A stretch of DNA of 64,000 bases from Candidatus Saccharimonadota bacterium (GTDB taxonomy: Bacteria; Patescibacteriota; Saccharimonadia; Saccharimonadales; Saccharimonadaceae): the NCBI GenBank assembly GCA_017514765.1, contig JAFWIU010000010.1, positions 1-64,000 of the forward strand, in the 5' to 3' direction. The notes under the pieces were generated by a model. The model was not told the DNA's origin. It worked only from the letters and a program-made list of their open reading frames with translations, and ran no database searches. Every line of letters starts with the position of its first letter. The stretch's first letter is position 1. Made by a program: the position numbers and the translations under genes. Of the stretch, positions 1 through 64,000 are shown one piece after another.

Positions 1-56
1 AACAAAATAGTAAAACAACAGATCTATGATATAATTAATCTAAAGAGGGTGGTGGA

Positions 57-161
57 TTAACCTTCTGGATTGAAGTTATCTAGTTTATTGCGGATATCTT
101 CCTTGTAGATTGTTAATGCCTGCTTAATTTGCCCCAGCCATTTTTTATTCTGTTTTTTCAA
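57..161 (-). CDS. possible 34-aa peptide overlapping the upstream gene
   Basis: A TTG start at 161 opens a 34-codon frame (begins MKKQNKKWLG, ends DNFNPEG) that stops at 57-59. It overlaps the last 17 nt of the membrane protein gene ending at 145, in a different frame. The composition (Lys, Trp, Ile, Asp, Asn rich, no low-complexity run) looks coding rather than random. No good Shine-Dalgarno precedes the TTG, so it could be translationally coupled, or be a frameshifted tail of the upstream protein. No family recognised. The remaining bases 1-56 hold an extended -10-like TATAAT at 30-35 with no obvious start codon in the window. Confidence 0.3.
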   Translation of the reverse strand: MKKQNKKWLGQIKQALTIYKEDIRNKLDNFNPEG

Positions 162-1017
162 CTACAATAGTTTCCAGGTTATTATCATAGTAGTACCTGA
201 AATGATATTCCTGTTCGTCGTCGGTGATGTCGAAGTAGTAGTTTTTGCCGTAGAGGCCGGTTAGCTTAAAATTATAGCCTCCCTCATATTTGATGATTTC
301 GACGTTACCTTTGCCTTCGCCGGCCCAGAAGGAAATATAGGGTTCGCCGACGAGAGTGATGGAGTTTTCTTCAAGAAAGCTATTATTGTAGGTCTCAAAT
401 GGTTCCACCGTCACAAATGGTATATATATTAATATGGCTACAATTGTGATGGCAACTGTGATGATGCGCGGGATTTTATCCTTAAGGGTGGCGAAGAGTA
501 GTATAGGAATCATTAGGAAGCAATAAATGATAGTAACTAAATGATTAAGTGGTGATTCGAGCATGAGATGGAAACGATTGACACCAACGACGGCAAGATA
601 GGTAGTAACAATTGCTAGGATCAACCCAGAATACCATTTATCCTTCTTGATATACCAACATACGAATGCAGCAGGGAAAGTTAGCAGTGTAATGCCGAAC
701 CAATATGGATAATACCCGAATAAACCCCATCCCATATAGTTGAACGGCACCTGGACGAGATAAACTATCGGTTGCGAGATGAGAAAGAAAACAAAGGTTT
801 TCAAAGCTGCATCGAGTGGCTTCTTCGAATTGATGATAATTATCATAGCTGGTAAAACCCACCATTCTCCTGTAACGGCAATATCGTGGAATGAGTTGCC
901 ATCCGGCAACAATAGAGCCATTAAGCCCGTGTAAATCCCCATAATGATGCCAAAAATTATGAGTTTGGGCCAAGTAATATTTAATCCCCCGAATAGTTTC
1001 TTGAATAGGTTTTTCAT
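145..1017 (-). CDS. hypothetical polytopic membrane protein, 290 aa
   Basis: No family recognised. About seven to eight hydrophobic segments occupy residues 15-215, including pairs flanking a cytoplasmic-looking KKDK loop. A soluble C-terminal domain of about 75 residues (from PFVTVEPFETYNN on) is rich in Tyr, Glu and Asp and looks like a small extracytoplasmic beta domain. The ATG at 1017 is chosen because a TATAAT -10 element (minus strand, plus-strand 1024-1029, preceded by TG) ends exactly 6 nt before it, predicting a leaderless transcript. The terminator of the upstream DUF308 gene lies immediately behind the promoter, so this is a separate unit. A 34-aa frame overlaps its 3' end. Confidence 0.75.
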   Translation of the reverse strand: MKNLFKKLFGGLNITWPKLIIFGIIMGIYTGLMALLLPDGNSFHDIAVTGEWWVLPAMIIIINSKKPLDAALKTFVFFLISQPIVYLVQVPFNYMGWGLFGYYPYWFGITLLTFPAAFVCWYIKKDKWYSGLILAIVTTYLAVVGVNRFHLMLESPLNHLVTIIYCFLMIPILLFATLKDKIPRIITVAITIVAILIYIPFVTVEPFETYNNSFLEENSITLVGEPYISFWAGEGKGNVEIIKYEGGYNFKLTGLYGKNYYFDITDDEQEYHFRYYYDNNLETIVVEKTE

Positions 1018-1046
1018 AGTTAAATTATAGCACGTTCTTTTTACTA

Positions 1047-1075
1047 CAAAAAAGATCCGCCTTTACCGCGAATCT
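1047..1075 (-). terminator. intrinsic terminator of the DUF308 gene
   Basis: On the minus strand an 8-bp stem (AGATTCGC pairing with GCGGATCT, one G-T pair, 7-nt loop; 1053-1075) is followed by six T residues (1047-1052). It sits 20 bp after the stop of the gene ending at 1095. Confidence 0.75.
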
Positions 1076-1094
1076 CTTTTTGATTAGTATACTA

Positions 1095-1670
1095 TTATTT
1101 GGCTTCTTTGTAGCTTTCCTCGAGGGCTTTGGCAATATCTTTGACATCTTTCTTGACCATAAGAGTGTCAACAAAGACGATAGCTGCGTGAATCATCATG
1201 ATGATACCGCCAAGTACAACGATTGAGATTGATGAAGCAAATGGGTTGAACAAGATGATGATACCACAGATTAAATCAATGATGCCAAGAATCAACCACA
1301 AATACCAATTCGAAACACCCTTGCGGACGGCAATTGAAATGCTGATAATGTTCGCGCTTGACAGGATGATCCAGATACCCAATGCAATAGCAAAGACAGT
1401 TGAGAGAATATTTGGCATTGCAACAAGAATTAAACCAACGATGATTGACAAGATGCCAGTCAAGATGCCGTGAAATGGAATATAAATGTTATGTGCCATA
1501 AAATCTAGTGCGATTAAGGCAATACCATGCGCTATGATGTAAATACCAAACACAATCCCCATAACTTGCAATGAGATGTTCGGCACGACCGTCATCAGCA
1601 AGCCTAGCATAAAGGCAATCACTGATGATATTAAAATTGATGTTGTAGTTCTTTTGAAAAGATCTTTCAT
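1095..1670 (-). CDS. HdeD/DUF308-family membrane protein, 191 aa
   Basis: Six evenly spaced hydrophobic helices, many starting with Gly or Ile-rich runs and ending in short loops, match the DUF308 (HdeD-like) family, whose E. coli member is linked to acid resistance; the molecular function is unknown. Residues 1-170 hold the helices; the C-terminal 20 residues are charged (KDVKDIAKALEESYKEAK) and cytoplasmic. The start at 1670 has a strong Shine-Dalgarno AAAGGAG 6 nt upstream, the same leader end as rplL (aaaggagaataat before ATG). It is transcribed alone, with its own terminator at 1047-1075 and divergently from the pyrophosphatase gene. Confidence 0.8.
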   Translation of the reverse strand: MKDLFKRTTTSILISSVIAFMLGLLMTVVPNISLQVMGIVFGIYIIAHGIALIALDFMAHNIYIPFHGILTGILSIIVGLILVAMPNILSTVFAIALGIWIILSSANIISISIAVRKGVSNWYLWLILGIIDLICGIIILFNPFASSISIVVLGGIIMMIHAAIVFVDTLMVKKDVKDIAKALEESYKEAK

Positions 1671-1778
1671 ATATTATTCTCCTTTAGAACATCATATCAT
1701 ATTTTTTGATTGTAAATTAAAGCATAAAAACTACGGTAGAGAACTGTTTTGTTTATGTTTTTATTATATACCGCTCCG

Positions 1779-1787
1779 TGCTATAAT
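1779..1787 (+). promoter_or_regulatory. extended -10 promoter for the pyrophosphatase gene
   Basis: TGC-TATAAT (1779-1787) is an extended -10 with no clear -35. It gives a roughly 58-nt leader ending in the Shine-Dalgarno AAGGAGG at 1836-1842. The intergenic stretch 1671-1851 otherwise shows nothing recognisable. Confidence 0.6.
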
Positions 1788-1851
1788 TTTGCCAGATGTA
1801 GCAGAGTGGGCAAGCGAGCTATTTCGTACATTGATAAGGAGGTTAATGGTA

Positions 1852-4020
1852 ATGATAGATACAATTGTATATGTGATGTCATTCATTATAGTTGCGTTAG
1901 CGTTTGTGTTAATTCGGAGGAACTTTGTTGATTTGAGGAAACATGACGAAGGTACCGCCGAGATGAAGGAGCTGGCCGGCATCATCCGTGATGGGGCAAA
2001 CACTTTTCTCGGTCGGGAATACCGCGTCATTATTCCTACGGTAGTATTCTTCGCGATTTTATACTCTTTGTTTACAGAGAGTTGCGCAGGATTTGCATTA
2101 CTATTTGGCTCGACGCTCAATATGATTGCCGTAGAAATCGGCATGCGAGCTGGAACTTATGGTAATGTGAGAACTACCAATGCAGCAAGAACCACCAAGG
2201 CGTTAAGCCGTACTATGCGAATCGCTTTGCTCGGTGGAAGCGTGAGTGGTTTTGCAGTGCCAGCTTTTGGGCTATTTGGTTTCCTGATTGTCTGGATACT
2301 GTCACACGGCGCTCAAGCTGATGCGGTAGGGCATGGTTTACTGGGCTTAAACACTTGTAATCCGATTGCAATGCGACTGGGTTGTTACTCTCTCGGTTTT
2401 TCACTGGTTGGCATGTTTAACCGTGTTGCGGGAGGTAACTATACCAAGGCAGCAGACATTTCGGCAGACATTGTAGGTAAGAACATCCACAATATGCCAG
2501 AAGATGATTCCAGAATGCCGAATACAGTGGCTGATTTTATTGGCGATTGCGTAAACGACATCGCAGGAAACATTTCTGACCTGGCTGAAAGTTTTGTGGC
2601 AACACCTACTGCTTGCATCCTGATTTCGATGCAGCTTTTCAAGGACAACCCAGTAGCATTGTCGGCAGCCTGTATCTTTCCGTTTATCTTGTCGGCGGGT
2701 GGATTGTTTAGCAGTCTGGTTGGAGTTTCTTCAGTCATCCTGATGAATCGCAAGAAAGTGCGGAAAAACGCTAAGGGCGAAACTGAAGTGTTCTCGCGAG
2801 AAATCCAAGATCCGGCTTTGGAGCTGGATTTAGCAACTTACCTTTCGGCCGGTATGGTTTTTATTATCGGTCTAGTGGGTGCGCATCTCGTGTTTAGCAA
2901 AACACCCGAACTGAGTGCATTTAACTTTAGGTATGGTTGGATTTCGCCGTGGGTAGCTTCAGTGCTCGGCGTAATTAGCTCAGTGTCAGTCGGCAAGATA
3001 ACGGAATACTACACCAGTATGAAGTATGGTCCGGTGCAGAAGCTGAAAACGATGGCATTCGAAGGAGATTCCTTCGTAGTGACAGAAGGTGATGCGATTG
3101 GGTATCGTTCGACACTGGGTCCTGTACTAGTAATCGGTATTTCCATGATGATTGCTTACGCTTTAAGTGGGACTTATGGAATTGCTATTGCTGGTCTCGG
3201 TATGCTGAGTTTCGTTGGCACTACGGTATCGATTGATGCTTTTGGCCCGATAGCAGATAATGCTGGTGGTATTGCAGAAAGCTGTCACTTGGAACCAGAA
3301 GTACGTAAAATCACCGACCAACTGGATGCGGTGGGTAACACTACGGCGGCTATCGGCAAGGGAAATGCGATTGGTTCGGCAGCTTTTGCAACGGTATCTC
3401 TGATTATGGCCTATATTGAAAGCTATACAACTGGAGATATCGGACTACTCTCGATTATTGTGCATCTGGTAGTCGGAATTATTGTAGGCGGTGCACTTGT
3501 GATGTATTTCAGTGCGCTCTTAACCGATAATACCATCGTCGCTGCTAAGCAGTTGGCTGATGCTGGCGGGGCACAGCTAAAGATTCCTGGCGTAATTGAA
3601 GGCACTGTGAAGCCAGACTACACCAGTATTATCGAACTGGCGGCTAACAATGCGCTGAGGCACATGCTAGTACCATCTATCATGGCGTTAGTAACACCAG
3701 TGCTGTTCGGGTTCTCATTTGGACCTAATTTTGTACTAGGCATCCTGATTGGTGCTACCGCTGTTGCAGTAGGACTGGCACTGTATAATGGTAACTCTGG
3801 CGGTGCTTTTGACAACGCCAAGAAAGCAATTGAAATCGAACGGGCTTCTAACCCCGACGATAAAACCCTAGCTTTGGCCCACAAAGCTGCAGTAACTGGT
3901 GATACAGTAGGTGACACGAGGAAAGACGTAGTTGGCGTAGCGCTTGATATTTTCATCAAGACGATGTCGACGGTTGCAAATACCTTGTCGAGCTTGTTTG
4001 TATCATTCCACCTCTTTTAA
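1852..4020 (+). CDS. hppA: membrane-bound ion-pumping pyrophosphatase, K+-dependent type
   Basis: Hydrolyses PPi and pumps H+ or Na+ across the membrane, recovering energy from biosynthetic PPi. The protein is 722 aa, in the family range, with about 16 helices. Family signatures are present but divergent: ADISADIVGK (201-210) for the usual ADVGADLVGK, PEDDSR (216-221), GDCVNDIAG (231-239) for the usual GDNVGDxAG, and near the C-terminus HKAAVTGDTVGDTRKD. GNTTAA at 495-500 has Ala where K+-independent enzymes have Lys, so K+ dependence is expected. The ion pumped cannot be decided from sequence alone. The open frame extends back to 1576, but ATG 1852 lies 9 nt after AAGGAGG; ATG 1846 is too close to it. 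Confidence 0.9.
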   Translation: MIDTIVYVMSFIIVALAFVLIRRNFVDLRKHDEGTAEMKELAGIIRDGANTFLGREYRVIIPTVVFFAILYSLFTESCAGFALLFGSTLNMIAVEIGMRAGTYGNVRTTNAARTTKALSRTMRIALLGGSVSGFAVPAFGLFGFLIVWILSHGAQADAVGHGLLGLNTCNPIAMRLGCYSLGFSLVGMFNRVAGGNYTKAADISADIVGKNIHNMPEDDSRMPNTVADFIGDCVNDIAGNISDLAESFVATPTACILISMQLFKDNPVALSAACIFPFILSAGGLFSSLVGVSSVILMNRKKVRKNAKGETEVFSREIQDPALELDLATYLSAGMVFIIGLVGAHLVFSKTPELSAFNFRYGWISPWVASVLGVISSVSVGKITEYYTSMKYGPVQKLKTMAFEGDSFVVTEGDAIGYRSTLGPVLVIGISMMIAYALSGTYGIAIAGLGMLSFVGTTVSIDAFGPIADNAGGIAESCHLEPEVRKITDQLDAVGNTTAAIGKGNAIGSAAFATVSLIMAYIESYTTGDIGLLSIIVHLVVGIIVGGALVMYFSALLTDNTIVAAKQLADAGGAQLKIPGVIEGTVKPDYTSIIELAANNALRHMLVPSIMALVTPVLFGFSFGPNFVLGILIGATAVAVGLALYNGNSGGAFDNAKKAIEIERASNPDDKTLALAHKAAVTGDTVGDTRKDVVGVALDIFIKTMSTVANTLSSLFVSFHLF

Positions 4021-4025
4021 CGTTT

Positions 4026-4057
4026 ACCCCGGCTGGATGGTCGGGGGTGTTTTTTTG
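4026..4057 (+). terminator. terminator of the pyrophosphatase gene
   Basis: ACCCC (4026-4030) pairs with GGGGT (4044-4048) around a loop and is followed within a few bases by a run of seven T residues. It lies 5 nt after the stop codon. Confidence 0.65.
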
Positions 4058-4060
4058 ATA

Positions 4061-4091
4061 AAAAAGGCCTCGAAACGCTACGTCTCAAGGC
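4061..4091 (-). terminator. terminator of the small anchored-protein gene
   Basis: On the minus strand an 11-bp stem with a 3-nt loop (4067-4091, two G-T pairs) is followed by CTTTTTT. It abuts the plus-strand terminator, so the two convergent genes each carry their own. Confidence 0.8.
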
Positions 4092-4100
4092 AACACTTTA

Positions 4101-4409
4101 TTAGTCCATTGAATCCAGCTGGGTTTCGAAACGATAATCAAGATATGATTTGACAATGAAATAAACTTCGTCGCTCAGCTCCTCTCTTTCTTTTTCTGAT
4201 AGCTCATTTATAGCTCTAGAATCGCAAAGTTTCATGACGGATTTGACTTGTTTATAAATGATTGGTTCCTCGTCATAAAGCGCCTGCAGATAAGTTTCTT
4301 CGACTTTGTCTAGCAGCTGCTCTCTGCTGATTGAGCTGTTTATCATGAAAACAAACAGTAAAACTATGATTATTGCAATAATACCAATAACTGTAATACT
4401 CTTTTTCAT
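4101..4409 (-). CDS. small membrane-anchored protein, 102 aa
   Basis: No family recognised. Residues 1-27 form one hydrophobic anchor (MKKSITVIGIIAIIIVLLF) followed by about 75 mostly helical, acidic residues (ELSEKEREELSDE), so the product is probably a single-pass protein with its C-terminal domain outside. It is a monocistronic unit: a consensus sigma70-type promoter lies upstream (4482-4510) and a terminator downstream. The leader carries a G-rich stretch (GGGGGG) before the ATG at 4409. Unlike most neighbours it has both a -35 box and a real 5' leader. Confidence 0.7.
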   Translation of the reverse strand: MKKSITVIGIIAIIIVLLFVFMINSSISREQLLDKVEETYLQALYDEEPIIYKQVKSVMKLCDSRAINELSEKEREELSDEVYFIVKSYLDYRFETQLDSMD

Positions 4410-4481
4410 TGTTTGGCTGCCCCCCTATCAATGAATAATCGGTATGAAAGTACAGATTGTAATGATACAACTCAACTATTT

Positions 4482-4510
4482 ATTATAGCATGTTGACTTG
4501 ATTTTGTCAA
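4482..4510 (-). promoter_or_regulatory. consensus -35/-10 promoter, minus strand
   Basis: On the minus strand TTGACA (plus-strand 4505-4510) and TATAAT (4482-4487) are separated by exactly 17 bp. This is a perfect consensus promoter driving the 102-aa protein gene with a leader of about 65 nt. Confidence 0.85.
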
Positions 4511-4583
4511 ATATTTCTCTGTTTTTCAAGATTGTGTGGAAACTTAATGTATAACTTTACAAGAATAGTATTATAATAGTGAT

Positions 4584-5543
4584 ATGACAAAGAAAAATAT
4601 TTTTACAAAGAAAGAACTGAAGACTCTTTCCGCAGAGGAAGTAATAGATAAACTACAGCACGACAATTACTCATTGCTCGCTACGCTGGGTGCGGAAAAG
4701 CTACGTAAGGAGATGGTTCCGGTTGGCAAAGCCTGCAATACGGCGATTAATTATTTCTTTCGGACTACTGGACCCAAGAAAGACCAAGCGGCACATAATC
4801 AAAACGCACGCAAGAAGCTGGTGAAAGTTTTGTCGAAGATTACCCCAGGCAGTTATAAAGGTATGCCTAAAGACAATCCGCATGGTCTAGTGGTTGGGTT
4901 TAACCATCCTTCACTTGGTGAAATCGCGCGTATTTTGACTATGAAGATAGACATTATGGGCGACAAACCGATGTATTTTCCAGTAAACCTGCCGTGGTAC
5001 GAATCTCTAGCGCCGAATTATGATCGCATTAAACGATTAGGGATTATTATCACGCCCACAATTACGCCTGCGACTTGGAACAAGATGGATTTGAAGGAAG
5101 GGACACTATTGTACGAGGAGGGGAATCGTTTGAAGCGGGCATTTCGCGATATCTACACTCAGATTTCGCATGATGGACTGAAGGACGGCGGCGTGGTATT
5201 CGTGGCACCTTCAGCCACAAGGCAGGCTACCGTGTTTAAGAACGAGGCGGTTTACAAAAAGGAAGAAGATATTATCCCTACCATGTCAATGCTGGCTTTA
5301 AAACTATACTCAGACCCCGAGATGGACTGTGACTTTTTGCCGATGGCCGTATTGCCACCTGAAGGATACAAAAGAGGCTTGAATTTCCGTAAAAAATACC
5401 GATTGATTCCTGGCAAAATAATGACTGCAGCCGAAATTAGGCGTAAGTACATGAAAGACCCCGATGTAAAGAGATTGGTTGGATTTGACTGGGATTTCCA
5501 CAAACGTATTGCGGACGAGTTGCCTAAAAAATTCTGGTATTAA
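4584..5543 (+). CDS. putative acyltransferase (PlsC/LPLAT-like), 319 aa
   Basis: The protein resembles glycerophospholipid acyltransferases by motif only. Residues 106-113 read FNHPSLGE, like block I NHxxxxD but with Glu for the catalytic Asp (His108, Glu113). Residues 177-184 read YEEGNRLK, like block III FPEGTRS. No membrane segment is evident. If the assignment holds it would transfer an acyl chain to a glycerophosphate backbone and link to the cdsA, pgsA and acyl-CoA ligase genes at 22-25 kb. TATAAT at 4572-4577 ends exactly 6 nt before ATG 4584, so a leaderless mRNA is predicted. The function is an inference from two motifs; a degraded or repurposed acyltransferase fold is the alternative. 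Confidence 0.55.
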   Translation: MTKKNIFTKKELKTLSAEEVIDKLQHDNYSLLATLGAEKLRKEMVPVGKACNTAINYFFRTTGPKKDQAAHNQNARKKLVKVLSKITPGSYKGMPKDNPHGLVVGFNHPSLGEIARILTMKIDIMGDKPMYFPVNLPWYESLAPNYDRIKRLGIIITPTITPATWNKMDLKEGTLLYEEGNRLKRAFRDIYTQISHDGLKDGGVVFVAPSATRQATVFKNEAVYKKEEDIIPTMSMLALKLYSDPEMDCDFLPMAVLPPEGYKRGLNFRKKYRLIPGKIMTAAEIRRKYMKDPDVKRLVGFDWDFHKRIADELPKKFWY

Positions 5544-5569
5544 CGAATTTGTGATACAATAGTATAAGC

Positions 5570-7324
5570 ATGATGGAAAACGAGTTCGAAGAAGAGTTTA
5601 TATATCATCCGTTGGAAAATATTGAGGATGTAGATTTATTCTACGAAGCAATTGGTCGGGAGCATTTAACGAAAGCGATTTCGCCAGAACGGCCGTATAC
5701 TTATTGGACTATTGAGCTATATGACCAGCAAAATGGCTTGCGTGGTGGTGGCGGACTAGGCGTGCTGGCGGCAGATACTCGGAGAGTAGCCGAGAAGATG
5801 GGGGTGCCTTTTGTACTAATTACACCATTTTATCCGCACGAGACCCATCAGACTATTCATGACGGTGTAGTATATGACGAGCATGTAGATGTAGATTATC
5901 ATAAGTTTGGCTTCCGCTTGGTTGATTCAGTAAATATCAAGTGCTGTGATGCGTTATGTAAGTTAGAGGTAATCGAAAAAAAGTTTGCCAATACACGAAT
6001 TATTGCTGTAACAGAGCCAAATTTCGGAGAACTATATTCCGACACAAGTGGTTCCGATCATCGGTTATACCAAGAGGTATCGCTGGGTTTTGGTGGTTAT
6101 GCAGCCTTGAAGCTGATAGGTTTGAAACCTGCAATCATCCAGCTAAATGAAGTGGCTACTTTCTTTGCGGCGGTGGCTAGGCTTGATGAGTTAGTGCATA
6201 ATGGCATGGACTTCTATGAGGCGGTAGTATATACGAGGAAGCATACTTTATACACTAATCATACGTTAGTACAAGCGGCAGAGGCGGAGTTCACTTTAGA
6301 ACAATTTGAAAGATACGTATTTCCAAATATCAAATCTTCCGCCGTAAGGCGCTGGTTATCAGAGAAGTTTGAACATGGTCGGATTAAGCTATCATCGATT
6401 ACGATTGAGATTGCAGAATTAAAGAGTGGCGTATCGAAGCTACACACACGTGTCGCAAACTATCACGATGTGGCAGGTAATAAAGTCAAGTTCAAGGCGA
6501 TTACAAACGGTATCGATATGGATGCTTGGGTGCTACCTGGCATTATGAGCTTTTACCATCAGGCTCAAATACTCGACGAGCGAGATATGCCGCTGGATGA
6601 CCTGGATATCAAGTTGGAAGCGTTATCTGCAATGGAGATACGTCTGGCCAAGAATAATGGTCGGCGAGTACTCAATAAGGTGTTAGAGCATCGACCGGAT
6701 CATCGCGGACAAGTTCTGCAGTTTTCGGATGACGATTTTATTTTCGATTTTAAACGTCGTTTCGTGGATTATAAGCGTCCGGATTTGCCTTTCCGAGATT
6801 TAGAGCGACTAAGGGCAGTGCTGGAAGAGCACGGTGCACACTATTTGTTGGCTGGGAGAGTGCATACGGGTGATCACGTGATGGCTGGTAAATTGAAACA
6901 TTTGCTAGAAGCAGTTGAGACTGATGACTATCTGAGAAGTCACGTGCATTATTTGCCAGATTATGATGAAGAGCTGGCGTATGGCCTCTCGGCTGGCTCA
7001 AATGCGTCTATTAATGTACCGATTGTAGGCTTGGAAGCCTGCGGCACTAGTTGGATGAAAGACGTGGCGAATTTTGGGCTACTGATTTCGACCCACGACG
7101 GTGGTGTAGCGGACGGTTCGATTAATGCCTATTTAAACGTGTCCGGTGCGGATGAAAATGAAGAGTTAAATATGCTATATCAGCGTATGGAAGAAGTAAT
7201 GTCGGCTTGGGAAAATGATTTTGACTTGGAAACCTTAGTACGAAGACAGCTAGTTGAGTTTTTGCCGGTGATTTCAGGTGCCAGAATGTTGAAAGATTAT
7301 CTTGACTATTTGTTCCCGATATAG
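5570..7324 (+). CDS. glgP: alpha-glucan (glycogen/maltodextrin) phosphorylase, GT35
   Basis: Phosphorolyses alpha-1,4-glucans to glucose 1-phosphate using pyridoxal phosphate. The 584-aa protein is of the short (AgpA-like) type. Visible family blocks are GGGGLGVLAAD, TNHTLVQAAE, ITNGIDMDAW, RRFVDYKRPDL, AGRVHTGD and EACGTSWMKD, where the Lys of the last block is the PLP lysine. This block normally reads EASGTSxMK, so the Ser to Cys change is a small oddity. TACAAT at 5555-5560 precedes ATG 5570 by 9 nt; ATG 5573 is an alternative. An intrinsic terminator follows. It suggests use of host or stored glucan as carbon source. Confidence 0.88.
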   Translation: MMENEFEEEFIYHPLENIEDVDLFYEAIGREHLTKAISPERPYTYWTIELYDQQNGLRGGGGLGVLAADTRRVAEKMGVPFVLITPFYPHETHQTIHDGVVYDEHVDVDYHKFGFRLVDSVNIKCCDALCKLEVIEKKFANTRIIAVTEPNFGELYSDTSGSDHRLYQEVSLGFGGYAALKLIGLKPAIIQLNEVATFFAAVARLDELVHNGMDFYEAVVYTRKHTLYTNHTLVQAAEAEFTLEQFERYVFPNIKSSAVRRWLSEKFEHGRIKLSSITIEIAELKSGVSKLHTRVANYHDVAGNKVKFKAITNGIDMDAWVLPGIMSFYHQAQILDERDMPLDDLDIKLEALSAMEIRLAKNNGRRVLNKVLEHRPDHRGQVLQFSDDDFIFDFKRRFVDYKRPDLPFRDLERLRAVLEEHGAHYLLAGRVHTGDHVMAGKLKHLLEAVETDDYLRSHVHYLPDYDEELAYGLSAGSNASINVPIVGLEACGTSWMKDVANFGLLISTHDGGVADGSINAYLNVSGADENEELNMLYQRMEEVMSAWENDFDLETLVRRQLVEFLPVISGARMLKDYLDYLFPI

Positions 7325-7336
7325 TAAAATGTTGAC

Positions 7337-7358
7337 AAGTCTGGTATCAGACTTTTTT
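7337..7358 (+). terminator. terminator of the phosphorylase gene
   Basis: A 7-bp stem AAGTCTG / CAGACTT with a GTAT loop is followed by a T run. A TTGACA hexamer (7332-7337) overlaps its foot and might be the -35 of the secE-nusG promoter, but no convincing -10 follows at 17 bp. Confidence 0.75.
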
Positions 7359-7384
7359 GATACCGTTTAATAGTAAAGGAGTAT

Positions 7385-7774
7385 ATGGCGAAAATCACTA
7401 GAATCAAGGCGGGCGAGTCTTCAAAGAAAGAGACAGAGGCTGCCGAGCCGGCAATTACTCGCAAGAAGGTTGTCGTGAAAGACAAAAAAGTCGACAAAGC
7501 GAAATTAAAAGAAAAGAAGAAAGCCGAAAAGGCATTAGCCAAAGGTAATAAGACCGAAAAGAAGCCTTTTATCTTAATTCGTCCTTTCGTGTATTTGTGG
7601 CGATATTTGCGTGATTCGTGGCTGGAACTCCGACAAGTACGTTGGCCAAATGCCAAGGCGACCTGGAAGATGGTGTTAGCGGTATTTATATATACAATAC
7701 TATTTATGGTTGTAATCTTCCTGTTGGATTTGTTCTTTGCTTGGTTATTTAATTTAATATTAGGAAAGGGTTAA
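7385..7774 (+). CDS. secE: preprotein translocase subunit SecE
   Basis: SecE is the small subunit clamping SecY in the SecYEG translocon. The C-terminal half shows the family signature: an amphipathic stretch RYLRDSWLELRQVRWPNAKAT (residues about 75-95) followed by one membrane helix to residue 125. The first 65 residues are an unusually long Lys/Glu-rich cytoplasmic extension (KKKAEKALAKGNKTEKK), making 129 aa against about 60 for the minimal Gram-positive form. The start at 7385 has AAAGGAG 6 nt upstream. The next gene nusG begins 1 nt after the stop, the conserved secE-nusG order. Confidence 0.9.
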   Translation: MAKITRIKAGESSKKETEAAEPAITRKKVVVKDKKVDKAKLKEKKKAEKALAKGNKTEKKPFILIRPFVYLWRYLRDSWLELRQVRWPNAKATWKMVLAVFIYTILFMVVIFLLDLFFAWLFNLILGKG

Positions 7775-7775
7775 A

Positions 7776-8321
7776 ATGGCAGTAAATAGATATGATGACA
7801 CTAGGGCGTGGTATGCGATTTCGACATACTCCGGCTATGAAGATAAGGTGGCTAACTCTATCAACCAGCGTGTAAATACCGTTGAAATGTCTGGTAAGAT
7901 TTTTGAAGCAATCGTACCGAAGGAAAAGCAAATCGAGATTAAGAATGGTAAACGTAAGATTGTCGATCGTAAGATTTTGCAAGGATATGTGCTGGTTGAT
8001 ATGAAGTTGTCGGATGAGACTTGGTATATTATTCGTAACACCCCTGGCGTAACTGGGTTTATCGGTACTGGTACGCAACCGACTCCAGTATCGGAAAAGG
8101 AAATCAAGAAGATTAAGAAGCGGATGGGTGTTGAAGATCCAAAGTTCTCAGTGAAATACGAAGTGGGCGAGATCGTCTCGATTACGGATGGTCCATTTAA
8201 AGGCTTCGACGGTGCAGTGTCTGAAATTGATGCGGCGAAAGGCAAGCTCAAGGTGATGGTCTCGATGTTTGGTCGCGAAACACCAGTCGAACTCGATGCT
8301 TTACAAGTAAAACAATTGTGA
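7776..8321 (+). CDS. nusG: transcription termination/antitermination factor NusG
   Basis: NusG binds RNA polymerase and couples it to Rho or the ribosome. The 181-aa protein has the NGN domain (residues 5-110, with WYAISTYSGYEDKVA and the hallmark VLVDM near 70-76 and TPGVTGFIG near 90) and the KOW domain (residues 125-181, VGEIVSITDGPFKGFDG). The length is normal. It is translated from GGAAAGGG just upstream of ATG 7776 and co-transcribed with secE. The rplK promoter overlaps its stop region. Confidence 0.95.
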   Translation: MAVNRYDDTRAWYAISTYSGYEDKVANSINQRVNTVEMSGKIFEAIVPKEKQIEIKNGKRKIVDRKILQGYVLVDMKLSDETWYIIRNTPGVTGFIGTGTQPTPVSEKEIKKIKKRMGVEDPKFSVKYEVGEIVSITDGPFKGFDGAVSEIDAAKGKLKVMVSMFGRETPVELDALQVKQL

Positions 8322-8357
8322 TATAATATAATGGTTACGCACTAGAAAGGTATTTTT
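8322..8357 (+). promoter_or_regulatory. rplK promoter and short leader
   Basis: TGTGATATAAT (TATAAT at 8322-8327) overlaps the nusG stop codon. The leader of about 24 nt contains AGAAAGG upstream of ATG 8358. This contrasts with most genes here, which have no room for a leader. Confidence 0.65.
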
Positions 8358-8786
8358 ATGGCAGAAAAGAAAGTAATTGGGAATTTGAAATTACGTATCC
8401 CTGCAGGAAGAGCAACCGCTGGTCCTCCAGTTGGTTCAACGCTTGGTCAATGGGGTCTCAACATGATGGATTTCATTAATCCTTTCAATGAGGCAACGAA
8501 GGACTTGATGGGGAAGAACGTAATCGTGCACATCAGGGTCTTCGAAGATAGGACCTTTGACTGGAGATCACTTGGGCAACCAGTAGATGATTTGATCCGT
8601 GAGGCAATCAAAATCGATAAAGGTTCTGGGAAACCTAACGTCGACAAGGTTGGCAAGATTTCACGGGCTCAGCTTGAAGAGATTGCCAAGAAGAAAATGG
8701 ATCAACTCAATGCAATCGATTTGGACGGTGCAGTGAAAATTGTGGCTGGTACCGCTCGTTCGATGGGTGTGGAAGTGACCGATTAA
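8358..8786 (+). CDS. rplK: 50S ribosomal protein L11
   Basis: L11 forms the GTPase-associated centre base with 23S rRNA helices 43-44. The 142-aa protein has the N-terminal domain signature KLRIPAGRATAGPPVGSTLG (residues 11-30) and the C-terminal rRNA-binding end GTARSMGVEV. The N-terminal domain is somewhat divergent (MMDFINPFNEATKDL). It is transcribed from its own promoter and closed by a terminator at 8805-8832, so it is not in one unit with rplA, unlike the usual rplKA operon. Confidence 0.95.
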   Translation: MAEKKVIGNLKLRIPAGRATAGPPVGSTLGQWGLNMMDFINPFNEATKDLMGKNVIVHIRVFEDRTFDWRSLGQPVDDLIREAIKIDKGSGKPNVDKVGKISRAQLEEIAKKKMDQLNAIDLDGAVKIVAGTARSMGVEVTD

Positions 8787-8804
8787 TCTTAAATATTCAC
8801 TCAA

Positions 8805-8832
8805 AAGTCAAGCTTTATGGCTTGACTTTTTT
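8805..8832 (+). terminator. terminator of rplK
   Basis: Stem AAGTCAAGC (8805-8813) pairs with GCTTGACTT (8820-8828) around a short loop, followed by a T run. The 3' arm contains the TTGACT -35 of the next promoter. Confidence 0.85.
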
Positions 8833-8850
8833 GGTTATGTGTGTTATAAT
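8822..8850 (+). promoter_or_regulatory. promoter nested in the rplK terminator
   Basis: TTGACT (8822-8827) and TATAAT (8845-8850) are 17 bp apart. The -35 box is the descending arm of the rplK terminator. The promoter gives a leader of about 33 nt with a G-rich Shine-Dalgarno before ATG 8890. Confidence 0.75.
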
Positions 8851-8889
8851 TGAGTTAGTTACCAAAATATCATTATAAGGGGGTAAGGT

Positions 8890-9297
8890 ATGGAACCTTC
8901 AAAAGAGTGGAGAAATGAAGCTCGTAAACAACTGATTGGTTACTGGGAGAAGTATCACTCGGATTACGTCTCTTTGATTGCAAGATACCACGACTTGATT
9001 AAGGAAAAAGAAAAGTTGGGTCTTGTAAAACACGCTGCAAAAGATGGAGCCTTTCTGAGGGCTTATCCAGACATTCCTTTTCTGGCGATTTCTAGAAAGG
9101 ATCGTGTGGTATATAAGCTCAATAAGATGTCGCCTGCTCAGATTAGAGATCTACTTTATGTAATTGAGCGATGCGTCGTCAGAAAAGGGTCGGAATTTGA
9201 TAACGTAAAGGGATTAGTACGATTCCATGAAGGGGACTTACGGGACCAAAAGAGGCCTAAAAAATATGTCCTCGAAAGAGGATTGGGCAGATTATAA
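8890..9297 (+). CDS. unknown conserved-looking protein between rplK and rplA, 135 aa
   Basis: No family recognised. The protein is soluble, helical and very basic/aromatic at the N-terminus (EWRNEARKQLIGYWEKYHSDY), has a central segment PDIPFLAISRKDRVVYKLNKM and a basic C-terminus (DQKRPKKYVLERGLGRL). The charge suggests nucleic-acid or ribosome contact, but that is only a guess. It has its own promoter (8822-8850), a Shine-Dalgarno GGGGG-TAAGG, and its own terminator (9311-9333), so it is an independent unit inserted in the ribosomal-protein cluster. Confidence 0.7.
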   Translation: MEPSKEWRNEARKQLIGYWEKYHSDYVSLIARYHDLIKEKEKLGLVKHAAKDGAFLRAYPDIPFLAISRKDRVVYKLNKMSPAQIRDLLYVIERCVVRKGSEFDNVKGLVRFHEGDLRDQKRPKKYVLERGLGRL

Positions 9298-9310
9298 TCA
9301 CCTCCACCTT

Positions 9311-9333
9311 GGGGTCTTCGGGCCCCTATTTTT
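9311..9333 (+). terminator. UUCG-tetraloop terminator
   Basis: GGGGTC-TTCG-GGCCCC (9311-9326), a 6-bp stem with one G-T pair capped by a stable cUUCGg loop, is followed by TATTTTTAT. Confidence 0.85.
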
Positions 9334-9360
9334 ATCCTTGCTTTTTAATGAAATTATTGT

Positions 9361-9425
9361 TATAATATATGGGATTAATTAAATGTGGGAGAACGATGGT
9401 TCGCTAATACCACAGAAAGGATTTT
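9361..9425 (+). promoter_or_regulatory. rplA promoter and structured 5' leader
   Basis: TATAAT (9361-9366) drives a leader of about 52 nt. In it TGTGG pairs with CCACA (about 9385-9415) around a GA-rich internal region. L1 represses its own mRNA in other bacteria by binding a leader hairpin that mimics 23S rRNA; this hairpin is a candidate, not a recognised L1 site. Shine-Dalgarno AGAAAGG precedes ATG 9426. Confidence 0.45.
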
Positions 9426-10346
9426 ATGGCCGAAGAAGAGGCAAAAAACTTAGAAGATAAAATCGCTGAGGCGAAGGAAGTCGTTGAAGAGAATAAAGAA
9501 GAAGTCGCTGAGACTTTTGCAAAAGCTGGGAAGAAATCTCGTAAGCACGTCGAAGAAGTTAGGGCTGAGGAAGAGCGACAGGCACGCAAATTGGAGCGTA
9601 AGGCCAATGAGGCGGTCGAGAAACCAAAGGGTGCTACTCCTGTAACTCGTCCACGCATCGAACGTCGTGGCAAGAAATATCAAGAGTCCGCCAAGCTGAT
9701 CGAGAAGAACAAAGCTTATGCATTAAAAGAGGCAATTGATTTAGCTATCAAGACTAATCCAGCTAAATTCGATGCTTCGATTGAAATTCATGCTAGATTA
9801 GGCGTCGATCCACGTCAGGCTGACCAGAACATTCGTACCACTTTAGTATTGCCTAATGGCAATGGTAAGACGGTACGCGTAGCGGTATTTGCACCACTTG
9901 ACGTTTGCAAGGCAGCTAAGACAGCCGGTGCTGATATTGCCGAGGATGAGGAATTCTTAAAGCAACTTGAGAAAGGTACCATTAATTTCGATGTTTTGAT
10001 TGCTACCCCTCAATATATGCCAAAGCTAGGTAAGTACGCACGTTTGCTCGGCCCTAAAGGACTAATGCCGAATCCAAAGGCTGGCACTGTAACAATGGAT
10101 GTCGAGAAGGCAGTCAAGGAAGCTAAAGCCGGTAAGGTTGAGTATCGTGTAGATAAGCAGTCGATTGTTCATCTCGGTGTTGGCAAAGTTTCGTTCGGTA
10201 CCGACAAATTGTTAGAGAACGCAAACGCTTTCTTTGATTCTTTGAAGGCACAAAAACCTGCCTCACTGAAGGGTACCTACGTGAAGTCAGTGTATGTTAC
10301 GACTACTATGGGTCCCTCGATTCAGATTGAAAATATCTATAACTAG
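9426..10346 (+). CDS. rplA: 50S ribosomal protein L1 with charged N-terminal extension
   Basis: L1 binds 23S rRNA at the mobile L1 stalk and helps release E-site tRNA. The L1 body starts near residue 75 ([11 protein letters not shown]) and includes the signatures [40 protein letters not shown] and [11 protein letters not shown]. The 306-aa length exceeds the usual roughly 230 because of a highly charged N-terminal extension of about 75 residues (Glu, Lys, Ala, Arg; probably one long helix). The start is fixed by AGAAAGG and by the leader. The adjacent membrane protein gene is a separate leaderless unit. Confidence 0.93.
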
Positions 10347-10387
10347 AAATCAGAACTATAGTCAGATTCTTGTGATATAATGTTCTT

Positions 10388-10954
10388 ATGAATGAAATGA
10401 TACAGGGGTTTGAAATACCAGAATTATTAATATTGCTCGGGCTCGGAATTGCGGTGTTATTTTTCGGGTACCGGATTAAGAAGTTTGCCTTCTTTATTGC
10501 TTGGTTCTTGTTGGGGTACATGGGCACTACTTATTTTATGCCTGAGATTACCAAAATCTCACCAGAGGTGCTTTCTACGCAGTTGTATCAGATCCTGATT
10601 CCTATTGCTGGTGGGTTATTATTAGCATTACTGGGTTTCTCAATAGAGAAATTATGCGTGGGCGGAATTAGTTTTGCGCTCGTGATGGTGACAAGTATAC
10701 AATATTTCGGTTCGTCCATCCAGACTATCGCGATTTCGGCAGTGGTAGCTGTAATAATTGCGGCTCTAGCTGTAACACTATTGAAACCAGCAACCATAGT
10801 TGCAACTTCCGGCGTAGGCGCGTATGTAATTACACTGGCTTTGCTCGCATTGATACCTAGCATAGATCGAAATATCTTCTATTGGCCGATGCTGATTGGC
10901 CTCACTGCGGTTGGTTCGCTTTTCCAATTTGCCACTACGAAACATACTAGTTGA
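10388..10954 (+). CDS. polytopic membrane protein (DUF4203/TMEM198-like), 188 aa
   Basis: About seven transmembrane helices fill the protein, with a repeated Gly-rich helix pattern (LLILLGLGIAVLFFGYRI, GGLLLALLGFSIEKL) like the DUF4203/TMEM198 superfamily, whose function is unknown in bacteria. The assignment is by overall pattern only. TATAAT at 10376-10381, within TGTGATATAAT, ends 6 nt before ATG 10388, so no leader is expected. It separates rplA from the L10 operon. Confidence 0.65.
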   Translation: MNEMIQGFEIPELLILLGLGIAVLFFGYRIKKFAFFIAWFLLGYMGTTYFMPEITKISPEVLSTQLYQILIPIAGGLLLALLGFSIEKLCVGGISFALVMVTSIQYFGSSIQTIAISAVVAVIIAALAVTLLKPATIVATSGVGAYVITLALLALIPSIDRNIFYWPMLIGLTAVGSLFQFATTKHTS

Positions 10955-10973
10955 TTCTTCTTAAGAAGTGTGC

Positions 10974-11151
10974 TATAATTATAGCAGTTACCAAAGACAG
11001 CGACGGGAGTAATCCTTAATCATGTCGCCGAGGAATTTCTTACAATTTATTTGGTGACGTAATTATTAACAATTAGTCAACCATGCGAGTTACCGTGGAC
11101 TTGTTCCGCTAGTAGCTCGGCAATATCAAATAATAACCAAAGGAACTTTTT
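10974..11151 (+). promoter_or_regulatory. rplJL promoter and ribosomal protein L10 leader
   Basis: The extended -10 TGC-TATAAT (TATAAT 10974-10979) starts a leader of about 166 nt. Its 5' part reads ACCAAAGACAGC, then CCTTAAT, then GTCGCCGAGG. This is the conserved L10-leader arrangement (as in the B. subtilis rplJ leader) that imitates the L10-binding site on 23S rRNA and lets excess L10-L12 repress its own synthesis. The 3' half holds further pairing and the Shine-Dalgarno AAAGGAA before ATG 11152. A perfect palindrome CTTCTTAAGAAG (10957-10968) lies in the -35 region. Confidence 0.8.
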
Positions 11152-11673
11152 ATGGCGATTAGTAAGCAAAAAAAGAACTCATTGGTTGCTGATTTGACTG
11201 AACTCCTCAGTAACGCCAAATCAACTGTTTTTGCAAAATACCAGGGTTTGACCGTGGCGGAATTGCAGGAACTCCGTAAGGCTGCGCGTGAAGCTGGAGT
11301 AAAAATCAAGGTTGTCAAGAACCGACTAGTGCGTGTCGCGTTAGGACAGATTGCCGTTTATAAAGACACTGACACAACTGGACTGACCGGTCAATTGCTT
11401 TATGCGATTTCTGACGATGATGAGGTGGCACCAGCGAAGGTGTTGGCCGAATTCGCCAAACAGCACGATGCATTAAACCTGGTGGGTGGATTCTCGGACT
11501 TAGGTAAGACTTTGTCAGAGGACGAGGTGAAGACTTTGGCTGCGATGCCGACCAAAAACGAGCTTATTGCTCAGGTGGTGGCACAGCTTTTGTCACCAGT
11601 TACCGACTCTGTTTCTGGTCTCGCCGGTGGATTGTCTGGGATCGTATCTGGTCTTGAAGCACACGCTGCTTAA
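11152..11673 (+). CDS. rplJ: 50S ribosomal protein L10
   Basis: L10 anchors L7/L12 dimers at the ribosomal stalk. The 173-aa protein shows the N-terminal family block (KSTVFAKYQGLTVAELQELR, residues about 23-42), VKIKVVKNRLVRVAL, and a C-terminal helix rich in Gly, Leu and Val that carries L12 dimers. Length is normal. It is expressed from the autoregulatory leader and followed 78 nt later by rplL. Confidence 0.95.
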   Translation: MAISKQKKNSLVADLTELLSNAKSTVFAKYQGLTVAELQELRKAAREAGVKIKVVKNRLVRVALGQIAVYKDTDTTGLTGQLLYAISDDDEVAPAKVLAEFAKQHDALNLVGGFSDLGKTLSEDEVKTLAAMPTKNELIAQVVAQLLSPVTDSVSGLAGGLSGIVSGLEAHAA

Positions 11674-11751
11674 ATTAGCAATCAATTAATTAATAATAAT
11701 CAATGGATAGATTTTGGGTAAATCACCCTTTCTACTCTAAAGGAGAATAAT

Positions 11752-12135
11752 ATGGCTACTGATATTAAGAAATTAGCTGAGGAATTGGTCAAGTTGACCG
11801 TCCTCGAAGTAAACGAATTAAAGAATGTCTTGAAAGACGAATATGGCATTGAGCCAGCTGCTGCCGCTGTGGCCGTAGCTGCTGGTCCTGCTGCTGGTGG
11901 TGAAGCTGCTGCTGATGAAGGCAAGTCTGAGTACGATGTTGTACTAAAGGATGCTGGTTCTCAGAAGATTGCAGTCATCAAAGCTGTGAAGGAAGCTACT
12001 GGACTTGGTCTTGGCGAAGCTAAGGCTATCGTAGACGGTGCTCCTGCTACTGTCAAGGAGAAGGTTGCTAAAGCTGATGCTGAAGCAATGAAGAAAGCCC
12101 TTGAAGAGGCTGGTGCTACAGTTGAATTGGCATAA
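11752..12135 (+). CDS. rplL: 50S ribosomal protein L7/L12
   Basis: L12 recruits translational GTPases. The 127-aa protein has the dimerising N-terminal domain (1-35), an Ala/Gly-rich hinge ([20 protein letters not shown]) and the C-terminal domain with [21 protein letters not shown] strong Shine-Dalgarno AAAGGAG lies 6 nt upstream. The rplJ-rplL gap contains a small hairpin GGGT-AAATC-ACCC that may tune the ratio; this is not proven. A strong terminator follows. Confidence 0.97.
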
Positions 12136-12169
12136 TTTATAACATTTATTATAGATGGTTGACTAATCC

Positions 12170-12195
12170 AAACACCCCGCGAGGGGTGTTTTTGG
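12170..12195 (+). terminator. terminator of the rplJL operon
   Basis: AAACACCCC (12170-12178), a GCGA loop and GGGGTGTTT (12183-12191) form a 9-bp stem followed by further T residues. Confidence 0.9.
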
Positions 12196-12213
12196 TGGGA
12201 CTATAATTATTGA

Positions 12214-13701
12214 TTACCATTTGGTGATGGTGGTTGGGATAGTCGAAGTCGAGGCAGAGTAGCCGTCACGAGTGACTTCTGTAAAGGTAATATTATTACG
12301 TTGTGTACCGGTGACTTTATAACGGTCAAGAGTGATCCAGAAAGGAACTATAGTATGACTGCCCGCCACTAACATATCATTATACTGTCGATAGATAATA
12401 TAGCCCGACTGCACCCCCACATTACCAAAGGCGGATTGTGCCGTAATGCGGCTGCTGCCAGATGTGAGATAGTTATAGAGCGCGCCTCCAACATTGCTTC
12501 CGTCAATCACGAACCCACAGTTATTATAATAAATTGATGACCTTACGTCGTCTGTTGCATCATCGACGCCAGAGTCTAGTGAAGAATACATCGAAAACGA
12601 AGTGATAGTGCCAGAGGTTTTATTATATGAGTAGCTAGTTTTAGCACGCAAGAAGCCGTTGGGTACTTCGCGCACGAGGTAGACACTATTGGCTTCCGGT
12701 ATAATATTAGCAGCATCGACGGATTGGTATTGGAATTCCGCCCAGTCGAGGTTGCTACCGTTATAGATAGCATAATTATTTAAGTACTCAGCAGTGAATT
12801 CGTCAATATCGCCCGTGTATTTGAAATAGCCACCATATAAGGTATTAGATGTTAATTTGTCATATAAACCACTGGTAGTACCTAAGAGATTATAAGTACT
12901 GCCCGCTGGCAATTCTGACATTGGTATGACGACAGGGTTCTCTTGGCCTTCTGTGTTTGACAAAGCACGACCAGTATATAGCACTCTAAATGTGGGGAGT
13001 TCGGGGGTACTGTGGGTATATGGATGCACCATAGTGTATTTGACCTGGCCGGAATAAATATCGGCTGGCTGAGTGCTGGAAATGTAGGATGCATAGGTAG
13101 TTTCTAGTTTAGCTCCGAGCGTAGTGTCAGTAGTGGCTGGATCGGTAGTAGAGGAACGATATTCGGCAACTTTAGTGAAGACATCAGGAATAGTATGCCA
13201 GGAATTGAAGCTGTTCATAACGGTCATATTCTCTGGATTGTAGGTGACAGGATCACCCGAAGTGGGGTTTTCGACCTTGTTGACTTTGACCGACCAGCTA
13301 GAATTGGTATCGCCAGAGGTGTAAACTTTAGTGGCGATAGTGCGCTTAGTAGCATTGCCGATTAGTTTAGTGTGATTCTCGCCTTCATAGGCATCCTCAG
13401 TAAAGCCTATAGCATAAACGGAAAAACCATTGCTGTCGTTGCAGAACACCGTAAGGGTAGTCTTGCCGATGCCATTTTCGTATTCGCCGCCAGGAGCGCC
13501 CGAGTACGTACCAGAGCTGATAGGAGCGATATGTGATTCGGCACCTGTTCCACCCATAGTGCAGGCAACTGGGATAGTCAGCTCTACACGATCAATCACT
13601 TCCGTGTCAGCCAAAATAGCAGAAGACGAAAGAAGATAGCCAGATAGTAAACTGAACATAGTTAAGACCAAAGCAAACATAGTTAAATGTTTGACTTTCA
13701 T
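12214..13701 (-). CDS. large secreted surface protein, 495 aa
   Basis: A signal peptide occupies residues 1-31 (hydrophobic core FALVLTMFSLLSGYLLSSSA, cleavage near ILA-DT). The mature protein is Thr/Ser/Tyr/Gly-rich and beta-strand-like, with two Cys in the N-terminal domain (VACTMGG, VFCNDSNGF) that could form a disulfide. No enzyme motif or C-terminal anchor is seen. The mature N-terminus (DTEVIDRVELTIPV) and domain layout recall the N-terminal domain of the FISUMP protein at 48.3-50.1 kb and match the pseudogene at 38.5 kb. The start at 13701 follows AAGGAGG; TATAAT lies at plus-strand 13722-13727. Probably a cell-surface protein for host contact, which is inferred from export only. Confidence 0.75.
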   Translation of the reverse strand: MKVKHLTMFALVLTMFSLLSGYLLSSSAILADTEVIDRVELTIPVACTMGGTGAESHIAPISSGTYSGAPGGEYENGIGKTTLTVFCNDSNGFSVYAIGFTEDAYEGENHTKLIGNATKRTIATKVYTSGDTNSSWSVKVNKVENPTSGDPVTYNPENMTVMNSFNSWHTIPDVFTKVAEYRSSTTDPATTDTTLGAKLETTYASYISSTQPADIYSGQVKYTMVHPYTHSTPELPTFRVLYTGRALSNTEGQENPVVIPMSELPAGSTYNLLGTTSGLYDKLTSNTLYGGYFKYTGDIDEFTAEYLNNYAIYNGSNLDWAEFQYQSVDAANIIPEANSVYLVREVPNGFLRAKTSYSYNKTSGTITSFSMYSSLDSGVDDATDDVRSSIYYNNCGFVIDGSNVGGALYNYLTSGSSRITAQSAFGNVGVQSGYIIYRQYNDMLVAGSHTIVPFWITLDRYKVTGTQRNNITFTEVTRDGYSASTSTIPTTITKW

Positions 13702-13785
13702 GATGCCTCCTTAGCCATATTATTATAATAGCATAAGTTTTATTTTTTTCATAGTATTTTTTTAAATTAAGTTATAATAATATAC
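13702..13785. promoter_or_regulatory. divergent promoter region
   Basis: The minus-strand -10 TATAAT (plus-strand ATTATA 13722-13727) serves the secreted protein with a short Shine-Dalgarno leader. The plus-strand TATAAT (13773-13778) ends 7 nt before ATG 13786 of the SufS-like gene. The A/T-rich stretch between holds no other visible signal. Confidence 0.6.
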
Positions 13786-14949
13786 ATGAAAGAGTTTGAT
13801 TATTTAGGAAAAGGTGAGGTTTACCTCGATGCGGCTTGCCAGAGTCTGAGACCGCGATGTGTTATTGAAGCAATTAATGCTTACTATACCGAACACAACT
13901 CGTGTGGGGAACGAGTGAAATATAAATGGGGAATTGAGACCGATGAGAAGGTCGAGGAGACGCGTGAGCTGGTTTTAAAATATTTGGGTTTGAAAGCCAA
14001 AAAGTATACAGTTTCTTTTACATTAAATACGACTTACGGGATTAACCTTGTACTGTCTCAGCTGAAAACTCAAGAATTTGATAAGGTAATGACGAGCGAG
14101 ATAGAACATAATTCGCCATTTCTGGCGACGATGGCTTTTCATGAACGCACTGGTCTACCGCGTGAAGTGATGAAGCGTGAAGGAGATGGTTCGATCATGC
14201 TAGATAATTACGATTTTACGCGAGCAGTGGTAGTAGTAAATTGTGCATCGAATTTTGATGGTCGGAAGCTACTAAATCTGAAAGAGCTTATCAAAGTGGT
14301 GCATAAAGTAAACGGCATCGTTATAATCGATGCGGCTCAAGCGATGGCGCATTCGATCGATATCTTACAGTGTGTGGAAGCTGATGTGATTTGTTTCTCG
14401 GCCCATAAATTATACGCACCTTCACTGGGGGTAATTGTCTGGCGTGACGACTTGATGGATAAAATGGTGCAGGGCTTTGTGGGCGGTGGCATGGTCGATG
14501 ACGTAGAAAAGGATTCGTATGTCTTGTCCGCAGAAGGGAAAGAGCATCGTTACACTAGGTTTGAATCTGGTCTGCAAGCTTGGGGTGAGATTGTCGGGTT
14601 AGGCGCGGCTCTGAAATGGTTGATGAAACTTCCGAAAGCTGATTGGAAGAACTTAGAAGCAAATTGCAACGAGTTGTACGATTTCCTAAATAGCGCTCCT
14701 AAGGTCCACCTAGTGAATAAGCAGGCAAATCCTACTATGTCGTTTTACGTCGAGGGAATCGACTCGCATATGTTAGGTAACGCTTTATCCCGCGAGAATA
14801 TTATGGCGCGAACTGGTTATTTCTGTGTGCACTATTATCTAGATCACGTACTAGGATTGCCACCGCTCATTAGATTCTCGCTTGGACTACATAACCGACC
14901 GGAGGATATTGCAAAAGTCAAGAAAGTTATGGAAAAAATAATACATTAA
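13786..14949 (+). CDS. class V aminotransferase, SufS/Csd-like cysteine desulfurase
   Basis: A PLP enzyme of the group that takes sulfur from cysteine. The 387-aa protein shows LDAACQSLRP near the N-terminus (substrate loop LDxAA), the PLP lysine motif FSAHKLYAPSLGV (residues about 206-218), and near the C-terminus RTGYFCVHYYL, where Cys is in the place of the persulfide Cys of SufS. No SufE, SufU or SufBCD partner is nearby. It could instead be a kynureninase-like or selenocysteine-lyase-like relative. Its -10 (13773-13778) leaves a 1-nt leader. A second, IscS/NifS-type enzyme lies at 46.9 kb. Confidence 0.72.
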   Translation: MKEFDYLGKGEVYLDAACQSLRPRCVIEAINAYYTEHNSCGERVKYKWGIETDEKVEETRELVLKYLGLKAKKYTVSFTLNTTYGINLVLSQLKTQEFDKVMTSEIEHNSPFLATMAFHERTGLPREVMKREGDGSIMLDNYDFTRAVVVVNCASNFDGRKLLNLKELIKVVHKVNGIVIIDAAQAMAHSIDILQCVEADVICFSAHKLYAPSLGVIVWRDDLMDKMVQGFVGGGMVDDVEKDSYVLSAEGKEHRYTRFESGLQAWGEIVGLGAALKWLMKLPKADWKNLEANCNELYDFLNSAPKVHLVNKQANPTMSFYVEGIDSHMLGNALSRENIMARTGYFCVHYYLDHVLGLPPLIRFSLGLHNRPEDIAKVKKVMEKIIH

Positions 14950-14967
14950 TGCTATTATAAATATATT

Positions 14968-16032
14968 ATGGTGTGTATAGCTGCTTTTATTATTTTGGCA
15001 CTAATTGGGGTATTTGTCGCCGGTATATCAATATTTAAACCTAAAGTGGGGAAGGCTTATCTTAAAGCTTTGAAAAAGGCTTGGGGGTGTTTGTGGAAGA
15101 AAGTACGTCTACAAAAGTGCGAGACCGGGTTTAAAGATGACGTAAAGAATACCTTGCTTTCGCGTGTCATGTTAAAGCACCCGAAGTGGGTTAAACCGTT
15201 ATCAATTATCATTGAGGTACTTTCGGTGATTATTGTAGTAGTGGCGGTGTGGGCGATCCTCACGGCAATTAAGTCCTTATTGGCGCTTTGGGCGCTAGGT
15301 TCTTGTAATGTAACTAAGCCTTCAGCCTGCTCGCTCGGTGCAGAGGTGTGTTCGATTGATGAGGCCGAGCCTTCCAATGTGTTCGAAGCGACTGGGCGAT
15401 GGTTCACGGAGTGGGGTGAGATTTTCGAGGCGATACCAGATAAGTTTAAGACCTACAATGCGGATGATTATTTGTTCAATTATATTGATGTAAACGGTGG
15501 CGAGGTTGAAGAATTGTCCACGGCGGTTGATATTTTCGATCCGGGATGTGAAATTTGCATGATGTCCTATCGTAATCAGAAGGAAGCAGGATTCTTCGAT
15601 AGTTACAATGTGAGGTTGGTACCCTACGCAATACAAGATGCGGATGGTGCTTATAAGTTCAAGAACTCTGGTATCATAGTTCGATATATGTTTGCGGTGG
15701 AACAGCTTCAATCCGGTGCTTCGCTCGGGTTGATTGATAGGATATTTACCGAGAAAAGTCAATCGGATGGTACGCCGGTCTATTATCTTTATCGTTTCAG
15801 GGATGACTATTCGGAAGAACAAGCTAGAGCGAAACTCGAGACTTGGCTGAAGGATGATGGTTTTGACGAAAAGGGTATTGAGGAGATACGTACAATCGTA
15901 GATTATCCTGAAATTGCCGACAAGATTAGCCAGAACAAGGAGATTGTCGAAAAACAGTTACGGGTTAAGGGTATTCCGACTATGATTATTGACGGCAAGC
16001 GCCATACTGGCTTATGGAAGCCTGCTGAATAG
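14968..16032 (+). CDS. membrane-anchored thioredoxin-fold protein (Dsb-like), 354 aa
   Basis: Two hydrophobic segments (residues 1-20 and about 75-110) precede a C-terminal thioredoxin-like domain. DPGCEICMMSY (about residues 190-200) supplies a CxxC redox pair and KGIPTMIIDGKRHTG (about residues 333-347) the cis-Pro loop. The fold is expected outside the membrane, where it would form or shuffle disulfides in secreted proteins such as the Cys-containing surface proteins encoded here. The insert between the CxxC and cis-Pro parts is helical, as in DsbA. TATAAA (14956-14961) ends 6 nt before ATG 14968, a leaderless arrangement. The DsbA-like role is inferred; the two-motif match is seen. Confidence 0.65.
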   Translation: MVCIAAFIILALIGVFVAGISIFKPKVGKAYLKALKKAWGCLWKKVRLQKCETGFKDDVKNTLLSRVMLKHPKWVKPLSIIIEVLSVIIVVVAVWAILTAIKSLLALWALGSCNVTKPSACSLGAEVCSIDEAEPSNVFEATGRWFTEWGEIFEAIPDKFKTYNADDYLFNYIDVNGGEVEELSTAVDIFDPGCEICMMSYRNQKEAGFFDSYNVRLVPYAIQDADGAYKFKNSGIIVRYMFAVEQLQSGASLGLIDRIFTEKSQSDGTPVYYLYRFRDDYSEEQARAKLETWLKDDGFDEKGIEEIRTIVDYPEIADKISQNKEIVEKQLRVKGIPTMIIDGKRHTGLWKPAE

Positions 16033-16180
16033 TGCTTGTGCTTTTTATGTAAAATTTACAACAGTTTTTCGTTGACCGATGTAAATGTAGTGGAAAACTT
16101 TTTCGAAAAACTATCTTGACTTTACGTGGCAGAAGATATATTATAATAATAATATTATATTTAGACAGGAATGCGAGGTG

Positions 16181-16699
16181 ATGTCTGAAATACCAGAGAA
16201 ACAAATAAAAAGATTGCGTAGCCTTATTAGTGATGCTGAGATGAATTTGTCGGCAGCGAAAGAATTGTTAGTTTCAATTCTAGGTGACGGTCAATCGATT
16301 ACTGCTCCGATGGATAGCGTAGTGTCTACCCCAGAGGGCAAAATTATTGAGGGAATTTTCGACGGACAGATTATGATTGGTCCAGATGGGAAGAATTATC
16401 CCGTACCAGCAAACTATGCTTCGAAATCGAAGTTGGTTGAGGGAGACATCATGAAACTCACGATTACGGATGAAGGTAAATTTTTGTACAAACAGATTGG
16501 GCCGGTTGAACGTAAGACGGTGATTGGAACATTAGTGCAACACGACGATAAATACTATGTAGAAGTGGCCGGTAAAGAATATCAGATTCTATATGCTTCA
16601 GTAACTTATTTCCATCTACATAATGGATCGCAAGTGTCGGTGACGATTCCGGCAAACAATGAGGATGCGACTTGGGCAGCAGTAGAAGCCGCCCTGTAA
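16181..16699 (+). CDS. conserved Patescibacteria-type unknown protein, 172 aa
   Basis: The N-terminal 40 residues form an amphipathic helix (EKQIKRLRSLISDAEMNLSA) and the rest is beta-rich, with the striking stretch IMIGPDGKNYPVPANYASKS (residues about 67-86). I recognise this as a pattern common in CPR genomes but know no function. The start is ATG 16181 (GTG 16178 is alternative), after a weak GCGAGG. Upstream 16033-16180 has TTGACT near 16115 and TATAAT-like repeats near 16140-16157 as a probable promoter with a leader. The stop codon is the first base triplet of a long palindrome (16696-16807). Confidence 0.7.
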   Translation: MSEIPEKQIKRLRSLISDAEMNLSAAKELLVSILGDGQSITAPMDSVVSTPEGKIIEGIFDGQIMIGPDGKNYPVPANYASKSKLVEGDIMKLTITDEGKFLYKQIGPVERKTVIGTLVQHDDKYYVEVAGKEYQILYASVTYFHLHNGSQVSVTIPANNEDATWAAVEAAL

Positions 16700-16867
16700 A
16701 TTCGTATTAAAATCGCCTATCTTGATGTTTTTCGAGCTTCGCTCTATATGTAATAGCACTTCAGCTCGAGAAAACACCAATCTAGGCGATTTTATTTACG
16801 AATTTACTTTCTATAACACTTCACACAAAGAAACCACCAATCTGACGGATTTTAGTTATGAATTTAC
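16696..16867. repeat. long A/T-rich palindrome plus tandem degenerate half-copy
   Basis: Bases 16696-16742 and 16761-16807 are inverted copies of about 45 nt with few mismatches (GTAAATTCGTA, AAAATCGCCTA, TGTTTT and TCGAGCT blocks all match). The left arm begins in the stop codon of the preceding gene. Bases 16808-16867 are a degenerate direct repeat of the right arm (CACTTCA, ACCACCAATCT, GATTTTA, AATTTACT blocks). It may be a bidirectional transcription terminator before dnaX, but the arms are far longer than needed. The core is unrelated to the GC-rich family at 30-56 kb. Confidence 0.8.
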
Positions 16868-16891
16868 TGAGAAGTAGAGTATAATATTTCT

Positions 16892-18304
16892 ATGAAGAGT
16901 TTATACCGGAGATATCGACCAGTAAAGCTGAGCGAGGTAATTGGGCAGCCGCAGGTGACAGAACCTCTAGCAAGATCATTAGAACAGGGCAAGGTGAATC
17001 ACGCGTATATTTTTATTGGTCCGCGTGGTTGCGGTAAGACATCGGTGGCACGGATTTTGGCGCACGAGGTAAATGGCTTTAAGTACGAGATTGAAGATGA
17101 TTATGTAGACATCATTGAGATTGACGGTGCAAGTAACCGTGGGATTGATAATATTCGCGAGCTGAGAGAAAAGGTCGCAATTGCTCCGACTAGGGGAAAG
17201 TATAAAGTATACATCATCGATGAGGTGCATATGCTCACCAAAGAAGCTTTTAACGCTTTACTGAAGACGTTGGAGGAGCCGCCTGCACATGCGATTTTCA
17301 TCATGGCGACTACGGACGCCTATAAAGTGCCGGTAACTATTACCTCTCGAGCCCAGACCTACACTTTTAATCTGGTCAGCAGCGACGTAATGACTGAGCA
17401 TTTGAAACAAATTTGTGAAAAGGAGCAGATTAAAATATCTGATGACGCGCTTGCTATTATTGTGAAGCGGGGTGGCGGTTCCTTTAGAGATTCATTGTCG
17501 TTACTAGATCAGGTTTCATCCCTATCCGATGACGAGATTACGAAGGATTTAGTGATAAACGCCATGGGCTTGCCACAAGACGAGAAGATTGCTGAATTGT
17601 TATCCACTTACCTAACGAGTGATATTGTAAAAATTACAACAGTGCTAAAGGATTTATTAGCATCAGGGGTGAAGATTGAGACTGTAGTAGAGGAATTGAT
17701 TACAGCGATTATCGAGAAGCCAACACACGAATTACTACCATTACTTGCGAAACTACCAGAAGTAAAAGCTCCCTATGTAGAAGCAAAACTCTTGGTCGCA
17801 TTAACGGCTGGTATCCCCTTTTCCGGACCAGCAAGCCGACCATTGGCACCATCTAATGGGTCGCAGGTGGAGCCAAAACTTCAGAGCAAACCTGCCCAAT
17901 CTAGTAAGAATACTGCAGCAAAAGAGTTACCACACATCACGCGTACACAAGAGCAAATTGCAGATAGCGGTCCCAATAACCAGAGTTCTTGTTTTAGTTG
18001 GCAAACCTTCACACAGAGGGTACAAGAACTAAACGATGCGGTTTATTTGCAGTTGATGAAGGCGCAACACGAGTTGATCGGCGAGACTCTACATATCTAT
18101 CCGCGTAAGCGCATTGTCAAGACGATTCTGTCACGCGACAATAACAAACCGATTTTGATTGAGGCTGCGGGGAGAAATGTAAAAATCACAATACACGATG
18201 AAAACGAAACCCCGAGTAATGCCACAAAGGATGAGACGTTGAGCAAATTGTCTGCTATAATGGGAGGTGAGGTAGAAAATGATGGAGGAGGTAGCCCGTT
18301 CTAA
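16892..18304 (+). CDS. dnaX: DNA polymerase III subunit gamma/tau, zinc-motif lacking
   Basis: Clamp-loader ATPase. Walker A GPRGCGKTS (residues about 44-52), IIDEVHMLTKEAFNALLKTL (Walker B) and the SRC-like motif TSRAQTY are present. The usual Cys4 zinc insert after Walker A is absent: the segment AHEVNGFKYEIEDDYVDIIE contains no Cys. The protein is 470 aa, with a Pro/Ser linker near 310-360 and a short C-terminal domain that may stand for tau domain V. TATAAT (16880-16885) ends 6 nt before ATG 16892. The 3' end overlaps dnaB by 26 nt, which means translational coupling of two replisome genes. Confidence 0.92.
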   Translation: MKSLYRRYRPVKLSEVIGQPQVTEPLARSLEQGKVNHAYIFIGPRGCGKTSVARILAHEVNGFKYEIEDDYVDIIEIDGASNRGIDNIRELREKVAIAPTRGKYKVYIIDEVHMLTKEAFNALLKTLEEPPAHAIFIMATTDAYKVPVTITSRAQTYTFNLVSSDVMTEHLKQICEKEQIKISDDALAIIVKRGGGSFRDSLSLLDQVSSLSDDEITKDLVINAMGLPQDEKIAELLSTYLTSDIVKITTVLKDLLASGVKIETVVEELITAIIEKPTHELLPLLAKLPEVKAPYVEAKLLVALTAGIPFSGPASRPLAPSNGSQVEPKLQSKPAQSSKNTAAKELPHITRTQEQIADSGPNNQSSCFSWQTFTQRVQELNDAVYLQLMKAQHELIGETLHIYPRKRIVKTILSRDNNKPILIEAAGRNVKITIHDENETPSNATKDETLSKLSAIMGGEVENDGGGSPF

Positions 18305-19646
18305 AAGCGATGGTGGTCGCGTTCCACCACAAGACATCGTGGCCGAGAAGTCAGTACTTGGTGCTGTAATGATTCAGGATGATGTTTTGCCTGAGATTTT
18401 GACGATATTAAAGCCACGGGATTTCTATGAGAAACGTCATGAGATTATTTTTAGTGCTATGCAGAATCTTTATGACCAACATAAGCCGATTGATCTTTTG
18501 ACTTTAACATCCGAGCTAAAAGCCTCAAAGGTTTTGAAGGATATAGGCGGAGCGGCTTATCTTACGGAGCTTTCTAATTTCGTGCCAGCGGCCTCACATG
18601 CTAGAGCTTATGCCGAAATCGTAGAAAAGGCCTCAGTAAGACGACGGCTCATCAAGGCGGGTACTGAAATTGCAAATAAGGCTTTCGAGGAAAATGCCGA
18701 TGTGGACAATTTGATTGGTGCGGCAGAACGAGATTTGTTTGAAGTGTCAGACAAAATTGTAAAAAGCGACTACGTGGCGATGAACGATTTGCTGGCTGAT
18801 GCGTTTGACAGAATTGAAGAGCTACATAAGAACAAGGGGGCGTTACGCGGATTAAAGACGGGTTTTCGGGATTTGGACAAGAAGACGGCTGGGCTGCAAA
18901 AGGGTGACTTGGTGATTATTGGTGCGCGTCCGGCAATGGGTAAGACGACATTTGCGCAAAACCTGACTTATAATATCGCTAGTATCAATCAGAAGGGCGT
19001 GTTGTTTTTCTCAATGGAGATGGCGGCAGGTGAAATTATCGATAGGATGATATCTGATGTGTCCGGAGTGGATAACTGGAAAATGCGGACCGGAAATTTG
19101 TCGGACGAGGAGTTTCAAAAGATTGGTGATGCGATGGCCGAGATGGATGAATTGCCTATTTACATTGATGATTCGAGCTCAATGACGATTGTCGAATTAC
19201 GCAATAAAGCTAGGCGCGCCATGCATGACCATGATATTGGGATTGTGATTGTGGATTATTTGCAGTTGATTCAGGGTACTGACCGCTATAAAGGCCAGCG
19301 TGTGCAGGAGGTAACGGAAATTTCACGTGGTCTGAAGATTCTGGCTCGTGAATTAGAGATACCAGTAGTGGCGTTGGCACAGCTTTCTCGTAATGTGACT
19401 GGGCGCGATGATCCGAGGCCAGTACTGTCGGATTTGCGTGAATCAGGTTCTATCGAGCAGGATGCCGACTTAGTGATGTTTTTGCACCGTCCAGATTACT
19501 ATCGCCAGAATGATGACAACTACGAAGAGACCCATATTACCGAGCTACTAATCGCTAAGCATCGTCATGGTGCGGTGGGGAAAATCGAGCTTTACTTCCA
19601 TCCGGAACTTTTGCGCTTTATGTCTATCGATACCACACATGAGTAG
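18279..19646 (+). CDS. dnaB: replicative DNA helicase DnaB
   Basis: Hexameric 5'-3' helicase at the fork. The N-terminal domain begins PPQDIVAEKSVLGAVM (residues about 13-28). The RecA-like domain has Walker A GARPAMGKTTFA (about residues 216-227), Walker B IVIVDYLQLI and DnaB motif 4 SDLRESGSIEQDADLV. The 455-aa length is normal and no intein is present. ATG 18279 lies inside dnaX, preceded by the in-gene Shine-Dalgarno GGAGGTGAGG. The next gene has its own promoter. Confidence 0.95.
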   Translation: MMEEVARSKSDGGRVPPQDIVAEKSVLGAVMIQDDVLPEILTILKPRDFYEKRHEIIFSAMQNLYDQHKPIDLLTLTSELKASKVLKDIGGAAYLTELSNFVPAASHARAYAEIVEKASVRRRLIKAGTEIANKAFEENADVDNLIGAAERDLFEVSDKIVKSDYVAMNDLLADAFDRIEELHKNKGALRGLKTGFRDLDKKTAGLQKGDLVIIGARPAMGKTTFAQNLTYNIASINQKGVLFFSMEMAAGEIIDRMISDVSGVDNWKMRTGNLSDEEFQKIGDAMAEMDELPIYIDDSSSMTIVELRNKARRAMHDHDIGIVIVDYLQLIQGTDRYKGQRVQEVTEISRGLKILARELEIPVVALAQLSRNVTGRDDPRPVLSDLRESGSIEQDADLVMFLHRPDYYRQNDDNYEETHITELLIAKHRHGAVGKIELYFHPELLRFMSIDTTHE

Positions 19647-19712
19647 AATACCGAATACACTATTTAATACATGGTAGTCGACGGTTTTTGTGTAATGTGA
19701 TATAATACTTAT

Positions 19713-21152
19713 GTGAAGAAAATAATCATTTCTAGACTTTTTTTATACAGGTACCGGTTTATAATTGGTTATATTGTGCTCGGGTTGGCTTTTATCGCGC
19801 TATTGTTTTCCTTGCCGGGTTTTGCGCAAACTGGTTTATCGGAAGACGAAATGCGATCTGCAACTAGCTCGTATTATCTTGGTAAAAGTGGAATTCTAAA
19901 TGGTGATTTGGTAGACTTACCGTATCGGGTACTGCAAAAGTTCTCGATTATGATATTTGGGCTATCGGCTTATTCGGTCAAGTTGCCAAGTATCTTAGCT
20001 GGATTAGTATTGGGATTAATGTTGATACTATTACTCAACCGTTGGTTCAAGAGCAATGTGTCACTTCTGGCGTCTTGCTTAATTGTGCTGTCGACTCCGT
20101 TTCTATTCTTGGCTGGGTCGGGTACACCACTAATTATGATTGTGTTTTGGCCGACGATATTACTCTGGCTTGGCTCAAAGATACAGGGTGAAAAACGACC
20201 GAAGCCACTGTATAGTTTTGTGTTTGCAATCATGATGTTGCTTTCCATCCTAACACCTTACATGATTTACTTTGCGATTTTCTGTGTGTTCTTCGTCACA
20301 ATTCAGCCACATCTACGATTCATCGTAAAGGATTTGCCGAAGTTGCCTTTGATTCTGGTCGGCCTAATAATCGTTGCTGGATTTGCTGTGCTGGGTATTA
20401 GTATCTATCGTCATCCTGACACGATTTTACAGTTGCTAGCAGCGGAAGGGTTTGAGATGGGGAATTTCTTCCCAAATATCATCAAAGGGTTCGCACCGGT
20501 CTTTGCTTGGCATGGTACGATGGAGGGTGTATTCTTGGCACCACTACTTAGTCTGCCAAGTTTTGCATTGGGATTAATTGGCCTATTCTCAACCACTAAG
20601 GGGTTCTTTGCTTCGCGCAATTCAATTGCTTCGATGCTATTATTATTCTGTGTGATCATCACAGGCTTTAACCCGAGTGCGGTAGTATTCATTATATTGC
20701 CGTTTTCGATTCTAATGGCGCACGGTTTAAAGTATTTGCTAGAAAAATGGTATGGTTTGTTCCCAGAGAATCCCTATGCACGTATTTCGGCTCTGTTGCC
20801 ATTAACAGTACTGTTTGGCATCATGATTGTGCCAGGCCTACTACAATATATATATGGCTATCGGTATAATCCAAATGTAGCGGACGCTTTCTCGAACAAT
20901 ATTTCAATCATTCGGCGTAATCTAACTAATCAGACCCTCTTAGTGCAGAAGAATTATGATTTCTACAAAATGTTGGAAGATTCTACTGAACTAAAGATCG
21001 TAAATGAGTTTGACGGAAAATCCGATGTTGCCGTAATGGGTAATATGAATGTGTCGCATGAAAATCTTGAGTTATCACGTATTATCACTTCACCAAGAAG
21101 AGATAATTCTGATATAATATATCTATACACCTATACAGAGAAAGGAGAATGA
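19713..21152 (+). CDS. GT-C-like polytopic membrane protein, 479 aa
   Basis: About eleven membrane helices. The first extracytoplasmic loop has an acidic pair (LSEDEMRSATSSYY, residues about 43-56) and the following helix ends SAYSVKLPSILAGLVLG, which recalls the RLPS motif of PMT_2/ArnT-type lipid-linked sugar transferases. A soluble tail of about 90 residues follows the last helix. It may glycosylate lipids or surface proteins; the donor and acceptor are unknown. The start is GTG 19713: TATAAT (19701-19706, in TGTGATATAAT context) ends exactly 6 nt before it, whereas the ATG at 19711 is followed at once by a stop. ybaB follows 1 nt after the stop. Confidence 0.65.
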   Translation: MKKIIISRLFLYRYRFIIGYIVLGLAFIALLFSLPGFAQTGLSEDEMRSATSSYYLGKSGILNGDLVDLPYRVLQKFSIMIFGLSAYSVKLPSILAGLVLGLMLILLLNRWFKSNVSLLASCLIVLSTPFLFLAGSGTPLIMIVFWPTILLWLGSKIQGEKRPKPLYSFVFAIMMLLSILTPYMIYFAIFCVFFVTIQPHLRFIVKDLPKLPLILVGLIIVAGFAVLGISIYRHPDTILQLLAAEGFEMGNFFPNIIKGFAPVFAWHGTMEGVFLAPLLSLPSFALGLIGLFSTTKGFFASRNSIASMLLLFCVIITGFNPSAVVFIILPFSILMAHGLKYLLEKWYGLFPENPYARISALLPLTVLFGIMIVPGLLQYIYGYRYNPNVADAFSNNISIIRRNLTNQTLLVQKNYDFYKMLEDSTELKIVNEFDGKSDVAVMGNMNVSHENLELSRIITSPRRDNSDIIYLYTYTEKGE

Positions 21153-21153
21153 T

Positions 21154-21456
21154 ATGGGTCAAAAGATGGATCAAATGAAGTTGTTAAACCAACTACGTAA
21201 AGCCCAGAAAGAATTAAAAAATGAAATCGTTGAGGTAGAAGCTGGCGATGGTGCTGTGATAGTACAGATTAATGGCGAGTTGAAAGTGAAGAAGGTGAAG
21301 ATCGACCCAGAAAAGGTTGATTTAAATGACATCCACGAGCTCGAACGTTGGATTGAGAACTGTATGCGAGATGGTTTCGCTAAGGCACAAGAGATTGCAA
21401 CAGACAAAATGAAGCCTCTCATGGGTGGACTTGGTAATCTCGGCCTCGGGATGTAA
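21154..21456 (+). CDS. ybaB: YbaB/EbfC nucleoid-associated protein
   Basis: Small DNA-binding protein that dimerises into a tweezer shape. The 100-aa sequence has the family pattern: coiled N-terminal helix (MDQMKLLNQLRKAQKELKNE), central beta hairpin with GDGAVIVQINGELKVKKVKI and a C-terminal helix ending MGGLGNLGLGM. AAGGAG 6 nt upstream sets the start. The order dnaX, ybaB, recR is conserved in bacteria; here dnaB and a membrane protein are interposed. Confidence 0.93.
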   Translation: MGQKMDQMKLLNQLRKAQKELKNEIVEVEAGDGAVIVQINGELKVKKVKIDPEKVDLNDIHELERWIENCMRDGFAKAQEIATDKMKPLMGGLGNLGLGM

Positions 21457-21457
21457 A

Positions 21458-22063
21458 ATGCTACCCCAAGCCCTCACAAATGCGATCGAAGCTCTTTCGA
21501 TGCTTCCTGGTGTTGGCCCGCGTACGGCGGAGCGATATGCTTATTATCTGTTTCGTTCCAATGATAAGATCTCGGACAATATCGCAGAGGCTTTGTCGGA
21601 ACTGCATTCTGGTGTAAAATCTTGCCCGGTAACCTTTGCGCTGATTGATGCAAATGAAGAGGTTTCGTCGTTTTATGATGACCCCGAGCGCGATAAGACC
21701 ACCGTCCTAGTGGTAGAAGAACCGTTAGATATTTATGCAATCGAACAGACTAAGTCGTATAAAGGCACCTATCATGTACTGGGCGGTGCCATTTCGCCAA
21801 TAGATGGCATTACACCGGAGCAGCTGCATATTGGCGAGCTGATTAAGCGCGTGAACGATGATAATGTAAAGGAAGTGATTATTGCAACTAATCCGTCGGT
21901 AGAAGGGGAATCGACGGCTTTGCTACTCGAGAAGCTATTGCATGAGCAAAATCCTAATTTGAAATTAACCAGACTCGCACGCGGACTGCCGCTCGGTGTT
22001 GATCTATCATATGCTGACCAAATTACGCTAAGTGCGGCTTTAGAGCATCGGACTAATTTATAA
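21458..22063 (+). CDS. recR: recombination mediator RecR, zinc finger degraded
   Basis: RecR with RecO loads RecA in gap repair. HhH (SMLPGVGPRTAERYAYYL, residues about 15-32) and Toprim (VVEEPLDIYAIEQT and HVLGGAISPIDGI) domains are clear. The Cys4 zinc module between them has only one Cys (VKSCPVTFALI), the other three being replaced (SSFYDDPERD). Length 201 aa is normal. ATG 21458 is 1 nt past the ybaB stop; the frame is open farther upstream but inside ybaB. This parallels the zinc loss in DnaX. Confidence 0.92.
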   Translation: MLPQALTNAIEALSMLPGVGPRTAERYAYYLFRSNDKISDNIAEALSELHSGVKSCPVTFALIDANEEVSSFYDDPERDKTTVLVVEEPLDIYAIEQTKSYKGTYHVLGGAISPIDGITPEQLHIGELIKRVNDDNVKEVIIATNPSVEGESTALLLEKLLHEQNPNLKLTRLARGLPLGVDLSYADQITLSAALEHRTNL

Positions 22064-22078
22064 TACTGGGAGTATGCT

Positions 22079-23812
22079 TTATAACTTTTCCAATGCTTTG
22101 AAGTCGACCTTGGCGAGTTTGGTCTTTGGAAGCTCGGGGAGGAAGCGAATCTCGCGAGGGATTTCGTACTTGGCAAGGTGCTTCTTATAGATACTGGTGA
22201 GTTCTTTCTTAATGGCGCGCTCGGAAGCGTCTTTCTCGGGTACGACGAAGACGACGACTTTTTCGCCACGTAGTTTATCCTCTCGGCCTACGGCGGCGCA
22301 AGCGTTAACCTTGTTGCATTTCATAGTGACGTCTTCGATGTTGGCTGGATAGATATTGTAACCATTGCTAATAATCATGCGCTTGAGACGTGAACGGAAG
22401 TGAACTAAACCTTGATCGTCTACATAGCCGATGTCGCCAGTACGAAGGTATTTCTTGCCGCTAACTGTAATGAAAGCTTCGGCGGTTTCTTTGGGTTTGT
22501 CGAGGTAGCCTTTCATAACTGAGAGACCGCGCACCAGTATTTCACCATCTTCACCGAGTTTGGCGGGTTTCTTGGTTTTAAGATTCATGATTACGACCTC
22601 GTTGTCTGGGAGCGGGAAACCAATACCATCAGGATCTTCGGCTACGCTCATAGGCGAGAAGATGAAACCGCCTGAAGCTTCGGTAAGCCCATAACCGTTC
22701 TCGATGAGGGCTTTAGAGCCGTGCGCTCGTAGGAATTCGTTGATTCTTTCCTTGTTAGCCATGCTGATCATATCACCGCCAGAGACGACAAATTTGACTT
22801 TCTTAAGCTCGTCCTTTTTGAATTTTAGCTTGGTGAGATAATCGAAAACTGTGGGCACGCCGACAAGCACATTTACCTTGTACTTGGTGATGTAGCTTTT
22901 GAATTTCTTGGGGTTAAACTGAGGAATAAGGAATGAGCGGGCGCCGTTGAATAGTGGCATATGAATACAGCAGCCTAGCCCAAAAGCGTGGAAATTGGGC
23001 AGAAATGCCATAAAAGAGAACTCAGATTTGAATAATTCTGGGACGAGATACTTGGCGCCGAGAGCTTGAGCATTGAAATTGAGGTTCGAAAGAACTATAC
23101 CCTTAGGTTTACCAGTGGTGCCACCGGAATACATGATAACCGCGTCATCTTTAGCATTGACTCGAGCGTGAGGATTGCCGATGAATTTGTTGGCTTTGAG
23201 CAGGAACTTATCCCACGTAATCACGTTTTGCGACTTCTTGATGTGGTTCTTGCGACCTTTGGTGAGCTTATAAATAACTCTGACGACGTCCGCCATAGAA
23301 CGAGTCGGCGAAACCACAATGACATATTCAAGCTCGGTGTTTTTGACAATCGCTTCTACTTTAGGGTATGAGATGTCGATACAGAGAATAATGCTGGAAT
23401 GGGACTGGTTGACATAGTCTTCGATTTCTTTCTCGCTAGATAGGGGGTGAACCATGTTGGCAACCGCGCCAATCTCATTGATGGCATAGAACATATAAAT
23501 CGCTTCGGGGGTGTTAGGCATACAAACCGTGATGCGATCACCTTTTTCGGCACCGAGTGCTTTCAAAGCGGCGGCAACTTTATTAATCTTCTTGATGAGT
23601 TCCTTATAGGTAATCTCGGTATCGAAATACTGCAGTGCGGTATTATGCGGCCACTTGCAGGATGATTCGTAGACCACATCGTAAAGCCCGCCCTCGGGGT
23701 ATTCGATGTCCTTGGGCATCTTATCGATGTAATTATATTTAGCGCGCTCGAGCTTCATGTCGATTTTACGCAAGGTGTTCTTGATTTTCTTATATACAAA
23801 TTCTAATGGCAT
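22079..23812 (-). CDS. AMP-forming acyl-CoA synthetase (long-chain fatty acid-CoA ligase-like)
   Basis: Activates a carboxylate, probably a fatty acid, via acyl-AMP to acyl-CoA. A 577-aa ANL-family enzyme: P-loop YSGGTTGKPKG (about residues 210-220 from this start), A5 motif NGYGLTEASG, A7 YLRTGDIGYVD, A8 RLKRMIISNGYNIYP, and the C-terminal Lys block PKTKLAKVDFK. The frame is open to 23833, but ATG 23812 is preferred because TAAAAT ends 7 nt before it. It is divergent to cdsA with 38 bp between. With the acyltransferase-like protein (4.6 kb) and cdsA/pgsA it suggests activation of scavenged fatty acids for phospholipids. Confidence 0.85.
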   Translation of the reverse strand: MPLEFVYKKIKNTLRKIDMKLERAKYNYIDKMPKDIEYPEGGLYDVVYESSCKWPHNTALQYFDTEITYKELIKKINKVAAALKALGAEKGDRITVCMPNTPEAIYMFYAINEIGAVANMVHPLSSEKEIEDYVNQSHSSIILCIDISYPKVEAIVKNTELEYVIVVSPTRSMADVVRVIYKLTKGRKNHIKKSQNVITWDKFLLKANKFIGNPHARVNAKDDAVIMYSGGTTGKPKGIVLSNLNFNAQALGAKYLVPELFKSEFSFMAFLPNFHAFGLGCCIHMPLFNGARSFLIPQFNPKKFKSYITKYKVNVLVGVPTVFDYLTKLKFKKDELKKVKFVVSGGDMISMANKERINEFLRAHGSKALIENGYGLTEASGGFIFSPMSVAEDPDGIGFPLPDNEVVIMNLKTKKPAKLGEDGEILVRGLSVMKGYLDKPKETAEAFITVSGKKYLRTGDIGYVDDQGLVHFRSRLKRMIISNGYNIYPANIEDVTMKCNKVNACAAVGREDKLRGEKVVVFVVPEKDASERAIKKELTSIYKKHLAKYEIPREIRFLPELPKTKLAKVDFKALEKL

Positions 23813-23850
23813 ATAATATATTTTATCATACATTGTGATATAATCTAGTT
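23813..23850. promoter_or_regulatory. divergent leaderless promoters, acyl-CoA ligase / cdsA
   Basis: The 38-bp gap contains TATAAT (23839-23844, plus strand, within TGTGATATAAT) ending 6 nt before ATG 23851, and a minus-strand TAAAAT ending 7 nt before ATG 23812. No -35 boxes are evident. Confidence 0.65.
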
Positions 23851-24534
23851 ATGGACAAAAACTTTAAGGTTAGGGTAACTGTCGGCGTAATGATTTTTAT
23901 CGTGGCCTTGGCGGGGTTGTATACGTTCGATAGTATCCCGTTCAAAATCTTATTTGGCTTATTTGCCTTGATGTCAGCGGTAGAGTTATTAAGCTTCTTC
24001 AAGCGAAAGAACTCTGCTTTCAATGTATTATTGGCGGTATTAGAGATAGCTTTCCTGATATTTGGTACTGTTTTTGTTTGCCGGATTAATGTTGATCATT
24101 TTTGGTATATCATACTGGGAGTTCCGGGATATGACATTTTCGCTTATCTTTCTGGCAAGTTATTCGGTGGGAAAGTGTTTAAGAAATCACGACCTTTCCC
24201 GTACGTTTCTAAGAATAAAACTTGGGAGGGAACTATACTTGGGCTGACTATGGCGATTGGGATGGTGGCGATCAAAATGGCTTGCGGGGGTGACTTCGCG
24301 ACGGATTGGATGTACCTCCTGTGTGGTCCTTTGGCGCTGATGGGTGATTTATACGAAAGCTACTTGAAACGTAAGTTTAACGTGAAGGATTCAAATGAGA
24401 TTTTGATTAAGAATAAATTCTTCTCTATACTAGAAGCTTGCGTGGGCGGGTCAGAAGGACATGGGGGATTCCTAGATCGAATTGATTCGACGGCGTTTGC
24501 GTGCACGGTGTTGTTGGTTATTTCGCTATTATAA
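23851..24534 (+). CDS. cdsA: phosphatidate cytidylyltransferase
   Basis: Makes CDP-diacylglycerol from phosphatidic acid and CTP. About six to seven helices; the C-terminal signature is GSEGHGGFLDRIDS (residues about 202-215), matching the family pattern xPGHGGxxDRxDS with Glu for Pro. Upstream DSNEILIKNKFF corresponds to the usual IKDxS region but is altered. At 227 aa it is short for the family. Convergent with pgsA, whose product uses CDP-diacylglycerol. Confidence 0.85.
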   Translation: MDKNFKVRVTVGVMIFIVALAGLYTFDSIPFKILFGLFALMSAVELLSFFKRKNSAFNVLLAVLEIAFLIFGTVFVCRINVDHFWYIILGVPGYDIFAYLSGKLFGGKVFKKSRPFPYVSKNKTWEGTILGLTMAIGMVAIKMACGGDFATDWMYLLCGPLALMGDLYESYLKRKFNVKDSNEILIKNKFFSILEACVGGSEGHGGFLDRIDSTAFACTVLLVISLL

Positions 24535-24563
24535 CCTGAACAGGCGTGACACTAAAATTGAAG

Positions 24564-25142
24564 TTATTTCGTGGAGATTTGGCGCCAGCCTTGGATAAGG
24601 TAGTCGGTGCCAGATAATACAGTCAAGAACAGAGCAAGGTAGAGGGCAATATTGCCCAGAACGCCAATAATGTCATTTTGCAGAACTTGGTTAGCCAGAA
24701 TAGTAATGAGGGCGGTCATTTGGATGGTGGTTTTGAGTTTACCTAGAAAAGAGGCGGCAAGTGTGACGCCGCTACGCGCGAGCACCATGCGCATACCATC
24801 GACGGCGAAATCGCGCACGAGAATAATCGCAAAGAGCCAAAGTGGTACGATACTCAGGTAAGTGAGGACTAGAAAGGCGAGATTGACTAGCATTTTGTCG
24901 GCGAGAGGATCGAGAAAAGCACCGAGATCAGTGACGCGCTTACTCTTGCGAGCCCAAATACCGTCGATTTTATCAGTAATAGCTGCAATAATAAATATCA
25001 CAAGGGCTACGATTTGAGCCCAGAGATCGGGGACTAATGCGAAAACCATAAACACGACTGAAAAAATCATCCTGAGAATAGTAAGACAGGTAGGGCCATT
25101 CAGAGATGCGAAGCTAGCCGATTCTTGATGCTTGGTACTCAT
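24564..25142 (-). CDS. pgsA: CDP-diacylglycerol-glycerol-3-phosphate phosphatidyltransferase
   Basis: Forms phosphatidylglycerol phosphate. The CDP-alcohol phosphatidyltransferase signature DGIWARKSKRVTDLGAFLDP continues to LADK, giving the full DGxxARx8GxxxDxxxD pattern. Six helices, 192 aa. The frame extends to 25217, but ATG 25142 follows AAGGGA and overlaps the stop of the upstream HAD gene by 4 nt (ATGA-type coupling), so the longer version is unlikely. Confidence 0.9.
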   Translation of the reverse strand: MSTKHQESASFASLNGPTCLTILRMIFSVVFMVFALVPDLWAQIVALVIFIIAAITDKIDGIWARKSKRVTDLGAFLDPLADKMLVNLAFLVLTYLSIVPLWLFAIILVRDFAVDGMRMVLARSGVTLAASFLGKLKTTIQMTALITILANQVLQNDIIGVLGNIALYLALFLTVLSGTDYLIQGWRQISTK

Positions 25143-25570
25143 ACTATGTCCCTTCGGTGTTCGACTTTCCAGGAGCGGATTTTGGCAAATTTGGCAGCGA
25201 GTACGTCCGTAGACCATTTGTCACCGAGCATGACAGTGTGTTTCGGAGCAATTTTATACTCGGTCATGGCTTCGGTGAGCTTGACACTCATGGGTTTTTT
25301 CGCCCACCAGACACAGGGAACGTTGATTGGCTCGCAGAACTTTTGCATCATTTTCTTGCGACCGTTATTACTGATAATCACGACTTTGACGCCGGCTCGA
25401 TGGCAATCCTCAATCCAATCCTGCAATTCATCGGCGGGTTCTTTTTCCGAGTGAAGGCGAAGAGTATTGTCCAAGTCGCACAAAAGTAACTTGACGTCTT
25501 CTTTTTTTAGTAAATCTGGGGTGACGTCTTCGAAACGTTCGAATTTCTTATCCGCACGAAAAATACTCAT
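25139..25570 (-). CDS. HAD-IIIA phosphatase, YqeG/Gep4-like; likely PGP phosphatase
   Basis: 143 aa with HAD motif I LCDLDNTLRL (nucleophile Asp and acid/base Asp), motif II VIISNNG, and motif IV GDKWSTDVLAAK. YqeG/Gep4-type HAD enzymes dephosphorylate phosphatidylglycerol phosphate in other systems. Translational overlap with pgsA (4 nt) supports the same step here: PgsA makes the substrate, this enzyme yields phosphatidylglycerol. TAAAAT (plus-strand 25577-25582) ends exactly 6 nt before ATG 25570. Confidence 0.78.
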   Translation of the reverse strand: MSIFRADKKFERFEDVTPDLLKKEDVKLLLCDLDNTLRLHSEKEPADELQDWIEDCHRAGVKVVIISNNGRKKMMQKFCEPINVPCVWWAKKPMSVKLTEAMTEYKIAPKHTVMLGDKWSTDVLAAKFAKIRSWKVEHRRDIV

Positions 25571-25607
25571 GTATCTATTTTATCATAAAAAATGATATAA
25601 TAATTAT
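25571..25607. promoter_or_regulatory. divergent leaderless promoters, both with exact 6-nt spacing
   Basis: In 37 bp, the minus-strand TAAAAT (25577-25582) and plus-strand TGA-TATAAT (25596-25601) each end 6 nt before a start codon (25570 and 25608). Confidence 0.7.
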
Positions 25608-26591
25608 ATGTATAATATATTTCGTGAATTTTTGAAGGATAAACAGAAGATTTGTATTATCCAGGCGGAGAATCCGGATGGGGATTCGCTTGGTTCGGCA
25701 ATTGCGCTGGACTACATCTTGGATGACAAGGAAATCACAATGTATTGTCCGGTGGATATCCCGCAGTATTTGCATTATTTTGGAGATTGGTCGCGAGTAA
25801 CCAATGAATTTGATTATCGGGCGGATGGATATATTATTGTAGATACAGCAGCGGAGGTGTTGCTATCGAAATTATTAGAAGACACGGCGATTCGGAATCG
25901 GCTGTATACAGCGCCAGTATTGGTAATTGACCATCATGAGACGGAAGATGACTTACAATTCGCGCACGAGACGATTATTGAGGTCTTGCCATCCTGCACG
26001 CAAGTGATTTATAAGATAGCCCAAGCGTGCGATTTGAAAATAGGTAAGGAAGCGGCAGATGCGATATTTCAGGGATTACTATCAGATACTTTGGGACTAA
26101 CGAGCGCTTCGGTGACGGCAGAAACTTTTGAGACGGCAGCGGACCTGACGCGACTAGGTGCTAATGTATCAGAATTGGAAGATAAGCGACGCGAGTTTAT
26201 GAAGAAATCACCGCGTATTTTGGATTACAAGGCGGATCTGATTAAGCGGATTGAATATTCATTGGACGGCGCACTGGCTACGGTACACATCCCGTGGGAT
26301 GATATCACAGAATACTCACAAGAGTATAACCCCAATGTATTAATCTTGGAAGAAATGCGGTTAGTGGAAGGCGTTAGGGTGGCGGTGGCCATAAAAACTT
26401 ACCCAGACGGCAAGGTGACAGGGAAGATTCGTACTAGCACCGATGCACCCATTGCAGACCAGGTGGCTGGCTACTTTGGTGGGGGTGGACACCCCTTTGC
26501 GGCTGGTTTCCGGACTTATGACACTTCTTATGATGAGGTGGTGCGTGAATTGGTGCACATTGTGCCAGAATTGCTGGGGGAAATAGCATGA
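25608..26591 (+). CDS. nrnA: DHH/DHHA1 phosphoesterase, NrnA-like
   Basis: Likely nano-RNase and pAp phosphatase or related DHH phosphodiesterase, cytoplasmic, Mn2+ dependent. Motifs: NPDGDSLGSA (residues about 22-31), VDTA, DHHETED (about 107-113), LLSDTLGL and the DHHA1 motif GGGGHPFAAG (about 296-305). 327 aa is the NrnA length. It is the first gene of an operon with the hydrolase and cysS genes, each overlapping the next. Confidence 0.85.
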   Translation: MYNIFREFLKDKQKICIIQAENPDGDSLGSAIALDYILDDKEITMYCPVDIPQYLHYFGDWSRVTNEFDYRADGYIIVDTAAEVLLSKLLEDTAIRNRLYTAPVLVIDHHETEDDLQFAHETIIEVLPSCTQVIYKIAQACDLKIGKEAADAIFQGLLSDTLGLTSASVTAETFETAADLTRLGANVSELEDKRREFMKKSPRILDYKADLIKRIEYSLDGALATVHIPWDDITEYSQEYNPNVLILEEMRLVEGVRVAVAIKTYPDGKVTGKIRTSTDAPIADQVAGYFGGGGHPFAAGFRTYDTSYDEVVRELVHIVPELLGEIA

Positions 26592-27322
26592 GTAAGCTGA
26601 TACTGGCTAATACCTATGATGTTTGCAAGAGTGGCAACCCGAAGCTCTGCGTGGTGATGATTCATGGCATCGCGTCTGATTCTACGACCTACAATGCAGC
26701 ACACGAATATTTCGAGGCGGAAGAGCAGCTAAGTGATGTGCGATTCGTCAAGATGGATTTGCTGGGTTCAGGATTATCAATGAAAGACGATTCGTTGAAG
26801 TATGACTATGATGAGCAAATTACGGCACTACATAATGCGATTTTAGAGTTAAAGTCTGAAGTGCCTTTGGTACTAGTAGGTCATTCGCTGGGAACCTTCA
26901 TCGTGACACGATACGCGAGTATTTATCCCGATGAAGTTGCTAAATTGATTCTAATATCGCCACCCGTGTACACTAGGGAAGATTATGACAATCCTCTATT
27001 TAAATTAGGGCTCGAGGCTTTCAAAAAATCGATTGAAATGCGGAGCGCCGACGTGCTGAAGGAGAAAGCGTTTATCAAATCGATGGAAAATATAGTAATG
27101 GATCGGCAGAATTATGATGTGTTAGCAAATATCAAGACGCCGACGGTGATTATATATGGTAAAGAGGATAAGCTAATTGCACCTAATAACATTCCTGGTT
27201 TATTGAAGAAAAACCCCAATATTAGCGTAATCAAAACACCTGGTCGGCACGGGGTGTCTCGCGATAAATTTACAAAGATTCCAGCAATCTTAAAGGAGGT
27301 GATAGCGGATGAAAATCTATAA
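26588..27322 (+). CDS. alpha/beta-hydrolase, 244 aa
   Basis: A serine hydrolase fold. MIHGIASD supplies the oxyanion HG, GHSLGT the nucleophile elbow (Ser about residue 99), YGKEDKLI the acid loop and PGRHGVSRD the catalytic His. There is no signal peptide, so it acts in the cytoplasm. The substrate is unknown; esterase, thioesterase and lipase-like roles all fit. It overlaps nrnA by 4 nt and cysS by 14 nt. Membership in an operon with cysS looks like packing rather than pathway logic. Confidence 0.8.
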   Translation: MSKLILANTYDVCKSGNPKLCVVMIHGIASDSTTYNAAHEYFEAEEQLSDVRFVKMDLLGSGLSMKDDSLKYDYDEQITALHNAILELKSEVPLVLVGHSLGTFIVTRYASIYPDEVAKLILISPPVYTREDYDNPLFKLGLEAFKKSIEMRSADVLKEKAFIKSMENIVMDRQNYDVLANIKTPTVIIYGKEDKLIAPNNIPGLLKKNPNISVIKTPGRHGVSRDKFTKIPAILKEVIADENL

Positions 27323-28649
27323 TACTTTAGGGCGAAAGCTAGAAGAGTTCAAGCCGCAAGGTGAGACGGTGAAGTTATACACTTGCGGACCGACAGTTTA
27401 TTCGGTGGCACACATTGGGAATATGACGTCGTATATTTATTGGGATTTGCTGGTGCGGGCTTTGAAGGCTAATGGCTACAAAGTAAAACGGGTTTTGAAT
27501 TTAACTGATGTGGGACATTTAGTGTCGGATGGCGATGAGGGTGAGGATAAGCTAGAAAAGGGTGCTCGACGCGAAGGTAAGAGCGTATGGGAAGTGGCTG
27601 AGTTTTATATTGATTTGTTCAAGCGAGACTATGCTGCATTGGGTTTGACGGAACCCGAGATATGGGCGAGGGCGACGGATTATATTGAAGATGAAAAGCG
27701 AGCAGTGGACTTGATGACGGAACACGGATTTACCTATGAGACGCAGGATGGGGTGTATTTCGATACATCGAAGTTCGACCGTTATGCGGATTTTGCCAAG
27801 TTGGATCTGTCTGGCTTGAAAGCAGGAGCGCGGGTCGGATTCTCGAATGAAAAGCGAAATGCTTCGGATTTTGCGGTGTGGAAATTTATTCAGCCAGGCG
27901 AGAAGCATGCGATGAGGTGGGACTATCTCGGGCGGCCAGGTTATCCGGGGTGGCATCTAGAGTGCTCGACCATTATTGATAAGGAGCTTGGTGCGCCGAT
28001 CGACATTCACACGGGCGGAGTGGATCATATTCCAGTACATCACACTAATGAAATTGCACAGTACTATGCGATGACTGGGCGAGACTTGGCTCGGTATTGG
28101 TTACACTGTGGGTTTATTACAATTGATGACGAGAAGATATCAAAATCGCTCGGCAACACTTATTCGCTAGACGATCTAGCGGAGCGTGGCTTTACGGCAA
28201 TGGATTATAAGATGTGGGTGCTGTCTGGGCATTATCAAGGAACACGTAACTTTACTTTTGATTCGCTTGGTGGCGCTGCGGTGCGGCGGCTAAATTGGCG
28301 GAATCAGATTGCAGAGTGCTATCAGAAGAGAGTGACTGGTGATGCCGACGTATGCGATAGGGTGCTCGCAGCAGTTTCGGATAATCTGAATTCGGCGGAG
28401 GCGTTTGCGATAATTGACAGTTCGGTATTATCGTTCGAGGATTGGCAAAAAGTTGATAAACTATTCGGATTGCATCTAATGGCTGATTCACCAAATATTG
28501 ACGATGGCATCCAGGCTTTGATTGATGAGAGGCAGGCTGCGCGTGAAGCAAAGGATTATGCGAAAAGTGATGAGATTCGCGATAGATTAGCGGAGCGGGG
28601 AATTACCGTGAAAGACACGGCTGATGGGCCGGTGTGGCAATATCTATAA
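27309..28649 (+). CDS. cysS: cysteinyl-tRNA synthetase
   Basis: Charges tRNA-Cys. Class I motifs: HIGN (residues about 36-39), KISKS (about 278-282), zinc ligands in LYTCGPTVY and GWHLECST plus His/Glu near HHTNE. At 446 aa it is slightly short of the typical 460 but has all core parts; the C-terminal anticodon helix bundle is compact. The Shine-Dalgarno AAAGGAGGTGAT inside the hydrolase gene is one of the strongest in the window. The gap to the convergent tgt gene (28650-28747) shows no clear terminator. Confidence 0.95.
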   Translation: MKIYNTLGRKLEEFKPQGETVKLYTCGPTVYSVAHIGNMTSYIYWDLLVRALKANGYKVKRVLNLTDVGHLVSDGDEGEDKLEKGARREGKSVWEVAEFYIDLFKRDYAALGLTEPEIWARATDYIEDEKRAVDLMTEHGFTYETQDGVYFDTSKFDRYADFAKLDLSGLKAGARVGFSNEKRNASDFAVWKFIQPGEKHAMRWDYLGRPGYPGWHLECSTIIDKELGAPIDIHTGGVDHIPVHHTNEIAQYYAMTGRDLARYWLHCGFITIDDEKISKSLGNTYSLDDLAERGFTAMDYKMWVLSGHYQGTRNFTFDSLGGAAVRRLNWRNQIAECYQKRVTGDADVCDRVLAAVSDNLNSAEAFAIIDSSVLSFEDWQKVDKLFGLHLMADSPNIDDGIQALIDERQAAREAKDYAKSDEIRDRLAERGITVKDTADGPVWQYL

Positions 28650-28747
28650 TTCAAAAGTTCTGAAGAGTTGTTTGAAGATCTATTATATACACTAAGTTAT
28701 TAAATGGGGAGATATTCGAGCGCTTGTGTTGTAGTTGATTTTGAGAT

Positions 28748-31059
<2,312 letters not shown>

Positions 31060-31068
31060 GTTGATATA

Positions 31069-31647
31069 TTATATACTGTTTTTATCTATTTCGCAAGCGG
31101 CCTGGTCGCGGTCGATTTGTTTACGATAGCGGTCTTCTTCTGAGAAAATACAGCCACAGTACTTTTGCATATACAGACCTAGTTCGCGAGCCTTGTTCTG
31201 ACCCTCACGGAATCCTTCGCGGAAATCGCGATAGAGAAATTCGATTCCGGACATAGCGGCAAGTTCTTCGCAGACCTTAACTATTTCCTCATGTTTTTGA
31301 TAGGGCGAGACGAGCAATGTAGTGGTGAATGCATCGTAGTCGTGTTTAGCTGCGTAGCGTACCGTCTCGGTGAGACGTTTGAGATAACAGTAGTTGGCGC
31401 AACGATTCGGGATATCATCTACGACATTGCGGCAAAACTCGTCTAGCCCATATTCTTCGTTTACAATTAGTTCAATCTTAGCTAGTTTAGCATAATCCTT
31501 GAGACAATCGCGGCGAGTTTTGTATTCAATATACGGATGGATGTTGGGATTGTACCAAAATAAAGTCGGCTCAATTCCTTCGGCACGTAGAGTATCTATA
31601 CAATAAACACTGCACGGAGCGCAGCATGTGTGCATTAATAATTTCAT
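31069..31647 (-). CDS. queH: epoxyqueuosine reductase QueH (DUF208)
   Basis: Reduces epoxyqueuosine to queuosine in tRNA; alternative to the cobalamin enzyme QueG. 192 aa with TCCAPCSVYC at the N-terminus, WYNPNIHPYIEY, IPNRCANYCYLKR and the C-terminal QKYCGCIFSE, giving the family's paired Cys for a [4Fe-4S] cluster and redox disulfide. TAAAAT (plus-strand 31655-31660) lies 7 nt before ATG 31647. It is divergent from the AI-2E family gene and followed by queA. Confidence 0.93.
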   Translation of the reverse strand: MKLLMHTCCAPCSVYCIDTLRAEGIEPTLFWYNPNIHPYIEYKTRRDCLKDYAKLAKIELIVNEEYGLDEFCRNVVDDIPNRCANYCYLKRLTETVRYAAKHDYDAFTTTLLVSPYQKHEEIVKVCEELAAMSGIEFLYRDFREGFREGQNKARELGLYMQKYCGCIFSEEDRYRKQIDRDQAACEIDKNSI

Positions 31648-31695
31648 TTACATTATTTTAACATTTGTGGTACAATAAGTCCATGAAGGAGGCTT

Positions 31696-32799
31696 ATGTC
31701 TAAAAGAATCGAAACGGATTTGAACACGTTTATTAAGTTTTGGTTGGTGCCGCTTGGCATCGTAGCGTCGATTTTGTTTCTCTATAAGGCAGCAACTGGA
31801 CTAATCTTGGTGGGAGCCTCGATTTTCTTAGCGCTAGCCCTGAAGCCACTGGTGCGCAAAGTTGATGGTTTCTTCACGAAGGCACTGGGCAGTAACAATA
31901 AACATCAAACTCTTTCTGCAGTGATGGCTTATCTGATTGTGGTACTAGTGATTGGCGCAATTGTGGCGATTGTCGGACCGGTGGTAGTAAACGAGACCGC
32001 AAAGTTCATCGAAAAGTTCCCAGACACGTTTGAAAAGACATTTGGGGGATGGGACGGCGTCAATAATTTCGGCAAAAGCATCGGGATTGAGGATTTGCAC
32101 GCTGGAATTACGAGTGCAATGTCGGGCTTGTCAAATAATCTAATGGGGTTCTTGGGCAATAATCTCGTATCGAGCGTGAGTGGGGTAGCGGATATTGTGA
32201 TGAAAATTGTGTTGGTATTGGTGCTGACTTTGCTCTTCTTGTTGGAGGGACCAGATATGCTTAATAATATTTGGAAAACTCTGGGAGCTGATAATGACGA
32301 GAACAGACGAGTGAATGTGGCGCGTGACGTAATCTCAAAGATGAGTAATGTGATTTCAACTTATGTATCGAAACAAGTGCTGGTGGCGATGATTGATGGG
32401 CTAGCAGCAGCGTTGATTGTATTTCTACTGTCACTCTTCCTCGGCAATTCTTCGAGTTTGGCTATTCCGATGGGAATGATTACGATGTTGTTCTACTTGA
32501 TTCCGATGTTCGGACAGTTCATCGGTGGGACTTTGGTAACTGTAATACTATTCTTCTCAAGCCCGATTGCGGCGGGGATTTTTGCAATTACCTACATCGT
32601 CTATTCGCAGGTCGAGAATAATGTGATAGCGCCGAAGATACAGGGCGATGCACTAAAGTTGCAACCCGTAGTAATTCTAAGCGCGGTGACGATTGGTATG
32701 TATATGCTTGGGCTACTAGGTGCGATTGTGGCGATTCCGATTGCCGGTTGTATACGTGTGTTATTAGAAGAATATCCAAGAATAAGGGATTCTAGGTAA
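31696..32799 (+). CDS. AI-2E family (UPF0118/PerM) transporter
   Basis: Polytopic protein of 367 aa with 7-8 helices. The C-terminal half has the family block YLIPMFGQFIGG, VIAPKIQGDALKLQPVVI and LLGAIVAIPIAG. Members export varied small molecules or act as antiporters; the substrate is not predictable. GAAGGAGG lies 7 nt before ATG 31696, so this gene is translated with a leader. The next gene starts 5 nt after its stop. Confidence 0.88.
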   Translation: MSKRIETDLNTFIKFWLVPLGIVASILFLYKAATGLILVGASIFLALALKPLVRKVDGFFTKALGSNNKHQTLSAVMAYLIVVLVIGAIVAIVGPVVVNETAKFIEKFPDTFEKTFGGWDGVNNFGKSIGIEDLHAGITSAMSGLSNNLMGFLGNNLVSSVSGVADIVMKIVLVLVLTLLFLLEGPDMLNNIWKTLGADNDENRRVNVARDVISKMSNVISTYVSKQVLVAMIDGLAAALIVFLLSLFLGNSSSLAIPMGMITMLFYLIPMFGQFIGGTLVTVILFFSSPIAAGIFAITYIVYSQVENNVIAPKIQGDALKLQPVVILSAVTIGMYMLGLLGAIVAIPIAGCIRVLLEEYPRIRDSR

Positions 32800-32804
32800 C
32801 AAAG

Positions 32805-33911
32805 ATGCCCGAACCAGTTGCAGACATAGACAACAAGGCTTTGGTCCCAAAGAAAATATTGAAGAAACCACTTTTGATTATCTTTTTCGTGCTACTGAAT
32901 ATAGCAGTGATTGCGATTACGGCTTTTTCGGAATTTGGCAATTCGGAAAATGCAGCGGAACTGTCAGAAGTAAAAATCAACTGGTGGCTACTGGTGCCAG
33001 CCACGCTTTGTTTTATAGTGGCACTGACTTGCGAGATTTATAAATACGTATTGATGATGCGCGAGATGACACGAGATAAATCCACCTTTGATCGAAAGCG
33101 AGCGCGTAAAGTGGCAAGACGCACAGTACTACTAGGACGGTACTATGATAACATTACACCAGCGGCAATTGGTGGACAACCATTTCAGATTTATTACATG
33201 CGGAAAAATAGTAAACTCTCACATGGCGCTTCAACTTCAGTGCCGATTTTCGGGATGATATCTGGCCAGATTGGTTTTATCATTATTGCGGTGTTCTGTT
33301 TCTTGTTTGGCAGCTTGACGATTAATAACGCAGTACTGATTGGTACGGCGTGTTTCGGATTATTGTTCTATGCTTTTTGGCCAGTCATAGTGATGATTGC
33401 TACTTTCCTTCCAAAAGCAACGACTGAGCTGATTAGTATAATCGTGAAATTCTTAGCGAAGATTCACATCGTGAAGAACAAAAAGGAAACTATTCAGAAG
33501 GCTGAATATGAAGTAAATGAATATGCTAAGTGCGTACGCAGAATACTACAAACTAAAGGTCTCTTCATCAAGACCATAGTGCTTTCCGTGGTATTTCATG
33601 TTTTAATATCAATGATTCCGTTCTTTGTACTGACGGCATTTGGTGGGCAGGTGGATTTTCTGCCCTGCTTCGTTACTACGGTGGCGGTGACAAGTGCCGT
33701 TTACTTCGTACCAACACCCGGTAACGCGGGAGCGGCAGAAGGGACGTTTTATATTGTATTTTCGGCCTTGTCGTCTGGATACATTTTCTGGGCGATGCTA
33801 GTGTGGCGATTCTTCTCGTATTATATATATGTAATAATGGGACCGATTATTTATTTCGCGATGTATTTGGAACGGAAACGCGAGGGAGGTTCTCATGCCA
33901 CTGAAGTTTAA
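32805..33911 (+). CDS. lysylphosphatidylglycerol synthase-type membrane protein (YbhN/AglD-like)
   Basis: 368 aa with 7-8 helices and the PF03706 pattern: NITPAAIGGQPFQIYYM (residues about 120-136) and PTPGNAGAAEGTFYIVFSAL (about 304-323). There is no soluble MprF transferase domain, so it is the flippase-like half only; lipid translocation is an inference. It overlaps the downstream carboxypeptidase gene by 17 nt. Confidence 0.82.
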   Translation: MPEPVADIDNKALVPKKILKKPLLIIFFVLLNIAVIAITAFSEFGNSENAAELSEVKINWWLLVPATLCFIVALTCEIYKYVLMMREMTRDKSTFDRKRARKVARRTVLLGRYYDNITPAAIGGQPFQIYYMRKNSKLSHGASTSVPIFGMISGQIGFIIIAVFCFLFGSLTINNAVLIGTACFGLLFYAFWPVIVMIATFLPKATTELISIIVKFLAKIHIVKNKKETIQKAEYEVNEYAKCVRRILQTKGLFIKTIVLSVVFHVLISMIPFFVLTAFGGQVDFLPCFVTTVAVTSAVYFVPTPGNAGAAEGTFYIVFSALSSGYIFWAMLVWRFFSYYIYVIMGPIIYFAMYLERKREGGSHATEV

Positions 33912-34830
33912 AAAACCGCTGAATAGGGTAATACTCTGGCTAGCCATCATTGCTGTCGTGGCGGTGGTAGGTTGGTTTGGGTTTAAAGTATTAACTGTGG
34001 AAGGAAATTATAGTCTGGACGAAAAAATGGCACGAGTATTTGGTTGGGGGATCACTGAAGCGAGTGACGAAGAAGTACCGGAGTCATTTAGAATTACGAG
34101 CGAAGATGAAAAAGATGAGGACGAGGTAGAGGAAGAGCCAGCGCTTGATTTAAAACCGATCACTCAGGCACCAACTAATAACTGTACAGCGAAATATGGT
34201 AATTTGATGTTGGTGAACCCAAACTATACGGTGGAAGAGGATTTCATTGCGGCAAGGCGAAGTGAGCTAATTAGCTTAAATGCCACTTATGGAATTCGTG
34301 AATTAAACGCGTGGAACGGTGATAATTTGATGGATACGGAAGCGGGAACACACTTGAACGAAATGCTTACAGCTTATGAAACAGAGTATCCGGGTCATGA
34401 GATGCAGACGGTTTCATGTTTCCGCTCTGTAGGGACAAGTTGTGGGCGGCTCTGCATGCCAACTGGTGCTTCAGATCATCATACCGGACTAGCGTGTGAT
34501 TTAGTGGATGCGACTTATGGCACTTCGCTAGATTCGAGCCTTTATGAACAACATCCGGATTGGCAATGGTTACGCGATAATTCTTATAAATATGGTTTTG
34601 TTGACCGTTTCCCAGAAAACTGGGCGGGTGGCTCGATGGATGAACCGATGAACGTTGATGAAAACGGCACTACGGGTCTCTTCGAAACTTGGCACTACCG
34701 CTATGTGGGAGTGGATTTTGCTAATGAAATTGCGACTGGTAAATATAATAATGGTGAATACGATTCGCTTGAGCATTATTTGAAAGCACGAGGTTTGGCG
34801 GATGATTTGGCGGCTGGAACTTGTAAGTAG
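33895..34830 (+). CDS. membrane-anchored D-Ala-D-Ala carboxypeptidase, VanY-like (M15B)
   Basis: Zinc peptidase trimming peptidoglycan stems. Residues 12-32 form a single N-terminal anchor, followed by an acidic linker (EDEKDEDEVEEEP, about 80-92). The catalytic domain carries SDHHTGLACDL (zinc His and Asp) and ETWHYRYVG (catalytic Glu, zinc His). Extra Cys pairs (NNCTAKYG, VSCFRSVGTSCGRLC) suggest disulfides, fitting the Dsb-like protein at 15 kb. Shine-Dalgarno GGGAGG precedes ATG 33895. Confidence 0.87.
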   Translation: MPLKFKKPLNRVILWLAIIAVVAVVGWFGFKVLTVEGNYSLDEKMARVFGWGITEASDEEVPESFRITSEDEKDEDEVEEEPALDLKPITQAPTNNCTAKYGNLMLVNPNYTVEEDFIAARRSELISLNATYGIRELNAWNGDNLMDTEAGTHLNEMLTAYETEYPGHEMQTVSCFRSVGTSCGRLCMPTGASDHHTGLACDLVDATYGTSLDSSLYEQHPDWQWLRDNSYKYGFVDRFPENWAGGSMDEPMNVDENGTTGLFETWHYRYVGVDFANEIATGKYNNGEYDSLEHYLKARGLADDLAAGTCK

Positions 34831-34851
34831 ATTATAGTATAATGAGGTGAT

Positions 34852-36663
34852 ATGCTAAAACTTTTGAAGTATTTAAAACCGTATTGGTGGCAGGTGATTA
34901 TACTGCTACTTGCGACAGCGGCGCAGGTTTATACGACTCTACGCCTGCCAGCATTGATGGCGGAAATAATAAACGATGGGATTGTGCCGGGCAGTACAGA
35001 CAAGATTTGGCAAATTGGACTACTGATGATTGGCGTGGCGGCGATATCGGCGGTGGCTTCGTTTATCTCAAGTTATTTTGCAGCACGCGTAGGGGCGAAT
35101 TTTGCACGCGACATTAGGGCGGCAGTCTTTACTAAGGTAATAAATATGAACGTGCTGGACATGAAGGACTTCAGTACCGCATCATTGCTCACGCGCACCA
35201 CAAATGATGTAAACCAAGTGCAAAATGTCGTGATTATGATGTTGTCGATGATGCTAAGGGCGCCGCTCTTTTGTATCATTTCGGTAATTATGGCGATTCA
35301 GACTGCACCCGATATGGGTTGGATTATACTGGTAGGCGCCGCCGCCATCCTGGGCTCAGTCGTCTTGATTATGTCGCTAGTGATACCGAAGTTTAAGATA
35401 TTCCAGGGTTTGATTGATAAATTGACGTTAATTACGCGCGAAAACCTGACGGGATTAAGAGTGGTGAGGGCGTTTAATAATGAAAAAGTCGAGAAAGAGA
35501 AATTCACCAAGACTAACGATGCTTTAACTAAACTCTTGATTTATATCGATAAAACTTTGGAACTGCAAAATCCTTTGATTAATATTATCTTTAACGGCAC
35601 TACACTACTCTGTTCGTGGATTGGCATATCGCTTCTGACTAAGGATTTTGCTTATCTTGGGAATATGACGGCATTCGCGGAATATGTCACCTTCGTGATG
35701 ATATCATTTTTAATGATGTCGATGCTATTCGTAATGCTACCACGTGCAAATGTATCGGCGCATCGTATTAATGAAGTGCTGAAAAAAGAATCTCGCATTA
35801 CTTGGCGGAGTGAAACTAGTGGCCAACCTGACAAGACACCATCAGTGGAGTTTCGTAATGTGGACTTTAGCTATCCTGGTGCGGGCGAGAAAGTGCTAAG
35901 CAACGTATCATTCAAGGCGGTCGCTGGTGAAACGACGGCGTTTATAGGCTCGACTGGGTCTGGGAAGTCGACGTTAATCAATATCGTGCCGAGATTTTAT
36001 GAAGCCACGAGCGGAGAGGTATTGATTGACGGGGTGCCGATTCAAGAATATTCTAAGAAGGATTTGATGCAGAGGATTGGGCTGGTGCCGCAGCGAGGGA
36101 TATTGTTCTCGGGTACAGTAAAGTCTAATATTAAGTTTGGTGCGCCGTCAGCTTCGGACGCACAGGTACGAAAAGCGGCTAGAATTGCACAGGCAGAAAA
36201 CTTCATTGAGAAGATGCCTAAGAAATATAATTCACATATTGCACAAGGCGGCACCAACGTATCGGGTGGTCAGAAACAACGTCTCTCGATTGCACGGGCG
36301 ATTTGTAAAGAACCGGACATTTACGTATTTGATGATGCTTTCTCGGCGTTAGATATGAAGACGGATGCTAAGTTAAGGGCTGCACTTGCCGAAGTGACGG
36401 GTTCGGCGGTGGTTTTAATTGTGGCGCAAAGAGTTTCCACGATTAAGGACGCCGACCAGATTGTAGTATTAAATGATGGTAAAGTAGTGGGTAAAGGTAA
36501 ACATTTCGAGTTACTAAGGAAGTGCAAAGTCTACCAGGAAATTGTAAAATCTCAACTGTCAGATAAAGAATATGTGAGAGAGTTGAAGCTGGCGAATGAT
36601 GATGCAGAACATCCTGTTAGTAATTCGGCTGTTGCTGGCACAGAAAGGAGGGCAGATGTCTAA
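34852..36663 (+). CDS. ABC exporter half-transporter, degenerate NBD
   Basis: 603 aa: six-helix ABC_membrane domain (residues 10-300) and NBD (about 330-570). Walker A is GSTGSGKST, the signature NVSGGQKQRLS, and Walker B ends VFDDAFSALD, with Asp in place of the catalytic Glu. In heterodimeric exporters one NBD is degenerate in this way. TATAAT (34838-34843) ends 8 nt before ATG 34852. It overlaps the partner gene by 8 nt. The substrate is unknown (lipid, peptide or drug). Confidence 0.9.
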   Translation: MLKLLKYLKPYWWQVIILLLATAAQVYTTLRLPALMAEIINDGIVPGSTDKIWQIGLLMIGVAAISAVASFISSYFAARVGANFARDIRAAVFTKVINMNVLDMKDFSTASLLTRTTNDVNQVQNVVIMMLSMMLRAPLFCIISVIMAIQTAPDMGWIILVGAAAILGSVVLIMSLVIPKFKIFQGLIDKLTLITRENLTGLRVVRAFNNEKVEKEKFTKTNDALTKLLIYIDKTLELQNPLINIIFNGTTLLCSWIGISLLTKDFAYLGNMTAFAEYVTFVMISFLMMSMLFVMLPRANVSAHRINEVLKKESRITWRSETSGQPDKTPSVEFRNVDFSYPGAGEKVLSNVSFKAVAGETTAFIGSTGSGKSTLINIVPRFYEATSGEVLIDGVPIQEYSKKDLMQRIGLVPQRGILFSGTVKSNIKFGAPSASDAQVRKAARIAQAENFIEKMPKKYNSHIAQGGTNVSGGQKQRLSIARAICKEPDIYVFDDAFSALDMKTDAKLRAALAEVTGSAVVLIVAQRVSTIKDADQIVVLNDGKVVGKGKHFELLRKCKVYQEIVKSQLSDKEYVRELKLANDDAEHPVSNSAVAGTERRADV

Positions 36664-38431
36664 TCTTACCGGTGCGGTTGGCAAACCTAAAAACATGCGT
36701 GCGTCTTTCCGAGTGTTTATAAAATCGATTCGGAAGTACCGTTGGTCAATCATCCTATCTGTGTTACTCACCGTTATTTCGGCAGTGCTTGGTCTCTTTA
36801 TTCCGAAAATCTTGGGTGATATGACTACGATTGCAGTGAATTCTTATCCCGATATAGACTGGTCGGCACTGGGCGGTAAAGCGATCTTGGCGATAGTACT
36901 GTTCTGCGCCTCATCACTACTGGGTTATGGTCAGGCTTATATTCTAGCGGTGGTTTCCGCGAAATATACTAAAGATTTACGTGAGCAAATTATTGAAAAG
37001 ATTTTCCGTATGCCGATTTCGTATTTTGATAAGCACCAATATGGCGATACGTTATCGAGGATGTCTAACGATGTGGATGTAATAACCACTTCGATGTCGC
37101 AGGAAATCGCAGACGTCTCAATGTCACTTACTACTTTGATTGGCGTAATTATCGTGATGCTAACCATCTCGGTGCCACTGTCGCTGATTTCGTTTATCGT
37201 TGTGCCGGTTTCTGTCTTGGCGGTCGGACAGATTATGCGATTTGCGCAGAAATATTTCCGCGAACAGCAGAGTACACTTGGCGTGTTAAATAGTAAGATT
37301 GAAGAGGATTATTCGGGTGAAGTGGTCATCAAATCTAATTCACATGAAGAAGAGGCTCTGGCAGATTTTACCGTGACCAACGAAAAGCTAGCGACCGCGA
37401 CACGTAAAGCTCAGGTATTCTCGTCTTTATCGTTCCCAGTGACACATGTATTTACAAATCTAGGTTACGTGGCAGTGTGCGTGATGGGTGGCATTTCTGT
37501 GATTGAAGGACAGATTAATATTGGTGACATCCAGGCATTTATCCAATATGTGTCACGTTTCAATCGGCCGATTACTGAGATAGCTTCGACCACCTCGACG
37601 ATTCAAGCCTTACTGGCGGCTTCGGAACGGATATTTGAATTTCTCAATGAGACCGAAGAAGAGCCTGATGTCGCGCCGGCACGTGAGATCGCTAAAGTAC
37701 ATGGCGAGGTCGAATTCCACGATGTCTGTTTCGAATACCTGCCTGGTCAGCCAGTGATTCGGGATTTTTCAGTGAAGGTGAAACCTGGGATGAACGTAGC
37801 AATCGTCGGACCAACCGGAGCGGGAAAGACCACGATTATCAATTTGCTAATGAGATTCTATGAACCAACTTCGGGATACATTACAATTGACGGCGTGCCG
37901 ATTCGAGAGATGCGAAGAGCCGACGTGAGAGCCTTGTTTGGTATGGTATTGCAGGATACTTGGCTGTTTTCTGGAACAGTGGAAGAAAACTTACGATACG
38001 GCAAAATGTCGGCTTCGCTAGATGATATTCGGCGTGCCGCTAAGGCATCGAATGTAGATCACATTATCGAAGCTTTGCCTAAGGCTTACAAATCACCGAT
38101 TTCGGAGGATTCGGATAATGTATCGGCAGGCGAGAAGCAACTGCTGACCATTGCGCGTGCGATGGTGGCGAATCCGCCGATGATGATATTAGACGAGGCG
38201 ACCTCAAACGTTGATACGCGTACGGAGCAATTAATTCAGGATTCGTTTGAACGGTTGACTTCTGGCAGAACCTCGTTCGTAATCGCGCACAGGTTGTCTA
38301 CTATTCGAAATGCGGATTTGATTCTGGTAATGCGAGATGGGAAAATTATTGAGCAAGGGAACCATGCTGAACTATTGAAGGCTAATGGGTTCTATGCAGA
38401 GCTATATAATTCGCAGTTTGCGGAAGGATAA
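36656..38431 (+). CDS. ABC exporter half-transporter, canonical Walker B
   Basis: 591 aa partner of the preceding gene. Walker A is GPTGAGKTT and Walker B MMILDEATSNVD has the catalytic Glu, while the signature is degenerate (NVSAGEKQLL instead of LSGGQ). The two NBDs therefore complement each other as a heterodimer with one consensus and one degenerate site. ATG 36656 follows AAAGGAGG; the frame extends to 36596 inside the partner gene but the downstream start fits the family N-terminus. Confidence 0.9.
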   Translation: MSNLTGAVGKPKNMRASFRVFIKSIRKYRWSIILSVLLTVISAVLGLFIPKILGDMTTIAVNSYPDIDWSALGGKAILAIVLFCASSLLGYGQAYILAVVSAKYTKDLREQIIEKIFRMPISYFDKHQYGDTLSRMSNDVDVITTSMSQEIADVSMSLTTLIGVIIVMLTISVPLSLISFIVVPVSVLAVGQIMRFAQKYFREQQSTLGVLNSKIEEDYSGEVVIKSNSHEEEALADFTVTNEKLATATRKAQVFSSLSFPVTHVFTNLGYVAVCVMGGISVIEGQINIGDIQAFIQYVSRFNRPITEIASTTSTIQALLAASERIFEFLNETEEEPDVAPAREIAKVHGEVEFHDVCFEYLPGQPVIRDFSVKVKPGMNVAIVGPTGAGKTTIINLLMRFYEPTSGYITIDGVPIREMRRADVRALFGMVLQDTWLFSGTVEENLRYGKMSASLDDIRRAAKASNVDHIIEALPKAYKSPISEDSDNVSAGEKQLLTIARAMVANPPMMILDEATSNVDTRTEQLIQDSFERLTSGRTSFVIAHRLSTIRNADLILVMRDGKIIEQGNHAELLKANGFYAELYNSQFAEG

Positions 38432-38469
38432 TATCGACTAGATCTTAGCTTGATCAAAATAAACGGTTT

Positions 38470-38629
38470 TCAAGAGCTAAATCTAGTAGTTGTATCTATG
38501 ACTTCGTTGTCTTCAGCTGAGACGGTAGAAGAAGAGAGGATTAAACCGGAGAGAAGAGTGAAGCTAAGGATAGTACTAGACGCAAAAAAACATAGCAGCT
38601 ACAGAAGAATTAGACATGAGCTTGTTCAT
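38470..38629 (-). pseudogene. frameshifted 5' remnant of a secreted surface protein gene
   Basis: From ATG 38629 the minus strand encodes MNKLMSNSSVAAMFF, then a run of seven T (plus-strand 38584-38590) shifts the frame and the reading stops. If one T is ignored it continues as a complete signal peptide (LSFTLLSGLILSSSTVSAED) and DNEVIDTTTRFSS before a stop at 38470-38472. LLSG-x-x-LSSS and EVID match the N-terminus of the 12.2-13.7 kb protein (LLSGYLLSSS, TEVID). TATAAT (plus-strand 38636-38641) ends 6 nt before the ATG. Either a truncated relic or a slippage-controlled gene; the remaining region to 38432 shows nothing else. Confidence 0.55.
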
Positions 38630-38654
38630 GATAGTATTATATCATGGTTTTGCA

Positions 38655-39263
38655 TTATGCCATAGTTAGTTTGTCTTGGATAGTGGCGAAGATTTCTTCG
38701 ATGGTGCCGGAGGCATCGATGAGGGTGAGGTTGAATTCTTTGGCGATTTTGGGATAGGCGGCGTTGACTTTTTGCTGGAATTCACTGGGCTTGGCTTCGA
38801 AGGTTTCGGTGGCTTTGCCGCGATGTTGTTGACGAGCGAGGCGAACTTTGTCTGAAACTGTTAGAATAAAACCGTAATCTGGATGGACATATTTATCAGG
38901 TAAGAGGTCTTTGGTGATGCGGATGATTTTGCTTCTAGACACGCCTTCGCCGTAGCCTTGGTAGGCGAGGGTGGACCAATAATTACGAGCGGAGATAACG
39001 ATACCGCCACGCTTTAAGATTGGTTCGGCGATTTTCTTCCAGAGTTCAACGCGGGCAGCAGTGAAGAGAAGGACGTTGGTAAGGGGTTCAAGATTGTAGC
39101 CGCGAGTAAGAATCATATCGTGGAGGTCGTGAGCTTGCGGGAGGTCACCGTCAGGTTCTTCGAGCATAACGACTTCTTTGCCTTGGGCTTCGTAGTGTTT
39201 TCTGAGTAGTTCGGCTTGAGTGGATTTACCGGTGCCGTCTTGGCCTTCAATGACAATGTACAT
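38655..39263 (-). CDS. tmk: thymidylate kinase
   Basis: Phosphorylates dTMP to dTDP. 202 aa with P-loop EGQDGTGKST (residues about 5-14), a DRY-like position replaced by ARNYWST (about 93-99) and a lid region near RLARQQHRG. The first ATG (39263) overlaps the tdk stop. With tdk it forms a thymidine salvage pair. Confidence 0.9.
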   Translation of the reverse strand: MYIVIEGQDGTGKSTQAELLRKHYEAQGKEVVMLEEPDGDLPQAHDLHDMILTRGYNLEPLTNVLLFTAARVELWKKIAEPILKRGGIVISARNYWSTLAYQGYGEGVSRSKIIRITKDLLPDKYVHPDYGFILTVSDKVRLARQQHRGKATETFEAKPSEFQQKVNAAYPKIAKEFNLTLIDASGTIEEIFATIQDKLTMA

Positions 39264-39853
39264 TATTTAGTTCCTTTCGAGTATTTTTCGTAGCACGCTG
39301 GGCAGATGGCGCGATATTCAATCTTGGTCTTGCCGTCGTCAATGAGAACGTCAGGTCCGTCAGCCATGAATTTGCCGTCTAGAAAGCGTGCATTGCAAGT
39401 GGCTTTGTGACCACATTCGCAGATGGTTTTGATTTCTTCGATCTCGTGAGCGATTTGAAGAAGCCTAGTGGCTCCTTCGAAACCACCGTCGGTGAGACGG
39501 AAGTTCAACCGGAGGCCGTATGCCATGACTGGAATATGGAGATCATTGACGACGCGCATGAGTTGGTCTACCTGCGAAGGTGTCATAAATTGAGCTTCAT
39601 CAACGAGAATGCATTTTACATCTTTGTATTCTTTACTGATCTTTTTGTATAAGTCGGTTTCGCGATCGAAACAGAAATTGGTTTCGCGTTCGGGACCGAT
39701 GCGGGTTAAGATTTTACTGCCGTTCTTGGTGTCGGTCTTGGGTTTAATAACGCAGACTTTGTGGCCGCGCTCTTCATAATTAAATGCAACTTGCAGTAGC
39801 TGCATAGTTTTGCCACACCCCATTGCGCCGTAGCGAAAATATAACTTTGCCAT
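39263..39853 (-). CDS. tdk: thymidine kinase, type II
   Basis: Salvages thymidine to dTMP. 196 aa with P-loop GAMGCGKT (residues about 8-15), DEAQF (catalytic Glu, about residue 89), lasso/zinc region CECGHKATCNARF and CPACYEKY (four Cys zinc site kept). Minus-strand TATAAT (plus-strand 39862-39867) ends 8 nt before ATG 39853. Shares an 18-bp symmetric promoter with ung. Confidence 0.95.
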   Translation of the reverse strand: MAKLYFRYGAMGCGKTMQLLQVAFNYEERGHKVCVIKPKTDTKNGSKILTRIGPERETNFCFDRETDLYKKISKEYKDVKCILVDEAQFMTPSQVDQLMRVVNDLHIPVMAYGLRLNFRLTDGGFEGATRLLQIAHEIEEIKTICECGHKATCNARFLDGKFMADGPDVLIDDGKTKIEYRAICPACYEKYSKGTK

Positions 39854-39871
39854 ATGGTATAATTATAGCAT
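39854..39871. promoter_or_regulatory. 18-bp symmetric bidirectional promoter, tdk / ung
   Basis: The whole intergenic region contains the palindrome TATAATTATA (39858-39867). It reads TATAAT in both directions. Each hexamer ends 8 nt before the start codon on its side (39853 minus, 39872 plus), so the two transcripts would begin 2 nt before their ATGs from overlapping -10 elements. Confidence 0.75.
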
Positions 39872-40519
39872 ATGCATGAGAGTTGGAAGCCGTTCTTGAA
39901 ATCGGAGTTTGAGAAGCCGTATTTTAAAGAGTTGTCGGAGTTTTTGCATCAGGAATATGAGACGAAGACGATTTTTCCGCGCAAGGAATTGGTGTTTCGG
40001 GCGTTCGCGACAGATTTAAACGAAGTGAAAGTGGTGATATTGGGTCAGGATCCATATCATACGCCAGGTGCGGCGGAGGGGTTGGCTTTTTCGGTGCCGA
40101 ATTCGCAGCCGATTCCACCGAGCCTCATTAACATATATAAGGAAATTGATTCAGATATTGGGAAACATGCGAATCCACGAGGAAGTTTAGCGAACTGGCA
40201 GAAGCAGGGGGTGTTGCTACTAAATACTGTATTAACTGTGGAAGCGCATCGGCCGAAATCACATAGTGGGAAAGGATGGGAAACTTTTACAACGGCGACA
40301 ATTGAATATTTGAATAGGGAACGACCGCATTTAGTGTTTATCTTATGGGGAAGGGATGCAAGAAACAAAAAGGCCTTGATTGACACTTCGAAACATTTAG
40401 TGTTGGAATCGGCGCATCCGTCGCCTTTGTCGGCTTATAATGGGTTCTTCGGGAGTAAACCGTTTTCGAAATGTAATCAGTGGCTTGAGGCACATGATTT
40501 AGAGCCGATTGTGTGGTAA
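39872..40519 (+). CDS. ung: uracil-DNA glycosylase, family 1
   Basis: Removes uracil from DNA. 215 aa with the water-activating motif GQDPYHTPG (residues about 57-65), AFSVP, LLLNTVLTVE, and the Leu-loop HPSPLSAYNGFFG. Length normal. Its stop TAA directly abuts the TTA of the convergent dCMP deaminase stop (TAATTA at 40517-40522), leaving no gap. Confidence 0.96.
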   Translation: MHESWKPFLKSEFEKPYFKELSEFLHQEYETKTIFPRKELVFRAFATDLNEVKVVILGQDPYHTPGAAEGLAFSVPNSQPIPPSLINIYKEIDSDIGKHANPRGSLANWQKQGVLLLNTVLTVEAHRPKSHSGKGWETFTTATIEYLNRERPHLVFILWGRDARNKKALIDTSKHLVLESAHPSPLSAYNGFFGSKPFSKCNQWLEAHDLEPIVW

Positions 40520-41065
40520 TTAGAGCCATTTGGCGAGACGGGCGTATTCTGCGGAATCGGCGGGGTAGGAATCGAGGATATCTTCGATATAGGTCTTGCC
40601 ATTTTCGAGATTCAGAGTCTCGACTTCGGGCATGGAAGCGAGAAGACGGATGACGGCCTCGTCGGTATCGATATTAGTCATGGACTTCTTAGGGTCAGTG
40701 GAATGAGAATGCACGCGGAGCTCTCGGTAGACAAAACGCTTGATGCCGGCCTGGAGGCAGTGCTTGAGACAGTTGTCGCAGGTGGCGACGCGGTTATAGA
40801 TTGTACAGCCGGTCAGGTCCCGATGTGCGTAGATGAGAGCATTCATCTCGGAATGAATTACGAAATAATACTTCATCGGGCGCTCGGTGAGGGTCATTTT
40901 GGCTTCGTCAGAACCCTGTACTAGGCCATTATATCCTAGCGAAACGACGCGCTTGTGAGGATCAACGATGACGCAGCCCATTTTGGACGAAGGGTCCTTG
41001 GACTTGACTGCTGCCGCTTCGGCGATTTGCATAAAATATTCGTCCCAATCTTGTTGTTTACTCAT
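40520..41065 (-). CDS. dCMP deaminase
   Basis: Zinc enzyme converting dCMP to dUMP for thymidylate supply. 181 aa; HSEMNA (His ligand and catalytic Glu) and ATCDNCLKHC (two Cys ligands, normally PCxxC, here TCxxC). ATG 41065 is chosen: TATAAT (plus-strand 41072-41077) ends 6 nt before it, and the sequence begins MSKQQDWDEYFM like the family. The frame upstream to 41224 has no support. Complements tdk, tmk and ung in uracil/thymine balance. Confidence 0.88.
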   Translation of the reverse strand: MSKQQDWDEYFMQIAEAAAVKSKDPSSKMGCVIVDPHKRVVSLGYNGLVQGSDEAKMTLTERPMKYYFVIHSEMNALIYAHRDLTGCTIYNRVATCDNCLKHCLQAGIKRFVYRELRVHSHSTDPKKSMTNIDTDEAVIRLLASMPEVETLNLENGKTYIEDILDSYPADSAEYARLAKWL

Positions 41066-41225
41066 ATATATATTATATACCCGAATGAGGGATTTCTCAA
41101 TCGATGTCAATTTGGACATAATAGCCTCATATCGGACTATTTTAAGCACAAGCGACCATTTGGGGGTTGTATTTTTGGTGGATGTGTGCATAATGAGTGC
41201 CACTATTAACTTAAAAAGGAGCAAA

Positions 41226-42980
41226 ATGCGAGGTAAAATCCTGATTCAAAATCAGGGTGGGCGTAATAGTAAAACTAAAGTGCGGTACTTGGTGGTGGCG
41301 GCGGGCTTGATGTTGGCCGGCATGACAACTAGGCAAACGGCACAAGCGGCAGGATGTCCTGACGTGAGGGTGGTATTTGCCAGAGGGTCGGGCGGAGAGA
41401 GATGGGAGGATCAGAATTATCTAGCGTATAAAAAGGCAATTGAAGAGAAACTCAAAACAACGACTATTGATTACGAGTTCGTTGATTTGGATTATCCGGC
41501 TATAGGGATTGGGGACCCCAGTGTGCTACTGGGTGCGTATTTCGGAGCAGGGGAAGCATATGAATTTGGTGAAAGTGTGAAGTCTGGTGTGAAAAATCTT
41601 GACAAATTAGTCAATGACAATAGTTGCCCAAACACCAAATACGTACTAGGTGGATATTCTCAGGGAGCAATGGTGGTTTCGGGAGCTTTGAGTAGCTTAA
41701 GGGATGACCGGTTGATATACGCGGCAACCTTCGGTGATCCGAAGCTCTATTTACCCGAAGGACAGGGTATCATGCCGGCGGCCTGCAAGGGGGAAAACTT
41801 GTCGGATTATCGAGTATATGTGCCAGACTGCCAGGCGTATAAGGGGATGTTGGGTGCTTATATGCCATATGAACCGGAAGCCCTAGAGGGAAAAGTCGGA
41901 ACTTGGTGTAATAAAAGAGACATCATGTGCAGCTCTAAACATTGGGACCTTGCAGCTGGGATAAGCGACCATGTGGCTTATATTGCGGATGATTTATATG
42001 AAGATGCGTCACGAGTGATTTTCGACAAAATTTGTATGGCATTCGGAGTAGAAAATACGGTTTCTTCCCCTCATGATACGGCAATTCTAATTGATTCGAC
42101 TGGGTCGATGGCGAGCATGATTGATTCTTATAAGGCGGAGGCATTGAGGTTGGCGGAAGAGACTCTGGCGAGCGGTGGTCGAGTAGCATTGTACGATTAC
42201 CGAGATCTCGGAGATCCTTATGAACCAGTAAAACACTGCGGCTTTGATTCGTGTACTCTGGAAACGTTTGAGGCAGAGTTGGCGAAAATACGTGCTGACG
42301 GTGGTGGCGATACACCGGAATCATTGCTTTCCGGATCGTTCCACGTCATGCAGGACTTGAACTGGAAGCAGGGTTCGACAAAATCCTTAGTGGTACTAAC
42401 GGATGCAAATTTCTTGTCGCCAGACAGAGATGGGATGAGTTTTGATGAGGTGGTGGCACTAAGCAAACGAATTGATCCTGTAAACTTCTACATTATTACC
42501 AATACGAAGTACGGTGATACGTACGAGGAGCTCGCTACCGCAACTGATGGACGAGTGGTGACGAATTTTGACGAATTAAGCCTACTGACTGATTACATCA
42601 TGGAACGGTACGATTCGCTGCCGCGTGTGGAAGAGGAGCCTTCGGTGGAACTGCCAGTGTTGGTGGTGGATGAAATAATGAATCAAAACAATAAGTCGAC
42701 GGTACGATTCCATACGAGTGGCACGCAAACCGTGGTGGCTTTAAATGATGGCATATTAGGCGTCACTAACGATACCGAAATCACGATTACCGGTCTAAGA
42801 AATGATGTCGTCAATACATTAACTTTGGTACCACTAGATGAAGGAGTACGGGGTGAGCCCGTAATCATCAAGCTAGATAGCGATAAACAGACTGGACGAG
42901 GTGAGTTCGTGATGGAAAGTGTGCCGATGAATAATGTGAAGGTAATAATACCTAAGACCCCCAATACCGGGAGGCGGTAA
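41226..42980 (+). CDS. secreted cutinase-family esterase fused to a VWA domain
   Basis: 584 aa. Signal peptide 1-41 (cleavage AQA-AGCPD). Residues 42-265 are cutinase-like: FARGSGGERW, nucleophile GGYSQGAMV (Ser145), acid near RDIM (Asp232) and SDHVAYI (His249), plus the usual Cys pairs. Residues 285-475 are a von Willebrand A domain with the MIDAS DSTGSM (Asp290). The rest is beta-rich and ends PKTPNTGRR, a sorting-like PNTG with no hydrophobic tail. The ATG follows AAAAGGAG. It is expected outside the cell, binding and hydrolysing host surface esters; the substrate is unknown. Confidence 0.82.
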   Translation: MRGKILIQNQGGRNSKTKVRYLVVAAGLMLAGMTTRQTAQAAGCPDVRVVFARGSGGERWEDQNYLAYKKAIEEKLKTTTIDYEFVDLDYPAIGIGDPSVLLGAYFGAGEAYEFGESVKSGVKNLDKLVNDNSCPNTKYVLGGYSQGAMVVSGALSSLRDDRLIYAATFGDPKLYLPEGQGIMPAACKGENLSDYRVYVPDCQAYKGMLGAYMPYEPEALEGKVGTWCNKRDIMCSSKHWDLAAGISDHVAYIADDLYEDASRVIFDKICMAFGVENTVSSPHDTAILIDSTGSMASMIDSYKAEALRLAEETLASGGRVALYDYRDLGDPYEPVKHCGFDSCTLETFEAELAKIRADGGGDTPESLLSGSFHVMQDLNWKQGSTKSLVVLTDANFLSPDRDGMSFDEVVALSKRIDPVNFYIITNTKYGDTYEELATATDGRVVTNFDELSLLTDYIMERYDSLPRVEEEPSVELPVLVVDEIMNQNNKSTVRFHTSGTQTVVALNDGILGVTNDTEITITGLRNDVVNTLTLVPLDEGVRGEPVIIKLDSDKQTGRGEFVMESVPMNNVKVIIPKTPNTGRR

Positions 42981-43187
42981 TTATTCAGAGGCAAGGTGAT
43001 AGTGATTACCGTAAGGACATTTGTAAGCTTTTAATGGCGTGGTCAAATCGTGATCATAGGCAGCAACTTTCGCAGCGAGTTCGGCCTCCTCTATGGTATC
43101 ATAGATAATCTTATTGGTGTCGCCTACCCAGCAACGTTTAGGTTCGTAGATTTGGTTAGGATTAAGGTGTTTATTTCGATTAGCCAT
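42981..43187 (-). CDS. small Cys/His-rich protein, 68 aa
   Basis: No named family recognised. Two Cys (KRCWVG, YKCPYG) and the C-terminal HYHLASE could make a small zinc site; CPYGNHYH looks like a degenerate finger. Many basic and aromatic residues. Minus-strand TATAAT (plus-strand 43196-43201) ends 8 nt before ATG 43187. Its stop abuts that of the cutinase-VWA gene (TAATTA, 42978-42983). Confidence 0.65.
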   Translation of the reverse strand: MANRNKHLNPNQIYEPKRCWVGDTNKIIYDTIEEAELAAKVAAYDHDLTTPLKAYKCPYGNHYHLASE

Positions 43188-43244
43188 ATATTACTATTAT
43201 ATCACATATTGATAATTTTGGCAAGTTATGGTAAAATATCCCTT
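43188..43244. promoter_or_regulatory. divergent promoters, 68-aa protein / typA
   Basis: Minus-strand TGA-TATAAT (43196-43201) and plus-strand TAAAAT (43232-43237) give predicted leaders of 2 and 1 nt. Confidence 0.6.
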
Positions 43245-45062
43245 ATGACTTTAGATAAAGATAAGATACGGAACGTAGCAATCGTTGCGCACGTTGATCA
43301 TGGTAAAACGACTTTAGTAGATGGACTACTGAAACAGTCGCATACTTTTCGTGATAATCAGGCAGAGATGAGTCAGACTTTGATTATGGATTCGATGGAC
43401 CAGGAACACGAGCGTGGTATTACGATTACAGCGAAACAGACTTGCGTATATTATGACGGTTATAAGATTAATATTATTGACACGCCAGGACATGCAGATT
43501 TTTCGGGTGAAGTGGAACGGACACTCAATATGGCGGATGGAGTACTGTTAATTGTGGATGCACAGGAAGGTCCGATGCCGCAAACCAAATTCGTGCTTTC
43601 GAAAGCCTTAGCGCTTGGTTTGAAACCTGTAGTGGTGATAAATAAGATTGATAAACCGGCAGCGAGGATTGACGAAGTCTTATCTGAAGTGGAAAGCCTT
43701 TTCCTGGAACTAGCAACTGATGAATCACAATTATTCTACCCCGTGTATTACGCCGTGGCGCGCGAAGGTCGAGCAGGGAAAACCCCTGAGCTGGATGAGG
43801 ATCTACATGTGATTTTTGAGTCGATTATCAATGATATTCCGGCACCATCGGTGGAATCAGATTCTGAATCGGCGCAGCTATTGGTGGCGGCGTTAGCTGG
43901 CGATAATTATCTCGGTAAATACTGTATTGGGAAAATTTTCCGTGGAAAGCTGAAGAAAGGCCAAAGTATCAAAATAATGCACGGCGATGAGATTAGTAAT
44001 GGCAAGATTGACCGTTTGTTCTCTTATCGTGGGCTTTCAAAGGAAGAGGTGCCAGAGGCGATTGCGGGTGATATCGTAGCGGTGACTGGTGTAGCGGAGG
44101 CAAATATCGGTGATACGATTGCTACTGGTGATAATCCAGAGGCTTTGCCAACAATTGAGCTTGAGGCGCCGACGCTGTCGATTTATATTGGGCCAAACAC
44201 TTCGCCACTTAAAGGGCGTGAAGGTGAGTTTACGACTTCACGACAGATTGCGGAGAGGTTAGAGCGTGAGCTGGAAACCAATATTGCACTCAAGATCCAA
44301 CCAGACGGATTGGGATACAAGGTATCTGGTCGGGGTGAATTACATTTATCGGTTTTGATTGAAACGATGCGCCGAGAAGGTTACGAGCTCGAAGCCGGAA
44401 GGCCTGAGGTGGTATACCGTGAAATTGATGGTGTCAAACAAGAGCCGATTGAATCCTTGACAATCGAAGTCGAACCAGAATTCGTGGGCGCCGTGTCGCA
44501 AGAATTAGGGATTCGGAAGGCGGAACTGAAGACTCAGGAGATGACCGCTTCTGGTGCAACGAGGTTCGTATACGAAATATCTACGGCGGCATTGATAGGA
44601 TTGCGGAATAATTTATTAACCGCTACCAAAGGTACGGTGATTATGTCTTCGATCCCATCTGGTTACCGTCCGGTGGAAGGACGCTATAAGCCAGAACGAA
44701 ATGGAGCTTTGATTTCGTTTGAAAGTGGAGTCTCTACGGCTTATGCCCTCGATGCAGCGCAGGCGCGAGGTGTGCTGTTTATTCCACCACAAGTGCCAGT
44801 GTATCAGGGGATGATTGTAGGACTTTCCAATAAAAAAGATGACTTGGATATTAATATTTGCCGAGAAAAACAGCTGACCAATATGCGAACGCATGCGTCG
44901 GATGGTGCGATTCAGTTGACGCCTTATACGCAGTTATCGCTTGAACAATGTCTGGATTTCTTGCTCGATGATGAATTGCTCGAAGTTACACCAAAATCTT
45001 TGCGTCTACGTAAACGTCAGCTCGATCCGATTAAACGAAAGCGCGAAAACCGTGTTAATTGA
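43245..45062 (+). CDS. typA: translational GTPase TypA/BipA
   Basis: Ribosome-associated GTPase involved in 50S assembly and stress. 605 aa: P-loop AHVDHGKTT, switch [27 protein letters not shown]; then beta barrel, EF-G-like domains and the TypA C-terminal block [21 protein letters not shown] split as [13 protein letters not shown] and [15 protein letters not shown]. The frame is open to 43050, but ATG 43245 gives the family start ([13 protein letters not shown]) and the -10 (43232-43237) lies 7 nt before it. It ends in TGA and overlaps the next gene by 11 nt. Confidence 0.96.
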
Positions 45063-45864
45063 TTCGCATTGCCATCTGCACGATCGAGAGTTTTTCTCGG
45101 AAGAACAAGCGGAAAAATGCTTGGAGCGGGCACATGAGGCAGAAGTGGAGAAGATTATTTGCATCGGGACGTCGCACGAGGATTCGCTCGCGGCGAGTGA
45201 GTTTGCCTCTGAGCATAAAAATATATATTGGACCTATGGCATACATCCCGAAAATGCTGATAGAGAATTGTCAAAACTCCAATTCGGGGAATTCCGCAGC
45301 GCGGCAGCGCGAGGCTTAGCGCCGTCCGCCCGTGGCGACGGGCCGGACGGACGCGACCCCGAATGGAGTATTGATAATTCTCTGGTTGCTATTGGGGAAG
45401 TAGGGCTAGATTACCATTATGAGGGTTATGATCGGGAGGCGCAGATTCAGTTGTTTGAGCAGATGTTGCAACTTGCGGTGGATAATGATTTGCCGGTATC
45501 ATTTCATGTGCGCGAAGCGTTTGAGGATTTCTTCCCAGTGGTGGCGAATTTTCCGAACGTACGCGGTGTAGTACATTCGTTTACGGATAGCAAGAAGGTA
45601 TTGAAACGGATTCTAGACACAACGGAGTTTTACGTGGGCGTGAACGGTCTCGCCACCTATTCAACTTTGCCATTGCCGCCCTTAGAGAGGATTGTACTGG
45701 AAACAGATGCACCGTTCTTGACTCCTGTACCTTTTCGTGGTATAATTAATGAACCGGCCTATATTCGGGAAATCGCCGAATGGCTAGCCGATAAAATAGG
45801 CCTTGAGTTCAAAACAATAGAGAAGGAGACCACGAAAAATGCAAGAAAACTCTTCAGAATATAG
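45052..45864 (+). CDS. TatD-family metal-dependent DNase with palindromic insertion
   Basis: TIM-barrel hydrolase (TatD/YcfH). GTG 45052 gives [11 protein letters not shown], the metal HxH motif; VAIGEVGLDYHYE (metal Glu), SFHVRE, VVHSFT and LETDAPFLTP follow. The frame runs back to 44941 inside typA but has no family support. Residues about 70-110 (GEFRSAAARGLAPSARGDG and on) are the palindromic element 45262-45383, inserted just before VAIGE. A 50-aa gene overlaps the end. Confidence 0.9.
   Translation: MLIDSHCHLHDREFFSEEQAEKCLERAHEAEVEKIICIGTSHEDSLAASEFASEHKNIYWTYGIHPENADRELSKLQFGEFRSAAARGLAPSARGDGPDGRDPEWSIDNSLVAIGEVGLDYHYEGYDREAQIQLFEQMLQLAVDNDLPVSFHVREAFEDFFPVVANFPNVRGVVHSFTDSKKVLKRILDTTEFYVGVNGLATYSTLPLPPLERIVLETDAPFLTPVPFRGIINEPAYIREIAEWLADKIGLEFKTIEKETTKNARKLFRI
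45262..45383 (-). repeat. GC-rich palindromic element, copy E (in tatD family gene)
   Basis: Arms AGAGAATTGTCAAAACTCC-AATTCGGGG (45262-45289) and the inverted copy 45357-45383 match at all but a few positions. Reverse complemented, the core aligns with copy D: GGTCGCGTCC, GGCCCGTC, CACGGG, GCGCTAAGCCTCG, CGGAAT. It is the only copy with reference orientation minus. Confidence 0.9.
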
Positions 45865-45991
45865 GGTTCCATCTTTTGCGAAGCCTAAAAGCTATATTTT
45901 TGAACCCGCTAATAACCAATTTAGCGCAATCTATCAAGAATTAAACGAAATTGCGGAGGAAATTGAGAGATGTCGCTTAAAGAATTGTTAA
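45839..45991 (+). CDS. 50-aa small protein
   Basis: ATG 45839 opens a 50-codon frame (MQENSSEYRVPSFAKPKS at the start, IYQELNEIAEEIERCRLKNC at the end) preceded by GAGAAGGAG 10 nt upstream. It overlaps the tatD-family 3' end by 26 nt and the next gene by 22 nt. The N-terminus is polar and extended, the C-terminus a likely amphipathic helix. It is too short for usual gene thresholds. Function unknown; the tight overlaps imply an operon product that may pair with its neighbour. Confidence 0.6.
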   Translation: MQENSSEYRVPSFAKPKSYIFEPANNQFSAIYQELNEIAEEIERCRLKNC

Positions 45992-46374
45992 CCGGAAAAC
46001 GGCGCTCGCAGGCTGGCGCCACAGCGTATCTTGGTTATAGTGGTGACCCACACCGCTATTCCAACAGGCCTTCTTATGAGGAATTAGTTAACGCCGAAAG
46101 TGCCTTAGGCAGAACGATTTTCGGGCCGATTCCGGTGGGACGCCAGAGAGAATTTTTTGAATACCGCAAAAACGTGTGGATTTGGCATGAAAGTTATGTC
46201 GATTACAACGGTGTATTGCAGGATATGACGGTGCGATACGAGGTACGTCCAGAAGGTGTGTTTAAGAGAGCAGGGAGCAGCCCTTATCTGAAAATCGAGG
46301 GCGCCGAACTCGACAATTTTCGTAAGGCGGCAAAAACCTATTTAAACCTAGTTAAAACTAATCTTTATAGCTAA
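45970..46374 (+). CDS. unknown protein, 134 aa
   Basis: No family recognised. Soluble, with a central aromatic beta-rich stretch (FEYRKNVWIWHESYVD, VLQDMTVRYEVRPEGVFKR) and a C-terminal helix (ELDNFRKAAKTYLNLVKTN). ATG 45970 lies inside the 50-aa gene; GGAGGAAATTGAGAG supplies a Shine-Dalgarno. Third in the typA-tatD-50aa chain of overlapping genes. Confidence 0.7.
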   Translation: MSLKELLTGKRRSQAGATAYLGYSGDPHRYSNRPSYEELVNAESALGRTIFGPIPVGRQREFFEYRKNVWIWHESYVDYNGVLQDMTVRYEVRPEGVFKRAGSSPYLKIEGAELDNFRKAAKTYLNLVKTNLYS

Positions 46375-46402
46375 AAGTCCGTAACTGTGATAGAATAAGG
46401 TT

Positions 46403-46900
46403 ATGGATAAAAAGAGAATTGTTTCAATTATAGTAATGGCAATCGGGCTGATAACACTGGTAGTAGGCGCGATTTTTTTGGTATTAAAACTAAATGCTGC
46501 TCCTGGCGTGGCGGATGGAGAATACCTAGTGACAGCCGGTAGTTGGGTGCTGGAAGATGGGAGTAATTGCCTCGAGGTGGTTGAAGAAGAAACCGAAATT
46601 GAAACCAACTCGGAAGGGGAAACAATTGAGTCGGATTCTGTGAGTGGTGAAGCGAATTGCGAAGGTGGATCTGGTGTGATCTGGAATTTCACTGAAATTG
46701 GGAAAGGAACTTTGACGACTAATAAGCATCTAAATGATTATGAGTTTGCGTGGGCACTGGATGACGGCAAGATGATAATACAGACGGATTGGCTATACGA
46801 ACTAGATAACGAATACGATTATAAACTCGACCAGAATACTGGTACGTTGGTGTTGTCTGACGGCGAAAAGGAATACCAGTTTGTGGCGCAAACTGAGTAA
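46403..46900 (+). CDS. membrane-anchored unknown protein, 165 aa
   Basis: Residues 8-30 form an N-terminal anchor (VSIIVMAIGLITLVVGAIFL). The outer part is acidic and beta-rich, with two Cys (SNCLEVV, EANCEGG) and a lipocalin-like strand pattern (GTLTTNKHL, YEFAWALDDGKMIIQTD). No family recognised. TAGAAT (46391-46396, in GTGATAGAAT) ends 6 nt before ATG 46403. Confidence 0.7.
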   Translation: MDKKRIVSIIVMAIGLITLVVGAIFLVLKLNAAPGVADGEYLVTAGSWVLEDGSNCLEVVEEETEIETNSEGETIESDSVSGEANCEGGSGVIWNFTEIGKGTLTTNKHLNDYEFAWALDDGKMIIQTDWLYELDNEYDYKLDQNTGTLVLSDGEKEYQFVAQTE

Positions 46901-46918
46901 TTATGTTATAATATTGAA

Positions 46919-48157
46919 ATGATTTATTTGGACCACGCGGCGGCGACGCCGGTTGATAGAAGAGTGCTTGAGGCGATGGAGCCGTATTTTGCTGAAAAGT
47001 TTTACAACCCGAGCGCGGCGTATTTGCCAGCGAAGGAGGTTTCTGCCGATTATGAAGCCGCGAAAGCGACAATAGCGCATGCAATTGGTGCCAAAGCGTC
47101 CGATCTTGTTATAACTGCTGGTGCGACAGAGGCGAATAATCTGGCGTTTACATGTTTAAAACCGCGAGAATACCCGTCGTTCTCGGAACGCTCCCTCGCG
47201 CCCGTCGTTACGGGGATCGGTCGCTCCGTGTTTGCCACGTCGGCAAACATGCTCCTCGAACGAGGGCATTCCTCGCGTCTTCTGTACCTCGTAACTGAAC
47301 ATGATTCAGTGCGGAGGGTGGCGGAGCAGTATGGCGGTGAGGCGATTGGAGTTTTGCCGAATGGATTGATTGATTTGGAGGAGCTTAAGCGTAAGATTAC
47401 TGATGAGACGGAGTTGATTTCGGTGAGTTTGGCAAACAATGAGCTGGGGACGATTCAGCCGCTGGCGGAGGTGGCAAGAATTATTCGCGAAGTGAAACTT
47501 GAACGGATGAAAAGAGGCCTGAAGCGACAGCTATTACTACATTCTGATGCGTCGCAGGCGCTCAATCTGCTCGATATCAATGTGGCAAGGTTGGGGGTGG
47601 ATCTCATGACTTTGAACGCAGCGAAGGTGTATGGGCCGAAGGGAGTAGGCGCATTGTATGTATCGCATGAAGCTAAGTTATCGCCGTTAACATATGGCGG
47701 GGGGCAGGAAAATGGGCTGCGTTCTGGCACCGAGAATGTACCAGGGGTGATCGGGTTCGCTGAGGCGGTGCGAATGGCGAAAGAGCATCTAAACGGGAAC
47801 CGTAAAAAGTATGCCGCATGGCGCAAGATTCTACTCTCGGAATTACAGGGGTATGAGTTGATTAATAAACAGCATGCACTTGACAGCTTCGTAGTTTTAT
47901 GCTATAATGATGTAGATGCGGAACGATTAGTGTTCCTTCTTGAGGAAAAGGGGGTGTATGTGGCGACAGGTGCGGCGTGTGCGGCGAGTAAGGGTGTGAA
48001 GTCGCATGTTTTGAAGGCGATTGGGCTAACTAACGAGCAAATTGCAGGGTCGCTGAGACTCACGGTTGGTGAAACTAATACCGAAGAGCAGATTTATGAG
48101 GCGGCGAAGATTATTAATGGAGTAATTGAGGGCGAGTACGACAGGTGTAGTGGCTAA
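46919..48157 (+). CDS. cysteine desulfurase, IscS/NifS type, with palindromic insertion
   Basis: PLP enzyme giving persulfide sulfur, probably for MnmA encoded 2 kb downstream. MIYLDHAAATPVD at the N-terminus, VTAGATEANNLA, SVSLANNELGTIQP, LLHSDASQAL and the PLP lysine block LNAAKVYGPKGVGALY (the usual His before Lys is Ala). The persulfide Cys lies in TGAACAASKG. Residues about 81-119 (YPSFSERSLAPVVTGIGRSV and on) are the palindromic element. TGT-TATAAT (46907-46912) ends 6 nt before ATG 46919. The 48158-48257 gap shows nothing recognisable. Confidence 0.9.
   Translation: MIYLDHAAATPVDRRVLEAMEPYFAEKFYNPSAAYLPAKEVSADYEAAKATIAHAIGAKASDLVITAGATEANNLAFTCLKPREYPSFSERSLAPVVTGIGRSVFATSANMLLERGHSSRLLYLVTEHDSVRRVAEQYGGEAIGVLPNGLIDLEELKRKITDETELISVSLANNELGTIQPLAEVARIIREVKLERMKRGLKRQLLLHSDASQALNLLDINVARLGVDLMTLNAAKVYGPKGVGALYVSHEAKLSPLTYGGGQENGLRSGTENVPGVIGFAEAVRMAKEHLNGNRKKYAAWRKILLSELQGYELINKQHALDSFVVLCYNDVDAERLVFLLEEKGVYVATGAACAASKGVKSHVLKAIGLTNEQIAGSLRLTVGETNTEEQIYEAAKIINGVIEGEYDRCSG
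47163..47277 (+). repeat. GC-rich palindromic element, copy B (in cysteine desulfurase gene)
   Basis: Arms 47163-47191 and 47251-47277 are imperfect inverted copies (CGCGAG, AAT, CCC, TCGTTC blocks). CGGAACGCT (47184-47192) and CGCGCCCGTCGTTACGGGG (47197-47215) are shared with copy A. An inner perfect 7-bp hairpin GTTTGCC-ACGTC-GGCAAAC (47229-47247) is specific to this copy. Confidence 0.9.
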
Positions 48158-48257
48158 TTTTAGGTTTTTCCTTGGCCAAGTTCGTTATCGACGACATAGC
48201 TGTGAAATCTTTCAGATATACACAGAACCACAGTATTACTAGGTGGCTTAAGCAAAC

Positions 48258-50141
48258 CTACACGCCAGGAGCGACGCAGCGCACTGTCCTCCCGCTATAC
48301 TTGTTGCTGTAGTTTGTGCCTGGGTAGACGTTAGACGAATGCAGGTACAGGTTGTAGGCGAGGTTGGACGAGATGGCCGTAGACGACCAGTAGTAGCCGT
48401 CTGAGCCACGATAGTTCACCAAACCACTGCTGACGCTGCCGGAATAGACGAAGTTATTTGGGAAGGATCTAATGGCAGCTGTCGCGGTCTTTCCGGCGGT
48501 ATTTGTAGTATTTGATGAATAATAGGCATAACCATTATTTGGTGTATCTTCATAAGCTGTTTTTACTTCATCCATAGTTTTATAGCCTAAGTTGTAGAAT
48601 TCACGGAAAGTGTTAGTATCTCCAGTAACATTTACTCCACTGGTACTGCCACTCGCATAGGCTAACCCGCCTGTTGGTAGATGCCAACCTGTTGGGCAAA
48701 TAGAAGTGTTGGTGACGCTGGTATTATTTGAAGTATAGGCAGTGGTATCAGCAATGGCGGCTGACCAGGTGTAGTAGTTACCATAGCTGTACATTGCAGC
48801 ACCGTTAGTTGTTGGGCTGGATGCTCTAGAGTTGGTATTGTCGTGATTGTAGCGTGGAAAGCGATAGCCAGCATTACTGGTGCCGATATTTATAGTACTG
48901 TCTGCACCGTCTGTGCTATATAGGCTATTGGCGGTAGTGATATTATTTGCCCAGGCTGGTTCGGCTGTGGCAAGACCAGCAAATTGACCACCATAGCCTT
49001 GAGCTAGGTTACCAGCACTGTTATCACTATTGGTGCTTTCTAGTCTTAGGTTTTCTATCATCCAGCAGTTACCATCGGCGAGTTTAGCGATGGCATAAGT
49101 GTTGTTGTCGCGTTGGTCAGTCAAGGCGGAGACAGAATTGATAGTTCTCGTGACACTGGGACCAGACTGAGTGAGACTACTACAGATTTGAGCGACTTTG
49201 GTGGCATCTTGGATGCTACCTGCTGATTTAATCCAGATGGCGTAAAGAGATAAGCCATTAGAGGTGGTACCACTAGGAATGGTGATTTCTTCTTGTGGAC
49301 CGTAGAGATTGCCGGAATAGTCGTAAGTGTCGCTCCAGCCGGCGAAGCCATAGCCAGTTCTACTGAAATTGGAGGCAAGGAGAGTGGTAGTATTGCCGTC
49401 AGATGCGGCGGTTTGTTCACCCATAGTACCTTCTACGGTAGTGAGAGCGTTCTTATGGTAGCAGATTTTGCCTGCTGTACAGGATTCTGGGCCAAGAGTG
49501 GGTTCGGGATTAGCTACAGCATAGAAGTTGATGACGTTGGTATAAGTACCAGTAGCTTGAGTGGGGGAAGCATGAGCAGCGATTTTGAATTTGATGGAGT
49601 CGGAATTAGTATAGGAATCAGTTTGGAGTAAAGCTACACCAGTAGCACCATTATCGTTATTGTCTAGTGGTAAGCCATTATAGCCAGTGGAAGTGTTATT
49701 AGTATCACCACTAACCCATGTAGTACCATTGTCTTTGGAATAAGAATAACCCCAACGATCAGCTGGGATATCATTTAAAGTAGCAGCATTACTGGAGAGA
49801 TTGGTGAAGACATTACTAGTGGTAGTACTATTGAGATTAGTATTTCCTGTACTGGTGCCAACTGTAGCAGTCATATAGTAGCCATAGCCGGCATTAGTGG
49901 AGACTCCTACTGTGATAATGTTACTATCACTACTACTGCCTGGAGTGAGGTTATTGATGATGAGGTCAGCATCGGAGAGAGAAATACTAATGGCTGGGTT
50001 GAAGGTGAATTCTACGTCTACGGAGTTTTGGTAGGTGAGGGCGGAAGCTTGCATAGAGACTACCAATTGGATGATAACGAGAGATAAAATAGATAATAAT
50101 AGAACATTAAAATGTTTGCGTGTCATAAGTATACCTTTCAT
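48258..50141 (-). CDS. secreted FISUMP-domain surface protein with InlB-like repeat, 627 aa
   Basis: Signal peptide (residues about 12-36, cleavage near QASA-LT). Residues 38-215: Ser/Thr/Asn-rich beta domain (SVDVEFTFNPAISISLSDAD). Residues 225-305: InlB B-repeat-like (FSRTGYGFAGWSDTY, LSLYAIW). Residues about 330-627: Fibrobacter succinogenes major-paralogous domain (DGNCWMIENLRLES, ICPTGWHLPTGG, YWSSTA, GRTVRCV). TATAAT (plus-strand 50148-50153) ends 6 nt before ATG 50141; an in-frame ATG 50126 is preceded by AAAGG, an alternative start. Probably displayed on the cell surface; no sortase motif or C-terminal helix is seen. Confidence 0.85.
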   Translation of the reverse strand: MKGILMTRKHFNVLLLSILSLVIIQLVVSMQASALTYQNSVDVEFTFNPAISISLSDADLIINNLTPGSSSDSNIITVGVSTNAGYGYYMTATVGTSTGNTNLNSTTTSNVFTNLSSNAATLNDIPADRWGYSYSKDNGTTWVSGDTNNTSTGYNGLPLDNNDNGATGVALLQTDSYTNSDSIKFKIAAHASPTQATGTYTNVINFYAVANPEPTLGPESCTAGKICYHKNALTTVEGTMGEQTAASDGNTTTLLASNFSRTGYGFAGWSDTYDYSGNLYGPQEEITIPSGTTSNGLSLYAIWIKSAGSIQDATKVAQICSSLTQSGPSVTRTINSVSALTDQRDNNTYAIAKLADGNCWMIENLRLESTNSDNSAGNLAQGYGGQFAGLATAEPAWANNITTANSLYSTDGADSTINIGTSNAGYRFPRYNHDNTNSRASSPTTNGAAMYSYGNYYTWSAAIADTTAYTSNNTSVTNTSICPTGWHLPTGGLAYASGSTSGVNVTGDTNTFREFYNLGYKTMDEVKTAYEDTPNNGYAYYSSNTTNTAGKTATAAIRSFPNNFVYSGSVSSGLVNYRGSDGYYWSSTAISSNLAYNLYLHSSNVYPGTNYSNKYSGRTVRCVAPGV

Positions 50142-50216
50142 GGTTTTATTATATCACAAGCTTTTTAAATAATGCAATACTTTTCTTTGGTGGGAAATTA
50201 TGTTATAATAATGCTA
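50142..50216. promoter_or_regulatory. divergent promoters, FISUMP protein / mnmA
   Basis: Minus-strand TATAAT (50148-50153) with 6-nt spacing to ATG 50141; plus-strand TGT-TATAAT (50204-50209) with 7 nt to ATG 50217. Confidence 0.65.
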
Positions 50217-51428
50217 ATGAAAACAGTGTATGTTGGAATGAGTGGTGGGGTGGATTCGAGCGTATCGGCTTTGATTTTGAAGGAACAAGGCTATAAGGTA
50301 ACTGGCGTATATATGAAAAACTGGTCACGCGATCTACCTGGTATGAAATGCCCTTGGGCGGAAGATTTGGCAGATGCAAAAAGAGTGGCTGTAAGGTTGG
50401 GGATTGATTTCGAGGTGTGGGATTTTGAAAAAGCATACCGCGAGAAAGTGGTGGAATATATGCTAGAAGAGTTTCGGAAAGGCAATACGCCAAATCCAGA
50501 TATCATGTGCAACCAGGAGATTAAGTTCAAACTATTTTACGAGAAAGCAATGGCGGCTGGCGCGGATTATATCGCTACTGGACACTATGCAAGAGTAAAG
50601 CCATTTTCGGGCACTCCGCGCCTTCTTAGGGCGGTGGATGAAAATAAGGATCAGACTTATTTCTTGTACCGAATCTCAGATGAGGCTTTGGCGCATACGA
50701 TTTTTCCGATTGGGGGGATGCTGAAGCCTGAAGTGAAGAAGTTGGCTGAGAAAAAAGGACTCCATAATGCCTACAAAAAGGAATCGATGGGGGTATGTTT
50801 CGTGGGGGAAGTGGGGATGAAGGATTTTTTGAAGGAATACATTGACGTGCAACCTGGCGAAATCCGCGAGATTGAGAGCGATCACGTACTGGGTTACCAT
50901 GAGGGTGCAGTGTTTTACACCATCGGACAGAGACACGGATTATATCTCGATGGCGAAAAAGGCGTCATGAATGATGGCTTACCGTATTATGTCGTGAAGA
51001 AAGATATCGACAATAACATAGTATATGTATCAAAAAATTTGAACCATGCTGCCATATGGACGAACAACCTAAAACTGAAAGACCTTTTCTTCCGCTCGTG
51101 GCCGCGTCCAGCCAGCCCGTCGACTAAAGTCGCCTGCTCGTCGTCGTCTCGGAAGAACGAGCCAGCTCGTTCTTCACTCGTCTCCTCCGGCAGTCTGCCA
51201 CGGGTGGCTGGCGCTAACTCTCGCGCTGCCGCGCTGCGCATTGCCACGAGCCAGAAGAAAAGCTCTTCCAATATAGGTGTTCGTTTGAGGCATCGGGCAC
51301 CATTGATTCCGGCGACATTTGATGGTGATACTTTGAGATTTGAATCAGAAATTAAGCGACCGGCGAGTGGGCAATCAGCAGTCTTTTATGACGGCGAAGT
51401 ATGTCTTGGTGGTGGGATTATTGTTTAA
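50217..51428 (+). CDS. mnmA: tRNA-specific 2-thiouridylase MnmA with palindromic insertion
   Basis: Thiolates U34 of tRNA Lys, Glu and Gln using persulfide sulfur. PP-loop GMSGGVDSSVSA (residues 8-19), catalytic Cys in NPDIMCNQEIKF and GVCFVGEVGM, TGHYARV. 403 aa against about 360 usually; residues about 288-350 in the C-terminal beta-barrel region come from the palindromic element (51079-51267). The protein resumes with HRAPLIPATF and ends VFYDGEVCLGGGII as in the family. ATG 50217 is chosen over 50211 by promoter spacing. Confidence 0.93.
   Translation: MKTVYVGMSGGVDSSVSALILKEQGYKVTGVYMKNWSRDLPGMKCPWAEDLADAKRVAVRLGIDFEVWDFEKAYREKVVEYMLEEFRKGNTPNPDIMCNQEIKFKLFYEKAMAAGADYIATGHYARVKPFSGTPRLLRAVDENKDQTYFLYRISDEALAHTIFPIGGMLKPEVKKLAEKKGLHNAYKKESMGVCFVGEVGMKDFLKEYIDVQPGEIREIESDHVLGYHEGAVFYTIGQRHGLYLDGEKGVMNDGLPYYVVKKDIDNNIVYVSKNLNHAAIWTNNLKLKDLFFRSWPRPASPSTKVACSSSSRKNEPARSSLVSSGSLPRVAGANSRAAALRIATSQKKSSSNIGVRLRHRAPLIPATFDGDTLRFESEIKRPASGQSAVFYDGEVCLGGGIIV
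51079..51267 (+). repeat. GC-rich palindromic element, long variant, copy F (in mnmA)
   Basis: Arms 51079-51102 and 51243-51267 match as inverted copies (AAGA, CTTTTCTTC, CTCGTGGC blocks). The outer core GCGTCC...AGCCCGTC and CCACGGG...GGCGCTAACTCTCGCGCTGCC aligns with copy E. Between the two halves about 75 bp carry additional hairpins (GACTAAAGTC; GAACGAGC-CA-GCTCGTTC), so this copy is 189 bp instead of 112-126. Confidence 0.88.
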
Positions 51429-51440
51429 ATAGCGACAGTA

Positions 51441-51469
51441 AAACACCTCTGCACTAGGCGGAGGTGTTT
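51441..51469. terminator. hairpin between mnmA and the 68-aa protein gene
   Basis: AAACACCTC and GAGGTGTTT form a 9-bp stem (plus GC pairs) around a short loop. It lies between convergent genes and lacks a strong T run on either strand (TTTAC plus, TTTTAC minus), so it may be a weak bidirectional terminator. Confidence 0.55.
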
Positions 51470-51491
51470 ACAAACAAAACAAACTCGCTGA

Positions 51492-51698
51492 TTAGACAAT
51501 CATCATTGCTGCATCGGCGCAAAGGAGGATACCGGCGATGATTGCTAGACCAGTCACAAGATAGACGTGCATCTTCTCTTGCTGGCTGATGCCTTTGTTC
51601 TTTGTGGTGCGAGTGCAAGCTTGCTTACGGCACTGCGTCTTCTTCGCAGTGGTCTTCTTCGCAGTTTTAGTCGCAGTTTTTCTTTTTGCTTGTGCCAT
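51492..51698 (-). CDS. Lys/Thr-rich tail-anchored small protein, 68 aa
   Basis: Residues 1-40 are histone H1-like low complexity (KRKTATKTAKKTTAKKTQ) with two Cys (QCRKQAC); residues 46-66 are one C-terminal membrane helix (VYLVTGLAIIAGILLCADAA). The result is a basic cytoplasmic tail tethered to the membrane, which could hold DNA or ribosomes near it; this is speculative. AAAAGGAG lies 5 nt before the ATG. No family recognised. Confidence 0.7.
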   Translation of the reverse strand: MAQAKRKTATKTAKKTTAKKTQCRKQACTRTTKNKGISQQEKMHVYLVTGLAIIAGILLCADAAMMIV

Positions 51699-51789
51699 TT
51701 TGGCTCCTTTTTATTTAATTAATAGTGCTTGAGTTTATAATAGCACTTGAATTATATACTGTCAACACTTTTATGATATAATTATCTGC

Positions 51790-53670
51790 ATGGATGCAAA
51801 TGAGATAAGAAAAAGTTTTTTAGAGTTTCAAGCTAAAAGGGGGCATGTGGTGATCCAGCCGGCGCCACTAGTACTAGAAGGTGACCCGACGACATTGTTT
51901 ACGGGGTCGGGGATGCAGCCGCTATTGCCGTATTTACTAGGTAAGGAACATCCTCTGGGGAAGCGTTTGTGCGATTCACAGCCGTCAATGCGGTTACAGG
52001 ACATAGAGGATGTAGGCGACCCGCGACACACTACAGTGTTTGAAATGCTGGGGAACTGGTCACTGGGAGATTATTTTAAGGAGGAGCAGATTCGAGGATT
52101 TTTTGAGTTCTTGACGCGTGAAGTCGGGTTGGACGCTTCACGGATTTATGTGACTTGTTTTATCGGTAACGAGAAGTACGGTATTCCACGCGATACTGAG
52201 GCGGCGGAAATATGGCAGAAAGTGTTCGAAGAAGCCGGGGTGGAAGCTAAAATTGCTGAGATTGGCTCTGCCGCCGAAGGTGATAAGCGCGGAATTAAGC
52301 CAGGTGAAAGGATTTTCTTCTATGACGATCATGAAAATTGGTGGTCGCGCGGTGGAAGTTGCGATTCTACGCCAATTGGCGACCCGTGCGGACCAGATTC
52401 GGAAGTGTTTTATGATTTTGGTGAAGAGTTGCAAGACGAAGAGAAATACGGTAAGGCGCATCCGGCTTCGGATGGAGCGCGTTTTATGGAAATCGGTAAT
52501 CAGGTGTTTATGCAGTATAAACGTAACGATGATGGGACATTCTCAGAACTTGCTAAGAAAAACGTGGATTTTGGCGGTGGGTTGGAACGTATTGCAGCGG
52601 CGGCAATTGGGTCGTTTGATGTGTTTAAAATTTCTTTGATGAAGCCGATTATTGAGAAACTGGAAGAGATTTCTGGGAAATCGTACGATAATAATACAGA
52701 CGAGATGCGGGTAATTGCGGATCATATTCGTGGCGCGTATTTACTTGCCGCACAAGGGTTAGTGCCGTCCAACAAAACTCAGGGTTATGCGATGAGACGA
52801 TTGCTGAGACGAGCGATTCTGAGGGCTCTAGACCTTGGTATTTCGTCAAACTTCTTAGCTGAAATTGTGCCGATTGTGGCAGAGAATTACGCCGACTTGC
52901 CAGATTCGATTCTAACACACCGAGAAATGGCATTAGAAACTATGCTAAAAGAGGAAAAGGTGTTTAGAAAGACTCTGGAAAAGGGTCTAAAGGAATTAGG
53001 AAAGTTAGTAAAGAACAACAAGACTCTGGATGGTAATGATTTATTCAAACTTCAGGATACATATGGATTTCCTTTTGAGCTATCGGTTGAGGAATGTTAT
53101 CGTGAGGGGATTGAATTGACGAAGAATTACCGAGAGGAATTTGAGGAAGCTTTGAGGGAACAGCGTGAGAGAAGCCAAACGGCGTCGAAAGGCATGTTTA
53201 AGGGCGGTTTGGAAGACCACGGTGAACAGACAATTAAATATCACACTGCAACGCATTTATTGCTAGCAGCTTTGCAGAAACTTGTTTCGCCCGATATTGT
53301 ACAGAAAGGCTCGAACACTACGGCAGAGAGATTGCGTTTCGATTTCAATCTCGATCATAAGATGACTGACGAAGAGAAGAAAAAGGTTGAAGACCAGGTC
53401 AATGAGTGGATTAAAGCAGACTTGCCGGTAGTGTTTGATGAATATGACAAGGAATATGCACGCGACACACTAAAGGCGCATGGACAGTTCTGGGACAAAT
53501 ATCCGGAAAAGTTGAAGGTCTATACGATTGGGGATTTCGACAATCCAATTTCGCGCGAGGTGTGCGGCGGGCCGCACGTGGAACACACTGGAGTGATTGG
53601 TCATTTCGTGATTAAGAAAGAAGAATCGTCTTCGGCCGGAGTGAGACGAATTAAAGCTGTAATAGAATAG
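51790..53670 (+). CDS. alaS: alanyl-tRNA synthetase, C-terminally short form
   Basis: Charges tRNA-Ala and edits Ser/Gly mischarging. 626 aa: class II core (RHTTVFEMLGNWSLGDYFKE, GGGLERIAAA), the tRNA-binding middle and the editing domain with HTATHLL (HxxxH) and CGGPHVEHTG (zinc Cys and His). The protein ends GVRRIKAVIE, so the DHHA1/C-Ala region of about 230 residues present in the usual 850-880 aa enzyme is absent. The gene ends cleanly before a terminator; it is not a frameshift. TGA-TATAAT (51777-51782) gives a 1-nt leader. Confidence 0.93.
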   Translation: MDANEIRKSFLEFQAKRGHVVIQPAPLVLEGDPTTLFTGSGMQPLLPYLLGKEHPLGKRLCDSQPSMRLQDIEDVGDPRHTTVFEMLGNWSLGDYFKEEQIRGFFEFLTREVGLDASRIYVTCFIGNEKYGIPRDTEAAEIWQKVFEEAGVEAKIAEIGSAAEGDKRGIKPGERIFFYDDHENWWSRGGSCDSTPIGDPCGPDSEVFYDFGEELQDEEKYGKAHPASDGARFMEIGNQVFMQYKRNDDGTFSELAKKNVDFGGGLERIAAAAIGSFDVFKISLMKPIIEKLEEISGKSYDNNTDEMRVIADHIRGAYLLAAQGLVPSNKTQGYAMRRLLRRAILRALDLGISSNFLAEIVPIVAENYADLPDSILTHREMALETMLKEEKVFRKTLEKGLKELGKLVKNNKTLDGNDLFKLQDTYGFPFELSVEECYREGIELTKNYREEFEEALREQRERSQTASKGMFKGGLEDHGEQTIKYHTATHLLLAALQKLVSPDIVQKGSNTTAERLRFDFNLDHKMTDEEKKKVEDQVNEWIKADLPVVFDEYDKEYARDTLKAHGQFWDKYPEKLKVYTIGDFDNPISREVCGGPHVEHTGVIGHFVIKKEESSSAGVRRIKAVIE

Positions 53671-53683
53671 TGATTTAGAGCGT

Positions 53684-53707
53684 TAAAAAGGCGCCTAATC
53701 AGCGCCT
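53684..53707 (-). terminator. terminator between alaS and the HAD gene
   Basis: AGGCGC and GCGCCT (53689-53707) form a 6-bp GC-rich stem. On the minus strand it is followed by TTTTT, on the plus strand by ATTTAT, so it mainly terminates the HAD gene, whose stop codon overlaps the stem foot, and possibly alaS. Confidence 0.7.
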
Positions 53708-54383
53708 ATTTATAGGTATTTACCTTTTTCGGTTGAAACTTGAAGCCGAAATACTTGAGATCTTTCTCCAGTTGTCTCGCGTTAACGAAACGGATGGATG
53801 CAATACCTGCGTTTGCGGCTGCAGTAAGGTTAATCTGATAATCATCAATGAAGATTACTTCCTCTTTGAGCAAGTGATTATTCCTGATAATTCTATCAAA
53901 GAAGCCAAGATCGCCCTTGAGGTTTCGGATTTGATACGACCAGAAAACTTTGGTGGCTAAGCCGAATACTTTTGGGTGAAGGTACCTCAGCTCATTTTCA
54001 CGCTCAGCGATATGGTCGGAAACGATCCAGATTTCGGGTCGACCGGTCAACTGCTTGGCGTCCATAAAGATGTTTTCTGGGTAGGCAATAATCCTTTCGT
54101 AAACATCCCTCGTTCCGGGTACTTCTAACGCGAAGTTGTTGGAGATAATGTACTTGATTTCCTGCTCACTGAAGGGCCAGCTGTAGTCTTTCATAAAACG
54201 AATCCAGTAGCCGTGTTCGGTGAGACGACCTCGCATGAGATCGAGAAATTCCACTTTGGTCTCTTCTTTCCTTTGTAAATACAACTTAGCCCACTCTGTA
54301 CCATATCTCTTTTTGATAACCTTTTCAACACCGTAAATACCATTGATAAGAACTTCTGACAAATCTGTAAGAATAATCATCAT
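53706..54383 (-). CDS. HAD-superfamily hydrolase, 225 aa
   Basis: Begins MMIILTDLSEVLING; the motif I position reads ILTDLSEV (DxxxV/T variant), with WIVSDHIAE as motif II, and VIFIDDYQINLTAAANAGI as motif IV. It belongs to the subfamily I group that includes haloacid dehalogenase-like sugar phosphatases; the substrate is unknown. The second Asp of DxD is replaced by Ser, so phosphatase activity is uncertain. It is a monocistronic gene with a consensus promoter, leader and Shine-Dalgarno GGGGGTGA. Confidence 0.75.
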   Translation of the reverse strand: MMIILTDLSEVLINGIYGVEKVIKKRYGTEWAKLYLQRKEETKVEFLDLMRGRLTEHGYWIRFMKDYSWPFSEQEIKYIISNNFALEVPGTRDVYERIIAYPENIFMDAKQLTGRPEIWIVSDHIAERENELRYLHPKVFGLATKVFWSYQIRNLKGDLGFFDRIIRNNHLLKEEVIFIDDYQINLTAAANAGIASIRFVNARQLEKDLKYFGFKFQPKKVNTYK

Positions 54384-54414
54384 TTCACCCCCTTTATTCG
54401 TGTCAGATTTTATG

Positions 54415-54443
54415 ATTATACTATAATTATACTACTTAGTCAA
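54415..54443 (-). promoter_or_regulatory. consensus promoter of the HAD gene
   Basis: On the minus strand TTGACT (plus-strand 54438-54443) and TATAAT (54415-54420) are spaced by 17 bp. A leader of about 25 nt follows. Confidence 0.8.
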
Positions 54444-54473
54444 CAATTGGCAGGCTTCCGAGGATATCTGATA

Positions 54474-55700
54474 TTATTTTTGCAGGAGTTTGGCGATTTT
54501 GGCTTTGAGTTTGTTCTCTTCAGGAGCGCCGGCGAGAGTATCAACGCCCACACGCAAGAGACCGAGTGCGGTAGCGAAGGAGTGGTCGAGAGTGGACTCA
54601 TCCTCGTCAAGGACATAATTTGGAAGTTCGGCCACGTCCATCAAGTGGATAATGGGACGACGCGAAAATGGTAAATCTTGGTACCAATCGGAAATGGCGA
54701 GTTCTTCTTGAAGAAGTGACAAACTAGCACCGCCACCACACAGCAAAATATTGCGCGGTAGACTACTGGTGCTTTTGAATTCTTCGAGAGCGACTTCCAC
54801 CCCTGTAAGCCAGACGGAAAGATTATGCGAAATAGCGGTCTCGATTTTGGATTTGACGCGGTCGTCGAGTTTGCCTGTATCGTAATCCAGTTTATACTGT
54901 TCAGCGGTGTCAAAATCCACGCCTAAAGCTTCAGCGATTTGATGCGTGAAGCTACGGCCGCCAATGCCGAACATTTTAGTACCTTCGACACCACCGTCTT
55001 CGATCACGGCGATATCGGTAGTACCGCCACCAATATCCATCACGATGCTAGAATAATTGGAATCTAAATCATTGCCAAGACAAGCACGGCAAACCGCAAA
55101 AGGTTCGACCGCCACGGTGAGAAGGTCGAGGTTTAATTCGGCGCAAACTTTCTCGATGGCAGCTACGTGGATGAGGGGAGCAAAAGCAGTATAAAACTGG
55201 ATGACGATATCGGAACCTTTGAAACCAATAGGGTTACTGATTTTATAACCGTCGATTAATAAAGAAACGATGGCGGAATTAATGAGGCGAACTTCGACAT
55301 TCTCGTTGCCAGTCTCAAGGGCGACGGTCTTCTTGGCCACCTCGCCAGATTTCTGTTGGACTTTCTTGATAATCTCACGCATCTCGGCTTCGGTAATGGG
55401 TTTATTGGGATCTTTGCGGGTGTAATTAACGGTGGTTGTATTGCCTTTGATTAGCTCACCGGCGATACCGACAACGGTCAACTCCGCGCGTTCGCCTGCT
55501 TGTTTTTCAACATCTACGAGAGCTTGTTCACACACACTGACTACTGCTGGAATATCCGCAACGGCTCCTGCGTGCATATTGCCTTCAGTTTGCTTCGCTT
55601 TGCCGATACCTAAGATTTTCAAATCGCCCTTCTTAGTGGGTTCGGCTAATACCGCTTTGACAAACTCCGTACCAATATCAAGACCTAAAATCGTGCTCAT
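54474..55700 (-). CDS. PilM/FtsA-like actin-family ATPase
   Basis: 408 aa with the actin/ASKHA blocks: phosphate 1 ILGLDIGTEFVKAV (residues 4-17), phosphate 2 IVMDIGGGTTDIAVIE, adenosine motif ILLCGGGASL. It fits PilM (type IV pilus inner-membrane scaffold) or FtsA; the short SHS2 domain region favours PilM/FtsA over MreB. No pilin or pilBCT gene is in the window to decide. TATAAT (plus-strand 55707-55712) ends 6 nt before ATG 55700. The open frame to 55769 runs into palindromic element D and is not the real start. Confidence 0.78.
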   Translation of the reverse strand: MSTILGLDIGTEFVKAVLAEPTKKGDLKILGIGKAKQTEGNMHAGAVADIPAVVSVCEQALVDVEKQAGERAELTVVGIAGELIKGNTTTVNYTRKDPNKPITEAEMREIIKKVQQKSGEVAKKTVALETGNENVEVRLINSAIVSLLIDGYKISNPIGFKGSDIVIQFYTAFAPLIHVAAIEKVCAELNLDLLTVAVEPFAVCRACLGNDLDSNYSSIVMDIGGGTTDIAVIEDGGVEGTKMFGIGGRSFTHQIAEALGVDFDTAEQYKLDYDTGKLDDRVKSKIETAISHNLSVWLTGVEVALEEFKSTSSLPRNILLCGGGASLSLLQEELAISDWYQDLPFSRRPIIHLMDVAELPNYVLDEDESTLDHSFATALGLLRVGVDTLAGAPEENKLKAKIAKLLQK

Positions 55701-55721
55701 GGTTCTATTATAACATATAAG

Positions 55722-55833
55722 GCAACAAAATAACACTTTTCGGGTCGCGTCCCTCGCGCCCGTCTTCACGGGGCTCGGGCACTAACCCTCGGCAGCAGCC
55801 TCCGGAATCCCCTTAAAGTGTTATTTCTGTTGC
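55722..55833 (+). repeat. GC-rich palindromic element, copy D (3' end of the RluB-type gene)
   Basis: Left arm GCAACA-AAATAACACTTTT-CGGG (55722-55744), right arm 55809-55833 its inverted copy. The right arm contains the last six codons and stop of the pseudouridine synthase gene. The core GGTCGCGTCCCTCGCGCCCG, TCTTCACGGGGCTCGGGCAC, TAACCCTCGG, CTCCGGAATCCCC is the clearest reference copy. Confidence 0.9.
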
Positions 55834-56598
55834 TTCACCTGCTTTCAAATCTCCGAGCTCATATTTGCCGAAACTGGTGCGGTGGAGTTTGGTCACCCGG
55901 TAGCCTAAGGCGGCGAAGGTACGGCGGATTTGGCGATTACGACCCTCTGATAATGTAACTATGTATTGATTTCGTGAAACCATCTTCTTCGGGACGCTCC
56001 TCGCGCCCGTCTTCACGGGGATCGTCGCTGCGTCCTCGTAGCAACTGCGGATGCCCCTCGGAAGAGGTTTCGCGAAATCATCCCTAATCACCTTAAACTT
56101 CGAAGGGCCGTCATCGAGCATGACGCCATAATCGGAGATCATTTGTTGATGGAGTGGTTCGAGAGGTTTGTTTAGTTCAACTTCATAAACTTTGGTTTTA
56201 CGAAATTTGGGATGGGTCATTTGAAAAGCAAAATCACCATCATTGGTGAGTAAAATGAGACCAGAAGAATCTTTATCAAGACGACCTACGGTTTTGAGAT
56301 GCTGATATTCTGCGGGGAGTAGCTCATATAAGGTAGGCGTACTTCCTTGAGCGCGACGAGAGCAGACATAGCCGACTGGTTTATGGAAGGCGATATAGGT
56401 ATACTTGACATCGAACGGAAGCTGTTTCTTGTTGTAAAATATATTTGACGTGCTGTCAACTTTAGTTCCCAATATAGCTGTTTTGCCATCGACGCTGATT
56501 TGACCGAGTCGGATTAGTTCATCGGCTTCGCGACGCGAAACCCCAAGTCGTTCTGCTAAGAATTTATTGAGTCTAATGCTAGGCTGCGGGTTGTCCAT
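55813..56598 (-). CDS. RsuA/RluB/RluE-family pseudouridine synthase with palindromic insertion
   Basis: Isomerises uridine in rRNA. An S4 domain (RLNKFLAERLGVSRREADELI, given as RLNKFLAERLGVSRRE plus following) starts the protein; the catalytic motif VGRLDKDSSGLILLTNDGD contains the nucleophilic Asp, and LSEGRNRQIRRTFAAL the C-terminal signature. The usual specificity is 23S U2605 (RluB) or a 16S site; undecided. Residues about 173-210 (RGIRSCYEDAATIPVKTGAR) come from element C and the 3' end lies in element D. The start overlaps the response-regulator gene by 20 nt. Confidence 0.9.
   Translation of the reverse strand: MDNPQPSIRLNKFLAERLGVSRREADELIRLGQISVDGKTAILGTKVDSTSNIFYNKKQLPFDVKYTYIAFHKPVGYVCSRRAQGSTPTLYELLPAEYQHLKTVGRLDKDSSGLILLTNDGDFAFQMTHPKFRKTKVYEVELNKPLEPLHQQMISDYGVMLDDGPSKFKVIRDDFAKPLPRGIRSCYEDAATIPVKTGARSVPKKMVSRNQYIVTLSEGRNRQIRRTFAALGYRVTKLHRTSFGKYELGDLKAGEATEITL
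55968..56079 (+). repeat. GC-rich palindromic element, copy C (in RluB-type gene)
   Basis: Arms GATTTCGTGAAACC...TTC (55968-55990) and the inverted copy GGTTTCGCGAAATC ending 56079. The core GGGACGCTCCTCGCGCCCGT-CTTCACGGGG matches copies D and A; the right core GCGGATGCCCC matches GCGGATGCTCC of copy A. Confidence 0.9.
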
Positions 56599-57268
56599 TG
56601 TTGGCCTGTGGTTCGGGTGCTGGAGTTTCGGGTACTGGTTCGGTTATTGTAGTCTCAGGTGCTGGTTCTAGTGGCGTAGCCTCGGCTGCTGGTTCTGGCG
56701 CTGGTGCTTCAGTGACCGGCTCGGTTAGTGTTGGCTCTGGTGTTGGTGTCTCCGCAGCTGGTTCAGGAACTGCTTCTGGTGTGGGGATCGGTCCAGCTAC
56801 GGGCGCAGGTGTCGGTGCTACCTCTGGTGCGGGTACAGGTGCTACTTCTGGTGTCGGGGGTGGAGTATTTTCTGGTGAAGGTGCCGCAGCGGGTGCTTCA
56901 CGATCTCCAAGCACTTCATGGATAGTATTTACAACATCTTCAATGCCAACTTGTGATTTAACTAGATAGCGATCAGCGCCCAGTCGTTCACCACGTTGGC
57001 GTTGATCTTCCGCAGAGAGAGCCGTCATTACGACCACCTTGATGTCGGCCGTTTCTGGCGTAGAGCGTAAAATATCAAGCATATCAAAACCAGATATTTT
57101 CGGCATCATAATATCAGAAAGAATCAGGTCGGGTTTCTCTCTTACTGCGACCGCTAAAGCCTCTTCACCATCACCAGCAGAGACCACTTCGTAGCCCTCG
57201 GCGGTGATACGAATACTGTAAATTTCGCGAAGGGACGCATCGTCTTCGACTACCATTATTTTACTCAT
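56579..57268 (-). CDS. CheY-like response regulator with Pro/Glu/Ala-rich tail
   Basis: Residues 1-120 are a receiver domain: VVEDDASLR (acidic pocket), phosphorylated Asp52 in ILSDIMMPKISG, VVMTALSAED and YLVKSQVG (Lys about 104). No DNA-binding or enzymatic output domain follows. Residues 125-229 are a low-complexity tail of PxP repeats with Glu (PVPAPEVAPTPAPVAGPI and similar). The start overlaps the kinase stop by 4 nt (ATGA). Output is probably by protein contact. The tail mirrors that of the kinase. Confidence 0.88.
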   Translation of the reverse strand: MSKIMVVEDDASLREIYSIRITAEGYEVVSAGDGEEALAVAVREKPDLILSDIMMPKISGFDMLDILRSTPETADIKVVVMTALSAEDQRQRGERLGADRYLVKSQVGIEDVVNTIHEVLGDREAPAAAPSPENTPPPTPEVAPVPAPEVAPTPAPVAGPIPTPEAVPEPAAETPTPEPTLTEPVTEAPAPEPAAEATPLEPAPETTITEPVPETPAPEPQANNGQPAA

Positions 57269-58893
57269 TTGATTTCTCCGTTTAAGTTGTTATTAATTGT
57301 GTTTTGAACTAGGGTTGATGTGGGCGCCGGCGGGGATGGTGGAGCTGGCGGATTGACTGGCGCCGCGACGATAGGTGGCGATTGCGGGGTGGGTACTGCT
57401 GTGGGCTGTGTAGGTATCGAGACAGGTGCTGAATTTTGGACTGACGTAGGTGCCATGGTGGGGGATACGGGCGCCGGATTCGAAACTGGCGTGGGTGCCA
57501 TGGTGGGCATTGGCGTGGGTGCAGGTGCGGGCGTTGGTGTAGGTGCTGGCTGACCAATGGTTGGTGCTGGTGCCGGAGTGGGGACTAAGGCTGGTGCAGG
57601 AGCTACCATAGGTGCTGGTGCCGGCATTGGCGTAGGAGTTGGGGTTGGAACAGAAACTGGAGCTGGCGTAGGAGTTGGAGCTGGCGCTGATTGAGATTCA
57701 GCAGCCATCATCTGTTGATTCCGTACAACAATCATACGTTTTTCGTATTCATCACTAGTAATGCGTGGTAGAGAAACATAAAAAGTGGACCCTTCGCCAA
57801 AAGCAGATTCGGCCCAGACTTTGCCACCCATGGCTTCGGCACGCTGTTTGACGAGGTAAAGCCCGAGACCGGTACCACCAATGGTACGAGTATCGGAATT
57901 GTCAACACGATAGAACTTCTGAAAGACGTGACTCAAATCTTCTGCGGATATACCAATCCCTGTATCGGTTACATTGATGAGAACGCGGTCGCCATCGCCG
58001 CGTACGTTGACATAAATCGAGCCGCCTGCAGGGGTGTATTTGATAGCATTTTCAATGAGATTACTAAGGATTTCATGCATAAAGCCAACATCGACGAAGC
58101 CATAAACCACCTGAGCCATATGGCGATTTTCCCCAAATCGCATGGGCTCATCAGAACCAAAAGTATAGTTGAGCTTGGCTTCTTTAGCAGTGATAGCATA
58201 GTCGTTGGCAATAGATTCAACAAGCGCGACCATCTCAACTGGTTCAAAGTGTGGTTTGATACGGCCATCATCAAGCTTGGTAACATCTAACAGGTCTTGG
58301 AAAAGCTTACCGAGATGTTTGGAGGCCTTTTCCGCAGCATCGAGATAGCCACGTGCGCGTTCATCGATAGTGGCGGTTTGTGGATTGAGCGCAAGCGACA
58401 AATAACCATCGATGGTAGCTACAGGTGTACGCATCTCGTGCGAGGCGGTAGAAATAAACTCAGCTTGTTCACCTTCCTCTTCAAGCTCTTTGATGATGTT
58501 ACGAAAAGTGATAACTCGGCTATTAGAGCCGTCTTCGGTGATTTGGACAGATAAGGAAATCGGGATGCGCTGACCGGACTGAGCGGCAATTAGTGAGAAT
58601 TGCGTAGGCTCCAGTGGCTGACTAGTACTCATAGCTTGGATGAGTGGGTTCTCACGATCGAGCAGCTCACGACCTTCTTTGGATTCTAGTTTCACAACAA
58701 GTCCATAGTCTAGACCAATGGCTTCGTTGGTGCCATAGTTAGTCATCTGAGAGGCAGCTGGATTGATAAAGCGAATTACACCATTATTATCAGTAATCAC
58801 GACACCATCATGAATCGCACTTAGTGCCAGTTCCGCCAGTGCGGCGTGATCACTAGTGTGACTGGACGAATTGTTACGCTTAAATAAGTTCAT
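57265..58893 (-). CDS. soluble PAS-histidine kinase with Pro/Ala/Thr-rich tail
   Basis: 542 aa: PAS domain (residues 20-130, NNGVIRFINPAAS), HisKA (His152 in STASHEMRTPVATIDGYL), HATPase_c (EILSNLIENAIKYTP, DTGIGISAED, GGTGLGLYLV) to about 375. Residues 395-530 are Pro-Ala-Thr-Val-Met repeats (PTPTPAPVSVPTPTPTPM). No membrane helix or signal peptide, so the input is cytosolic, via PAS. TAAAAT (plus-strand 58902-58907) gives a 2-nt leader. Co-transcribed with the response regulator and the RluB-type gene. Confidence 0.9.
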   Translation of the reverse strand: MNLFKRNNSSSHTSDHAALAELALSAIHDGVVITDNNGVIRFINPAASQMTNYGTNEAIGLDYGLVVKLESKEGRELLDRENPLIQAMSTSQPLEPTQFSLIAAQSGQRIPISLSVQITEDGSNSRVITFRNIIKELEEEGEQAEFISTASHEMRTPVATIDGYLSLALNPQTATIDERARGYLDAAEKASKHLGKLFQDLLDVTKLDDGRIKPHFEPVEMVALVESIANDYAITAKEAKLNYTFGSDEPMRFGENRHMAQVVYGFVDVGFMHEILSNLIENAIKYTPAGGSIYVNVRGDGDRVLINVTDTGIGISAEDLSHVFQKFYRVDNSDTRTIGGTGLGLYLVKQRAEAMGGKVWAESAFGEGSTFYVSLPRITSDEYEKRMIVVRNQQMMAAESQSAPAPTPTPAPVSVPTPTPTPMPAPAPMVAPAPALVPTPAPAPTIGQPAPTPTPAPAPTPMPTMAPTPVSNPAPVSPTMAPTSVQNSAPVSIPTQPTAVPTPQSPPIVAAPVNPPAPPSPPAPTSTLVQNTINNNLNGEIK

Positions 58894-58941
58894 TTATATA
58901 TATTTTAACACAAGCAACAAAAAATGTGGTATATTTTATAT
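58894..58941. promoter_or_regulatory. divergent promoters, histidine kinase / 590-aa anchored protein
   Basis: Minus-strand TAAAAT (58902-58907), 8 nt to ATG 58893. Plus-strand TGG-TATATT (58930-58935), 6 nt to ATG 58942. Confidence 0.6.
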
Positions 58942-60714
58942 ATGAATAAGGATGTTATTTATGTAGAACCCGAGGATGATATTACTGATATTATTCTCAA
59001 AATCGAAAAATCAAAAGAAAAAATCGTTGCTTTAGTACCGCCTAAGAAAGCTGGGGTGTTTCGTAGTGTAGTTAATATAAAGTTGATTGCTAAGTCGGGA
59101 GTAACATCTGGTAAAAAGGTTGTACTAGTTACGGCCGATCCTTCGATTATGCGTTTGGCGGGAGCCGCAAAAATACCGGTGACTAAGAATTTACAAACTG
59201 CGCCGACTATTCCAGAAGTGGATACGGAAGCATCAGAAACTACGTCAAAAGAAGACCTAATTGAAGAATCTGATGGCACGGTCGAAACCGAAGAAGACGT
59301 AGAAGAATTGGAAGGTGGCGACAAGGATAAGGAAGAAGCGGAGTTTAAGGATGATGAAGAGGATGACGATGAGGATGAAGAAGACAAAAAACCAAAGGCT
59401 AAGGCAAAACCCGCCAAGAAAAACACTGGCAAAGGTAAAGGTGGTTTGATTGGCTGGATTCAAAACCATAAGAAACTATCTATTGCGTGTGGAATTGGCA
59501 TTGTTCTACTAATTTTATTCTTGGTTTGGGCTTTCGTGATTGCACCGGCAGTGACTGTGACGGTCGGGGTCCGAACTGATCAGAAACCGTTCTCACAAAA
59601 TGCAACATTTGTCAGTGCACAAAGCGAAGAGAAGGCGGAGGACGGAGTATTTTATCTTGAAGAGAAGAAGGTTGAGTCCATACAAGAAGTGGAGTTTGAG
59701 GCGACCGGTGAAAGAAACAAAGGACAGAAAGCAAAAGGTGAAATAAAAGTTTATGCTTATTTCCCGCTCAATATTAAGGCATCCACCCAAATTGCCGAAG
59801 GTGAAACGTTTACAATTTCTGGTTTGACTTATAGAGCAACTAAGAGTGAGACTTTGAGCTACAATGGCGAAGGTAAGGCTCAGTGTGGTAACAAGGATAA
59901 CTCCGAAGGACTGGTAGATTATGGTTGCAGAATAAATGGAACTGTTTCCGTAGAGGCAAGTGAGCCTGGTACTAAGTATAACATTGCGGCATCTAGCACA
60001 GGCTGGGACACCAACGCAAGGGTGATTGCATACTCTGATAGTGCAATGACCGGTGGTACTGACGATATTATTACTGTAGTGCAGCAGGCGGACATTCTGA
60101 AAGCCAAAGAGTCGCTGGCTTCTAGCAATGAGAAGGAAAACAAGGAGAAGCTACTGGAAGAGGCGCGAAAGGACGCATTGGTGATCGAATCAAGTTTCAC
60201 TCAGTCCACCGGCGAGGCGATTTCGACACCTGGTGAAGGCGAAGAAGTGAAAAAGGGCGAAAAGGCCAAGTTGAAGGCGGTTACTACGGCCACACTTTAC
60301 GTGATCGATAAAACCAAAGTAGAGGAGTTTATCAGGAAGAAGACTGAGATTGATAGCAACCAGAAGATTTACGAGATCAAGGATCCATTTGTAGACAACT
60401 TTAGTAAATCCAGTAGCGGTTATATCGGTAAACTGAAGGCCACCTGCTTGATTGGTCCAGAACTAAGTGTTAGCAGTATTGTCGAAATGATTGCAGGGAA
60501 GGGAATTGGCGACGCACAACATTTGCTGAAGGATATTAACGGAGTAACCGAAGTCAAAATTAATGGTTCTTATCCATGGGTGATGTCAGTACCTGGCGAT
60601 TCAAATAGAATTACTGTTAATCTAGACATCAAAGACCAGAGTGGTAATAAGGTCGAGCAGAGTAATAAAACAGAAACAGACGATAAGGCTGAGCAAAGCG
60701 ACGAGAACAAGTAA
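58942..60714 (+). CDS. large single-pass protein with acidic linker (baseplate-J-like?), 590 aa
   Basis: Residues 1-75 form a small cytoplasmic alpha/beta domain (VIYVEPEDDITDIILKIEKS, ALVPPKKAGVFRS). Residues 95-160 are an Asp/Glu then Lys-rich linker. One membrane helix lies near 180-205 (IACGIGIVLLILFLVWAFVI). The outer 380 residues are beta-rich with repeated modules (FTISGLTYRATKSETLSYNG). The outer part recalls CPR proteins annotated as baseplate J/gp47-like; I could not confirm this. The frame opens at 58924, but ATG 58942 has the promoter exactly 6 nt away. It overlaps the RuvX-MltG gene by 1 nt, implying a cell-envelope role. Confidence 0.7.
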   Translation: MNKDVIYVEPEDDITDIILKIEKSKEKIVALVPPKKAGVFRSVVNIKLIAKSGVTSGKKVVLVTADPSIMRLAGAAKIPVTKNLQTAPTIPEVDTEASETTSKEDLIEESDGTVETEEDVEELEGGDKDKEEAEFKDDEEDDDEDEEDKKPKAKAKPAKKNTGKGKGGLIGWIQNHKKLSIACGIGIVLLILFLVWAFVIAPAVTVTVGVRTDQKPFSQNATFVSAQSEEKAEDGVFYLEEKKVESIQEVEFEATGERNKGQKAKGEIKVYAYFPLNIKASTQIAEGETFTISGLTYRATKSETLSYNGEGKAQCGNKDNSEGLVDYGCRINGTVSVEASEPGTKYNIAASSTGWDTNARVIAYSDSAMTGGTDDIITVVQQADILKAKESLASSNEKENKEKLLEEARKDALVIESSFTQSTGEAISTPGEGEEVKKGEKAKLKAVTTATLYVIDKTKVEEFIRKKTEIDSNQKIYEIKDPFVDNFSKSSSGYIGKLKATCLIGPELSVSSIVEMIAGKGIGDAQHLLKDINGVTEVKINGSYPWVMSVPGDSNRITVNLDIKDQSGNKVEQSNKTETDDKAEQSDENK

Positions 60715-62084
60715 TGAAATTAATTGGGCTCGATGTAGGTGAAAAGCGCATTGGGGTGGCGAAAGCTGACTCAGATACGCGGATTGCGGTGCCGGTAGGT
60801 TTTATAGAGGTCAACGGTCTAGAATTCCAGGAAATTGCTCAAGTGGCCCGCATGAATAATACGAATCTTTTCGTAATTGGTTTGCCACGCAGTAACGAAG
60901 GTAATGAAACTCAACAATCGTTCTATGTGAGGAATTTTGCCAATGAGTTAGTTAAGAGGATTCCAGAAGCCAGGATTAAGTTTCAGGATGAATCCCTAAC
61001 ATCGGTGATAGCTGAAGAAAGGCTAAAGTCACGTAAGAAAAAGTATGAGAAAGGTGACATTGACGCTGAGGCAGCTTCGATCATCCTGCAGGATTCCCTA
61101 GAAAGCCTCGCGAACGGCGTGATGCCCGAAGCGAAAACACCACAGGAACCGCCAAATGTCAGAGACATAGCAAGAAAACAATCAGAAAAAGCAATGTTAA
61201 ATACAATGAAAGTAAAACACAAGATGAAAACTTCGACAAAATGGATTTCAGTCATAATCGTGCTGGTGGTTTTAGGCCTAATTGGTACTGGGGTAGCGTT
61301 AATCATCAAAGAACAAAGACATCAAGAGTATCTTCAGTGGTTGGCTGAGCAAGAGGCACAAATGGAAGCCGATGTATTCACTTTTATGATTCGTCCAGGT
61401 GAGACAATTTATGAAGTACGGGATAATCTGATAGAGGTGGGATATACTAAGGCGGAAGTAGATGAGGCGCTGAATACGAATTACAATTTCAGTTTTTTAC
61501 AGGGGAGACCTTCAGGCGCTACCCTAGAGGGGTATCTCTTCGGTGAAACTCATGAATTTTATAAGTCCGCCACTGCTAAAGAGGTAATTGAGACTTTCTT
61601 GGAGGGGATGGGCGAAGTGATTACCAAAAATGATTTAGAGAAGAAGTATCAAGCACAGGGATTATCTCTCTATGAAGGTATAACTTTAGCCTCGGTGGTA
61701 CAAAAAGAGGCCGCGTCTCCTGAGCAGCCAACGGTAGCACAGGTGTTTTTGTCACGTTTGTCACTCGGAATACCCCTTGGTAGCGACGTAACGGTATCTT
61801 ACGCACTAGACACCATCGATCCCGATAGACAGACCTACCAAGATAATCAAGTAGCTCTAACAGTCGATTCGTGCTACAATACTAGGGTAAATGCAGGTCT
61901 TCCTTGCGGTCCGATCTCTAATCCAGGGCTTTCTGCACTCCTAGCGGTCGCAAATCCTAGTGATAGTTCTTATCTCTATTTCTTGACAGGAGACGATGGT
62001 GTGATGTATTATAGTTATACAGAGTCTGAGCATAATCAGAATATCGCCAGTCATTGCCAGGAGCTCTGCAACGTATCATTATGA
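60714..62084 (+). CDS. RuvX (YqgF) - MltG (YceG) fusion protein, 456 aa
   Basis: Residues 1-140 are a complete RuvX/YqgF RNase-H-like domain: GLDVGEKRIGVA (Asp7), IGLPRSNEG, FQDESLTSVIAEERL, GDIDAEAASIILQ. Residues 174-197 form one membrane helix. Residues 220-456 are an MltG endolytic transglycosylase: LEGYLFGETHEF (271-282), ASVVQKEA with catalytic Glu332, LGIPLGSDVTVSYAL, GLPCGPISNPG, YLYFLTGDDG. In other bacteria ruvX and mltG are often adjacent; here one polypeptide would put the nuclease-fold inside and the wall enzyme outside. No internal stop or frameshift is seen; an internal start before the helix is possible. It overlaps both neighbours. Confidence 0.88.
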   Translation: MKLIGLDVGEKRIGVAKADSDTRIAVPVGFIEVNGLEFQEIAQVARMNNTNLFVIGLPRSNEGNETQQSFYVRNFANELVKRIPEARIKFQDESLTSVIAEERLKSRKKKYEKGDIDAEAASIILQDSLESLANGVMPEAKTPQEPPNVRDIARKQSEKAMLNTMKVKHKMKTSTKWISVIIVLVVLGLIGTGVALIIKEQRHQEYLQWLAEQEAQMEADVFTFMIRPGETIYEVRDNLIEVGYTKAEVDEALNTNYNFSFLQGRPSGATLEGYLFGETHEFYKSATAKEVIETFLEGMGEVITKNDLEKKYQAQGLSLYEGITLASVVQKEAASPEQPTVAQVFLSRLSLGIPLGSDVTVSYALDTIDPDRQTYQDNQVALTVDSCYNTRVNAGLPCGPISNPGLSALLAVANPSDSSYLYFLTGDDGVMYYSYTESEHNQNIASHCQELCNVSL

Positions 62085-63169
62085 CAGCGAAGAAGAAAAA
62101 ACGAGATTTTAGTTTGGTAAAGAAGATTTTACCCTATTTTCTGGTAGGGACGGTAACGCTTTTGGTGGCATTTTTGGGTTCTCTAGATAAACAAAGCAAC
62201 GAGACTAGCTTAAGCTTGGATAATTTTGTTGCAAATGATTATAAGGTATCAGTGGATCAGATGTCTGAATTGTATGTAGTAGCGGATTTGTCGGATGCTT
62301 TAGGGCTCGCCAGTGCATCAGATGTGGCCTCTAACTATGTGATTACAACTACGATGTATGATTCAGGACAAACTTCGGCTAGCAAGTTGGAGAAACCCAA
62401 TCTGACCAACATTAGTGCTTCACGTGGCGTAATCGAATATACGGTAAAAGAGGGAGAGACGATGGAGTCGATTGCGAGCGCGCGTGGGTTAACTACCGAT
62501 CAAATCAGGTGGTCAAATGGATTGAAAACCACTGATGTTGCTGTTGATACGGTGCTATATTTACCGAGCACGCCTGGTATTGTGTATACGGTAAAATCTG
62601 GCGATACGCTTGAGTCAATAGTCGAGAAGTATGGTTCCACCAATGAAGAGATCATTGCTTTAAATGATTTGGAGGTCTCTGGTGTGACGGAAGGCGCCAG
62701 GATAGTGATTAAGGATGGATCTTTACCAGAAACAGAACGTCCAGAATATGTGGCGCCGGTAGTAAGACCGACTTACACTACGACATATACCTATACTTAT
62801 TCGTATCTGGGTAGTACTTCGGAACGACAGAATATGCGCTCGGAGGGCTATCTATACATCGGTGGTGGGCAATGTGTGGATTACGCTCTCTATAAGAGGC
62901 CGGATTTGAAAGCGCTATATGGCTGGTCGCTGGGTAATGCAAACACTTGGGCTGCCAGAGCGACGCAATCTGTGGTGGATCGCACACCATCGGCGGGTGC
63001 CATTTTCCAGACCGCCGCTGGCTACTTCGGTCACGTGGGTTACGTGGAATCAGTCAATGGTGATGGTTCAATAGAGGTGACTGAGATGAATTACGGGTAT
63101 ATCCCTTATCGTGTGGTACGTTCAACGATCCCGGCCAGTGCGGTAGGTAACTTCTTCTACATCCATTAG
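62081..63169 (+). CDS. membrane-anchored LysM-CHAP peptidoglycan hydrolase
   Basis: Cleaves peptidoglycan peptides or amide bonds. 362 aa: N-terminal anchor (residues 16-34), two LysM domains (117-162 IEYTVKEGETMESIASARG; 167-212 IVYTVKSGDTLESIVEKYG), a Tyr/Thr-rich linker (230-242) and CHAP (250-362) with Cys265 in GGQCVDYA, His318 in GHVGYVE and Asn337 in VTEMNYG. ATG 62081 overlaps the MltG stop by 4 nt. It works on the same wall as MltG. A short repeat of its 3' end (CATCCATTAG) recurs at 63208-63218 in the gap before obg. Confidence 0.93.
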   Translation: MTAKKKKRDFSLVKKILPYFLVGTVTLLVAFLGSLDKQSNETSLSLDNFVANDYKVSVDQMSELYVVADLSDALGLASASDVASNYVITTTMYDSGQTSASKLEKPNLTNISASRGVIEYTVKEGETMESIASARGLTTDQIRWSNGLKTTDVAVDTVLYLPSTPGIVYTVKSGDTLESIVEKYGSTNEEIIALNDLEVSGVTEGARIVIKDGSLPETERPEYVAPVVRPTYTTTYTYTYSYLGSTSERQNMRSEGYLYIGGGQCVDYALYKRPDLKALYGWSLGNANTWAARATQSVVDRTPSAGAIFQTAAGYFGHVGYVESVNGDGSIEVTEMNYGYIPYRVVRSTIPASAVGNFFYIH

Positions 63170-63249
63170 ATTAGGTGTTGATTTGCTTAATGATTAATTG
63201 GGTCGAGCATCCATTAGGTTAAACTGCTTAAATATGTTATAATTATGCT

Positions 63250-64000
63250 ATGTTTGTAGATGTTGCAAAAGTGAGTTTGAAGGCTGGTAAAGGCGGTGAT
63301 GGAGCCGTATCTTTTCGCCGTGAGATTTATATTCCGAAAGGTGGTCCAGATGGAGGCGACGGCGGAAAAGGTGGAGATATTGTTTTTCGAGCTGATAGGG
63401 ATACGGATACATTGGTGGATTTTCGCTTTACGCCGATTTTGACTGCTGAGGATGGTCGTAATGGTTCTGGAACGCGGTCGGCGGGGCGTAGCGGTAAGGA
63501 TTTAGTGGTAGAGGTACCGATTGGGACTGTAGTGAGGCGAGATGGTGAAGTAATAGCCGATTTAACTACTGATGGTCAGACTGCAGTCATTGCCAAGGGC
63601 GGGTCTGGCGGGTTCGGCAACGCGCATTTTAAAAGCTCAACACGTCAGGCTCCTATTATTGCTGAAGTGGGTGAACCCGGTGAGGAATTTGAGGCTGAAT
63701 TAGAACTAAAATCTATGGCAGACGTGGGATTGGTGGGACTACCTAATGCTGGAAAATCCACTTTTCTGTCGGTGGTATCAAATGCGAAACCTGAGATTGC
63801 GGACTATCCGTTTACTACAATCACGCCTAATCTAGGGGTAGCAACGATTGATAAACATGATTTATTGATTGCGGATATACCTGGATTAATTGAAGGAGCT
63901 TCTGAAGGGAAGGGGTTAGGATACGATTTCTTAAGACACGTGGATCGCACTGCGGTGTTATTACATCTAGTCGATGTGTATAATGATGACGCTGGCAAGG
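63250..64000 (+). CDS. obg: GTPase Obg, 5' part (cut by window end)
   Basis: Ribosome-assembly GTPase. MFVDVAKVSLKAGKGGDGAV starts the Gly-rich Obg fold (residues 1-158, with GPDGGDGGKGG and KGGSGGFGNAHF), followed by the G domain: GLPNAGKSTF (G1), DYPFTTITPN (switch I), ADIPGLIEGASEGKGLG (G3/switch II). 250 codons are present; the gene continues past base 64000. TGT-TATAAT (63238-63243) ends exactly 6 nt before ATG 63250. Confidence 0.95.
   Translation, partial: MFVDVAKVSLKAGKGGDGAVSFRREIYIPKGGPDGGDGGKGGDIVFRADRDTDTLVDFRFTPILTAEDGRNGSGTRSAGRSGKDLVVEVPIGTVVRRDGEVIADLTTDGQTAVIAKGGSGGFGNAHFKSSTRQAPIIAEVGEPGEEFEAELELKSMADVGLVGLPNAGKSTFLSVVSNAKPEIADYPFTTITPNLGVATIDKHDLLIADIPGLIEGASEGKGLGYDFLRHVDRTAVLLHLVDVYNDDAGK

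Follow-up and report, generated by a model that had tools for sequence, protein, structure and literature searches.

The tdk/ung Spacer and Its Flanking Genes

The window, by which we mean the whole stretch of 64,000 nucleotides that was analyzed, belongs to a Saccharibacteria genome of 0.70 Mb that is 99% complete and has ruminant-gut Saccharibacteria and Candidatus Nanosyncoccus alces as its nearest named relatives. The genes for thymidine kinase (tdk) and uracil-DNA glycosylase (ung) are located on opposite strands on either side of a short spacer, both being securely identified by NCBIfam and Pfam, and the adjacent tmk gene is presumably cotranscribed with tdk (Table 1). Longer N-termini of the 2 proteins were ruled out by in-frame stop codons inside the spacer, TAG at 39866 to 39868 for ung and TAA on the minus strand at 39865 to 39863 for tdk, and the N-terminus of the tdk product, MAKLYFRYGAMGCGKT, agrees with the start of its protein family. 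The spacer contains no Shine-Dalgarno sequence and has no room for one.

Table 1 Features at the tdk/ung locus, in window coordinates
Feature	Position	Strand	Evidence or remark
tmk, dTMP kinase	38655..39263	-	overlaps tdk end by 1 bp
tdk, thymidine kinase, 196 aa	39263..39853	-	NF003300, 225.1 bits; Pfam
tdk/ung intergenic spacer, 18 bp, ATGGTATAATTATAGCAT	39854..39871	.	16/18 positions dyad-symmetric; kept in relatives
Palindromic core TATAATTATA, made of a consensus -10 hexamer on each strand with a 2-bp overlap	39858..39867	.	sequence; relatives
Extended -10 for ung, TATGG-TATAAT	39853..39863	+	sequence and genome consensus T-R-T-G-N-TATAAT
Extended -10 for tdk, TATGC-TATAAT	39862..39872	-	sequence and genome consensus
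Predicted ung transcription start region, leader 0-2 nt	39870..39872	+	inferred from -10 spacing
Predicted tdk transcription start region, leader 0-2 nt	39853..39855	-	inferred from -10 spacing
ung, uracil-DNA glycosylase, 215 aa	39872..40519	+	NF003592, 308.8 bits; Pfam

As stated in the first-pass annotation, TATAAT can be read on both strands of the 18-bp spacer, at 39858 to 39863 on the plus strand and at 39867 to 39862 on the minus strand, each hexamer being located 8 nt from its own ATG. The spacer had also been described as perfectly symmetric, which is wrong for this genome, where the pair G39857/G39868 breaks the dyad and the reverse complement reads ATGCTATAATTATACCAT; the fully symmetric spacer, ATGCTATAATTATAGCAT, is present in 3 relatives (L006, L026, and L031). 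Two features had been overlooked, namely that both hexamers belong to full extended -10 elements and that the dyad runs on through both start codons, from 39851 to 39874, with this single broken pair. The first T of the extended -10 element of ung is the last base of CAT, the start codon complement of tdk, and the first T of the tdk element lies opposite the A in the start codon of ung. Judging from the spacing, the candidate start sites of ung are A39870, 7 nt from the -10 hexamer, and A39872 of the ATG itself. No -35 element was found at the site.

Extended -10 Elements Close to Start Codons Are Typical of the Genome

Promoter statistics were compiled from 430,555 bp of the genome, taken as a sample. 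TATAAT preceded the ATG of a long open reading frame with a gap of 6 nt in 54 cases and of 7 nt in 27 cases, whereas the means for 19 permuted control hexamers at these gaps were 1.6 and 1.8, respectively. Gaps of 6 to 7 nt were thus the commonest, and the gap of 8 nt seen at tdk and ung occurred in only 10 cases, which counts against reading the spacer as a promoter of both genes. The 98 promoters with gaps of 6 to 9 nt shared the consensus T(70%) R(85%) T(80%) G(72%) N TATAAT and displayed no -35 signal. The standard promoter of the genome is therefore an extended -10 element, its typical transcript is predicted to have no leader or almost none, and leaderless genes appear to be common. The tdk/ung spacer bears the whole consensus element, TATGN-TATAAT, on each strand.

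It could be argued that the spacer is a real promoter in one direction only, that the TATAAT on the other strand is accidental, and that transcription of the other gene begins elsewhere. Near-symmetry is an inherent property of the -10 element (PMC10268837), and TATAAT followed by TATA is also seen at some one-sided promoters. However, TATA followed only 7 of the 87 leaderless promoters in this genome, and these 7 include tdk and ung as well as pairs whose divergent partners were missed by the gene model. Nor did the roughly 450 bp upstream of each gene contain a better candidate promoter; the sole consensus match in this search, located on the plus strand inside ung, reached 9/12, and the number of matches was below the chance expectation. 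Considering also that the TG and the hexamer are maintained on both strands in related genomes, in the compact loci as well as in those with shifted geometries (see below), we judge a one-directional promoter to be very unlikely. A Fisher test within the genome (p = 0.01) is given little weight, since the crude gene model missed short partner genes (L186 and L191).

The Spacer Is Conserved in Related Genomes

Within the genome, the core TATAATTATA occurred 15 times versus 6 times for its reversed control, and the longer motif TGNTATAATTATANCA occurred 4 times versus 0. Stronger evidence that the core exceeds chance comes from its conservation. A tdk gene diverged from ung across 14 bp (n = 17), 17 bp (n = 8), or 18 bp (n = 12) in 37 of 126 distinct ung loci, and TGN-TATAAT was present on both strands in all 37 of these compact loci (18 bp or less). 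In the 27 distinct loci with an overlapping core, the TG, TATAATTATA, and CA were invariant while the N positions varied, but these loci were picked by the presence of TATAATTATA, and the unbiased figure is 37 of 37. Across the same 27 loci, all but 1 of the 19 third codon positions in each flanking gene varied. The invariance of the core next to drifting third codon positions, together with the absence of the reversed control from all 99 genomes of the genus, led us to reject a chance AT-rich palindrome.

The geometry of the 2 hexamers was found to vary. The shortest spacers in the set measure 14 bp; in these, the 2 consensus -10 hexamers overlap, the T of each TG is contributed by the ATG of the opposite gene, and the start codons are placed at the canonical start-site distance. 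In the 17-bp form, one variable base separates the hexamers, and in the 18-bp loci L013 and L132 they are separated by 2 bases. These shifts, from a 2-bp overlap to a gap of 1 or 2 bp with a variable centre, leave both hexamers intact.

Operators often look like the near-perfect 16-bp dyad found here between 2 functionally related genes, and the spacer might accordingly bind a dimeric transcription factor that coregulates tdk and ung, with the likeness to TATAAT being secondary. An operator should keep its half-sites at a fixed spacing, whereas we observed 3 spacings among the tdk/ung loci, and the operator is rejected because the half-site spacing shifts by 3 to 4 bp among relatives while the hexamers stay the same. 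Furthermore, the half-sites match the general promoter consensus of the genome exactly, they are located where a -10 element would be relative to the ATG, and the same sequence precedes unrelated pairs such as dnaG and an unknown gene, or prfA and tRNA-Val. An operator is therefore extremely improbable. The comparison of the spacer in related genomes, which had been proposed as a check in the first-pass annotation, favors a bidirectional promoter instead, both elements being kept in every compact locus.

The compact arrangement is not universal. In 5 loci (L023, L024, L107, L130, and L134), tmk takes the place of tdk at the ung promoter, and in L024 the hexamer on the ung side is TACAAT. No tdk gene was found in the genomes of L023 and L024 (G010 and G092), the 2 that were examined among these, so that the promoter seems to have stayed after the loss of its partner gene. 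Other relatives have spacers of 29 to 57 bp, many of which include a Shine-Dalgarno sequence belonging to tdk alone (the reverse complement of TTTTACCTC) and a separate -10 element for this gene; in the L030 type, the Shine-Dalgarno sequence of tdk is GAGG. In 65 of the 126 ung loci, neither tdk nor tmk was located within 60 bp, which also counts against the preferred reading. The compact trait changed at least 24 times on a quick ung tree, the support of which is too weak for estimates of how frequently the compact form was gained or lost; loss from an ancestral tdk-ung neighborhood seems more likely than repeated gain.

The Palindromic Motif Recurs across the Genus

The motif TGNTATAATTATANCA was identified at 245 sites (summed from the table) in 87 of the 99 genomes of the genus, compared with none for its reversed control, and it was rare elsewhere, being found in 15 of 115 genomes from other genera of the same family and in 9 of 185 genomes from the rest of the phylum sample. 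Forms with separated hexamers accounted for 31 sites plus 7 sites in 60 genomes of the genus versus 0 for the control. To classify the surroundings, a unit was defined as an open reading frame of at least 100 amino acids or a tRNA gene. Among 68 palindromic sites, units started on both sides of 56, on a single side of 8, and on neither side of 4. For single TGNTATAAT leaderless promoters without TATA, a unit was present on the other side in 17 of 64 cases, only 1 of which was close.

Recurrent gene pairs, which were named from their N-termini with no scoring against protein families, included glycyl-tRNA synthetase and a membrane protein, RNase H and an HD-domain protein, galE and a sugar transferase, and another gene and tRNA-Arg(CCT). 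The gene dnaG, for DNA primase, diverges from the gene for a conserved protein of about 205 amino acids (MDGQEYLNQISA...) over a palindromic spacer of 14 to 18 bp (L203, L230, L235, L242, L256, L258, L267, L269, L280, and L287). Likewise, prfA, for a release factor according to its N-terminus, and tRNA-Val(CAC) flank the same palindromic promoter at 6490 to 6590 in L181 and also in L232, L239, L243, L248, L253, L259, L261, L270, L271, L273, L276, and L281, and this protein gene and tRNA gene seem to share one promoter.

The putative tdk/ung promoter thus belongs to a type of promoter that is found throughout the genus. We consider it likely that this genus of Saccharibacteria uses the fused promoter, in which consensus extended -10 elements overlap by 2 bp, as a standard and reusable intergenic unit of 14 to 18 bp, including the form in which the start codons complete the TG elements, and that divergent housekeeping genes as well as pairs of protein and tRNA genes, such as prfA and tRNA-Val, would be obligatorily expressed from one polymerase site.

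The motif is not always located between divergent genes. A perfect 16-bp palindrome, TGCTATAATTATAGCA, was found at 10971 to 10986 in the window, at the start of a match to the L10 leader (RF00557, 10973 to 11161) that precedes rplJ, where the upstream gene is codirectional. The presence of TATAATTATA at promoters such as this one, which have no close divergent partner, counts against the preferred reading. In L194, 2 near-identical stretches ending in TATAATTATA were observed about 1.3 kb apart at the contig end (5958 and 7243); these resemble sites adjoining ychF in L229 and L241 and represent a possible repeated element.

A Probable Minimal Bidirectional and Leaderless Promoter

Taken together, we find it highly probable that the spacer is a minimal bidirectional, leaderless promoter with a double extended -10 element. 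In the proposed mechanism, 2 complete extended -10 elements (TRTGN-TATAAT) in a face-to-face arrangement would allow a sigma-A-type RNA polymerase to bind either way round, with no -35 element required. Initiation would take place 0 to 2 nt from the ATG, in one direction for tdk(-tmk) and in the opposite direction for ung, such that the products would be leaderless or near-leaderless mRNAs. The predicted start sites of tdk and ung are 15 bp apart and could not both be occupied, and the 2 orientations would therefore be mutually exclusive in time. By this geometry, the promoter would serve one polymerase at a time, which is physically sensible.

A bidirectional promoter with leaderless genes had been suggested in the first-pass annotation. 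The comparisons support such a promoter, with leaderless or near-leaderless genes, well, given the 37 of 37 loci, the consensus of the genome, and the 56 of 68 sites with units on both sides. The extreme compactness inferred there holds for the 18-bp spacer, but it is not unique to this gene pair, since 14-bp versions exist and the design recurs throughout the genus. The tdk/ung design looks like a real, strongly conserved case of extreme genome compaction.

Bidirectional promoters with shared -10 elements, extended -10 elements, and leaderless genes are already known. The tdk/ung promoter resembles the bidirectional promoters described by Warman, Grainger and colleagues (Nat Microbiol 2021, as cited in PMC12825309 and PMC10268837) in that the sequence is short, a -10 element is usable on both strands, and 2 polymerases would exclude each other sterically; the overlap of opposite-strand -10 elements that characterizes this type is 2 bp here and is kept on both strands. 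Divergent starts in such promoters are 7 to 25 bp apart, and a distance of 15 bp is predicted from the -10 positions at tdk/ung. The preferred, although not required, spacing is 18 bp in Escherichia coli, where 10 and 23 bp are also used (PMC12825309), and 18 bp is common in Salmonella (PMC10268837); the predicted spacing of 15 bp, or about 11 to 12 bp by arithmetic for relatives with separated hexamers, departs from these values. The hexamers in E. coli and Salmonella are pseudo-symmetric compromises, whereas those at tdk/ung are 2 perfect hexamers, both with the consensus TG, and both genes start at the promoter itself.

As in other extended -10 promoters (TRTGN/TGN), a TG is located one base upstream of TATAAT, at -15/-14 on both strands, and a -35 element is not needed, in line with its absence from the 98 promoters. 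Unlike ordinary promoters of this kind, 2 elements are fused face to face and the opposite start codon provides the first T of each TRTGN. Leaderless genes, as in Mycobacterium tuberculosis (PMC3898074) and mycobacteria (PMC4633059), have a -10 element that places the start at or beside the start codon, leaving no possibility for a Shine-Dalgarno sequence, as is also the case with the 8-nt gap at tdk and ung. In contrast to the mycobacterial genes, tdk and ung would share one promoter, and their starts are predictions from the sequence. A text search of the literature for leaderless genes and Shine-Dalgarno sequences in the candidate phyla radiation returned a match on a Gracilibacterium only, and no start-site mapping in this group turned up.

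What is new is the combination of 2 perfect extended -10 elements with a two-base overlap, from which both genes start, and its recurrence across the genus. The result is a very compact bacterial bidirectional promoter, with start codons 14 to 18 bp apart and nothing but 2 overlapping -10 elements in between, and it indicates, on the grounds of sequence, that genes of this genus normally have extended -10 promoters and leaderless mRNAs. Because many genomes have the promoter at defined gene pairs, a natural series is available, from the 2-bp overlap through gaps of 1 or 2 bp to separated promoters with Shine-Dalgarno sequences, which is suited for tests of whether competition between polymerases couples the expression of divergent genes.

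Polymerase Choice and the Roles of tdk and ung

A further suggestion is that bidirectional transcription and polymerase competition serve as a biological switch between thymidine salvage and uracil excision. The predicted starts, at 15 bp from each other, would preclude simultaneous occupancy, and in E. coli transcription in one direction, when strongly activated, can repress that in the other (PMC12825309). However, all 5 bidirectional promoters tested in E. coli displayed no competition at basal activity and were too weak for it (PMC12825309), the arrangement has been lost in many relatives or replaced by tmk or by separated promoters, which would be unexpected if it were needed, and exclusion is not obviously needed at the other gene pairs that have this promoter. 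A switch is thus unlikely, and the functional coupling of tdk and ung through polymerase choice, as proposed in the first-pass annotation, is hypothetical.

The link between the 2 enzymes is plausible and slightly stronger than previously stated, because ThyA, ThyX, and the trimeric dUTPase were not found in the genome (G000), in a search that gave matches in the control genomes. If ThyA and ThyX are indeed missing, dTMP must come from salvage via tdk and tmk. If there is no trimeric dUTPase, dUTP may enter the DNA more often and provide work for ung, which we regard only as a lead, the search having covered the trimeric type of dUTPase. Despite these negative results, a gene similar to those for dCMP/cytidine deaminases adjoins ung, at 40520 to 41068 on the minus strand.
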